The notes under the pieces were generated by a model. That model was not told the DNA's origin. It made no database searches and saw only the letters and a list, made by a program, of their open reading frames with translations. From the IMG/VR virus record IMGVR_UViG_3300045454_000145, positions 1 through 36,247 of that record: a stretch of DNA of 36,247 bases, one strand, 5' to 3'. A program made the position numbers and the translations under genes. The stretch comes from a virus. Shown here in pieces: positions 1 through 36,247 of the stretch (position 1 is its first letter; every line of letters begins with the position of its first letter).

Positions 1-39
1 TTAACCGGCAGGTTGGTGGTTCGAGTCCACCTCGGGGAG
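1..39 (+). tRNA. 3' fragment of tRNA-Asn (partial)
   Basis: The first bases fold as the 3' half of a tRNA. TTAA (1-4) is the end of an anticodon loop, CCGGC (5-9) the 3' anticodon stem and AGGTT (10-14) the variable loop. GGTGG (15-19), loop TTCGAGT (20-26) and CCACC (27-31) form a perfect T-arm. TCGGGGA (32-38) is the 3' acceptor strand and G39 the discriminator base. No CCA is encoded. A loop ending in TTAA, acceptor UCGGGGA and discriminator G fit actinobacterial tRNA-Asn(GUU) best. The anticodon G and the whole 5' half would lie to the left of the window. tRNA-Lys is less likely because its acceptor normally begins with G. Confidence 0.85.
1..39. other. Left prophage attachment junction (attL core candidate)
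   Basis: Temperate actinophages with tyrosine integrases often recombine in a tRNA anticodon loop and rebuild the tRNA 3' end from phage DNA. The window starts exactly in such a loop and continues directly into a phage immunity repressor, so this is read as an attachment junction. The matching copy that should close the prophage is not found anywhere else in the window. Confidence 0.7.
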
Positions 40-345
40 CGGACGCGCCGCGGGAAACCGCCGAGCGAGCTCCAGGCGCATTTCGCGCGTAGGGGGAAGC
101 GGTTCCGAGGACTCTCCGAACAAGTACCCCACCGTCACGTTCAGGACGTAACCGACCACGGCGATGTCATCTGGGGACCATCCCCGCTTGCCCGAAAGCC
201 GTCGGCTGAACCCTGAGTACTCGAGGGCTGCCGCGCTCGCGACATCCTTCGTCGAGTATCCGTAATCCCACATCAGGTTCTGCACTCGACGAGCAACGGC
301 CAACTCCACCGTCTCGGCCCTGATGGCAACAACTGCATTCGTCAT
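1..345 (-). CDS. XRE-type immunity repressor ending inside the tRNA
   Basis: This is a 114-residue DNA-binding protein, probably the lysogeny repressor. Residues 18-77 look like an XRE/Cro helix-turn-helix: a helix ending in YGYSTKDVA, then ALEYSGFSRRLSGKRGW, then a hydrophobic helix ending YLFG. The ATG at 345 is preferred over a TTG at 354 because there is no Shine-Dalgarno and a -10 (TACATT, 358-353) sits 7-8 nt upstream, which suggests a leaderless message. The last 12 codons (LPEVDSNHQPAG) are the antisense of the tRNA fragment, and the TAA stop overlaps the anticodon loop. It is divergent from the regulator at 441, with shared operators between. The identity as the immunity repressor is inferred from position and fold. 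Confidence 0.75.
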   Translation of the reverse strand: MTNAVVAIRAETVELAVARRVQNLMWDYGYSTKDVASAAALEYSGFSRRLSGKRGWSPDDIAVVGYVLNVTVGYLFGESSEPLPPTREMRLELARRFPAARPLPEVDSNHQPAG

Positions 346-352
346 GCATGCC

Positions 353-381
353 AATGTAGCCGAAAGCGTCTAGAAACGCCA
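353..381 (-). promoter_or_regulatory. Leftward leaderless promoter of the repressor
   Basis: On the minus strand TGGCGT (381-376) is followed after 17 bp by TACATT (358-353). The repressor ATG begins at 345, about where transcription would start. The -35 and spacer overlap the GAAACGCC repeats, so the repressor could control its own gene. An imperfect dyad GCGT-N6-ACGC spans 366-379. Confidence 0.55.
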
Positions 382-399
382 GGAAACGCCGAAAACGCC
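362..399 (+). repeat. Phased GAAACGCC operator repeats
   Basis: Four related direct repeats lie between the divergent genes: GAAAGCGTC (362-370), GAAACGCC (373-380), GAAACGCC (383-390) and GAAAACGCC (391-399). The two exact copies are 10 bp apart, one helical turn, so bound protein would sit on one DNA face. They overlap the leftward promoter and are the best candidates for repressor or Cro operators. Confidence 0.6.
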
Positions 400-404
400 T
401 GGGC

Positions 405-433
405 TTGCGTAAAGCGCAACAAACGTCTACATT
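405..433 (+). promoter_or_regulatory. Rightward early promoter with palindromic operator
   Basis: TTGCGT (405-410) and TACATT (428-433) are 17 bp apart. The first ATG of the early operon is at 441, 7 nt after the -10, again implying a leaderless message. The -35 lies in a perfect inverted repeat, TTGCG-N5-CGCAA (405-419), a likely operator. The -10 hexamer is identical to that of the leftward promoter. Confidence 0.6.
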
Positions 434-440
434 CGCAGAC

Positions 441-653
441 ATGCTGAATCAGCAACCATTCGCCGAAACCGCACTCGTCCCGCCTCGTTGGGTCGAGCAG
501 CGCCTCGGGATCAGCCGAGCCAAGCGCCTTGGACTTGAGAAAGATGGGACTCTCACCGCGATCCGACTCGGGAAGAACGGCCACCGGCGATACAACCCGG
601 CCCAGGTCGAAAGCCTCCTCGCGGCGCTCGCCGAGGGCGGTGATGCAGCGTGA
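441..653 (+). CDS. MerR/excisionase-like winged-helix regulator
   Basis: This is a 70-residue DNA-binding protein. Residues 14-62 (start PRWVEQRLGISRAKR, then a RLGKNGHRRY hairpin-like segment, then a C-terminal helix) match the winged-helix pattern of MerR-like HTH_17 and excisionase proteins. An in-frame TTG at 405 would lengthen it, but that TTG is the -35 box. The ATG at 441 is placed for leaderless translation. It is the first gene of the rightward operon, so it probably acts as Cro-like regulator and/or excisionase. Sequence alone does not separate these roles. Confidence 0.7.
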   Translation: MLNQQPFAETALVPPRWVEQRLGISRAKRLGLEKDGTLTAIRLGKNGHRRYNPAQVESLLAALAEGGDAA

Positions 654-994
654 CCGAGCCGACCCCGCTCCCCACCGACTACACCTGCCCCGAGGGCACC
701 TTCCCGGGCTGGCTCAACGCTGACGGTCTGCCAACCAGCTGCGTCAGCGACCTGCCCCTGGTCGAGCCGCTCCCCGAGCCCGCTCCCACGCGCACAGTCG
801 ACCCGAACCAGCCCGAGCTGATCCCCCCGATCGGGATCTGCCTCACCGAATGCGGCCCCGCCGCGCCCGACCAGCTAGCCGACACCGGCTCCATCGACGC
901 GCTCCTGCCCATCGTCGTCCTCGCCGGAGTGTTCATCGCCGCCGGCGGCGCGATCATGCGTCGCGCAGGTCGCGCAGAACGGAGCGCGTCATGA
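650..994 (+). CDS. Small protein with LADTG sortase sorting signal
   Basis: This 114-residue protein starts at a GTG overlapping the previous stop by 4 nt. Residues 1-75 are acidic and proline-rich with Cys13, 31, 64 and 68. Then come LADTG (76-80), a hydrophobic segment (about 84-103) and a positive tail (RRAGRAERS). This is the three-part layout of a sortase sorting signal, and LAXTG is the motif known for actinobacterial class E sortases. No N-terminal signal peptide is present. It may be a single-pass membrane protein whose N-terminus is exposed some other way, or the motif may be coincidental. No function is known. Confidence 0.65.
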   Translation: MTEPTPLPTDYTCPEGTFPGWLNADGLPTSCVSDLPLVEPLPEPAPTRTVDPNQPELIPPIGICLTECGPAAPDQLADTGSIDALLPIVVLAGVFIAAGGAIMRRAGRAERSAS

Positions 995-1554
995 GCGTCA
1001 CGAGGTTGACCTACTACAAGCCGAAGTCGAAGTCGTGCGTCGATCGCGGATGCGCAGTCCTGATGCGCAAGGACCCCACCGCCGACCTCCTCGAAAAGGA
1101 CCAGTCATGCATAGATGGTGCTTGCGCGGTCCGGCTCCGTCACAATGCCGACCGAGATGCCTGGCGCGAAGAGCAGCAGGGCATCCCCGCCTCCGGCCAG
1201 CGCGACCTTCTCCAGCGTCGTAATGCTTTGGTGGGCGACTTGGTTAAGGACCTCCTCAACATCGTCGACGATGTCCTCGGCGAGCTCGAAGCGATCGCCT
1301 CCGTACAACAGCCAAGCACGCATGATGACTCCCTTCAGTTGGGCGAGCCTCGGAGTTGCGCCTCCGACCTCGCACGGCCAACTGTAGGAGAGGGCCCCGA
1401 CCAGGAGCAGGCTCTCCCTTCGCCTGCGTCCGGTAGGGGAGCGGGACGGGGACAGGAGCGCACGCCGGCCCCGTCCCGCGAATCTCGCCAGAAACGACGC
1501 CTCGGGCGCACGATCGCGGGCCTCCGCCGTCGAGCGGCAGGTGAAGCATCGTGA
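991..1554 (+). CDS. Hypothetical protein, doubtful beyond about 1104
   Basis: The reading frame starts at an ATG overlapping the previous stop (ATGA), which supports a real start. Its first 38 or so codons have high GC at third positions and hold related segments SCVDRGCAVLMR and SCIDGACAVRLR. From about 1105 the frame runs opposite the more convincing minus-strand gene 1105-1323. Its arginine-rich C-terminus looks non-coding. The likely picture is a short plus-strand gene whose 3' part was disrupted by insertion of the antisense gene. The full 187 residues are not asserted as a functional protein. Confidence 0.35.
   Translation: MSVTRLTYYKPKSKSCVDRGCAVLMRKDPTADLLEKDQSCIDGACAVRLRHNADRDAWREEQQGIPASGQRDLLQRRNALVGDLVKDLLNIVDDVLGELEAIASVQQPSTHDDSLQLGEPRSCASDLARPTVGEGPDQEQALPSPASGRGAGRGQERTPAPSRESRQKRRLGRTIAGLRRRAAGEAS
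1105..1323 (-). CDS. Small antisense hypothetical protein
   Basis: This 72-residue protein is encoded against the early operon. Its composition is natural: an acidic amphipathic helix (about residues 12-35, ELAEDIVDDVEEVL) and a hydrophobic stretch LLLFAPGISVGI near residue 50. The minus strand has a strong Shine-Dalgarno (AAGGGAG) 6 nt before the ATG at 1323. This makes it more believable than the plus frame across the same bases. No family was recognised. Its orientation, like the repressor's, suggests expression during lysogeny. Confidence 0.6.
   Translation of the reverse strand: MRAWLLYGGDRFELAEDIVDDVEEVLNQVAHQSITTLEKVALAGGGDALLLFAPGISVGIVTEPDRASTIYA
1441..1479. repeat. 11-bp perfect inverted repeat between antisense genes
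   Basis: GCGGGACGGGG (1441-1451) and CCCCGTCCCGC (1469-1479) form a perfect 11-bp stem with a 17-nt loop. It lies between the minus-strand genes 1105-1323 and 1608-2192. There is no T-run, so it is not a classical terminator. It may be an attenuator for the 1608-2192 transcript or a cassette boundary. Confidence 0.55.
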
Positions 1555-1607
1555 CGAAGTTGATCCCAGCGGCGGCGTTCAGCCTCCGGGAGCGTGCCGA
1601 GCTCGAG

Positions 1608-2192
1608 CTACGTGATGGTGACCTTCTCCTGCTGCCGACGAACTCGGCCGAGGGGGCTTGCGCAGACGAGCGTCACGTCGGCTCGAAGCTCGAAGTGCGG
1701 GGGCATCCCAACTACTCCGACCTCAAGAAGGCTTTCGAAGGTGGCCTGCTGGACCTTGATGCTCTCGAGTCTCATCTTCGCTATCTGCGGCATCTTGACG
1801 ATGGCAATCTGCCCGGGTTCTATAACATCGATGACATCGGTGTGGTGCAGATGCTCGCCCGCGACGATCAGGGAAACCTGGTTCGCCGCATCGCGGCCGC
1901 TATTCCGAACCACCACGCCCTCGAGATAGGCATCCCAGTCGACATCGAAGTCGACGTGCCAGTCCTCGCCCTGCTCGCCGGCCGCGACCCGAGCGATTGC
2001 GTTCGCTTCCTTACTGATCTGGTTCGCCGCGCGGGCAATGCCGTTCGCTTCTTCGGCTGCAACGATCGCGGCCTGCGCTCGGCCGTCCGCTTGCTTCGCG
2101 AGGCGCTGGCCCTTCATGCCGACCAGCAGGCCGCCGATACCGACGAGGGCAGAGACGATCACGCCGGCAGCCAGCCAGAGGACTTCGCTCAC
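1608..2192 (-). CDS. Antisense membrane-anchored coiled-coil protein
   Basis: This 194-residue protein has one N-terminal transmembrane helix (about residues 4-26), an alanine/glutamate-rich coiled-coil stretch (about 28-72) and a C-terminal domain from about 78. That domain contains VVRNSGRDAANQVSLIVAG, which resembles the N-x-G-x-x-A-x-x-V beta-sandwich pattern of small membrane-tethered proteins. The start is taken as GTG 2192. No clear Shine-Dalgarno is visible, and TACGCT lies about 10 nt upstream. It runs against the early operon and shares its layout with 15724-16242. A superinfection-exclusion or other lysogenic role is inferred only. Confidence 0.65.
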   Translation of the reverse strand: MSEVLWLAAGVIVSALVGIGGLLVGMKGQRLAKQADGRAQAAIVAAEEANGIARAANQISKEANAIARVAAGEQGEDWHVDFDVDWDAYLEGVVVRNSGRDAANQVSLIVAGEHLHHTDVIDVIEPGQIAIVKMPQIAKMRLESIKVQQATFESLLEVGVVGMPPHFELRADVTLVCASPLGRVRRQQEKVTIT

Positions 2193-2224
2193 ACGCGGAG
2201 CGTATCGAACCCGGAGGTCCGCCC

Positions 2225-2425
2225 GTGATTGCTCTTGCCTACGCCGGCGGCCTTGGCCTCACCGCGGTCGCATTCCTGGCGATGGCTGGCCTCGCCAGCA
2301 TGACCCCACGTCGCCTCCCCTTGGTCTCAAGCGGCCTCGCTGTCGCAGGCCTCATCACGATCGCGCTCATGGTGGCCATCGGACTCTTCGGCACTGTCGA
2401 GCTCATCCTTGGAGCCCTCTCGTGA
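2225..2425 (+). CDS. Two-helix membrane protein
   Basis: This is a 66-residue, almost entirely hydrophobic protein with two predicted membrane helices (about residues 2-25 and 33-62) joined by a MTPRRLP turn. The GTG at 2225 has GGAGG at 2211-2215 in good position. It begins a run of three small membrane proteins before the antirepressor. No family was recognised. Such clusters occur in actinobacterial phages and conjugative elements, but that does not settle the role. Confidence 0.65.
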   Translation: MIALAYAGGLGLTAVAFLAMAGLASMTPRRLPLVSSGLAVAGLITIALMVAIGLFGTVELILGALS

Positions 2426-2742
2426 CCCCCACGTTCGCCCCGATTCGGGAGCGGGACGGACGTGGGAACCCCGTGGTCGGCGCATCCCCCAATCAGCCGA
2501 CCCAGTCGACGGTTCAAACGACCCCCCGGTCACCGTCGATTCCCCCCAGCGGGGGCGACTCCAGCGCACACACCCGAAGCGCTGCAGCACGAGTCGCCCC
2601 CGCACCGATCCGCGCTCTGGTCTCGATGAGCGTCCTTGGCGCGGCGTTCTTCGGGATCCACGCTGCCGCGTCTCATCCGATCAGTGCGGTCGTCACCGCA
2701 GCTGCGCTACTCACCATCACCGCCCTCACAGCCCGGAGGTAG
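2422..2742 (+). CDS. Small membrane protein with disordered N-terminus
   Basis: This 106-residue protein starts at GTG 2422, overlapping the previous stop by 4 nt. The first 65 residues are rich in Pro, Ser, Thr and Arg and probably disordered. Residues 70-103 form one or two hydrophobic helices ending in TARR. It sits between two other small membrane proteins with overlapping or near-overlapping starts, so it is co-translated with them. Function unknown. Confidence 0.55.
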   Translation: MTPTFAPIRERDGRGNPVVGASPNQPTQSTVQTTPRSPSIPPSGGDSSAHTRSAAARVAPAPIRALVSMSVLGAAFFGIHAAASHPISAVVTAAALLTITALTARR

Positions 2743-2746
2743 AACG

Positions 2747-3019
2747 ATGCGCAACACCCGTAAGGTCCCCCTCTGGCGCCGAACCCTCAGCAACCCGAAC
2801 ATCAGCGCCCCCCTGTCCTTCAGCCTGGTGGCCTTCTCGATCGCCGGCATGTTCGCCAGCCCCGTCGGGAAGGGCATCACCACCGCCATCGCCTTATCCG
2901 ACGATCGCGCCCTGGTCACAACGCTCACCGCAGGCCTCGTTCTGCTTGTCGGCGCCATCCTCACCGGCCTGGTCGTCCTCGCCCTGTCCCTGCTCAACCG
3001 ACCCCGGCGTCGCAGCTGA
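2747..3019 (+). CDS. Two-helix small membrane protein
   Basis: This 90-residue protein has a basic N-terminus (MRNTRKVPLWRR), two hydrophobic segments (about residues 23-42 and 57-84) and a basic end (RPRRRS). Charge distribution suggests both termini face the cytoplasm. GGAGG at 2735-2739 overlaps the end of the upstream gene and supports ATG 2747. Its stop overlaps the antirepressor start (TGATG). Function unknown. Confidence 0.65.
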   Translation: MRNTRKVPLWRRTLSNPNISAPLSFSLVAFSIAGMFASPVGKGITTAIALSDDRALVTTLTAGLVLLVGAILTGLVVLALSLLNRPRRRS

Positions 3020-3759
3020 TGGTCGCGACCATGCGCGTTACGCCGGCAATCGTTCCTCTCAGGTGGATCGGCCGCGGCGTCGACGTCCGCGTCTGCATCA
3101 CCGACGAGATCCTCGTCTACGGGTTCGACGCCCTCGCCGCCCTAGGCATCTTCACCGACACCATCAACCGACACCGCTCCTACCCTCTGGCAGCCGTCGG
3201 CCTTCTGCCAGCCGGGGTGAAGTTCCGCGACGACGTCGTCGACGAGTCTCGCTCCTCGACGCCGCTGTACACGATCGATCGGCTTGAGCAGATCGCGCAG
3301 CGCAACCACACCGACCCCAACCTCGTCGACGAGCTCTTCGCCTGGCTTCGCTCCGCCGTCGACGCTCTCCTCAACCCGCCTTCCGCTCAGCCCTCCACCG
3401 AGGTCGCCGAGGATCCCGGCGCGGAGCCTGCGACCTACTCCCTCCGCCGAGCAGCCGTCATCCTCTCCCGCGACCCCGCCCTCACCTACGGCCAGCAGAC
3501 CCTCCTCGACGCCATCTCTGCTCTCGGATGGACGGCCCGTGAGCTCGGCATCTGGGTGCCGGCGCCGAAGCCGCTGGACGAGGGGTGGCTCGTGCGGCAC
3601 CGCATCCGGGTCGGCTACGAACGCCGCGAGGAGCGCGTCCTGTGCCCGCAGATCCGCATCACCCAGGCCGGACTGCAGGAGCTGCACACGCGCCTCGGGG
3701 GAGTGTCCACCCTCGCGATCGACGAGCAGCCCGCTCCGACCCTGCTGGACCCCGCATGA
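3019..3759 (+). CDS. Phage antirepressor, KilA-C type
   Basis: This 246-residue protein has a C-terminal half (about residues 140-235) that matches the KilA-C antirepressor DNA-binding domain. The pattern runs through a helical segment with YGQQTLLDAISALGW and then GWLVRHRIRVGY to QIRITQAGLQELHTRL. Residues 10-95 resemble a short BRO-N-like domain (VDVRVCITDE, DALAALGI), less certainly. Such proteins relieve repression or switch on lytic genes. Early position beside small regulators fits. The start ATG overlaps the previous stop; a second ATG lies four codons in. Confidence 0.75.
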   Translation: MVATMRVTPAIVPLRWIGRGVDVRVCITDEILVYGFDALAALGIFTDTINRHRSYPLAAVGLLPAGVKFRDDVVDESRSSTPLYTIDRLEQIAQRNHTDPNLVDELFAWLRSAVDALLNPPSAQPSTEVAEDPGAEPATYSLRRAAVILSRDPALTYGQQTLLDAISALGWTARELGIWVPAPKPLDEGWLVRHRIRVGYERREERVLCPQIRITQAGLQELHTRLGGVSTLAIDEQPAPTLLDPA

Positions 3760-3959
3760 ACGCCCAGAGGCCGGCGACGCTGCCGGAGAAGTACACCGTG
3801 GTCTTCGTCGACCAGGAGAGCGGCCGCACGTTCACGCTGTCCCGCACGCCGATCGCGACCTTCATCGAGACGCAGGGCGTCACCACCGAGCACGCTGCGC
3901 AGCTGCTCGCTGACGTCGTCGTCGACCAGATGCTCGAGCAGATCGAGGCCACCGGATGA
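3756..3959 (+). CDS. Small hypothetical early protein
   Basis: This 67-residue protein starts at an ATGA overlap with the antirepressor. It has an N-terminal beta-rich part (YTVVFVDQESGRTFTLSR) and a C-terminal helix (AAQLLADVVVDQMLEQIEA). No family was recognised. Overlaps on both sides show that it belongs to the same translationally coupled early operon. Confidence 0.65.
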   Translation: MNAQRPATLPEKYTVVFVDQESGRTFTLSRTPIATFIETQGVTTEHAAQLLADVVVDQMLEQIEATG

Positions 3960-4189
3960 CCGCCGCCGTCACAAATGCGCCCGGCATCGTCGTGACCCTT
4001 TCCTGCGACCTCTGCCCGGCACGGGTCGTGCACACCGACACCGTCACCCTCGACCTCGTCGCCGGCTACCTCAGCCGCGCGGGCTGGATCATCAGCAGCC
4101 CGACCACGACCGCCCCGCAGACCACCCTTTGCCCCCGCTGCTCTGCGCACGCACGCCCGCCCGCCGCCCTGCCGATCGGAACCCGATGA
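3956..4189 (+). CDS. Small zinc-ribbon-like protein
   Basis: This 77-residue protein carries two CxxC pairs, CDLC (17-20) and CPRC (59-62), that could bind one zinc ion. Between them is a helix (DLVAGYLSRAGW). The layout fits small nucleic-acid-binding zinc-ribbon proteins common in phage early operons. The start overlaps the previous stop by 4 nt. Partner and role unknown. Confidence 0.65.
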   Translation: MTAAVTNAPGIVVTLSCDLCPARVVHTDTVTLDLVAGYLSRAGWIISSPTTTAPQTTLCPRCSAHARPPAALPIGTR

Positions 4190-5016
4190 ACCCCCGTCTT
4201 CCCCGCCCGGAAAACATCCTCCCTGGCGACCACCACACCATGTCCCCGGCCCAGTTGCGCGGTCACTACACCAGGGGATGCACCCACGAACTGTGCCGCC
4301 AGGCGAAGACGGACTACCAGCGTGAACGCGCGGCCGCGAAGAAGAACCTCGAGCGTGCGCAGGTGGCCGCTGCGACACCGCCCGCTCCGGCCCCCGAGGT
4401 GCAGGAGCGGGCTACTACCGCCCACACCTCGGCAGAAACCCCCACGATCCCCGCGGGCCGCGTGAGCGCTGTGGGCGCGTCGCGCCGACTGCAGGGCCTG
4501 GTATTCGCCGGCCACGCGCCTGTCGACATCGCTCGAGCAACCCAACTCAGCGTCGACGCGATCTGGTGGCTCCTGCTCGAGCAGCACGCCACGATGTCCG
4601 AGCTCAATCACCGCATCATCGACCGTGAGTTCCGCCGCATGCGCGAGCTGCTCCCGGAACCCACCGGCAAGACCGCGGCCGAGAAAGATGCAGCGATCGC
4701 CCGATCCAAGCGCCTTGCGCGCAGTTTCGGCTGGGCGAGCCCCTACGCATGGTCCGACATCGACAACGACCGCAAGCCGACGCACCGAAGCGAAGCCGGA
4801 GCGGCGAACCGCGGGAAGCTCGTCGACCACGGTGAGGCTGACCTGCTGGACATCAGCAAGACTCGGCCGGTCTCCGAACCGACGTCGGAGCGCGCCCCGT
4901 CGCCACTTGCCGCGGTTGCAGCGCCGGCCTGGGCCGAAGATCTGGCGGCCGCCGCTGAGCACATCCTGAAGGCCGCTGAGGCACTGAAGGCGGTCGCGAA
5001 GATCGGGGCCGCATGA
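4186..5016 (+). CDS. HTH DNA-binding early protein
   Basis: This 276-residue protein begins at ATG 4186 (ATGA overlap). Residues 25-50 hold GCTHELCRQAKTDYQRER, a Cys-pair motif repeatedly seen at the start of actinophage DNA-binding proteins. A central segment (about 105-150, with DIARATQLSVDAIWWLL) looks like a helix-turn-helix. The C-terminus is alanine-rich and helical. Immediately followed by the replication initiator, it may act in replication or early regulation. The exact role is not known. Confidence 0.6.
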   Translation: MNPRLPRPENILPGDHHTMSPAQLRGHYTRGCTHELCRQAKTDYQRERAAAKKNLERAQVAAATPPAPAPEVQERATTAHTSAETPTIPAGRVSAVGASRRLQGLVFAGHAPVDIARATQLSVDAIWWLLLEQHATMSELNHRIIDREFRRMRELLPEPTGKTAAEKDAAIARSKRLARSFGWASPYAWSDIDNDRKPTHRSEAGAANRGKLVDHGEADLLDISKTRPVSEPTSERAPSPLAAVAAPAWAEDLAAAAEHILKAAEALKAVAKIGAA

Positions 5017-5831
5017 GCTGGCTGAAACTCGATGACCAGCTCGGCGTGCACCGCAAGGTCATCAAGATCCAGCGCCGCACCCGACTGGAGTGCATGGGCC
5101 TGTGGACTCTGGCTCTCTCTTCAGCCGGCCGCGGCCTCACCGACGGCATCCTGGAGGACTTTGAGCTCGAGGAGATCGGCAGCAAGCCACCCCTCGTCGC
5201 CGAGCTCGTCCGCGTGGAGCTCTGGCATGCCGCTGGCCACGATTGCGAACGGTGCCCGCAACCGCCGGCGGGCGGGATCGTCATCCACGACTACCTCTCG
5301 CTCAATCCGTCGAAGAAGCAGGTCGAAGCCAAACGTGAGGCCGAACGTGTCCGCAAAGTGTCCCAGCGGGACAACGCTCGGAAGGCGCGAGAGACACCCA
5401 AGGGACAACAAGGGGTGTCCGAACACCCCGTCCCGTCCCGTCCCGTCCCGTCCCCTGACTGGACTGACTATCACCCCCATCCCGAGTCAAGTCCCGACCC
5501 AAATGTGCGCGCGATCGGACTCGACGAGGACCGGGAAATCACCTTCGACGAACACGCCGCCCACGTCGCGGCCGGCCTCGGCGTCCGCGACGTCGGAACC
5601 GTTCGGGACCTCATCGCCACCGCGTCCCAGACCGCCCTGAGCGATCTCGGCGCCCTCGCCGTCGTGGAACAAGTCCTGCGCCGCCGCGACCGCCGCCTCG
5701 AACCCGTCCGCGACGTCGACGCCTACGTCGCCGGCATCTGCCGCACCAACGCCCATGAGATCGCCGAACTGGTCATCGCAACCAACGCGGTTGCCCTCGG
5801 CGCAGACGTCATTCCCCTCCGAACCGCGTGA
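5013..5831 (+). CDS. Replication initiator (replisome organizer) candidate
   Basis: This 272-residue protein starts MSWLKLDDQLGVHRKV, the typical opening of actinophage and Gram-positive phage replication organizers with a winged-helix N-terminal domain (about residues 1-100). A basic, low-complexity linker (about 105-150) includes Val-Pro-Ser-Arg repeats. The C-terminal domain (about 170-272) is mainly helical. As with lambda O, the linker is encoded by repeat-rich DNA, listed separately as a candidate origin. No helicase gene is visible, so the phage presumably recruits the host replisome. The function is inferred from N-terminal pattern and context. Confidence 0.6.
   Translation: MSWLKLDDQLGVHRKVIKIQRRTRLECMGLWTLALSSAGRGLTDGILEDFELEEIGSKPPLVAELVRVELWHAAGHDCERCPQPPAGGIVIHDYLSLNPSKKQVEAKREAERVRKVSQRDNARKARETPKGQQGVSEHPVPSRPVPSPDWTDYHPHPESSPDPNVRAIGLDEDREITFDEHAAHVAAGLGVRDVGTVRDLIATASQTALSDLGALAVVEQVLRRRDRRLEPVRDVDAYVAGICRTNAHEIAELVIATNAVALGADVIPLRTA
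5347..5451. other. Candidate replication origin inside initiator gene
   Basis: The linker-coding stretch holds GTGTCC(G/C) three times (5347, 5358, 5415), GGGACAAC twice (5368, 5402), a 7-bp stem GGGGTGT-CCGA-ACACCCC (5412-5429) and five exact tandem CCCGT units (5427-5451). Short iterons and a hairpin inside an initiator's own linker resemble the lambda ori arrangement. It could instead be simple codon repetition. Confidence 0.4.
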
Positions 5832-5853
5832 CCCGAAGAACGGAACCCCGCCC

Positions 5854-6333
5854 ATGACCGCATCCACCGCCGGCCCCTACGAGGCCCTCTGGACCACACT
5901 CGTCGAGTTCGCCAACGACCACGCCGACCCCACCACTGCCAGCTGCAGCTCCGCCCCGACCGACTGCCCCTACCAGGACCAACTCGGCAGCCAACTCGCC
6001 ACCCTCCTCGAGGACGACGCGAAGCAACTTATGGCCTGGCTGGTGCAGAACCTTGTCCGCGAGGGCACTCTGATCGCTCAGACCCGAGGCAACGACGGCG
6101 ACATCCCCCTCGCCGGCTTCAAGTTCCGCGCCGACGAGACCGCCGGCATCCTCTCCGGCGCCCTCGTCCTCGGCCACTACGGACACAACAGCGACCTCGC
6201 CGACGCCGCCCACACGCTCTTGACCTTCGCCCCACCCATCGTCCAGAGCCGCGTCATCGCCGAACTGTTCCAACAGCTCATCGAAGCCCTCCTCGACCGC
6301 CGCCGCCAGCTCCTCGGCAAGAAGAACCTCTGA
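5854..6333 (+). CDS. Hypothetical early protein
   Basis: This 159-residue, mostly helical acidic protein starts at ATG 5854, 22 nt after the initiator stop with only a weak purine-rich site. A Cys pair occurs early (CSSAPTDC). A central part (TLIAQTRGNDGDIPLAGFKFRADE) is followed by amphipathic helices. The coding strand is strongly C-rich. No family was recognised. Its stop overlaps the VRR-NUC start (TGATG), so the two are likely translationally coupled. Confidence 0.6.
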   Translation: MTASTAGPYEALWTTLVEFANDHADPTTASCSSAPTDCPYQDQLGSQLATLLEDDAKQLMAWLVQNLVREGTLIAQTRGNDGDIPLAGFKFRADETAGILSGALVLGHYGHNSDLADAAHTLLTFAPPIVQSRVIAELFQQLIEALLDRRRQLLGKKNL

Positions 6334-6710
6334 TGGACGCCGCATCCATCACCGCAGACGAGTACGCACAACTGCGCGCAGCCACCATGCCGGAGAAGCG
6401 ACTGCAGGACTCGGTCATCGGCGCCGCCCGCTCCCTCGGATGGCGCGTGTATCACACGTACTCCTCCGTCCGCAGCGAACCCGGCTACCCCGACCTGCAC
6501 CTGCTCCACACCCGCCACAAGATGTCCGCCCTCGTCGAACTCAAAGCGATGAAGGGCCGCCTGTCGCCCGCCCAGACCGCATGGCTCCGCGACCTCGCCA
6601 CCGTCGGCACCCTCGTCGCCGTCTGGCGCCCTATCGACTGGACCAACACCACCATCCACCAGTGGCTCGCCGAACCCCACAAGACCCCGCTCCCCGGGTG
6701 GATCTCATGA
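6333..6710 (+). CDS. VRR-NUC family nuclease
   Basis: This is a 125-residue single-domain PD-(D/E)XK nuclease of the VRR-NUC type. Key residues are visible: an early Glu (E21) in EKRLQDSVIGAARSLGW, PD (53-54) in GYPDLHLL, ExK (69-71) in ELKAMKG and Q81 in LSPAQ. VRR-NUC proteins cleave structured DNA such as Holliday-like junctions or flaps, and phages often encode them as stand-alone domains beside replication genes. Place in the early operon after the initiator fits recombination or resolution of replication intermediates. Confidence 0.85.
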   Translation: MDAASITADEYAQLRAATMPEKRLQDSVIGAARSLGWRVYHTYSSVRSEPGYPDLHLLHTRHKMSALVELKAMKGRLSPAQTAWLRDLATVGTLVAVWRPIDWTNTTIHQWLAEPHKTPLPGWIS

Positions 6711-6949
6711 CCACCGACGCCACCCCCACCGGCCCGAACTTCACTGCAGCCGACCTGCTCACCTTCGAAGCCGAAAACCCCCACCCGGCCGGCAAAGACA
6801 CCCTCATCCGCCAACGCTTCGGCCTCACCCGAACCCGCTACTGGCAGATCCTTCTTCAATTCGCCGCCACTTCCACCGCCCAACAACTCGACCCCATCAC
6901 CTGCCGCCGAATCCTCACCCCCCGACCCCGCACTACCCACCGCCCATGA
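6707..6949 (+). CDS. Small protein resembling DUF3263
   Basis: This 80-residue protein has the pattern LLTFEAENPHPAGKDT then IRQRFGLTRTRYWQILLQF, resembling DUF3263, a short actinobacterial HTH-like family often found in phages. The GLTRTRYWQIL segment is the likely recognition helix. The start ATGA overlaps the nuclease stop. Coding-strand composition is extremely C-rich (29 C to 10 G in 6721-6780). Confidence 0.6.
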   Translation: MTTDATPTGPNFTAADLLTFEAENPHPAGKDTLIRQRFGLTRTRYWQILLQFAATSTAQQLDPITCRRILTPRPRTTHRP

Positions 6950-7152
6950 CCAAGCCCACAACCATCACCCGCAAGCTCGCGGCCGCCGCGCTGGCCGAGT
7001 TGACCCCCGACCTGGCTCGCCTCGAGCTCGAACGGTGGACCACCAGCCGGCAAGACCCTGCGGCCGCGATCGAGCAGCTCATTCGCCGCGAGCTGTACGA
7101 CATCACCCCCGACCCCCGCCCGCCCGCCCAACCGATCAGGAGAACCGCATGA
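6946..7152 (+). CDS. Small hypothetical protein
   Basis: This 68-residue protein has two amphipathic helices (KLAAAALAELTPDLARLELE and AAIEQLIRRELYDI) and a proline-rich end. Both ends overlap neighbouring genes by 4 nt. No family was recognised. Size and helices would suit a small adaptor or regulator, but nothing in the sequence proves this. Confidence 0.55.
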   Translation: MTKPTTITRKLAAAALAELTPDLARLELERWTTSRQDPAAAIEQLIRRELYDITPDPRPPAQPIRRTA

Positions 7153-7610
7153 ACGACCACACCGCCCCGCTCCGCGTCGAGCCCGTCCAGTTCCGAGCCC
7201 GCACCCGCCTGGACCAGCTCAAGGACGCCGCCCGGCAGGCGATCGCGACCCACGGCCGCGACAGCTTCACCACCAAGCACGTCGCCGAACTCGCCGGCGC
7301 ATCCATCGGCACCGTGTACCGCTACTTCGCCGACCGCCACGCGATCCTCGACGCCCTCTACCCAAACCGCATCGAAGGTCTCGGCGCGCTCGATGAGCCC
7401 ACCGCGGACCGCATCTGGATCGTCAACAGCGACGACGGTGTCCTCGCCGTGTTCACCACGGAGGAACTCGCCGACGCTCACGCCGCCGGCTACACCACCA
7501 CCCACACGTGGGTCGAGTGGACCTGGCTGATAGGCGAACCCGAACTCGTCCGCGAAGCCCTCACCACCGCAGCCCCCGCGCCCGCCGAACTCACCGCCCT
7601 CGCCTCATGA
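7149..7610 (+). CDS. TetR-type HTH fused to a non-TetR tail domain
   Basis: This 153-residue protein has a clear TetR N-terminal DNA-binding domain at about residues 22-70: AARQAIATHGRDSFTTK, then HVAELAGASIGTVYRYFADR. The rest (about 78-153) is far too short for a TetR ligand-binding domain. It contains IWIVNSDDGVLAVFTTEELAD, a compact beta-alpha segment. This suggests a TetR HTH attached to another phage module, so a simple DNA-binding regulator without a classical ligand pocket. Coupled by 4-nt overlaps on both sides. Confidence 0.7.
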   Translation: MNDHTAPLRVEPVQFRARTRLDQLKDAARQAIATHGRDSFTTKHVAELAGASIGTVYRYFADRHAILDALYPNRIEGLGALDEPTADRIWIVNSDDGVLAVFTTEELADAHAAGYTTTHTWVEWTWLIGEPELVREALTTAAPAPAELTALAS

Positions 7611-8968
7611 CCACCCAGGAGACCACCATGCAGATCCGCGAAGTCGCTCCCGGCGACCTGAACGTCGCCGCCAACGTTCGCCGCGACGTCGCCCTCACCA
7701 AGGACTTCATCGCCTCCATCAAGACCCACGGCGTCAAGATCCCGATCATCGCCCAGGAGACCACCCTCGGCCTCGAAGTACTCGACGGACAACGCCGCAC
7801 CCTCGCCGCCATCGAAGCCGGCCTCACCACGGTCCCCGTCATCATCCAGGACACCGTCGCCGACGACGGTGAGCGCATCGTGTCGCAGATCGTCGTCAAC
7901 GACCAGCGCGCCAGCCTCACCCGCGCCGACACCGTCGAGGCGGTCAAGCAGCTCGCCTTCGACCTGAAGATGCCGGCCGCCTCGATCGCGAAGAAGGTCG
8001 GCATGCCGAAGGCGTCAGTGGAGCAGGTCATCCGCGTCGCCGAGAGCCCGGTCGCCGCGTCCGCGTTCGAGCAGCCGCAGATCTCGCTCGAGGCAGCCGC
8101 CAAGATCGCAGAAGCCGACCTCAACGACGAAGAAGCCGCCGAGGTACTCCGCTACCCGCACCAGCTCGAGCACCGACTCCAGCAGGTACTCACCGAACGC
8201 GCCCGCGCCCAGAAGATCGCAGACCTCACCCTCGCCGCGACCGAGCACGGCCTCACCATCGTCGACCAGCCGTCGAAGGGCAACTACTACGCGAACGAGA
8301 AGAACAAGCACCTCTACCTCGACTGGCTCGTCGACAAGACCACCGGCAAGAAGCTCGACCCCGTCGAACACGAATCGTGCCCCGGCCACGCCGCCTACAT
8401 CGGCCGCCGCGGTTACAACGGCGAGCCTGAACTGCACCTCCTCTGCACGGACCCGTCGAAGTACGGCCACCGCGACCACGACCGACAGGCCCCCAAGCAG
8501 CTCACAGAAGCCGAGAAGGCAGAGCGAGCCGAGAACGCCGCCGCCGCCAAGGTCTGGCCCTCCATCGTGCAGGTCCGCCGCGACTGGCTCAAGACCCTCC
8601 TGCAGCGCAAGACCATGCCGACCGGATGGGAGCAACTCGTCCTATGGGTCGACCTCGGCGAAGCCGGCAGCGGTGGCGCGTGGGAGTGGGGCCCGCTCGC
8701 AGCTGAACTTCTCGGCACCCAAGAGAGCATCTACGGAGCCAGCGGAGTGTCGAAGTGGCTGGACCAGAACCCCACCAAGACTGCGACCGCGCTCGTCGCG
8801 ATCGCGCTGGCCCAGATCGAGCTCAGCGCCGGCGTCTCGAAGTCCTGGAAGGGCTGGCGCGCGCGCAAAGTGCCGGAGTACTGCACGCTCCTCGCCAGCT
8901 GGGGGTACCCACTGAGCGAGACCGAACAAGCCCTCATCGACAACGCCAACGGGGCCCCCACCGCATGA
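7607..8968 (+). CDS. ParB-like protein (ParB/Sulfiredoxin fold)
   Basis: This 453-residue protein has an N-terminal ParB-like domain (about residues 9-105). NxRR lies at 23-26 and DGQRR at 60-64 in the position of the ParB GE/HRR box. A central ParB helix-turn-helix follows (about 112-145, SIAKKVGMPKASVEQVI). The C-terminal 230 residues are unrelated to ParB and hold C and H residues (ESCPGHAAY). No ParA is encoded, so plasmid-type partitioning is unlikely; transcriptional control or nuclease activity is more probable. The ATGA start at 7607 overlaps the previous gene, but ATG 7628 has a better Shine-Dalgarno (AGGAG, 7618). Confidence 0.75.
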   Translation: MTTQETTMQIREVAPGDLNVAANVRRDVALTKDFIASIKTHGVKIPIIAQETTLGLEVLDGQRRTLAAIEAGLTTVPVIIQDTVADDGERIVSQIVVNDQRASLTRADTVEAVKQLAFDLKMPAASIAKKVGMPKASVEQVIRVAESPVAASAFEQPQISLEAAAKIAEADLNDEEAAEVLRYPHQLEHRLQQVLTERARAQKIADLTLAATEHGLTIVDQPSKGNYYANEKNKHLYLDWLVDKTTGKKLDPVEHESCPGHAAYIGRRGYNGEPELHLLCTDPSKYGHRDHDRQAPKQLTEAEKAERAENAAAAKVWPSIVQVRRDWLKTLLQRKTMPTGWEQLVLWVDLGEAGSGGAWEWGPLAAELLGTQESIYGASGVSKWLDQNPTKTATALVAIALAQIELSAGVSKSWKGWRARKVPEYCTLLASWGYPLSETEQALIDNANGAPTA

Positions 8969-9231
8969 GCCCGAAGAACCCCACGGCGCTCGCCGTAGAG
9001 CTGGGCGTGACGTTGCGTGATGCGGTCGAGGCGGCCGGCTTCATGTGGGTCGTCGACGTGAACCAGCCCGACCGTCGCCTTGTGATGACGGACGACCTGT
9101 CGCAGTTGGTCGCCACGATCCGCATCGACGGCTTCCGGTTCGACGCCGTCGACGTGCTCGGCGTGCACGCCAGCAACCTCATCCAGTTCCGCGAGCTGCT
9201 CGCCGAGCACACCCCCGACCGCAACGCCTGA
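8965..9231 (+). CDS. Small hypothetical protein
   Basis: This 88-residue protein starts with an ATGA overlap. It has an N-terminal helix (ALAVELGVTLRDAVEAAGF) and a mixed alpha/beta remainder (RRLVMTDDLSQLVATIRIDG). No family was recognised. It lies between the ParB-like gene and a Cys/His-containing protein in the same operon. Confidence 0.6.
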   Translation: MSPKNPTALAVELGVTLRDAVEAAGFMWVVDVNQPDRRLVMTDDLSQLVATIRIDGFRFDAVDVLGVHASNLIQFRELLAEHTPDRNA

Positions 9232-9242
9232 AAGGGATCCTG

Positions 9243-10040
9243 ATGCACCGCTACCCGGAATGGGTGAACCCGAGCACAGCCACCGAGTGCGCTGCCACCA
9301 ACTGCTCCATGGTGGACGGCTCCGCCTACCGCGGCGCGACCGCGCGCGCATTGGCGAACTCTGGCGCTCGTCGTCCGGTGCACGGCTCGGAGTTGTGCAT
9401 CCATCACGAGAAGCAGATGCGACGGGTGCTGCTCGACCTCGCGGAGCGTCTGCCCGACGTGCGTGCCGCGATCCTGCGCACGCCTGCTCGCGACACCGGG
9501 CGCGGAGGAGCCTCGTCGACGGTGTCGGACCCGGTGTCGCAGCTGTGGAATCCGCGGGCGACGGTGGTCGCCCGGCAGGTGCAGGAGTTCAGCGACTACC
9601 TCGTGCGCACCGTGCTCCACGACTACCGGTCGCCGAGCGCGACCCACCACGTCACCCACGGGAACCTGCAGGAGGGAATGGACCCCCGCGTGGCGCTCGT
9701 GGCTCTGTCCCGCTGGTACGGGGACTGGCTCGCCCGGTATCCGGGCGGGGTCGGCCCCGACATTCTGCGGTCCCTGCTGGAGCTGCGGCGCGCTTGTGAG
9801 GGCGCCCTGAACGGGCCGGTGTTCCGTCGCATGGTGCTGCCTGGGGCGCGCTGCCGCGACCTGGTGCTCGAGCTCGACGACGGAGTGGTGCTGTGCGAGG
9901 CGCCACTCGTCGGGCTTTTGCGCGCCAAGGCAGACCGTCACCCGTCCGAGGTCGTGTGCACCGTCAATCCCGACCACCGGCGATACACGCCGGGGGAGTG
10001 GGGGGAGCTGGCCCTCACCCTAGACGAGCCGCATGGGTGA
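9243..10040 (+). CDS. Cys/His-containing hypothetical protein
   Basis: This 265-residue protein starts at ATG 9243 with AAGGGATCC upstream. The N-terminus has C16, C21, C52, H54 and H55, a possible zinc site. A helical middle and a C-terminal segment ending in NPDHRRYTPGEWGELA follow. Similar Cys-led proteins occur in actinophage early regions without known function. DNA binding is possible but not shown. Confidence 0.55.
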   Translation: MHRYPEWVNPSTATECAATNCSMVDGSAYRGATARALANSGARRPVHGSELCIHHEKQMRRVLLDLAERLPDVRAAILRTPARDTGRGGASSTVSDPVSQLWNPRATVVARQVQEFSDYLVRTVLHDYRSPSATHHVTHGNLQEGMDPRVALVALSRWYGDWLARYPGGVGPDILRSLLELRRACEGALNGPVFRRMVLPGARCRDLVLELDDGVVLCEAPLVGLLRAKADRHPSEVVCTVNPDHRRYTPGEWGELALTLDEPHG

Positions 10041-10248
10041 GCGCCGATGGGTCGACGCGGCCACCGCTGCTCTCATGCTCGACGTCTCCCCGAAGCGGGC
10101 CGCGAACCTCGCCTCGATCGAGGGGTGGCGTCGGCAGCCCGACACGAGGCCCGCCCGCTATTCGTACGCCGATGTTCTCGCCACCTACCGCCGACGCACC
10201 ACCTCCGCTCCGCCGCCCGAACCGACACGATCTGAGGAGTCCCCCTGA
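10033..10248 (+). CDS. Small MerR-like HTH protein
   Basis: This 71-residue protein has a winged-helix-like core at residues 5-55: WVDAATAALMLDVSPKRAA, then ARYSYADVLATYRRR. This is the layout of short MerR/excisionase-type DNA-binding proteins. It overlaps the previous gene by 8 nt and shares one base with the next start (TGATG). It may regulate the DUF2637 gene or serve as a second excisionase-like factor. Confidence 0.6.
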   Translation: MGERRWVDAATAALMLDVSPKRAANLASIEGWRRQPDTRPARYSYADVLATYRRRTTSAPPPEPTRSEESP

Positions 10249-10931
10249 TGGCCACCCGCAAACCCACGACCCACACTGCGAGCCGCGGACAGCGCATTGC
10301 GCTGAACCTCATCCTCGCGCTCGTCGGCGCGGCCGCGTTCCGGATGAGCTTTGACCATCACGTGACCGTCGCCGTGGCCGCCGGCATCCCTGCCGACCTG
10401 GCGATCTTTTATCCGCTCGTGGTGGACGCCGCGATTCTCTCCGCGATGCTGATCGGCATCTGGGTGCCGACGCTCACCAGGGGGCAGCGGGCGTACGTGT
10501 GGTGGACGACCGCGTTCTTCACGACGCTGTCGATCGCGAACAACAGCCTCAGCGTGCTGGTGCTGGAGCCGGAGAAGGTCACCACGCCGATGTGGGCGGC
10601 GATCGCCGTCCACGCGGTGCCGGCCATCACACTGTTCGTCGTCGTCCACCTTGCGGTGAACACCGTCCTCAACCCGGCGAACCGTCCGCGCCCCCTCACC
10701 ACGTCCGCCGCCAACGCGCACGTCCCCTCTGCCTCTGTCCGACCGCTGTCGTCCGCTCCGTCCGCGGCCCGCCCGCGTCGCGGCGCACCGGTCCCGGACG
10801 ACCACATGGCCACGATCTTGCGTCTGCACCAGCAGGGGAAGGGTGCCCGCGAGATCGCGGACCACGTCCCCTACGGCAAGAGCAAGATCGCCGACCTGAT
10901 CCGCGAGCACAAGGAGGCCGAACGTGCCTGA
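10248..10931 (+). CDS. DUF2637 membrane protein with C-terminal HTH
   Basis: This 227-residue protein fits DUF2637, a four-helix membrane family of actinobacterial plasmids, conjugative elements and phages. Hydrophobic helices lie at about 16-33, 43-68, 81-101 and 110-137, with the family's PLVVDAAI-type Pro/Asp signature at 52-58. After a Pro/Ser/Arg-rich linker, residues 185-227 form an HTH (MATILRLHQQGKGAREIAD then YGKSKIADLIREH). A cytoplasmic DNA-binding tail on a membrane protein would suit tethering DNA to the membrane. That role is inferred. Confidence 0.75.
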   Translation: MATRKPTTHTASRGQRIALNLILALVGAAAFRMSFDHHVTVAVAAGIPADLAIFYPLVVDAAILSAMLIGIWVPTLTRGQRAYVWWTTAFFTTLSIANNSLSVLVLEPEKVTTPMWAAIAVHAVPAITLFVVVHLAVNTVLNPANRPRPLTTSAANAHVPSASVRPLSSAPSAARPRRGAPVPDDHMATILRLHQQGKGAREIADHVPYGKSKIADLIREHKEAERA

Positions 10932-11427
10932 ACGCATCCGAGCCGGACACCTGGGCGCCGCCCACATCGGCGACACCGTCACTATCAACGGCAACACGGG
11001 TCCGCTCCACAGCATCGAGCATGCACGGCCCCTCCTCGGCGGCCCGGCACGCACCACCATCACCCAGAGAGTGAAGACGACCGCCGGCACGTACGCCGTC
11101 CGACAGGTGCTCGACGCCATCGACCCCGTCACCCTCGTCGACCCGCCCACGCGTCGCGGCGCGGTGCCCGCGAACGCGACCCTCGACGACTTGGTCGCTC
11201 TGCTGTCCGCTCGCGCCGCCATGTGGGACGCAGCCGCCCAGCGCGCACTCGACGCCGGCAACATCACGCAGCTGGACGAGGCACGCACGTCTGCAGCCGA
11301 GTGCCGCTTCCTGATCCTCGAGCTCACCAACCCGACCGCTCCCCGTTCCCCGATGACGCCCGGCAAGGCCTCACCGCGATGCGAGTCCGGCGGCCGCGAC
11401 GGCTGCACCTGCGACATCTGCTACTGA
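10924..11427 (+). CDS. Hypothetical protein with Cys-rich tail
   Basis: This 167-residue protein starts at GTG 10924, overlapping DUF2637 by 8 nt. The N-terminal part is beta-rich (HIGDTVTINGNTGPLHSIEH) and a helical middle follows. The C-terminus is CESGGRDGCTCDICY, with four cysteines that could bind metal. No family was recognised. Confidence 0.6.
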   Translation: MPERIRAGHLGAAHIGDTVTINGNTGPLHSIEHARPLLGGPARTTITQRVKTTAGTYAVRQVLDAIDPVTLVDPPTRRGAVPANATLDDLVALLSARAAMWDAAAQRALDAGNITQLDEARTSAAECRFLILELTNPTAPRSPMTPGKASPRCESGGRDGCTCDICY

Positions 11428-11451
11428 CCCCCACCCAGAGAGGAACCGCCC

Positions 11452-12081
11452 ATGAACTACTGGCCGCCCCGCATGAAGGTCGACCCGATCGGCCAGTGGC
11501 CCGGGCCACTCACCGCCCGCCGACAGTCGTCGCCGTTCTCAGCGACGCTGAACTCCACGCTCGAGGTGCTCGAGCGGGAGATCCGAGCGCTCAACGCCAC
11601 CGACGTGCGCCTGCAGATCGCGATCCCGGCCGAGGCGTTCCGCCTCGACGGCTACCCTCGCTCGACGGCCAAGCCTGAGCACCCGGGCGTCATTCTCACG
11701 ATGCAGTCGAAGCACGGCGCTCTGTCGTACCCGTGCGACACGTTCACGACGTGGCAGGACAACCTGCGCGCGATCGCGCTCGCGCTGGAGGCGCTGCGGA
11801 AGGTCGACCGGTACGGCGTCACGAAGCGGGGCGAGCAGTACCGGGGGTTCCTGGCGCTCGAGGCGACCGCCGCGCGACCCTTCCACGACGCAGCGAGCGC
11901 CGAGGCGTTTGTACGTCGGATCGCTTCGGAGCGCTCGGTCGATGGCGCTGGGCCGCAGACGCTGAAGCTTGCGGCGCGGGTTGCGCTCAGGGTGCCCCTT
12001 CCGGATCAGGGTGGTGACGCTGCTCGGTTCCAGTTGGTGTCGGAGGCGATCGAGTTGCTTGAGCGTGAGGGTCTCCTGTGA
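11452..12081 (+). CDS. Conserved actinophage early protein
   Basis: This 209-residue protein begins MNYWPPRMKVDPIGQWPG and contains YPCDTFTTWQDNLRAIALAL followed by EALRKVDRYGVTKRGEQY. This arrangement is familiar from a family widespread in actinobacterial phages, some members of which are labelled J-domain or DnaJ-like. No HPD motif is present here, so a chaperone label is not supported. Helical C-terminus. AGAGAGGAA precedes ATG 11452. Confidence 0.65.
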   Translation: MNYWPPRMKVDPIGQWPGPLTARRQSSPFSATLNSTLEVLEREIRALNATDVRLQIAIPAEAFRLDGYPRSTAKPEHPGVILTMQSKHGALSYPCDTFTTWQDNLRAIALALEALRKVDRYGVTKRGEQYRGFLALEATAARPFHDAASAEAFVRRIASERSVDGAGPQTLKLAARVALRVPLPDQGGDAARFQLVSEAIELLEREGLL

Positions 12082-12446
12082 CGTCGGTGGAGCGGCTGCA
12101 GGCCGCCATCGAGAAACTCGAGGCCGCCCAGGGGGAGACGTGGTACTTCACCACTCCGGGCGACGAGGGACTGCTCAGCCGACAGGGCTGGATTGACGCC
12201 GTCAACCCGGGCGGCGGACGCCAGGTGCTCGGGTTGATCGGTCCGGGCGACGCGGACCGCATCCTGATGCTGCACCGCACGATCGACGCGCAGATTGCGG
12301 TTCTGATGGCAGGGCTGGATCGAGTAGAGCGCTGGCTTTCACCCGACTCGGAGTTCGGCTTCGACCCCGATCTCGACGGCGACGGCTCAGCCGCAGCCCC
12401 AGAAGCGCTCGCTCTGGCCGACGCGATCCTCGGGAGCGACTCGTGA
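12078..12446 (+). CDS. Hypothetical protein
   Basis: This 122-residue protein starts at GTG 12078 (GTGA overlap). It opens with a coiled helix (SVERLQAAIEKLEAAQ), then WYFTTPGDEG, a helical middle (DADRILMLHRTIDAQIAVLM) and an acidic tail. No family was recognised. Coupled with the lipoprotein gene downstream by a 4-nt overlap. Confidence 0.6.
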   Translation: MTSVERLQAAIEKLEAAQGETWYFTTPGDEGLLSRQGWIDAVNPGGGRQVLGLIGPGDADRILMLHRTIDAQIAVLMAGLDRVERWLSPDSEFGFDPDLDGDGSAAAPEALALADAILGSDS

Positions 12447-12649
12447 GGGCCGCGACCGTGGCGGCGCTCGCCGTGGTGATCCTGCTCCTCGCCGGCTGTG
12501 GCGGCAACCGGGCCATGACGCCGGAGGAGATCGCCGAGATCGCCGCCGCCCGCGACGCGTGCAATGCGGCCGACGGCACGTTCCTGCAGTGGTCGACGGA
12601 GTTCGGCAATCGGTGGCGCTGCGACTTCGACCAACGCGAGGACGACTGA
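12443..12649 (+). CDS. Small phage lipoprotein
   Basis: This 68-residue protein has a signal peptide: MRAATVAALAVVILLLAGC with lipobox LAGC and Cys19 as the predicted lipid-attached residue. The mature part is about 50 residues, has two more cysteines (DACNAADG and WRCDF, a possible disulfide) and an acidic end. It would sit outside the cytoplasmic membrane. Phage lipoproteins are known to block superinfection or DNA entry. That role is possible here but unproven. GTG start overlaps the previous stop. Confidence 0.75.
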   Translation: MRAATVAALAVVILLLAGCGGNRAMTPEEIAEIAAARDACNAADGTFLQWSTEFGNRWRCDFDQREDD

Positions 12650-13092
12650 TGGCCGACTACGCCGAGAACGTCCCGACCACGACCGACGAGCTGCGCAACT
12701 GGTTCGCCAGCTTCAAGCACGACGACGAGGTCGCTCAGTGGTGCGAAGGCCTCTCAACCACTATCGCCCGCTACCACCACGACCGCGCCATGCACGACCG
12801 CGACGGCTTCCTCGCACACCTCGCCTACGACCCCGAATGCGTCGCCCTCGGCCACACGCGCAGCGTCGACGAAGAAACCGGCGAACTCGAAGACCCCGAC
12901 GACGACGAACTCTCACGCGACGGCACACACGTCCCCTCCTGGGACGGCGAATACCTGTGCCGCGACACCCGCTACGCCGACGCCTGCACCGAATGCGAAA
13001 GCGAACACTGCGAGTACCTGCAACCCCTCCCGAACCTCTGGGCACTCGTCACAGCACCGTCGCTCGCCGAGGAGGGGACCGCTCGTGGCTGA
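12649..13092 (+). CDS. Acidic Cys-rich hypothetical protein
   Basis: This 147-residue acidic protein starts at ATG 12649 (TGATG overlap). The N-terminal half is helical and contains WCEGLS and HHDRAMHDRDGF. The C-terminal half has Asp/Glu-rich linkers and a Cys cluster around CTECESEHCEYLQ that may bind zinc. No family was recognised. Confidence 0.6.
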   Translation: MADYAENVPTTTDELRNWFASFKHDDEVAQWCEGLSTTIARYHHDRAMHDRDGFLAHLAYDPECVALGHTRSVDEETGELEDPDDDELSRDGTHVPSWDGEYLCRDTRYADACTECESEHCEYLQPLPNLWALVTAPSLAEEGTARG

Positions 13093-13414
13093 GCAGCAAT
13101 ACTGCAGCCGGCACGCGGCCGAGCGCGGCGTGGCCAACGCGACCGGCCGGTGGGTCGACGTCGCCGGTCACGAGCACGAGCTCGAGCCGCCTCGCGCCAT
13201 GGTGTGGCTCAGCGATTCCGAGAACGGCCTCTGGCGTGCATGCCTGCTCATCTGGACCGGCAACACCTGGAAGGCCTCACGCGAGTTCCCCACCTGGGCC
13301 GAAGCGATGAACCACGCGCTCACCATCGTCGCCGCCGAGCGCGCACAGAGAACCACGGCGCTCGCCGTGGGTTGCCGTAGTGCACAAGATTCAGAGAGAG
13401 GACAGCAGCGATGA
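13085..13414 (+). CDS. Accessory hypothetical protein with DSE tail
   Basis: This 109-residue protein overlaps the previous gene by 8 nt (GTG start). It has a beta-rich core with WVDVAGHEHELEPPRAMVWL and WRACLLIWTGNTWKASREF. It ends AQDSERGQQR, the first of a series of proteins here that end with an Asp-Ser motif because a start-linked DNA element lies under the C-terminus. Function unknown. Confidence 0.6.
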   Translation: MAEQQYCSRHAAERGVANATGRWVDVAGHEHELEPPRAMVWLSDSENGLWRACLLIWTGNTWKASREFPTWAEAMNHALTIVAAERAQRTTALAVGCRSAQDSERGQQR

Positions 13415-13599
13415 ACGACGAGCCGAGCACGATGTGGGTCACCTTCCCAGTCGTGGGCGACGACGAGGAGCTGCGGGCGATGCAGATCGTGACGCACGCG
13501 GTTGAGGGCCTAGACGACGAGCGCGCTCGGGCGCGCGTGCTGCGCTGGGCGCTCGACCGCTATTCACACGATTCCGAGCCGCGAGTGCCGGATGCCTGA
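13411..13599 (+). CDS. Small accessory protein
   Basis: This 62-residue acidic protein starts at ATG 13411 behind a GATTC element and GAGAGAGG. It contains MWVTFPVVGDDEELRAMQIV and a helical remainder, and ends YSHDSEPRVPDA with the shared Asp-Ser motif. It overlaps the methyltransferase start by 8 nt. No family was recognised. Confidence 0.55.
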   Translation: MNDEPSTMWVTFPVVGDDEELRAMQIVTHAVEGLDDERARARVLRWALDRYSHDSEPRVPDA

Positions 13600-14353
13600 G
13601 CTGATCTATGCCGACGAGCTAGTGCAGCTCTACCTCGGCGACTACCGAGACGCTGACCTTTCGGAGCTGGATGCCACGGCGATCGTGACCGACCCGCCCT
13701 ACGGGGAGACGAGCCTGGAGTGGGACCGCTGGCCGACTGGTTGGCTTGACGATGCCTGTTCGATCGCACCCGCGCTCTGGTGCTTCGGGTCGATGCGGAT
13801 GTTCCTCGAGCATGGCAACGAGTTCACGCAGGCGGGCTATCGATTCGCGCAAGACATCGTCTGGGAGAAGCACAACGGCTCAGGGCTTGCCGCCGACCGT
13901 TTTCGCCGCGTGCACGAGATCGCGACGCACTGGTATCACGGCGAGTGGGCTGATGTGAAGCACAAGACGCTGACCACGGCGGACGCGAGTCCGCGGATCG
14001 TTCGTCGACGAGAGTCAAAGGGCGAGCACCAGGGCTCACGGGGCGTGAGCAGCTACGTCTCGGAGGACGGCGGGCCCCGGCTCATGCGCTCGGTGATCCC
14101 GGTGCGCTCCGAGCACGGTCGCGCGGTGCATCCGACACAGAAGCCTGTGGGCATCGTCGCGCCGCTCATCGAGTACAGCACCGAGCGCGGCGATCTCGTC
14201 CTCGATCTGTTCGGCGGCTCAGGCACCACGGCGTTGGCCGCGCGAGCGCTCGGTCGCCGATGCGTGATCTTCGAGGCTCGCGAGGACTACGCGACCTCCG
14301 CAGTGAAGCGACTCTCACAACAGACGTTCGACCTGGAAGGACTCAGCGCATGA
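13592..14353 (+). CDS. Orphan DNA methyltransferase (DPPY type)
   Basis: This 253-residue SAM-dependent DNA methyltransferase has DPPYGE (34-39, catalytic motif IV), HPTQKP (180-185) and DLFGGSGTT (205-213, SAM-binding motif I). Motif IV precedes motif I, the class beta order. DPPY is usual for N6-adenine enzymes; N4-cytosine cannot be excluded. Length is complete for a small type II-like enzyme. No cognate restriction enzyme is beside it, so it probably protects phage DNA against host restriction or alters expression. Codon use is less GC-biased than the early operon, which suggests acquisition. Confidence 0.85.
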   Translation: MPELIYADELVQLYLGDYRDADLSELDATAIVTDPPYGETSLEWDRWPTGWLDDACSIAPALWCFGSMRMFLEHGNEFTQAGYRFAQDIVWEKHNGSGLAADRFRRVHEIATHWYHGEWADVKHKTLTTADASPRIVRRRESKGEHQGSRGVSSYVSEDGGPRLMRSVIPVRSEHGRAVHPTQKPVGIVAPLIEYSTERGDLVLDLFGGSGTTALAARALGRRCVIFEAREDYATSAVKRLSQQTFDLEGLSA

Positions 14354-14390
14354 ACCCAAGATCGCCCGATCTAGGGACAGGAGAGCAGTG

Positions 14391-14558
14391 ATGCGCGCGG
14401 AACTTGCAGCCGATCAGTTGGAGACCTTAGGCCGACTCTTGCGGGCAGACGGCTGGGGCATTCACTACCTCAAGGCGGTTCAGATGGGCGAAAAAGCGCT
14501 GCGAGAAATGGTCGCCGCTTCGCCCGATTCCGGCAGGGAGGCAGACCGTGCGCTGTGA
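14391..14558 (+). CDS. Small accessory protein, 55 residues
   Basis: The ATG at 14391 has AGGAG at 14379-14383. The protein is helical (MRAELAADQLETLGRLLR, then HYLKAVQMGEKALREM) and ends SPDSGREADRAL, carrying the shared Asp-Ser tail. Its 3' end contains one of two identical 29-bp junction copies and overlaps the next GTG start. No family was recognised. Confidence 0.55.
   Translation: MRAELAADQLETLGRLLRADGWGIHYLKAVQMGEKALREMVAASPDSGREADRAL
14522..14550 (+). repeat. 29-bp junction repeat, copy A
   Basis: Identical over 29 bp to 14948-14976. It encodes PDSGREADR of the upstream gene, carries AGGGAGG as Shine-Dalgarno and ends with the GTG start of the next gene. Recombination between the two copies would remove two genes cleanly. 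Confidence 0.9.
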
Positions 14559-14694
14559 GGCTTGCGGCCGATTTACGCGAGGGCCATTGACTGACATGGG
14601 CGGCGATACAGGCGACGGCGGACCTAGCCCCGCGTGGTGGTGGGGACCGTGCTGCGCCCCCAGTTCAAACGATTCCGAGAGGAGCACCGACTGA
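14548..14694 (+). CDS. Cys-containing microprotein, 48 residues
   Basis: This protein starts at GTG 14548 within the junction repeat. It reads MRCEACGRFTRGPL and later WWWGPCCAPSSNDSERSTD. The CxxC and CC pairs could bind zinc, and the end again has Asp-Ser. It overlaps the next start by one base (TGATG). Coding status rests on the strong start element and couplings. Confidence 0.5.
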   Translation: MRCEACGRFTRGPLTDMGGDTGDGGPSPAWWWGPCCAPSSNDSERSTD

Positions 14695-14981
14695 TGACTC
14701 AGCTGCTGTTCGATCTGCCTGGCATAGATCAGGGGCGTCGAGTTGAACGGCTCGAGTACGCCGTGCGCGCGCTTAGTAACGGAGGCGGAATGCAGAAAGG
14801 CGATGTCCAGCTTCTTGGTGAGCACACCGCCCGGTGGCTGACCAGTGCCGCCACCCGCGAGGAGCTGCCCTACTACGGATACCCGCAAGACCTTGAGGTC
14901 GTGCAACGTCGAATCGTCACTTACACCGGCAACTGGGAACCAAGTTGGCCCGATTCCGGCAGGGAGGCAGACCGTGGCTGA
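14694..14981 (+). CDS. Small accessory protein
   Basis: This 95-residue protein starts at ATG 14694 behind GATTCCGAGAGGAG. It begins MTQLLFDLPGIDQGRRVERL, is mainly helical, has a YYGYPQDLEVVQRRIVTYTG segment and ends WPDSGREADRG with the shared tail. Overlaps the next gene by 8 nt. Function unknown. Confidence 0.55.
   Translation: MTQLLFDLPGIDQGRRVERLEYAVRALSNGGGMQKGDVQLLGEHTARWLTSAATREELPYYGYPQDLEVVQRRIVTYTGNWEPSWPDSGREADRG
14948..14976 (+). repeat. 29-bp junction repeat, copy B
   Basis: Identical to 14522-14550 and used in the same way: C-terminal codons of one gene, Shine-Dalgarno and GTG start of the next. Copies at 15184-15212 and 15515-15544 are close variants; the latter differs from this one by a single substitution and one inserted A. 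Confidence 0.9.
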
Positions 14982-15213
14982 GCGACTCACGTTCGATGAC
15001 GACGGCACTCTCGACGAGCTCGTAGCGTTCGACGCTCACGTGCATCTGGAGCACTTGGGCGACGGCGAGTACATGCTGATCGTTCAGGGTGATGAACTGT
15101 ACGTGAACCTGAGCATGCTCGTGAAGCGGTCTTGGAGAGGCGTTCCGAAGATCGTGGCTGGCGAGGTGTTCGGACTCAACACTCCTGATTCCGGAAGGGA
15201 GACAGAGCGATGA
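14974..15213 (+). CDS. Small accessory protein, 79 residues
   Basis: This protein starts at GTG 14974 in junction copy B. It reads MAERLTFDDDGTLDELVAFD, then alternating beta segments (HVHLEHLGDGEYMLIVQGDE, LYVNLSMLVKRSW), suggesting a compact beta domain. It ends TPDSGRETER. Overlaps the next ATG by 4 nt. No family was recognised. Confidence 0.6.
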   Translation: MAERLTFDDDGTLDELVAFDAHVHLEHLGDGEYMLIVQGDELYVNLSMLVKRSWRGVPKIVAGEVFGLNTPDSGRETER

Positions 15214-15545
15214 GCCCTGTGCACAACCACGGCCCCGCCGAGGGTCGTGGGCTGGACTGTGGCGAGGCGATGGTGAACGGCAAGCTGCGCGGGCACTGCT
15301 TGGACACCGATGAACATCAGCAACGCGGGCGGCTCAACCCCTACGAATGGCGTTCTGCCGAGTGGCCCGATCTTGTCGGCGTCTCGGTGACCGCGATGCG
15401 TCGCCCTGGCGCTGAGGTTCGAGTGTCGAACGGCATCACGTTCATGGGCATCCTGCTGACAGGCGAACAGGCTGCCGAAATGGGCGCGGTGCTGATCGAG
15501 TTCTCCCGCACTTCGCCCGATTCCCGCAGGGAGGCAGACCAGTGA
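15210..15545 (+). CDS. Accessory hypothetical protein
   Basis: This 111-residue protein starts at ATG 15210 behind GATTCCGGAAGGGAG. Early His and Cys residues (HNHGPAEGRGLDC, then HC) may form a metal site. The C-terminal half is beta-rich (EVRVSNGITFMGILLTGEQA) and ends SPDSRREADQ. Function unknown. Confidence 0.55.
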   Translation: MSPVHNHGPAEGRGLDCGEAMVNGKLRGHCLDTDEHQQRGRLNPYEWRSAEWPDLVGVSVTAMRRPGAEVRVSNGITFMGILLTGEQAAEMGAVLIEFSRTSPDSRREADQ

Positions 15546-15727
15546 GCACGACAGGCATCATTATCTGCGAGCCGCCCACGCATTGCGCTGATCCGCACGT
15601 CTTGCGCTGGTATTGCTCGCGAGGGCATGACGGCGCTGCGCCGGGCATCTGCCCTCTGACTCGATGCGATCGGCGCGGAGTGAACCGCGTGCCTACTTCT
15701 CCAGATTCCGGCACAACTGCCGGCTAG
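15542..15727 (+). CDS. Cys-rich small protein, last of the array
   Basis: This 61-residue protein starts at GTG 15542. Cysteines occur in CEPPTHC, YCSRGHD and CPLTRC, with histidines between, so zinc binding is plausible. It ends SPDSGTTAG. Its TAG stop shares the palindrome CTAG (15724-15727) with the stop of the convergent minus-strand gene. Confidence 0.55.
   Translation: MSTTGIIICEPPTHCADPHVLRWYCSRGHDGAAPGICPLTRCDRRGVNRVPTSPDSGTTAG
15708..15723. terminator. Hairpin between convergent genes
   Basis: CCGGCA-CAAC-TGCCGG is a perfect 6-bp stem directly before the shared stop codons of two convergent genes. It grows out of the ninth GATTCCGG element. There is no T-run, so it is only a possible bidirectional terminator or barrier. 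Confidence 0.4.
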
Positions 15728-16242
15728 TCGAGTCGTTCCTCCCAGTCGTGCCTTTGACGTCTGCCCGTCTCGTCAGTCCATCGCACCGAGAAGTAGACGC
15801 CGGTGAAGAAGCTGAACCGGTCACCTCGCATCAAGAACGGAGCAGCGTGCTCTCCCGGTATCTCCACCCATCGCGCCCCATCCGCAAGATGCAGCCGATC
15901 GTCATGCACCTCCAGCTGCACGTCATGAGCCACGGAGCCAGGGCTCGTGTTCCCGAGCAAATACTCCCAGTCCTGCCCGCCCTGCTTCGGCCTGACAATC
16001 CACCTCGCAACCGGCAACGGCACCTTCACCGGGCGAATGATCTTGTCCTTCGTCGTCACCCGCAACGACAACAGGAAGTTCACACTGCGCAAAAGCCACC
16101 GCCCTACAGCAAACACGGCAGGCTTCGTCCACTTCCAGAAAGCACCAACGACAACCGCGAGCACCGTCAGCGCAGTCAGACCAGCACCGACCCACCCTGC
16201 CGGATCATCCGCGAAGAACGCCAGCCAATCATCGAGCACCAC
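15724..16242 (-). CDS. Membrane-anchored beta-domain protein, exclusion candidate
   Basis: This 172-residue protein is encoded against the late operon. One strong transmembrane helix lies near the start (about residues 16-36, GAGLTALTVLAVVVGAFW), followed by a basic juxtamembrane stretch. The C-terminal domain has LLGNTSPGSVAHDVQLEV and FFTGVYFSVRW, a beta-sandwich-like pattern similar to 1608-2192. GTG 16242 or 16239 is chosen because a -10-like TATGTT lies at 16251-16246 with no Shine-Dalgarno, suggesting a leaderless transcript. Longer readings upstream run into the divergent gene. A superinfection-exclusion role is inferred from layout and orientation. Confidence 0.6.
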   Translation of the reverse strand: MVLDDWLAFFADDPAGWVGAGLTALTVLAVVVGAFWKWTKPAVFAVGRWLLRSVNFLLSLRVTTKDKIIRPVKVPLPVARWIVRPKQGGQDWEYLLGNTSPGSVAHDVQLEVHDDRLHLADGARWVEIPGEHAAPFLMRGDRFSFFTGVYFSVRWTDETGRRQRHDWEERLD

Positions 16243-16273
16243 TCGAACATACTCCAATGAGGTCGTCGATCCG

Positions 16274-16513
16274 GTGAAGGTCCCCGAGTTCGATTTCGAC
16301 GACAGCCACATCCGCACCGCCGAAGCAGTCACGCTCATGACGAAGCACACAGCAGCTCTCGTCGACCTCACCGAAGCCGCCGTGCAACTCGCACGCTCCA
16401 GCCGAGACGACAGCGAAAGAGTCGAGCGCTTCACCCGCGGCATGAGCCAGGCATCACTCGCGATCGCCCTCGCATCCCTCGTCGCCGCCATCGCCGCCAT
16501 CTTCATCAGATAG
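16274..16513 (+). CDS. Small tail-anchored membrane protein
   Basis: This 79-residue protein is divergent from the preceding one. GTG 16274 gives MKVPEFDFDDSHIRTAEAV. A helical coiled-coil-like part (LTEAAVQLARSSRDDSERVE) follows, with a C-terminal membrane helix (about 58-77) that ends AAIFIR. Only a weak GAGG lies upstream. The intergenic space is about 30 bp, so the divergent pair shares a control region. Function unknown; a membrane partner of 15724-16242 is possible. Confidence 0.55.
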   Translation: MKVPEFDFDDSHIRTAEAVTLMTKHTAALVDLTEAAVQLARSSRDDSERVERFTRGMSQASLAIALASLVAAIAAIFIR

Positions 16514-16837
16514 ACCACAACGGCGCTCGCCGAGGCGTGTTTGACGACACGCCGGTCGCAATCCTCTGGATCGGCGGTCAATGCTGGGAGCTTTCTCGCA
16601 TAGCGTGGGTGATCTCCACCCGCCGGGCCTCGACCTAGTCGGGGCCTTTCTGCTTCCCGGATGTGGTCGGGCGGCCACTGGATGCTCGCCGAGTGCTGAG
16701 CGTCCCTGTCGGGCGAGGGCGTCAACGCGGGCTTGGGCACGCCAAGGGCGCTCACGACGCTGCTTTCTCCGGCCAGGCGTTCCTGCGCCCCGCCCGACAC
16801 ACCCGATCGAGCTGCTGAACTAGGCGGGGGATGGGGC
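16514..16837. other. Gap with hairpins and terminator, no gene
   Basis: No convincing reading frame is visible. It starts with CGGCG-CT-CGCCG (16521-16532) and a perfect 7-bp stem GGCGTGT-TTGACG-ACACGCC (16534-16553). The terminator at 16626 and a short GGGTG/CACCC stem (16607-16621) follow. The gap precedes the packaging genes, so a cohesive-end or packaging site could lie here. Confidence 0.5.
16626..16651 (+). terminator. Rho-independent terminator before packaging genes
   Basis: GGCCTCGAC (16626-16634), loop CTA and GTCGGGGCC (16638-16646) form a 9-bp stem with one T-G pair, followed by TTTCT. It would end early or accessory transcription from the left. Confidence 0.7.
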
Positions 16838-17212
16838 ATGGGGGTGTCGATGTCGACCCGGTTCCGTGTCTGCTCCACGCCAGGCTGCCCAACCGTGCAC
16901 AACAACGCCGGATCGCGATGCGACATCCATGAGTCGAGCGCCAAGCGCAGCCACTGGGATCGCACCAAGGCCTACAACACCAAGGGCCACCGCATCCGCT
17001 TCCGCGCAGCCGTTCTCCGCCGAGACCCCATCTGTGTGCTGTGCCAAGTGCGCGAGTCTCGCGAGGCCGACCACCACCCGCGAAGCCGCACGGAGCTCAT
17101 CGAGCTCGGCCTCGATCCGAACGACCCGCAGTACGGCCGCGGACTGTGCACTCCCTGCCACAGCAAGGAGACAGCGCTGCACCAGCCAGGAGGCTGGAAC
17201 TCTTCCACCTGA
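16838..17212 (+). CDS. HNH endonuclease beside terminase
   Basis: This 124-residue protein has the HNH fold pattern: C66xxC69 (CVLC), ADHH at 77-80 with the catalytic His, a central loop and CTPCHSKE at 104-111. Phage HNH proteins next to terminase genes (as in HK97) assist cutting of DNA at packaging, with the large terminase. A first Cys cluster (CSTPGC, CDIH at 12-31) suggests a second zinc knuckle. GGGGGATGGGG precedes ATG 16838; ATG 16850 is an alternative. Confidence 0.85.
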   Translation: MGVSMSTRFRVCSTPGCPTVHNNAGSRCDIHESSAKRSHWDRTKAYNTKGHRIRFRAAVLRRDPICVLCQVRESREADHHPRSRTELIELGLDPNDPQYGRGLCTPCHSKETALHQPGGWNSST

Positions 17213-17264
17213 TCGTCGGCTGCCACGGCGCGAGGCCGAGCCCGGGGGAGCGAGCCACAGACCA

Positions 17265-17278
17265 GGGGGGAGACCCCC
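17265..17278. other. G-C hairpin in HNH-terminase gap
   Basis: The 201-nt gap 17213-17413 has no gene. It contains GGGGG-GAGA-CCCCC and a purine-rich run before the T-rich AACTTTTCG. Cohesive-end sites of related phages often lie between HNH and small terminase, so this is a place to look for cos. The sequence alone does not prove it. Confidence 0.35.
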
Positions 17279-17413
17279 GCGGCGCCACCAGCGGGACGCG
17301 CCGGGGAGGGGAACTTTTCGTCTGTCGGGTTCAAAACACTCTGGTCGGCGCTCCAGCCGGCGCTTCGATCCTCCGCAACGGGGGCGCCGCAACGGCGAGG
17401 AAGAGAGAACGAC

Positions 17414-17899
17414 ATGCCCAGTGGTGGAGCTCGTGCACGCAGCGGACCGCCTGCGGATCCAAACGCGCTGCGCCGCGACCGCAAGGACGACAAGGCCTGG
17501 ACTGACCTGCCCAGCGAAGGTCGCACTGGCCGCGCACCGTCGCTGCCCCTTCCGGCGGCCAACCGGCTCGAGCGCGAGCTGTGGGGCGAGCTGTGGAAGA
17601 AGCCGCAGGCCGTGCAGTGGGAGCGGCTCGGTCTTCAGCGCCAGGTTGCCGCGTACGTGCGCGCCTACATCGGTTCCGTCGCACCCGACGCGACCGCGGG
17701 GCTCAAGACCGCGGTGTTGCGCATGGAAGCCGAGCTCGGACTGTCGATCGTCGGCATGAACGCGCTGCGTTGGAGGATCGTCGCCGACGAGCTCGGGCAG
17801 CGGCGCCAGGCAAGGACCACCACCGTCCCCTCGAGCGTTGCGGCACCGGGAGTGCCGAGCGTGCGCGATCGCGCTCGGGCGATCGCCCATGGAGCCTAA
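17414..17899 (+). CDS. Terminase small subunit
   Basis: This 161-residue protein opens MPSGGARARSGPPADPNALR, the characteristic start of a common actinophage small terminase. RELWGELWKKPQAVQWERLG and a helical C-terminal part (TAGLKTAVLRMEAELGLS) follow. It recognises phage DNA and recruits the large terminase for packaging. Immediately upstream of, and overlapping by 11 nt, the large terminase gene. Confidence 0.85.
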   Translation: MPSGGARARSGPPADPNALRRDRKDDKAWTDLPSEGRTGRAPSLPLPAANRLERELWGELWKKPQAVQWERLGLQRQVAAYVRAYIGSVAPDATAGLKTAVLRMEAELGLSIVGMNALRWRIVADELGQRRQARTTTVPSSVAAPGVPSVRDRARAIAHGA

Positions 17900-19517
17900 C
17901 CTCAGCCTCCTCGTCGCCCCCACGTGGGTCGAAGCTCATTGCGTCATCCCCGACGGCGACCTCCGGGGGCAACCCTTCGTCTTCGGCGACGAGCAGCTGA
18001 CCTTCATGGTCAACCACTACACGGTCAAGCCCACCGCGCAGCGCGCCGGCGATCGCGACCGTCACGGCCGATTCGTCAAGCCCGCCGACGCGTTCCGCTA
18101 CCGCCGCTCACAGCTGGTGCGGGCTCAGAAGTGGGGCAAGTCGCCACTCATCGCCAGCTTCGTCTGCCTCGAGGGTGTGGGCCCCGCGATCTTCGACGGC
18201 TTCGCCGCCGGCGGCGAGTACTACGACTGCCGTGACTGGGGCTGCGGCTGCGGGTTCGAGTACGAGTACGAACCCGGCGAGCCCATGGGCAGGCCGTGGT
18301 CGACGCCCCTCATTCAGATCACCGCTACCTCCGAAGATCAGACCGACAACACCTACGGCGCCCTGCGGCCGATGATCGACCTCGGCCCGCTCGCGGACAT
18401 CATCACCAAGACCGGTGAGGAGTTCATCCGCCTCCCGGGAGACGGCCGCATCGACGTCGTGACGTCAAAGGCGAACTCCCGACTCGGGCAGCGCGTCACC
18501 TTCGCGCCGCAGGACGAGACCGGGCTCTGGGTGAAGTCGAACAGCGGGCACAAGCTCGCCGAGACCCAACGCCGAGGCCTCGCCGGCATGGGCGGCCGCG
18601 CGATCGAGACCACCAACGCGTGGGATCCCGCGCAGGACTCGGTCGCGCAGCGCACCTACGAGTCGCCGGCGCCGGATGTCAACAAGGACTTCCGCCAGCC
18701 GCCCGCGAAGCTCAGCTTCCAGAACAAGCGCGAGCGGCGGCGGATCTTCGCCTTCAACTACGCAGGCGCACCCTGGGTGTCCATCGATGCCATCGAGGCT
18801 GAGGCTGCGGAGCTCATGCTGCGCAACCCCGCCGACGCCGAACGGTTCTTCGGCAACCGCGTCGTCGCCGGCGCGGGCTCCTGGATGCCGATCGCCCGGT
18901 GGACTGCCAAGGCGAGCCGCCGGGAAGTTCCCGACGGCACCCCGATCGCGCTCGGCTTCGACGGATCCGACGTCGACGACTGGTCGGGCATCCGCGCCGA
19001 GACGCTCGACGGCTACCAGTTCACGCCGACGTTCCACTCCGACCGGCGCCCGACGATCTGGGACCCCGCGCAGTTCGGAGGCCGCATTCCGCGCCTCGAA
19101 GTTCTCGCGGCGTTCGAAGAACTCTTCACCCGATACGACGTCGCCCGCGCATACCTCGACCCGCCCTACTGGCAGTCCGAGATCGACGCATTGGCCGCGA
19201 AGTACGGGCCCAAGCGGGTGCTGCGATGGGAGACGTACCGGCCCAAGCAGATGCACGCGGCGCTCGAGCGGTTCAAGACCGACGTGCTGCAGCCGGACTC
19301 CGGCTTCACGCACGACGGCGACGAGCAGGTGTCTCACCACATCCGCAACGCCATCGAGGTACCCAGGCCGAACCAGACGTACCTCATCTTCAAGCCTCAC
19401 GGTTCCGAAACGCAGAAGATCGACCTCGCCATGAGCTCGGTGCTCGCCCACGAGGCGGCCTCCGACGCCGCGGCCGCTGGCTACAGCTCAAACACCTCGA
19501 TGACCGTCTACTACTAG
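17889..19517 (+). CDS. Terminase large subunit
   Basis: This 542-residue packaging ATPase and nuclease is complete. KWGKSP (81-86) is the variant Walker A of actinophage enzymes, and FAPQDETGLW (205-214) is the Walker B with catalytic acids. GFDGS (356-360) gives the first RNase H-like nuclease Asp, with YLDPPY and DLAMSSVLA later supplying further motifs. A Cys-rich stretch (C113, C118, C120) lies between Walker A and B and is not usual in the family. ATG 17889 lies inside the small-subunit gene, so the two are coupled. Confidence 0.9.
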   Translation: MEPNLSLLVAPTWVEAHCVIPDGDLRGQPFVFGDEQLTFMVNHYTVKPTAQRAGDRDRHGRFVKPADAFRYRRSQLVRAQKWGKSPLIASFVCLEGVGPAIFDGFAAGGEYYDCRDWGCGCGFEYEYEPGEPMGRPWSTPLIQITATSEDQTDNTYGALRPMIDLGPLADIITKTGEEFIRLPGDGRIDVVTSKANSRLGQRVTFAPQDETGLWVKSNSGHKLAETQRRGLAGMGGRAIETTNAWDPAQDSVAQRTYESPAPDVNKDFRQPPAKLSFQNKRERRRIFAFNYAGAPWVSIDAIEAEAAELMLRNPADAERFFGNRVVAGAGSWMPIARWTAKASRREVPDGTPIALGFDGSDVDDWSGIRAETLDGYQFTPTFHSDRRPTIWDPAQFGGRIPRLEVLAAFEELFTRYDVARAYLDPPYWQSEIDALAAKYGPKRVLRWETYRPKQMHAALERFKTDVLQPDSGFTHDGDEQVSHHIRNAIEVPRPNQTYLIFKPHGSETQKIDLAMSSVLAHEAASDAAAAGYSSNTSMTVYY

Positions 19518-19526
19518 GGAGAACGC

Positions 19527-20999
19527 ATGGACGCAGTGAGCGCTCTCCGCATGGTGAACCGCATCTACGCCCGCCTGAACAACCGGCGCGACGAGATCGA
19601 GAAGTTCGAGAGCTACTACCTCGGCAAGCAGCCGCTGACCTTCGCCACAGCCGAGTGGCAGGCGCAGAACGCGGCCCGATACGACACGTTCGCGGACAAC
19701 TGGACGGCTCCGGTCGTCAACGCCGAAGCAGAGCGGATCGAGTACTCGGGCCTGAACATCGCCCAGTCAGCTGGCGTCGACGCGGAGATGGCCCGCAACG
19801 CGGCCGACCAGCTGCACGAGTGGTGGCTGCGCAACGAGCTCGACATGCAGTCATCTCAGGGCTGGGTGACCACCCTCACCGCGCGCCGCAGCTACGTCAT
19901 CGTCTGGGCCGACCGCGAAACGCAGAAGCCGGTCGTGACGTGGGAGCACCCCTCCCAGGTCGAGATCGAGTACGACTTCGCCAACCCGCTCAAGCGCGTC
20001 GCCGCCCTCAAGACCTGGGTCGACGAGACGTGGGAGTACGCGACGCTGTACACCCCCGACTGGGTGTGGAAGTTCCAGCGCGGCCGCACCACGGTCAAGA
20101 CCGAGCTCGACTCGCAGGCGGAGCAGGCTCGCTCCGAGAAGGGCGCCGACGGCGGCTGGATCCCGCGCGAGCTCCAGAGCGAGTCATGGCCGCTGTCGAA
20201 CCCCCTCGGCGTCGTGCCGGTGGTCGAGGTTCCGAACCGGCCACCGCTGAAGGGCGACCCGATCAGCGAGATCGCCGGCGTCATCTCCATGCAGGACGCG
20301 ATCAACCTGCTGTGGGCGTACCTGTTCCTCGCCGCCGACTACGCGTCCATGCCGGCGCGTGTGGTGCTCGGCGCTGCCCCGCCCACCGTGCCGATCCTCG
20401 ATGGCCAGGGCAACGAGGTCGGGCGACGCCCGGTCGACATGAAGGAGCTCAGCGAGAAGCGCCTGTTCTACGTGAACGGAGACGACCCGAAGATCGACTC
20501 CTGGGAGGCGGCCCGCCTCGACGTGTTCACCGACACCATCGACGTCGCCGTCGCACACATCTCCTCGCAGACGCGCACGCCGCCGACGTACCTGGTGTCC
20601 AAGACCGGCCTGTCGAACGTCAACAGCGAAGGCCTCAAGGCCAGCGAGATCGGTCTGAACAAGAAGGTCACCGACTTCGAGACGTTCGCGTCGCCGGCCA
20701 TGCGCGAGCTCAACCGCCTCATCGCCCTCGTGCTCGGTGAGCAGGCGATCGCGGACCAGGTCAGCCTGTCCAAGGTGTCCTGGATGAACCCGGAGATCCG
20801 CTCCGAGGCGCAGCTGGCTGACTCGCTGCTGAAGAAGCAGCAGATGGGGTACCCGTTCGAGTACCTGCTCGAGCTCGACGGGGTCGGACCGCTCGAGCGT
20901 GCCCGAATCCTCGAGCTCAAGCGCCAGCAAGACCAGGCGCTATTCGGGTTCTCTGTGCAGCAGGCCGTGCAGGACGGCATGAGCGGTGTCGACGCCTAG
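19527..20999 (+). CDS. Portal protein (SPP1 gp6-like)
   Basis: This 490-residue protein has the size and features of SPP1-type portals. The N-terminal helices include RIYARLNNRRDEIEKFESYY, then a Trp-rich wing (ESWPLSNPLGVVPVVEVPNR) and a stem region (AVAHISSQTRTPPTYLV). The C-terminus is glutamine-rich. The dodecameric ring forms the DNA entry vertex and binds terminase. AGGGAGAA precedes ATG 19527. Position right after terminase is standard. Confidence 0.85.
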   Translation: MDAVSALRMVNRIYARLNNRRDEIEKFESYYLGKQPLTFATAEWQAQNAARYDTFADNWTAPVVNAEAERIEYSGLNIAQSAGVDAEMARNAADQLHEWWLRNELDMQSSQGWVTTLTARRSYVIVWADRETQKPVVTWEHPSQVEIEYDFANPLKRVAALKTWVDETWEYATLYTPDWVWKFQRGRTTVKTELDSQAEQARSEKGADGGWIPRELQSESWPLSNPLGVVPVVEVPNRPPLKGDPISEIAGVISMQDAINLLWAYLFLAADYASMPARVVLGAAPPTVPILDGQGNEVGRRPVDMKELSEKRLFYVNGDDPKIDSWEAARLDVFTDTIDVAVAHISSQTRTPPTYLVSKTGLSNVNSEGLKASEIGLNKKVTDFETFASPAMRELNRLIALVLGEQAIADQVSLSKVSWMNPEIRSEAQLADSLLKKQQMGYPFEYLLELDGVGPLERARILELKRQQDQALFGFSVQQAVQDGMSGVDA

Positions 21000-22053
21000 C
21001 GAGGTCCTGGCGCGGCACCGACGAGAGCGGGGAGCGGTCACCGACGCCGCCACCGCCGCAGTCCTCGGACTGTGGCGGCTGGTCGACGTCGACGTGCTCG
21101 ACGAGAGCTGGGACGCGCTCGCGCCGCAGATGGCAGCTGCTGTGTCGTCCGCGCAGGTCATGGCCGCGCGCCAGGCTGACCAGTACCTGCAGGCGGTTGA
21201 CCGCATCCAGCCCTCCGGGATCACCGCGCAGCTCGCGCACGAGAGCTTCGCCGGCGTCACGCTCGCTGGCCGCGAGGTCGCCCCGGAGATGTACTCGGCG
21301 GTGACGCACACCAAGACCCTCATCGGTCAAGGCGTGCCCCGCCGAGATGCGTTCCAGGCCGGCGCGGCGTTCATCGCGACGCTCGTCGGGGCGATGGTGC
21401 AAGACATCGGCCGGCAGGCCGACATGACCATCTCCACGGCGAAGGGCTACAGCACCTACGTGCGCGTGGTCTCCCCGGGCGCTTGCTCGAGGTGCGCGAT
21501 CCTCGCCGGTCGCGACGACTACAGCAAGCCGTTCCTGCGCCACCCGCGCTGCCGGTGCCAGATGTGGCCCATCAAGGGGGCGGCGGCCGACCGGATGGGC
21601 CCCATCCCGGACGAGCTCGCATCCTCCCCGGAGGAGTACTTCGCCAAGCTCACTCCTGCCGAACAGGATCGCATCTTCACGAAGGCGGGGGCGGAGGCGA
21701 TCCGGGCGGGGGCGGACCCGATCCAGGTGGTGAACGCTCGCCGCGGGTATCTCGGGTCGAATCCGCCTGGTGTCAACGTGCGACGCCTGCGACCGATCCA
21801 GATCGGTGTCCGACCTGACGGTTCACCACTCGAGGTGTACGCGACCGCTGAAGGCACGACCATCCGCGGTGTGTTCGGCCGACGCGAGTTCAACGCCACC
21901 GCTGAGGCGATCCGCGACGGCCGGTACCGGCGCACGACCACTCTGCGGCTCATGCCAGAGCAGATCGTCCGCATGGCAGGCGGCAACCAAGAGCGGCTGC
22001 GCGAGCTGCTCTACCGCTACGGGTACCTCTGGCGCTTGCCGACCCGCAGCTGA
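20986..22053 (+). CDS. MuF-like minor capsid protein
   Basis: This 355-residue protein starts at GTG 20986 inside the portal gene (14-nt overlap). Residues 165-195 carry the MuF hallmark: SPGACSRCAILAGRDD, then FLRHPRCRCQMWPI with Cys and His. The N-terminal part is helical. Actinophage MuF proteins sit inside the head near the portal and are sometimes labelled maturation proteins. No protease active site is evident. Confidence 0.8.
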   Translation: MSTPSEVLARHRRERGAVTDAATAAVLGLWRLVDVDVLDESWDALAPQMAAAVSSAQVMAARQADQYLQAVDRIQPSGITAQLAHESFAGVTLAGREVAPEMYSAVTHTKTLIGQGVPRRDAFQAGAAFIATLVGAMVQDIGRQADMTISTAKGYSTYVRVVSPGACSRCAILAGRDDYSKPFLRHPRCRCQMWPIKGAAADRMGPIPDELASSPEEYFAKLTPAEQDRIFTKAGAEAIRAGADPIQVVNARRGYLGSNPPGVNVRRLRPIQIGVRPDGSPLEVYATAEGTTIRGVFGRREFNATAEAIRDGRYRRTTTLRLMPEQIVRMAGGNQERLRELLYRYGYLWRLPTRS

Positions 22054-22065
22054 CCCACCCACTTC

Positions 22066-22104
22066 CCGTCCGACCCCGGACGGAAGGTTGCCGCGCAACG
22101 CGGC
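22066..22104. other. Twin hairpins before scaffold gene
   Basis: CCGTCC-GACCCC-GGACGG (22066-22083) and GCCGCG-CAA-CGCGGC (22090-22104) lie in the 83-nt gap between MuF and scaffold. With no T-run they are more likely RNA processing or stabilising structures for the highly expressed scaffold and coat message than terminators. Confidence 0.5.
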
Positions 22105-22136
22105 ACATCACCAACCGACAAGGGAGCAACTCCACT

Positions 22137-22913
22137 ATGTCCGAGACCGTCACCCCGGGCGCAACGCCCACCGTCCCCTGCCGCCACCCGCAGCCCGCGG
22201 TCGGCAGCCACCTCATGCCCCACCGTCCGCGCCTTCGGTTCCTCGACGGCGCCGGCGACGGAGCAGCAGGCACAGGGACGGACGTCGACGAGCAGAACGA
22301 CGACGCGGCCAACAGCGGCGGCGACACCGGCCACCAGCAGAACACCGACACCGACGGAACCGAGCAGCTCGGAGACGCCGGCAAGCGGGCCCTGGACGCC
22401 ATGAAGGCCGAACGCAACGCCGCCAAGGCGGAAGCGCGCGCGGCCGCCGCCGCGCTGAAGGAGATCCAGGACCAGCTGGCGCTGAAGGACAAGCCCGCCG
22501 AGGAGCAGGCGCTCGAGCAGGCTCGGGCCGAAGCGCGAGCCGAGGCCATCAAGACCGCCAACGAGCGCATCCTTCGCAGCGAACTCCGCGCCGCCGCCAC
22601 CGGCAAGCTCGCCGACCCCTCCGACGCAGCCCTGTTCATCGACCTCGCCCAGTTCGAGGTCGACGACAACGGCGACGTCGACACCGACGCACTGTCGGAC
22701 GCGATCGCCGAACTCCTCACCCGCAAGCCCCACCTCGGTGTCATCCAGAAGCCCCGTTTCGACGGAGACGCCGACCAGGGTGCCCGCGGCAAGGACACGG
22801 CGACTCCCCAGTGGACCGAGGCCGACCTCGAGCGCCACAAGAACGACCCCGACGCGATCGAGAAAGCCCGCACCGAGGGCCGCCTGGATCGACTGCTCGG
22901 CCTCAAGAAGTAG
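22137..22913 (+). CDS. Capsid scaffolding protein
   Basis: This 258-residue protein has an acidic disordered N-terminus and an Ala/Glu/Lys-rich coiled coil (about residues 80-145). The C-terminus is charged and ends LDRLLGLKK, typical of scaffolds that bind coat through a basic helix. Located directly before the coat gene. AAGGGAGC supports ATG 22137. It guides procapsid assembly and then leaves the shell. No protease is fused to it. Confidence 0.85.
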   Translation: MSETVTPGATPTVPCRHPQPAVGSHLMPHRPRLRFLDGAGDGAAGTGTDVDEQNDDAANSGGDTGHQQNTDTDGTEQLGDAGKRALDAMKAERNAAKAEARAAAAALKEIQDQLALKDKPAEEQALEQARAEARAEAIKTANERILRSELRAAATGKLADPSDAALFIDLAQFEVDDNGDVDTDALSDAIAELLTRKPHLGVIQKPRFDGDADQGARGKDTATPQWTEADLERHKNDPDAIEKARTEGRLDRLLGLKK

Positions 22914-22940
22914 GCCACGACCCCGAAAGGAGCGCCCACC

Positions 22941-23789
22941 ATGGCACTCAACGAATCCCAGCGGAAGATCTGGGCAGCACAGCTGCTCAGCTCCCTCAAG
23001 AAGAACCTCGTCTTCGCCGGCCCCCGGGTGGTGAACCGCAACTACGAGGGCGAGATCCGGGACCAGGGCGACACCGTCAAGATCATCTCGGTCGGGCGCC
23101 CCACGATCGGCGACTACGTCAAGGGCGTGACGGTCATCAACCCGGAGCAGCTCACCGACGCAGAGCGGTCGCTGACGATCACCGAGGCGAAGTACTTCGC
23201 CTTCGAGATCGACGACATCGACCGCGCGCAGACCGGCAACGGGGGCGCGCTCATGAACGAGGCAGCCACCGAGTCCGCGTACGCGCTCCGCGACATCGCC
23301 GACCAGTTCGTCGCCGGCCTCTACACGGGCGCCGACGCCGCGAACCAGATCGGCACGACCTCGATCACCACTTCGGCGCTCGCGGTCGACGCGGTGAACG
23401 ACCTGAAGGTGCGCCTCGACGAGAAGGATGTCCCTTCCGAGGGTCGGTACTGCATCGTCCCGGCCTGGTTCCACGGCCTGCTGAGCAAGTCGGAGATCTT
23501 CACCGACCTGTCGGCGTCGGGCTCGACCGAGGCGCTGCGCAACGGCCAGGTCGGTCGGCTGTTCGGGTTCGACATCCTCATGTCGAACAACGTGCCGATC
23601 GTCACGGGCGACGACTACCGCGTGAGCGCTGGCTACACCGGCGCGCTCACCTACGCGGACCAGATCGTCAAGACCGAGTCCTACCGGCCCGAGAACTCGT
23701 TCTCCGACGCGATGAAGGGCCTGCACGTCTACGGCGCCAAGCTCGTGCGCCCGGAGGCCGTCGCGACCCTGATCGCCTCGCGCACCTGA
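22941..23789 (+). CDS. Major capsid (coat) protein
   Basis: This 282-residue coat protein is preceded by AAAGGAG. It opens MALNESQRKIWAAQLLSSLK and continues with EGEIRDQGDTVKIISVGRPT and ITEAKYFAFEIDDIDRAQ. A helical spine (EAATESAYALRDIADQFVA) and a C-terminal domain with RLFGFDILMSNNV follow. This is the P22-like coat pattern within the HK97 fold, common in actinophages. Position after the scaffold confirms it. Confidence 0.88.
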   Translation: MALNESQRKIWAAQLLSSLKKNLVFAGPRVVNRNYEGEIRDQGDTVKIISVGRPTIGDYVKGVTVINPEQLTDAERSLTITEAKYFAFEIDDIDRAQTGNGGALMNEAATESAYALRDIADQFVAGLYTGADAANQIGTTSITTSALAVDAVNDLKVRLDEKDVPSEGRYCIVPAWFHGLLSKSEIFTDLSASGSTEALRNGQVGRLFGFDILMSNNVPIVTGDDYRVSAGYTGALTYADQIVKTESYRPENSFSDAMKGLHVYGAKLVRPEAVATLIASRT

Positions 23790-23799
23790 TCGGCCCTGC

Positions 23800-23830
23800 G
23801 GGCGGCGACGAACCCCGTCGTCGCCCGCCC
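23800..23830 (+). terminator. Hairpin after coat gene (attenuator candidate)
   Basis: GGGCGGCGACG (23800-23810) pairs with CGTCGCCCGCCC (23819-23830) with one bulged C and an 8-nt loop. It lies just after the coat gene and has no T-run. Such structures often reduce read-through or protect the coat message. Confidence 0.5.
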
Positions 23831-23866
23831 CATCCCGCAACGCTCTGAACAGAAGGAGGGCCGATC

Positions 23867-24238
23867 ATGGCCGATACCGCAGTCCCCATCAGCCCGCTGG
23901 GCCTCAACGCGTCGACCGCCAACCCGGCCGGCACCGCGATCGTCGCAGCCGACAACCACGTCCTCACCCCGGACCGCGAAAGCAAGAAGATCGCGATCCG
24001 CCTCACCAACACGACCGCGAGCACCAAGGTGTTCACGGTCCTCGCTGGTGACAACCCGCCGGCCAACGCGGCCGGGCAGGGCAACCTCACCGTCTCGCTC
24101 ACCAACGGCTCGACCACGCCCCAGATCGCCTGGGTCGTCGTCGAGACCGCCCGCTTCCTCCAGAGCGACGGCACGATCCGCATCACCGTCGAGGCCTCGA
24201 CCACCGGCAACATCGCCGCGCTCGGCCTCCCGGACTAG
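23867..24238 (+). CDS. Head decoration-like protein
   Basis: This 123-residue, Thr/Ala-rich beta protein contains KKIAIRLTNTTASTKVFTVL and IRITVEASTTGNIAALGLPD. A decoration or cement role is suggested by position right after the coat, size and beta-rich make-up. Direct family recognition is weak. GAAGGAGG gives a strong start at ATG 23867. Confidence 0.6.
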   Translation: MADTAVPISPLGLNASTANPAGTAIVAADNHVLTPDRESKKIAIRLTNTTASTKVFTVLAGDNPPANAAGQGNLTVSLTNGSTTPQIAWVVVETARFLQSDGTIRITVEASTTGNIAALGLPD

Positions 24239-24247
24239 GAGACAACG

Positions 24248-24850
24248 GTGGACGCATTCGCAAGCTACACAGACCTCGAGCTGCGACTGAACCGACAGTT
24301 CAGCGAGGCCGAGCGTCCGTGGATCACGGCGCTGCTTGAGGATGCGTCCACCTACCTCCGGGACGACGTCCTCGGCCAGCAGGTCTACCCCCAGTCCACG
24401 GCCACGGCCACGTTCTGGCCGGAAGGCGGACGCATCGACATCCCGTCCCAGCCGCTCGTCTCCATCGAGTCGGTTCAGCGTGACGGACAGAACGTCGAGT
24501 ACGTGCGCCGCGACAACACCCTCTGGGTGCCGCTCGCGTACGCCCGTCCGCTGGTCACCACCGCCACCCGAGTGGAGGCACCCGTCGAGGTGTCCTACAC
24601 CTACGGCTACGAAGAGCCGCCGGCCTCGCTCGTGCGGTGGACGTGCGTGCTCGTCTCGCAGGCGCTGCTCCCGATCGAAGCGAACCTTGGCCTGACCGCT
24701 GGCGGCCTGTCCTCGGTGCAGCTCGACGACTTCCGCGCCGCGTTCGCGGACGCGGGGGAGATGTCCGGCATCGCGCTCAGCGACCGCAACGTCCGCCTGC
24801 TGCGTGAGCAGTTCGGTGTCCGCCAGAGCTACGTGGTCGGCACCCGATGA
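24248..24850 (+). CDS. Head-tail connector protein
   Basis: This 200-residue protein starts at GTG 24248. Residues 3-35 (ASYTDLELRLNRQFSEAERP) and the following DASTYLRDDV form the helical bundle of HK97 gp6/SPP1 gp15-like adaptors. TYGYEEPPASLVRWTCVLVS is the typical second half. It would form a ring under the portal. Overlaps the next gene by 4 nt. Confidence 0.75.
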   Translation: MDAFASYTDLELRLNRQFSEAERPWITALLEDASTYLRDDVLGQQVYPQSTATATFWPEGGRIDIPSQPLVSIESVQRDGQNVEYVRRDNTLWVPLAYARPLVTTATRVEAPVEVSYTYGYEEPPASLVRWTCVLVSQALLPIEANLGLTAGGLSSVQLDDFRAAFADAGEMSGIALSDRNVRLLREQFGVRQSYVVGTR

Positions 24851-25251
24851 GCGTCGCCGCCGGCATCGCTCGACTCGGACGCCGCCAGGCCGAGGCGCTG
24901 ATGGAATCCACCTGCACGATCACCAAGCAGGCCACCGGTTCCGTCGACCCGACAACCGCTCTGCGGACGCAGACCACCGCGACCGTCTACAGCGGCAAGT
25001 GCCGGCTGCGCTTCCCCACGGGCGCTGCAGACGACATCGACGCAGCGGCCCAGATCCTCGCACGGCAGACCCCGACGGTGTCGATCCCGGTCGAAGCGGC
25101 CGGATCCGGTGACGTGCGACCCGACATGATCCTGACCATCACGGCGAACCCGCTGGATCCGTCGCTGGTCGGCATCCGGTTCCGCGTGCGCGGCATCCAG
25201 TTCCAGACGCACGCCACCGCACGACGTCTGCAGGTGGAGCTGATCACGTGA
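24847..25251 (+). CDS. Head closure protein (DUF6093-like)
   Basis: This 134-residue protein has MESTCTITKQATGSVDPTT near the start, then YSGKCRLRFP and a beta-rich C-terminus (GIRFRVRGIQFQTHATARRL). This is the pattern of DUF6093 head-closure or tail-attachment proteins of actinophages. Gene order connector, closure, gp10-like, terminator supports it. Confidence 0.7.
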   Translation: MSVAAGIARLGRRQAEALMESTCTITKQATGSVDPTTALRTQTTATVYSGKCRLRFPTGAADDIDAAAQILARQTPTVSIPVEAAGSGDVRPDMILTITANPLDPSLVGIRFRVRGIQFQTHATARRLQVELIT

Positions 25252-25712
25252 GCATCGACTTCGACTTCTCCGAGCTCGACCAGCTCGCCGCACAGCTCGA
25301 ATCTGCTCCGACCGTCGCTGGCCCGTACCTTCGCAAGGCCGTCGAGGTCAGCGCGGTCAACGTCAAGAAGGCCTGGGCGCAGAAGCTTACGGGGGAACAA
25401 GGGCTGCCGCACGCCCCGCGCGCGATCACCTACGACATCGCCGTTCTGCGCGCTTTTGGGGTGTCCATCATCGAGGCCGAGATCGGTCCGGAGCGCGGTC
25501 GTCTGCAGGCGCCGATCGTCGTGGTCATGGAGTTCGGCTCACCCGGAAACAACACCGCCCCACGCGGCTACGGCTCGGGCGCGCTGCAAGAGACCGAGCC
25601 GGACTTCGTCCGCGGCCTCGAGAGGGCTCTCGGAGACGCGACCGATGAGGCGTTGCGCCAGAGCACGGTGAGCGGCATCGTCCGCAACTACATCAGCAGG
25701 GGTGCCCGATGA
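25248..25712 (+). CDS. HK97 gp10-like tail-completion protein
   Basis: This 154-residue protein matches the HK97 gp10 type: an N-terminal FSELDQLAAQL helix, AVNVKKAWAQKLTG, a beta region and a C-terminal MEFGSPGNNTAPRGYGSGAL followed by a long helix. It acts at the head-tail joint. GTG start with 4-nt overlap. Confidence 0.75.
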   Translation: MSIDFDFSELDQLAAQLESAPTVAGPYLRKAVEVSAVNVKKAWAQKLTGEQGLPHAPRAITYDIAVLRAFGVSIIEAEIGPERGRLQAPIVVVMEFGSPGNNTAPRGYGSGALQETEPDFVRGLERALGDATDEALRQSTVSGIVRNYISRGAR

Positions 25713-26146
25713 GCTACGCCGACACCGTCGCTCTCAAAGCGTTCATCGAGACCCTTCCAACCTTCCAGCAGGCGACGTTCGTGGGAGAAGCGACGAAGCC
25801 GGCCCCGAACAGCGTCGACGTCGTCTCCACGCCGTACGTCGTGCTGTTCCCCGCCGACGGCACCAACACCACCGACAGCCTCACCGGCCCACACCTGGTG
25901 GAGAACCCCGAGTACACCGGCTGGATCGTCGGAGACTCGGCCGAGCAAGCCGGCATCGGGCTCAGCCTGATCCGCCAGCTGCTGTTCCCGGGCGGCCGCG
26001 GCGCTCGCATCACGGTCGCCGGCAGGCAGAACGACCGCTGCTGGTTCGAGTCGCCCGTGCCGCTGCAGCGCGACGCCAGCGTCACTCCGCCACTGCATTA
26101 CCACGTCTTCCGCACTGGATGGCGCTCGCAACCCGCTCCCGCCTAA
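25709..26146 (+). CDS. Tail terminator-like protein
   Basis: This 145-residue protein begins MSYADTVALKAFIETLPTFQ, then VVSTPYVVLFPADGTNTTDS and EYTGWIVGDSAEQAGIGLSL. Small alpha/beta proteins at this place close the tail tube (lambda gpU-like). The label rests on size, position and pattern. Confidence 0.65.
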   Translation: MSYADTVALKAFIETLPTFQQATFVGEATKPAPNSVDVVSTPYVVLFPADGTNTTDSLTGPHLVENPEYTGWIVGDSAEQAGIGLSLIRQLLFPGGRGARITVAGRQNDRCWFESPVPLQRDASVTPPLHYHVFRTGWRSQPAPA

Positions 26147-26164
26147 CCAGAAAGAGAGACCCCC

Positions 26165-26431
26165 ATGGGCTTCATCCGCGTCAAGAGCCGCAACACCGGC
26201 CACGAGTTCGACGTCACCCCCGAGCGCGCCGCCCAGCGCCCTGACTGGGACGTCATCGACTCCAACCCCGTCAACCGCCCGCGGCCGGCGGTTCACGGCG
26301 ACCAGCCGGCCGCCACGCAGCCCATCGCGCCCGCGGCCGACGTCGACGGCGAAGATGCCGTCGACGCGCCGCCCGTCGCCTCGAGCGGCGCCGCGAAGGA
26401 TCCGCGCCTGGCCAAGAGCTCCACCAAGTAG
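26165..26431 (+). CDS. Short conserved structural-region protein
   Basis: This 88-residue protein starts MGFIRVKSRNTGHEFDVTPE, a pattern found in small proteins between tail terminator and tail tube genes of actinophages. The rest is Ala/Pro/Asp-rich and disordered, ending KDPRLAKSSTK. Role unknown, possibly assembly of the head-tail joint. AGAAAGAGAG precedes ATG 26165. Confidence 0.6.
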   Translation: MGFIRVKSRNTGHEFDVTPERAAQRPDWDVIDSNPVNRPRPAVHGDQPAATQPIAPAADVDGEDAVDAPPVASSGAAKDPRLAKSSTK

Positions 26432-26486
26432 GGGCAGCGCCCCACCAGATCGCCCCGCCCCGGGGCCTCACGAAAGAAGGTACGCG

Positions 26487-26969
26487 ATGGCTCTGGAGAC
26501 CACTCCGCCGAGCACTCAGACCGACGACAACTACCGCATCCGGTTCGTGCCGACAATCGCCGGCGCGGCGATCACGGTCGCTGAGTGGGAAGACGGTGAC
26601 GACATCACCTACTCCCTCACTCCGGACGGCTGGAACCCCGAGCAGGATCAGGCGACCGTCGTCGACGACCGCCTCACCCTCGCTCAGGCACTGCAGCGCC
26701 CCGGCAAGAAGACCAAGGGCCTGACGGTCAAGTACGTTGACGGCGCCACCGGAGCCGCCAGCGTCCTCACCGAGGGCCTCGCCGGCTACATCGTCGTCCG
26801 CCCCCTGGTGGCCAACGAGACCGCGGCCGCAGCCGCCCAGGAGGTCGTTGTCTGGCCGGTCATCTGTGGCGAGCAGATGGACGACGCGCCCGTCGCGAAC
26901 GGCGTCTTCACCAAGACGCAGAAGCTCTTCGTCACCGGCGTCGTCACCCGCCAGACGATGGCGGCCTAG
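26487..26969 (+). CDS. Major tail tube protein
   Basis: This 160-residue beta-rich protein (NYRIRFVPTIAGAAITVAEW, then KGLTVKYVDGATG and EGLAGYIVVRPL) lies between head-tail genes and tail chaperones, the standard place of the tube protein. GAAAGAAGG supports ATG 26487. It would polymerise into the non-contractile tube. The next gap holds a long hairpin, in line with high expression. Confidence 0.8.
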   Translation: MALETTPPSTQTDDNYRIRFVPTIAGAAITVAEWEDGDDITYSLTPDGWNPEQDQATVVDDRLTLAQALQRPGKKTKGLTVKYVDGATGAASVLTEGLAGYIVVRPLVANETAAAAAQEVVVWPVICGEQMDDAPVANGVFTKTQKLFVTGVVTRQTMAA

Positions 26970-26984
26970 CCGCCAGCAAGAGCC

Positions 26985-27020
26985 GGTGGGGAGACGAGCG
27001 CGCCGTCTCGTCTCCCCACC
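26985..27020 (+). terminator. 14-bp perfect hairpin after tail tube gene
   Basis: GGTGGGGAGACGAG (26985-26998) pairs perfectly with CTCGTCTCCCCACC (27007-27020) around an 8-nt loop. This is the strongest stem in the window, without a T-run, and probably limits read-through from tail tube to chaperone genes. Confidence 0.65.
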
Positions 27021-27059
27021 CCCCGTCCCACCGACGGCGCCAACGGCGCAAGGTTCACC

Positions 27060-27530
27060 ATGTCCTTCCTGGACGATCTCAACGCAGCCACGCAGACCGA
27101 GCGGCCGACGGCCGACGTCACCGTGCTGCTCAACGGCAACCCCTACACGCTTCGCTTCACGCAGATGACCGGCATCGACTGGGGCATGCTCGTCGACAAG
27201 CACCCGCCCCGGGTCGCTGGCCTCGCCGCCAGCAAGGCCGGCGACAAGCCCGCCAACAACCCGGTCTACATCGACCTGAAGTACGGCTACAACGTCCGTG
27301 CCGTCATCCTCGAGGCAGCGCCTCTCTCCGGAACGATCGTCGACGAGGGCGCCATCTCCATGGCCAAGTGGGAGCAGCTGCTTAAGGCCCTCGACGGCGC
27401 AGCCTTCCAGCGCGTGTGCGACACCATCTTTGAGCTCAACGAGATCGCGCCCGAGAAGGCGGTCGATGCGGCGCGAAAAGGGCAGAAGCGTCGGCAGGTG
27501 TCCTCGAGCTCGCCCTCCAACTCGGAGTAG
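27060..27530 (+). CDS. Tail assembly chaperone, short form
   Basis: This 156-residue product starts at ATG 27060 and is helical in its second half (KWEQLLKALDGAAFQRVCDT). It ends in the zero frame at TAG 27528-27530 after a Ser-rich tail. It corresponds to lambda gpG: it coats the tape measure during tail assembly and is absent from the mature tail. It is also the N-terminal part of the frameshifted product. Confidence 0.8.
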   Translation: MSFLDDLNAATQTERPTADVTVLLNGNPYTLRFTQMTGIDWGMLVDKHPPRVAGLAASKAGDKPANNPVYIDLKYGYNVRAVILEAAPLSGTIVDEGAISMAKWEQLLKALDGAAFQRVCDTIFELNEIAPEKAVDAARKGQKRRQVSSSSPSNSE

Positions 27531-27898
27531 CGCCCCGCCGTTTGTGCGGCTGGGAGCCGGCCGAGTTCCATGAGGCCGTCTACGAGCGCGACCAGCTCGT
27601 CGGGTTCCGAGTCGTACGCGAACCCGAGTACTCCACCCCCGAGCTCAACCTGCTGTTGGCCCACATGCGCAACCGACAGCGCCCCGCGCACGGCATCCCG
27701 CTCGACGTCGCCACCAACCCCGACAACCAGTTCATGTTCGAGGCCGAAGGGCCCGTTATGGATTGGGCAGAACACACCCTCGCGACCGCGAGAGAGGCCT
27801 ACTACAAGGCCTTCGACAAGCCCGGCGCTCCAGTCCAGCGCGCTGGCCGCATGTGGCGGGTGAAGCTGCGCGACACACCGCGCACCATCGCGCCCTAA
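27060..27898 (+). CDS. Tail assembly chaperone, -1 frameshift fusion
   Basis: A -1 shift near CGA AAA GGG (27474-27482) joins the short form to the frame running to 27898, about 279 residues in total. The -1 frame just after the slip reads sensibly, AEASAGVLELALQLGVAPRR then LCGWEPAEFHEA, and has no good independent start. The heptamer A AAA GGG is not a perfect X XXY YYZ site: P-site re-pairing is exact, A-site re-pairing less so. This mirrors lambda gpGT, where the fusion links the tape measure and tube subunits. Confidence 0.75.
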
Positions 27899-27914
27899 CC
27901 CGAAGGAGGCGAAC

Positions 27915-30572
27915 ATGGCCGATCGCACGACCAAGGTTCGCCTCCTTGCGGAAGTCAACGGGTACGTCGCCGGCATGGAGCGCGCGGCGAAAGCCACCCG
28001 TGAGATGGCAGACGACTCCACCGCGAAGCTCGCCCAGCAGCGCGAAGGGTTCGAGCAGCTTGGCCGAACTTCACTGGCCTTCGGTGCGATCGCCGCGATC
28101 GGGGTGGGGCTCGCGGTCAAGCGGTTCGCCGACTTCGACCAGGCCATGTCGAACGTGCAGGCTGCGACCCAAGAGTCGACGGCGAACATGGAGCAGCTGC
28201 GCGCGGCCGCGATCGCAGCCGGCGGCGAAACCGTCTTCACCGCGGTCGAGGCGGCGAACGCTATCGAGGAGCTTGGGAAGGCGGGCCTGTCAACCACCCA
28301 GATCCTTGAGGGTGGCCTCGGCGCTGCACTGAGCCTCGCGGCGGCAGGGCAACTCGAAGTCGCTCGAGCGGCGGAGATCACCGCCATCACCATCAAGCAG
28401 TTCGGACTCAACGGCGCCCAAGCTGTCACGGTCTCCGACCTCCTGGCCGCTGGCGCCGGCAAAGCCGCTGGCGACGTCGAAGACCTCGCACAGGCACTGA
28501 ACCAGGCTGCTCTCGTCGCATCGCAGACCGGCCTGTCCGTCGAAGAGACCACCGGCGTGCTCGCCGCGTTCGCTTCAGCTGGTTTGCTCGGATCCGACGC
28601 AGGAACCTCATTCCGCTCCATGCTCCAGCGCCTCACCCCACAATCAGCAGAGGCGCAGCGCGAACTTGACCGGCTCGGTATCTCGGCATACGACGCGCAG
28701 GGCTCCTTCATCGGTGCGGCCGCCTTCGCCGGTGAGCTGCAAGGAGGGCTCAAGGGTCTCACCGACCAGCAACGCAACGCCTCACTGGCCATCATCTTTG
28801 GATCGGACGCGGTTCGAGCAGCATCGGTGTTCTACGAGCAGGGTCAGGCCGGGATCCAGGGATGGATCGAAGCGACAAACGACTCGGGCTACGCCGCCCG
28901 CGTCGCAGCCGACCGGCTCAACAACCTCAACGGCGACCTCGAGAAGCTCCAGGGATCGTTCGAGTCCGCCGTGATCAAGAGCGGCTCCGGCGCGAACGAT
29001 GTACTCCGTTCTCTTGTGCAGACCGCGACCTTCCTGGTCGACGGGTTCGGGTCCCTGCCCGAACCCGTGCTATCCGGCGGCCTGGCATTCTCCGCAGTCG
29101 CAGCTGCTGTCGCCCTCGCCGGCGGAGCAGCCCTCATCGGCGTGCCCCGGTTTGTCGCGTTCAAGGCCGCACTCGAGACCACCGGCGTTTCTGCTGGCCG
29201 TGCCAGTCTCGCGATCGGCGGCCTTGGCAGCGTCATCGGCCTCGCCACCATCGTCCTCACCGCATTCGTCGCCGAGCAGGCGGCTAGCGCAGGGCGAGTC
29301 GCAGCCTTTAAGGACAGCCTCAACCAGACCTCCGGCGCGGTGACCACCTACACGCGCGAGCTCGTCGTCGCGCGCCTGCAGGAGAAGGGGGCGTTTGAGG
29401 ATGCGGCCAAGTACGGCATCACACAGCGCGAGCTGACCGACGCGATTCTGGAAGGCGGAGAGGCGCTCGCCGAGGTCGAGTCGAAGCTCGCGGCAGTGTC
29501 AGAAGGCCTGACGGGCAACCAGAAGCGCGCCGTGGGGCTGCAGGCGGAGTACGGGGTCGTGTCCACCGTCATCCGGGGAACGCGGCAGGAGCTCGAAGAC
29601 GCTGAGGCTGCGCTCCGCAACACTGAGGCGGCCGCCGACGACAACCGGTCCGCCTTGGACGACATCTCCTCAGCCGCTGCGGACGCATCGGGGGAGATCT
29701 CGGAGCTGTCCGACGCGATCGCCAACTTCGGCCGGAGCCAGCTCGACACGCGATCAGCGCTGCGCGATTTCAAGGACTCGATTCGAGAGGCCACCGAGGC
29801 GATCGCCCAGAATGGTGCCACTCTCGACATCAACACCCAGGCAGGTAGTGACAACCAGGCCGCGCTAGACGCGATCGCACGATCGGCCAATGAGGCCGCG
29901 GCCGCGGTGTATGCCCAGACCGGGTCCGTGGAGGAGACCACCGCAGTACTCGATGAGGCGCGAAGCGCATACGTCGAGGTTGCCCGCGCCGCGGGGGACA
30001 CTCGCTCAGAGATTGAGATCCTCTCCGAGTCCTACCTCGCCACACCTGAGGTCATCGCCACCGAGGTGCAGCTCTCAGGGGTCGCTACCGCAGCCAACAC
30101 ACTGGCGAAGTTCTACGCCGAGTGGACCAACAAGCCGCTGACCGTCAAGTTCTTCGCCGACACCTATGGGCTGGACCGTGCCGCCGCGGCCGCCGCTGCA
30201 CGACTGACCGGGCAGGCGCTGGCTTCAGGGCGCGAGAACGGCGGTCTTGAGCAGTACGAGAACGGCGGAGTCCGCGAAGGCATCTACCGGGGCCGGCCCG
30301 GAGGGATCCTGAAGTTCGCCGAGCCAAACGTGCCGTGGGAAGCCTTCATCTCAGGCAAGCCTGGACAGGAGCAGCGCAACAGAGCCATCTGGGAGGAGTC
30401 GGGTCGGCGGCTAGGGGCGTTGGTTTCTTCGAGCGGCGCCGACATGCCCGCGGGTATTGGTGCAGGCGGCAGCTCCCGCTCGATCACCATGCAGGTACAG
30501 ACGCAAGACCCGGCGGTGGTCGCTGAGCTCGTGATTCAGCAACTCGAGGCAAGGTTTCAGGTGAGCCCATGA
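27915..30572 (+). CDS. Tape measure protein
   Basis: This 885-residue protein sets tail length and is the longest gene. It has an Ala/Gly-rich helical N-terminal half (FADFDQAMSNVQAATQESTA, typical of the family), hydrophobic helices (about residues 385-460), long coiled coils (about 500-720) and a Gly/Glu-rich end. By the usual 1.5 angstrom per residue it predicts a tail of roughly 130 nm. GAAGGAGG precedes ATG 27915. Confidence 0.9.
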   Translation: MADRTTKVRLLAEVNGYVAGMERAAKATREMADDSTAKLAQQREGFEQLGRTSLAFGAIAAIGVGLAVKRFADFDQAMSNVQAATQESTANMEQLRAAAIAAGGETVFTAVEAANAIEELGKAGLSTTQILEGGLGAALSLAAAGQLEVARAAEITAITIKQFGLNGAQAVTVSDLLAAGAGKAAGDVEDLAQALNQAALVASQTGLSVEETTGVLAAFASAGLLGSDAGTSFRSMLQRLTPQSAEAQRELDRLGISAYDAQGSFIGAAAFAGELQGGLKGLTDQQRNASLAIIFGSDAVRAASVFYEQGQAGIQGWIEATNDSGYAARVAADRLNNLNGDLEKLQGSFESAVIKSGSGANDVLRSLVQTATFLVDGFGSLPEPVLSGGLAFSAVAAAVALAGGAALIGVPRFVAFKAALETTGVSAGRASLAIGGLGSVIGLATIVLTAFVAEQAASAGRVAAFKDSLNQTSGAVTTYTRELVVARLQEKGAFEDAAKYGITQRELTDAILEGGEALAEVESKLAAVSEGLTGNQKRAVGLQAEYGVVSTVIRGTRQELEDAEAALRNTEAAADDNRSALDDISSAAADASGEISELSDAIANFGRSQLDTRSALRDFKDSIREATEAIAQNGATLDINTQAGSDNQAALDAIARSANEAAAAVYAQTGSVEETTAVLDEARSAYVEVARAAGDTRSEIEILSESYLATPEVIATEVQLSGVATAANTLAKFYAEWTNKPLTVKFFADTYGLDRAAAAAAARLTGQALASGRENGGLEQYENGGVREGIYRGRPGGILKFAEPNVPWEAFISGKPGQEQRNRAIWEESGRRLGALVSSSGADMPAGIGAGGSSRSITMQVQTQDPAVVAELVIQQLEARFQVSP

Positions 30573-31411
30573 TCACGGTTGCCCTCGATGGACTCGAGTT
30601 CGCGACTGACGGGAACCCGACCTACACAATCAGCCGCCTCGATGGTTGGTACGGGGCGCCGTCGACCAAGACGCGCCTCGACGAACGTCCTCGTTCGGAC
30701 GGCGCCTTCCAGGTCATCGACTTCCAGCGGTCAGCGAGAGCGATCACGATGTCCGGCCAGGTCCACGCAAGCGGGTCCGGTCGGCCGGAGTGGCTTGCGT
30801 TGTCGGCGCTACTCGGCGCCGGCCTTCCTCGCACCCTCGCGGTAACGGACGAACTCGGCACGCAGACGACCACCGTGATTCTGGCTGGCCTCGGTGTCAC
30901 GATCGAGCCCATCACGGACCAGACAGCCCTCTACGTCGTCTCGATGCTCGCTCCAGACCCGATCAAGTACGGGGCGTCGCGGCAGCTGGTGACGGGCCTT
31001 CCGACGGCTGGTGGCGGGTTGACCTACAACCTGTTCGATCCGGCCGGGACGCTCGACTATGGGGCGAACGGGAACCTGGGTCGTGTCGAGCTGACGAATG
31101 CGGGTACGGCGGAGGTGTGGCCGACCGTCCGTGTCGATGGTGGGCTGGCTGGCGGGTTCTTCGCGCAGCGGCTCGACACGGGGCAGACGGTTCGCTACGA
31201 CCGGGTGATTCCGGTGGGCAGCTGGGTCGAGGTCGATTTCGCTTCCGGCGCGGTCGTTGTCGATGGGGATTCGGACGGGTCCACGTATCTGACGCGGGGC
31301 GAGTTCTTCTCGGTCCCTCCGGGGGGAGCGTTCGACGTGCAGTTCAACGGTATCGGTGCAGCGACGGGCACGCCGCTGATGACGGTGACGATCGCGGACG
31401 GGTACTGGTGA
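30569..31411 (+). CDS. Distal tail protein
   Basis: This 280-residue protein starts with an ATGA overlap. The N-terminal part (LDGLEFATDGNPTYTISRLD, then RPRSDGAFQVIDFQRSARAI) follows the distal tail pattern of siphoviruses. The C-terminus is beta-rich and ends DVQFNGIGAATGTPLMTVTI. It forms the ring joining tail tube and tip. Base composition of the coding strand shifts to G-rich from about 31,000. Confidence 0.75.
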   Translation: MITVALDGLEFATDGNPTYTISRLDGWYGAPSTKTRLDERPRSDGAFQVIDFQRSARAITMSGQVHASGSGRPEWLALSALLGAGLPRTLAVTDELGTQTTTVILAGLGVTIEPITDQTALYVVSMLAPDPIKYGASRQLVTGLPTAGGGLTYNLFDPAGTLDYGANGNLGRVELTNAGTAEVWPTVRVDGGLAGGFFAQRLDTGQTVRYDRVIPVGSWVEVDFASGAVVVDGDSDGSTYLTRGEFFSVPPGGAFDVQFNGIGAATGTPLMTVTIADGYW

Positions 31412-32571
31412 TGACGACCTACATCATCGGAGATCTCCGCACGGGGCGTCGCATTCAGACGGTGCCGGCGTTGTCGGGCCCGTGGTCGGACGTGCTGAAT
31501 GATGCCGGCGAGGTGTCGTGCACGGTGTCGCTGCGGGATCCGGTGGTGCATCGGCTCGGGTTGAAGGAGTCGGCGAAGCCGGGGAAGGCGTTCCTGGCGG
31601 CGCTGGTCGACGACTTGGTGGTGCAGGCGGGTCCGATCTGGACGCACTCCTACGATGCGGACTCGGGTCGGCTGACGATGAGCGCTGCCGGCATGTGGTC
31701 GTACTTCGACCATCGGCGCATTCTTCCGGTGTTGGCGGGTCGGTCGCCGACTGATCCGACGACGGACACGCGGTATGCGCCGGCGTCGATCGATCCTGCT
31801 GGGCCGTGGCCGACGGACACGCGGAAGTCGCTGCAGGGTATCGCTCGGGCGTTGGTCGAGCAGGCTCAGGCGTGGACGGGCGGGAACGTGCCGGTGATTC
31901 TGCCGGCGGAGATTCCGGGGACGAACGAGCGCGTCTACCGTGGCGTGGATCTGTCGCAGGTGGGGCAGGCGTTGCGGGATCTGACGGCGGTGGATGGTGG
32001 GCCGGATGTGCGGTTCGAGCCGCGGTTGACGTCGGATCGGCTTGGCGTGGAGTGGGTGATGCGGATCGGTACGCCGACGCAGCCGTTGCTGTTCTCGCCG
32101 TTGGAGTCGACGTTCACGGTGGGGTCGCCGAAGTCGCCGGTGTCGGGGTTCAAGACGTCGGTGTCGGCGCGCGGTGTTGCGTCACACGTGTATGCGTCGG
32201 CTGGTCGTGGAGCGAATGAGGCGATCGTCGGGCTGGGTGTGAATCAGCCGCTGCTGGATGCGGGGTATCCCGTGCTGGAGCTGGTGGATTCGTCGCGGTC
32301 GACAGTGACGGAGCAGACGACGATTGATGCGTTTGCGCAGGAGCTGCGGTTGCGGAGTGCGGCGCCGACGGAGACGTGGGAGTTCGCTCACCAGACGTCG
32401 GAGCAGCCGTTCCTGTCGGGTTACTCGGTGGGGGACTTCGCGCGGGTGCGGGTGGTCGACGACCTGTATCACGGGCCGATCGATCCGCCTGCACGGATGC
32501 GGATTGTGTCTCGGTCGGGTGACGCGGAGGGGCGTCGTGTGGTCGTGAAGTTCCAGCCGGAGGTGGTCTGA
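31411..32571 (+). CDS. Tail tip (baseplate) protein
   Basis: This 386-residue protein starts at ATG 31411; GTG 31408 is an in-frame alternative. MTTYIIGDLRTGRRIQTVPA, then SDVLNDAGEVSCTVSLRDP and MSAAGMWSYFDHRRIL, match the tail proteins following distal tail in actinophages (gp27/Tal-like hub). It ends in a domain with ARVRVVDDLYHGP. The coding strand is strongly G-rich (29 G to 13 C in 31981-32040). Confidence 0.75.
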   Translation: MTTYIIGDLRTGRRIQTVPALSGPWSDVLNDAGEVSCTVSLRDPVVHRLGLKESAKPGKAFLAALVDDLVVQAGPIWTHSYDADSGRLTMSAAGMWSYFDHRRILPVLAGRSPTDPTTDTRYAPASIDPAGPWPTDTRKSLQGIARALVEQAQAWTGGNVPVILPAEIPGTNERVYRGVDLSQVGQALRDLTAVDGGPDVRFEPRLTSDRLGVEWVMRIGTPTQPLLFSPLESTFTVGSPKSPVSGFKTSVSARGVASHVYASAGRGANEAIVGLGVNQPLLDAGYPVLELVDSSRSTVTEQTTIDAFAQELRLRSAAPTETWEFAHQTSEQPFLSGYSVGDFARVRVVDDLYHGPIDPPARMRIVSRSGDAEGRRVVVKFQPEVV

Positions 32572-33098
32572 TGGCGGGTGGCTATGAGACGCCGAAGGTG
32601 GGGGAGTTCGCGGAGCTCGTGGCGCAGATCAGCGACCTGCGGCGGCGGCTGGATGAGGCCGAGCGGCCGGGCGGTACGCAGATCGTGCTGGAGGACGAGT
32701 CTGAGCGGGAGGCGACGTCTGGGTTCGGCTTGGGGACGTCGCAGTCGACGCTGATCACGATCCCGTACACGTGTCCGCCGTACAAGTGTCGGACGAACCT
32801 GCTGCTTGGTGGGCAGATCTTCGCCCGCAACTCTCGCGGGGTCGCTGACTTTGTGGCTGTGCAGGTTGAGGCTGAGGGGTCGGTGTTCGGTCTCGGGCAG
32901 GGCAATGCGCAGTTGGCGCAGGCGGCGGCGTCGTCGTTCGCGTCGGCGACGACTGGGTATGCGTTCGATGTGACGACGCAGGCGGGGGAGACGATCACGT
33001 TCCGTTTGCGGGCGCGCGCTGATGGTGGCGCGTGGTCGTCGGATGGGTCGAATCAGGCGTCGCTGTGGATCGTGGCGTCGCACAAGATTCGCGCCTGA
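32571..33098 (+). CDS. Minor tail protein
   Basis: This 175-residue protein starts with a TGATG overlap. An N-terminal coiled coil (GEFAELVAQISDLRRRLDEA) is followed by a beta-rich domain (DFVAVQVEAEGSVFGLG and ITFRLRARADGGAW). This resembles short tail-tip proteins that trimerise through an N-terminal helix. It is likely part of the adsorption apparatus. Confidence 0.65.
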   Translation: MAGGYETPKVGEFAELVAQISDLRRRLDEAERPGGTQIVLEDESEREATSGFGLGTSQSTLITIPYTCPPYKCRTNLLLGGQIFARNSRGVADFVAVQVEAEGSVFGLGQGNAQLAQAAASSFASATTGYAFDVTTQAGETITFRLRARADGGAWSSDGSNQASLWIVASHKIRA

Positions 33099-33109
33099 GC
33101 GGGCGCTTC

Positions 33110-33141
33110 ATGAGGGGTCTCTCACATGAGAGGTCTCTCAT
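33110..33141 (+). repeat. Tandem 16-bp palindromic repeat
   Basis: ATGAGGGGTCTCTCAC (33110-33125) and ATGAGAGGTCTCTCAT (33126-33141) lie head to tail in the gap before the receptor-binding-type gene. The second is a perfect palindrome with a 7-bp stem and GT centre. A pyrimidine-rich stretch follows. Possible roles are an attenuator or a protein-binding operator. Confidence 0.65.
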
Positions 33142-33177
33142 CTTCATCTCATCTTCTTCTCACGGTTGGAGGTCGGC

Positions 33178-34236
33178 ATGCCGATCACTCGGGGTCTGGG
33201 TACCACTGGCGATGCGGCGGGCACTGTCACGCCGTTGGATCACAAGCTGGCGCAGTCGGGTCTGCTGACGAAGCGGGGGGCTGGGTCGAATCTGATCCGG
33301 TCGGGGCTGTTCTTCGACACGACGGTGAACATCGTGACCGGCACGTCGGGGATGAGCTACAACGTGGCGGCGTTCACGGCGGCGTTGTCGCGGGGTGCTG
33401 CTGCGGGCACGGTGCTGCTGTGCAATGACGGCACGGTGAACGTGCCGACGACGGCTGCGCCGGGTTCGAACTCGCGGATCGATGTGGTGTACGCGTGGCA
33501 GCGGGAGTTCTCTCTGGATGGGGTGAACTCGAATCCGGTGATCGGGGTTGTGCAGGGTACGCCTGCGGCGGTGCCGGTCGCGCCGTCGCTGTCGGCGTTC
33601 CCGGGTGCGATCGAGCTTGCGCGGATTACGGTGCCGGCGGGTGTGACGGCGACGAACTCGGGTACGACGATTGTGCAGTCGACGCGGTTCACGGCGGCTG
33701 CGGGTGGGGTGCTGTTTTTCCGGACTGCGGCGGAGCGGGATGAGGCGCTGAATCTGGTGCCGGATGGGACGATCGGGTTCGTCGAGACGGACGACAGTCT
33801 CTGGTACCACGCCGACGGAGTGTGGCGAGCGGTGCAGGAGGACCGTCGGACGGTCTTCTCGCAGGGCAGCACGAACATTCCGACGAGCACCAGCTTCCAG
33901 AACCTGACGCTGTTCACCCTGGTCACGGGAAGCTTGTTTACTCGGTCGGGGAACACGTACACCTGCCAGGTCGCAGGCACCTACCGCATGCGGTTCGTTG
34001 TCAACTTCGGGGGCAACATCAATGGCAACCGCGGCGTGCGGTTGATCGGGTCGGGTTCTCTGGGCGATCGGAACTGCATCATCGCTTCGCTGAACGGCAC
34101 GCTGAACCAGACGGTCGAGGTCGAGTGGCTGCAGGCGATGGCAGTCGGGGACTCGGTGACAACCCAGGTGCTGCAGAACAGTGGCAGCACCCTGGCGACG
34201 TTCTCTCACCTCGATTTCGAGCGGATCGCCGCGTGA
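33178..34236 (+). CDS. Minor tail / receptor-binding-type protein
   Basis: This 352-residue protein starts at ATG 33178 with GGAGG 6 nt upstream. The N-terminal part (MPITRGLGTTGDAAGTVTPL) resembles actinophage tail-tip proteins. A linker with FFRTAAERDEALNLVPDGTI is a common tail motif. The last 135 residues (AGTYRMRFVVNFGGNINGNR and WLQAMAVGDSVTTQVLQNSG) resemble a C1q/TNF-like jelly roll, suited to host binding. Base composition changes near 33,790, at the join to this last domain, as expected for domain exchange. Confidence 0.7.
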   Translation: MPITRGLGTTGDAAGTVTPLDHKLAQSGLLTKRGAGSNLIRSGLFFDTTVNIVTGTSGMSYNVAAFTAALSRGAAAGTVLLCNDGTVNVPTTAAPGSNSRIDVVYAWQREFSLDGVNSNPVIGVVQGTPAAVPVAPSLSAFPGAIELARITVPAGVTATNSGTTIVQSTRFTAAAGGVLFFRTAAERDEALNLVPDGTIGFVETDDSLWYHADGVWRAVQEDRRTVFSQGSTNIPTSTSFQNLTLFTLVTGSLFTRSGNTYTCQVAGTYRMRFVVNFGGNINGNRGVRLIGSGSLGDRNCIIASLNGTLNQTVEVEWLQAMAVGDSVTTQVLQNSGSTLATFSHLDFERIAA

Positions 34237-34313
34237 GGTCGCCCCTGAACGGCAACCCGCCCGTCTCCTGCGACACCCCCTGCCACGGGTACCCCGCCAC
34301 CGACCTCGCATAG
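34233..34313 (+). CDS. Cys-pair microprotein, 26 residues
   Basis: GTG 34233 overlaps the previous stop by 4 nt. It opens a short frame with CDTPCHG in the middle and YPATDLA at the end. Length and coupling suggest a real tiny gene, but no family was recognised. A terminator follows directly. Confidence 0.35.
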   Translation: MRSPLNGNPPVSCDTPCHGYPATDLA

Positions 34314-34330
34314 CCGAACGCACACAGATT

Positions 34331-34361
34331 GAGCCTCACCCCGTCCGGGTGGGGCTCTTCT
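34331..34361 (+). terminator. Rho-independent terminator after tail genes
   Basis: GAGCCTCACCC (34331-34341), loop CGTCC and GGGTGGGGCTC (34347-34357) form an 11-bp stem with one T-G pair, followed by TTCTC. It separates tail from lysis transcripts. Confidence 0.8.
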
Positions 34362-34365
34362 CATG

Positions 34366-34383
34366 AGCGCCAACAGTGGCGCT
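34366..34383 (+). promoter_or_regulatory. Hairpin upstream of lysin start
   Basis: AGCGCCA-ACAG-TGGCGCT is a perfect 7-bp stem just before GGAAGGAA and ATG 34398. It could modulate lysin translation or mark an RNA end. Confidence 0.5.
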
Positions 34384-34397
34384 GGAAGGAACCACCG

Positions 34398-35336
34398 ATG
34401 ACGAAACTTGTCTCTCCCGCACCGTACGGCTGGTCCGACTACGGGTGGGGTGCTTGGGCAGGCCACAAGGGCCGCGACTACGGCTGGTACAACCGCGACA
34501 TCGCAGGATCTCGGCAGACGTTCTTCGCTGCACCCGGCAAGGTCGTCCTGGTGCAGGACAACGCCGGCTACAACCAGGGGTTTGGAAACCGCATCTGGGT
34601 GGAACACGCGCCCGGGTTCGTCACTGCCTACAACCACTACATGAACGGCACAGTCGGGAAGTTCAAGGTCGGCCAGTCGGTGAAGGCAGGGCAGTACATC
34701 GGCCAGATGGGCAACACGGGCGAAACGAAGGGCACCATCCATTTGCACTTCGAAGTGTGGCGTAATGGGGAACGGGTGAACCCTGACCCGTGGTTCACCA
34801 CTGACATTCCCGGCACACAGACGCTTCATCCGAACGATCGTGTGACTGGACCTCTCGGAGCGAACGGGCGCGTCGAGCCGACCACGGCTGCTGCGGTTGC
34901 GGGGGTGGTTGGGCCGGGGAAGCCGGTTCGCATGGCCGCGTTCACCCGGTCAGGTCTTGGCGTGGAGGGAAACCCGGTCTGGTATCAGGGGGCGGATGGG
35001 CGTTGGTATTGGTCGGGTGGTTTCACCAGCTCGAACTTGGCCGGGTTGGAGGATCGCACTCCGCCCGCACCTGTTGAGCCGGAACCAACTCCCGAACCCA
35101 CCCCCGAGCCGGTAGAACCTGAGCCTGTACAGCCGGACCCGGAACCAGTCGAACCCGCAGAACCAGAACCTTCTACACCGGTCGACCCGCTCCCACCGTT
35201 CCCCGAACCCACCACACCCCAACCCGGTGAACCAGACCCGCCCCTACAGCACGCGAAACCACGCCCCTTGTACGGGTGGATTGGCGGCATCATCGCCGTC
35301 ATCGTCGGCACGATCATCGCCCTGTTCGGAAGGTAA
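34398..35336 (+). CDS. M23 endolysin with C-terminal membrane anchor
   Basis: This 312-residue lysin has an M23 metallopeptidase domain (about residues 1-140) with H23 and D27 in HKGRDYGW, H80 in YNHY and H115xH117 in HLHFEV, the usual zinc ligands. It would cut peptidoglycan cross-links. Residues 170-215 (GNPVWYQGADGRWYWSGGF) look like a small SH3-like wall-binding repeat. A long Pro/Glu-rich stalk follows (about 222-288). The last 22 residues form a transmembrane helix (WIGGIIAVIVGTIIALFGR), which is unusual for an endolysin. No signal peptide. AAGGAA precedes ATG 34398. Confidence 0.85.
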   Translation: MTKLVSPAPYGWSDYGWGAWAGHKGRDYGWYNRDIAGSRQTFFAAPGKVVLVQDNAGYNQGFGNRIWVEHAPGFVTAYNHYMNGTVGKFKVGQSVKAGQYIGQMGNTGETKGTIHLHFEVWRNGERVNPDPWFTTDIPGTQTLHPNDRVTGPLGANGRVEPTTAAAVAGVVGPGKPVRMAAFTRSGLGVEGNPVWYQGADGRWYWSGGFTSSNLAGLEDRTPPAPVEPEPTPEPTPEPVEPEPVQPDPEPVEPAEPEPSTPVDPLPPFPEPTTPQPGEPDPPLQHAKPRPLYGWIGGIIAVIVGTIIALFGR

Positions 35337-35339
35337 CCG

Positions 35340-35717
35340 ATGGAGTGGATCGTCCCCATCGCCGTCGCGATCGTCACCGGCATCGGCGGCTTCATCGGCG
35401 GCATCGCCGCCATGCGCAAGACCGCAGCCGACGAACGCACCGCCCGCGACGCTGAACGGCAAGCGTTCATCGACCAGGTCCAGGAGGAGCGCGACGCCGC
35501 CAACCAGCTGCTGCACCAGGAGCGGGAGGAGTACGCCTCCCAGCTCGCCGCCGAGCGAAAGCTGATCCGCGAGGAACGGGAGGCGTACACGTCCCGCCTC
35601 GACACGATGTGGACCGACAAGGCCGCCTCCCGCGAGCACGTCGCCGAGCTGCGCGACCACATCTGGCAGCGCAAGCCGCCACCCCCTCCCGAGCCTCCGC
35701 CCGGATACATCCACTAA
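35340..35717 (+). CDS. Spanin-like membrane coiled-coil protein
   Basis: This 125-residue protein has one N-terminal transmembrane helix (about residues 3-24, glycine-rich), then a long charged coiled coil (about 28-105) and a Pro-rich end. The layout recalls Rz-type i-spanins and other lysis accessory proteins; no outer-membrane partner is expected in this host. It starts 3 nt after the lysin stop. Confidence 0.6.
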   Translation: MEWIVPIAVAIVTGIGGFIGGIAAMRKTAADERTARDAERQAFIDQVQEERDAANQLLHQEREEYASQLAAERKLIREEREAYTSRLDTMWTDKAASREHVAELRDHIWQRKPPPPPEPPPGYIH

Positions 35718-35736
35718 CTGACCTGAGGAGGTCACC

Positions 35737-36039
35737 ATGAACCCCATCACCGCACCCTGGGTCGCCACGGCCCGCACCATCCTGCAGAACATCCTCGGCG
35801 TGACGGTCGCCCTCGTGAGCGCGTTCCTCGCGTTCACCGCGATCGCGCCCGAGATCCTCGAAGCGCTCCGGGACGTGCTGCCCGAGCACGCCTACCTGTG
35901 GCTGCTCGGCATCGTCGGCACCGCGGGTGCCATCGCGGGCGCGATCGCCCGCGTGATGGCGATCCCGGCGGTGAACGCGTGGCTGGGTCGCCTCGGCTAC
36001 CAGTTCCCGGCCGACACGGGTGCGGGACAGCTGAACTGA
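35737..36039 (+). CDS. Holin-like protein
   Basis: This 100-residue protein has two to three membrane helices (about residues 17-40, 52-72 and 74-90) with a short acidic loop and the ending FPADTGAGQLN. Place behind lysin and spanin-like genes and size fit a holin that would open the membrane at lysis. GAGGAGG precedes ATG 35737. Confidence 0.7.
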   Translation: MNPITAPWVATARTILQNILGVTVALVSAFLAFTAIAPEILEALRDVLPEHAYLWLLGIVGTAGAIAGAIARVMAIPAVNAWLGRLGYQFPADTGAGQLN

Positions 36040-36113
36040 TGCGCCCGGATCGCCCCGTCTACGAGGTCCCCACGGATCCGATGGACGATCTGCCCTGCGA
36101 GTCCTGCCAGTGA
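36039..36113 (+). CDS. Cys-pair microprotein, 24 residues
   Basis: ATG 36039 overlaps the holin stop (TGATG). The short frame ends DDLPCESCQ. A tight start and CxxC ending give mild support for a real gene; no family was recognised. Confidence 0.3.
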   Translation: MRPDRPVYEVPTDPMDDLPCESCQ

Positions 36114-36247
36114 CGCTGCAACTCTGTTTGCACGACTGACAACTCATTCCAACTGAAACCCGGTTTCGGGTGCATGAACGGTCTGGGAGTGCCCGGACGA
36201 TAGCCGCTGACGGGCGGCAACAGGAAGGCCCCGAGCCTCACCCTCAT
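36114..36247. other. Right-end non-coding stretch with inverted repeats
   Basis: No plus-strand gene is evident. Nested inverted repeats GAAACC-C-GGTTTC (36155-36167) and ACCCG-GTTT-CGGGT (36158-36171) occur. The last bases (GGCCCCGAGCCTCACCC, 36225-36244) look like the left arm of a terminator whose right arm is outside. GAGCCTCACCC is also the left arm of the terminator at 34331. Confidence 0.45.

What the first reader, a model, noticed from the sequence alone, without database searches (positions are those of the whole stretch)
13385..15727. Start-linked GATTC element before eight consecutive genes
GATTC (once GATCT) lies 22-23 nt before eight successive start codons, beyond the reach of normal ribosome-binding needs. 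The full element is strongly kept in four copies. It may be a start-associated signal, a shared protein or RNA target, or a joining sequence used to assemble a gene cassette array. I know of no described equivalent with this motif.
Basis: seen in the sequence. Interest (0 to 1): 0.8.

Follow-up and report, generated by a model that had tools for sequence, protein, structure and literature searches.

The report
Translated joining sequence between phage genes
A run of small accessory genes in an actinobacterial phage is joined by copies of one short sequence that is at once the end of one gene and the ribosome landing site of the next, which may let the phage swap genes in and out while keeping them translated.

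Summary
The motif is real: GATTC (once GATCT) lies 22-23 nt before eight successive starts, far beyond chance. It is not only start-linked. Every copy also lies inside the preceding open reading frame, always in the same frame, so unrelated proteins share a C-terminal tail (S/T)(P/H)DS(G/E). A ninth copy (15704) ends the last gene with no start after it. Two mosaic relatives carry the same element at junctions of mostly different genes; a third, more distant phage carries a diverged form. The methylase block shared by window and L011 begins at one element and ends inside the next. Where the preceding gene lacks the tail, a 12-17-codon mini-ORF supplies it, overlapping that gene's stop and reaching the next start: six cases in five phages, one with an unrelated tail. 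Most likely this is a translated joining element (tail, stop, Shine-Dalgarno sequence and start overlap in one piece) that couples each gene to the previous one by termination-reinitiation. It resembles bicistronic-design leaders and MIRU mini-ORFs, and is a variant of start-associated sequences, which in phage TM4 are mostly intergenic. No expression data exist. A regulator-binding site or functional tail peptide remains possible but less likely.

The parts
13388..13410 (+). element copy 1 (GATTCAGAGAGAGGACAGCAGCG), encodes ..AQDSERGQQR* of the upstream gene
13570..13591 (+). element copy 2, encodes ..SHDSEPRVPDA*; upstream edge of the methylase block shared with L011
14350..14391 (+). 13-codon relay mini-ORF MNPRSPDLGTGEQ*, starts on the methylase stop (ATGA) and ends on the next start; contains copy 3
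14368..14390 (+). element copy 3 (GATCT variant; 5' half like class 1, 3' half like class 2)
14526..14547 (+). element copy 4 (class 1, GATTCCGGCAGGGAGGCAGACC), tail PDSGREADRAL*
14671..14693 (+). element copy 5, tail NDSERSTD*
14952..14973 (+). element copy 6 (class 1), tail PDSGREADRG*
15187..15209 (+). element copy 7, tail PDSGRETER*
15519..15541 (+). element copy 8, tail PDSRREADQ*
15704..15727 (+). element copy 9: 5' half only, tail PDSGTTAG*, no start downstream (convergent minus-strand ORF ends at 15724)
13085..13414 (+). small gene 1 of the array (109 aa, no family hit)
13411..13599 (+). small gene 2 (62 aa, no family hit)
13592..14353 (+). N6_N4 DNA methyltransferase (PF01555), no tail of its own
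14391..14558 (+). small gene 4 (no family hit); GTG at 14388 is an alternative start
14548..14694 (+). small gene 5 (48 aa, no family hit)
14694..14981 (+). small gene 6 (95 aa, no family hit)
14974..15213 (+). small gene 7 (79 aa, no family hit)
15210..15545 (+). small gene 8 (111 aa; weak N-terminal match to phrog_1546 and to mycobacteriophage hypothetical proteins)
15542..15727 (+). small gene 9, last of the array (61 aa)
13563..14370 (+). block shared with L011 (85.5% nt); both edges fall in elements. The block shared with L010 is 13591-14353, i.e. start codon to stop codon

Best explanation
The element is a translated joining (relay) sequence of a phage accessory-gene array. In about 35 nt it supplies the last ~9 codons and stop of whatever frame enters it, a Shine-Dalgarno sequence (GGAGG or AGGAG), and a stop-start overlap with the next gene. 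A ribosome that finishes one gene therefore ends on or beside the next start and re-initiates there, so each gene in the array is translated in step with the one before, whatever genes happen to be neighbours. Genes are gained and replaced as cassettes with boundaries at these elements. A newcomer either becomes fused in frame to the tail, losing its own stop, or keeps its stop and is followed by a short mini-ORF made of the tail. Shown: sequence, positions, frame, mini-ORFs, shared elements between mosaic relatives, cassette edges at elements. Inferred: that coupling really occurs, that it is the reason the element is kept, and that homologous recombination at the element moves the genes.
For: (1) All 19 copies found by DNA similarity in the array regions of four phages, and 21 in all, are in frame with the upstream ORF, while start distance varies. 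(2) Six mini-ORFs of 12-17 codons in five phages begin on the stop of a full gene and end on or beside the next start, and consist almost only of the tail. (3) Fused and stand-alone forms are interchangeable: after a phrog_1467-like gene the tail is fused in L010 (..SSHDSETGEQ*) but is a separate mini-ORF in L011 (..ERTAA* then MNGYSKPHDSETGEQP*); in L013 an unrelated tail NHENGRSER* is fused at 3519 and stand-alone at 13992. (4) Homologues of tailed proteins lack the tail: Mom-like protein ..LWETVPSSHDFETKVPDA* in L011 against ..LWEVLAS* in L052; most phage homologues align only to about residue 147-150 of 162. (5) Cassette edges at elements: window-L011 block 13563-14370, the 3' edge inside the element. 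(6) Junction sharing as strong as in TM4, the known start-associated phage, and absent or marginal in five other actinophages. (7) Tail residues changed freely between orthologous junctions (1 synonymous, 7 non-synonymous against 75 and 34 in the methylase, Fisher p = 0.003). Coupling by stop-start overlap with an upstream SD is established (PMC6728339).
Against: No expression or ribosome data. Stop-start overlaps are ordinary in phages, and most have no shared 35-nt element, so coupling alone does not require the GATTC half. GAT is used 21 of 21 times although GAC is four times commoner, and third codon positions are the most variable in the six informative codons around it; both hint at some constraint on the 5' half that coupling does not explain. 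One gained or lost gene with an otherwise unchanged flank (a clean empty site) was not found.
Confidence: 0.6

Rival explanations
1. A start-associated sequence in the strict sense: a DNA or RNA target of a phage or host factor that switches the whole set of small genes on or off together, as proposed for SAS/ESAS of cluster K and EF phages.
For: Fixed place 22-23 nt before most starts, one orientation, restricted to one region of non-structural genes, GAT invariant in 21 copies despite codon bias. SAS-like motifs are common in actinophages (PMC3203893, PMC7302621).
Against: No inverted repeat within it, no fold (z between -0.9 and 1.1), no Rfam family. A copy without a start (15704). Distance to start varies but frame does not; a binding site has no reason to respect the upstream frame. 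TM4 SAS are intergenic in 9 of 10 cases.
Confidence: 0.17
2. The conserved thing is the tail peptide: (S/T)(P/H)DS(G/E).. is a C-terminal tag that acts on the proteins, for instance for partner binding or turnover.
For: In frame 21 of 21; third codon positions most variable in 6 of 6 informative codons; a tail kept on the last gene where no start follows (15704).
Against: The tail also occurs as mini-ORFs with no protein attached, in five phages. Between orthologous junctions (13570 against L011 7979) it changes mostly non-synonymously. The methylase at the centre of the array lacks it, and homologues of tailed proteins elsewhere lack it.
Confidence: 0.12
3. The copies are only the footprint of recent duplication of junctions and mosaic recombination, with no function beyond an ordinary ribosome-binding site.
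For: Copies within one phage often resemble each other closely; hybrid copy at 14368; 5' half kept on the last gene with no use there.
Against: The gene bodies are not duplicates of each other, so only the ~35-nt junction is shared. Phages with different terminase modules share it, and mini-ORFs recur, also with a different tail sequence.
Confidence: 0.1

Closest known systems
Start Associated Sequences (SAS/ESAS), cluster K mycobacteriophages and cluster EF Microbacterium phages; similar motif 21-30 bp before starts in cluster EC
   Same: Short asymmetric sequence, one orientation, before starts of small non-structural genes of different families, overlapping the SD; function not known (PMC3203893, PMC7302621).
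   Different: TM4 SAS are intergenic in 9 of 10 cases; here every copy is inside the upstream ORF in one frame, and mini-ORFs carry it. Sequence unrelated: one 2-mismatch SAS match in the window, as many as chance gives.
MIRU (mycobacterial interspersed repetitive units)
   Same: A short repeat holding a small ORF, tied to its neighbour by a 4-nt stop-start overlap so that translation is passed on (review PMC12548453).
   Different: MIRUs lie in bacterial chromosomes and insert at start codons as units with their own ORF; here the element is mostly fused to the upstream gene and repeated through a phage array. MIRU sequences were not compared here.
Bicistronic design (BCD) leaders of biotechnology
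   Same: Short leader ORF with the second SD inside it and its stop overlapping the start of the next gene (PMC6302717); the mini-ORFs have this layout.
   Different: BCD is engineered and has a first SD of its own; here the mini-ORF start overlaps the stop of a natural gene.
Boundary (linker) sequences of lambdoid phages (Susskind and Botstein 1978; Clark 2001, as cited in PMC3029335)
   Same: Short conserved sequences at gene edges proposed as places for homologous recombination between mosaic modules.
   Different: Here the boundary is repeated many times in one array, is translated and includes the SD and start. Recombination at it is inferred from block edges only.
Cluster O 17-bp repeats (PMC4351075)
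   Same: Repeats with evidence of gene gain or loss by recombination between copies.
   Different: Those are palindromic and not tied to starts or to a reading frame.

Membership tests
SAS (cluster K / EF) | conserved consensus GGGATAGGAGCCC (cluster K) | tested here: not met
   GGGATAGGAGCCC with up to 2 mismatches: one match in the window, at chance level. The EF consensus was not searched.
SAS (cluster K / EF) | located at the RBS, a few nt before starts of several gene families, one orientation | tested here: met
   SD half of the element before eight starts, all + strand
SAS (cluster K / EF) | mostly in short intergenic gaps (9 of 10 in TM4) | tested here: not met
   21 of 21 inside the upstream ORF, same frame
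ESAS | imperfect 17-bp inverted repeats with spacer next to the SAS | tested here: not met
   no inverted repeat at the junctions; folds no better than shuffles
MIRU | small ORF joined to neighbours by stop-start overlaps | tested here: met
   mini-ORFs at window 14350, L011 6866 and 8759, G009, L013, L218
MIRU | sequence similarity to the MIRU family | not tested
   no MIRU sequence was fetched
MIRU | mobile as a unit, with empty sites | tested here: inconclusive
   L010 methylase has no element and its stop overlaps another gene directly, but the flanks differ
BCD-like leader | SD for the next gene inside a short translated leader, stop overlapping the next start | tested here: met
   sequence layout
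BCD-like leader | translation of the next gene depends on translation of the leader | not testable with these tools
   needs reporters or ribosome profiling
linker/boundary sequence | edges of homology between mosaic genomes fall in the shared short sequence | tested here: met
   window-L011 block 13563-14370; a single locus

The most novel reading that the evidence does not exclude
Actinobacterial phages use phage-specific translated joining elements as a general device for accessory genes: each element carries the end of one ORF, the SD and the start overlap, and exists in two interchangeable forms (fused tail or stand-alone relay mini-ORF), so that a gene acquired at random is at once translated in step with the operon. 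Different phages have settled on different tail sequences (DSGREAD/DSETGE type, NHENGRSER type, PDHTNRS type).
Probability: 0.4. Interest if true: 0.75.

Novelty: new variant of a known kind. Interest (0 to 1): 0.55.

Why it matters
How phage accessory genes keep being expressed when they are swapped so freely is an open question, and so is the function of start-associated sequences. This array gives a concrete, testable link between the two: one short sequence that marks cassette edges and passes ribosomes on. The six mini-ORFs, too short for usual gene callers, look like natural counterparts of bicistronic-design leaders. The array carries a DNA methylase here and a Mom-like modification protein in L011, so it may house counter-defence genes.

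Tried and rejected
RNA hairpin or riboregulator: six junctions fold no better than shuffles, Rfam empty. SAS consensus: chance level. Chance or composition: rejected. Duplication of whole genes: array proteins share only the tail. Isolated phages: no copies of the element in INPHARED. Bacterial genomes: the one pattern match in 84,980 species is an unrelated Lachnospira-like contig. L006, L007 and L008 share a 22-nt pattern only by chance, and G021 has a lone match inside a gene. The broad pattern GATTCNGAGACAGGAGA mostly hits a common internal peptide DSETGE in unrelated phages, which warns that an in-frame DSETGE alone is weak evidence. Survey through the phrog_1467-like gene gave only four loci. 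L013-type element elsewhere: three other contigs, in none at a gene junction. L064 and L069 have SAS-like junction repeats in different frames, so not every such repeat is translated in one frame. Host not established: the terminase resembles many actinophages.
Full report
Observation. GATTC (GATCT at 14368) starts 22 or 23 nt before ATG/GTG at 13411, 13592, 14391, 14548, 14694, 14974, 15210 and 15542. Seven of eight starts share this 5-mer at one offset; draws of random start contexts or positions never exceeded four of eight. The long form GATTCCGGCAGGGAGGCAGACC is kept in four copies. A sequence-only model built from fourteen copies finds nine places in the whole 36,247-base record, all inside 13375-15714. 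The record is a tailed phage with terminase, portal, protease, capsid and tape-measure genes, related to actinobacterial phages.

Each copy lies inside the preceding ORF and in the same frame, so the unrelated small proteins end alike: SPDSGREADRAL, WPDSGREADRG, TPDSGRETER, SPDSRREADQ, SNDSERSTD, SHDSEPRVPDA, AQDSERGQQR. The last gene ends SPDSGTTAG with only the 5' half of the element and no start behind it; a minus-strand ORF converges there. The GATCT copy lies in a 13-codon ORF, MNPRSPDLGTGEQ, which starts on the methylase stop (ATGA) and ends on the next start.

Relatives. Two IMG/VR contigs share the methylase (90-91% protein identity) and parts of the tail/lysis region with the window: IMGVR_UViG_2845007952_000001 (L010) and IMGVR_UViG_3300045454_000129 (L011). 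They have no detectable relative of the window's terminase. Both carry the element at junctions of mostly different genes, three and six copies. A more distant phage (IMGVR_UViG_2802428807_000001) has three clear copies with tails KSHDSRTEEADRG, RPADSETGDDR and the mini-ORF MRVSPDSGDAER. Over these four phages there are 21 copies, all in frame; 19 were found by DNA similarity regardless of frame. The distance to the next start is 22 or 23 nt in most but 17, 20, 25 or 26 in some, and absent in one. So the 5' half keeps step with the upstream frame, not with the start. Two further phages have the same layout with other sequences: L218 (tails TTSDSETGDQQ, APDHENRSE, TPDHTNRSR, TSDHTNRSS..) and L013 (NHENGRSER twice, 10.5 kb apart, 25 nt identical); L195 has two related junctions.

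Cassette edges. The window-L011 match around the methylase runs from 13563 to 14370 (85.5%). Upstream it begins with the element TTCACACGATT; downstream it ends inside the next element, after which the two phages carry different 3' halves (ACAGGAGAGCAG and GGCAGGGAGACAGACC). Beyond both edges identity falls to background. The window-L010 match is the methylase from start codon to stop codon, with no element on either side. A second mosaic joint lies at 12443: the end of the upstream gene is about 95% identical to L011's phage and also close to L010's, while three unrelated genes follow.

Mini-ORFs. Six were found in five phages: window 14350; L011 6866 and 8759; IMGVR_UViG_2802428807; L013 13992; L218 6112. 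Each is 12-17 codons, begins with ATGA or GTGA on the stop of a full gene and ends with TGA at the next start. The fused and stand-alone forms replace each other: after a phrog_1467-like gene, L010 has the tail fused and L011 has it as a mini-ORF; L013 has both forms of its own tail. The mini-ORFs after the methylase in window and L011 are homologous, so the six are not six independent origins.

Nucleotide or peptide? Signals are mixed. For the peptide: one frame throughout, and the third position is the most variable in six of six informative codons around the Asp codon. For the nucleotides: Asp is always GAT, though GAC is four times commoner in long genes (56 to 228), binomial p of 1e-15 or, against array bodies, 2e-10, both ignoring shared descent. 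Against a functional peptide: mini-ORFs have no cargo; the tail is not part of the protein families, shown by Mom-like homologues; and the orthologous junction 13570 / L011 7979 differs by 1 synonymous and 7 non-synonymous changes against 75 and 34 in the methylase (p = 0.003).

Mechanism. The 3' half holds GGAGG or AGGAG at normal spacing to the start and the stop overlaps or touches the next start; such pairs are coupled by termination-reinitiation, usually helped by an SD in the upstream gene (PMC6728339). A short ORF that only delivers a ribosome to the next gene is known, and MIRUs use it when they insert (PMC12548453); bicistronic-design leaders are the engineered form (PMC6302717). The inference is that the element lets a gene be joined to the operon in one step. 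This is shown by anatomy only; no expression evidence exists.

Comparison. Among six annotated actinophages, only TM4, the type phage for start-associated sequences, shows comparable sharing in the -34 to -11 region (9 of 60 starts with at least 17 of 23 matches); the other five have 0-2. In TM4 nine of ten SAS lie between genes. So the present element is of that broad kind but differs in being translated, in one frame, with relay mini-ORFs. It does not carry the cluster K SAS consensus and has no ESAS-type inverted repeat.

Verdict. Real, non-random and more interesting than first stated: a translated joining element. New variant of a known kind. The coupling function and the recombination role are likely but untested.

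Noticed in passing
window 12396-12453, with G001 and G002: The last 40 nt of the gene ending at 12446 are about 95% identical to L011's phage and close to L010's, yet the next gene differs in all three; a second mosaic joint exactly at a stop-start overlap.
   Followed up: partly
L011 7520-8008: The array of this relative holds a Mom-like DNA modification protein (phrog_1384) next to the DNA methylase, which suggests a DNA-modification or counter-defence island.
   Followed up: partly
L013 3488-3512 and 14005-14029: 25-nt identical junction sequence 10.5 kb apart in one phage, once as the end of a gene and once as a 14-codon mini-ORF.
   Followed up: yes
L064 8819, 9611, 14742; L069 635, 12389, 12603: SAS-like repeats (CCACCGGAAGGA; CGCAGCAAGGAGC) before starts in other phages, in different frames of the upstream gene.
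   Followed up: no
L038 5577 and 5944: Two junctions with in-frame tails QPTDTTKGA and QPTDITKDAQ, differing partly at synonymous positions; possibly another translated junction family.
   Followed up: no
window 13214: An internal GATTCCGAG encoding SDSEN in frame within gene 13085-13414, like an element fossil inside a gene; may be chance.
   Followed up: no
viral contigs: The peptide DSETGE is common in unrelated phage proteins and is often encoded by GATTCNGAGACAGGAGA.
   Followed up: no
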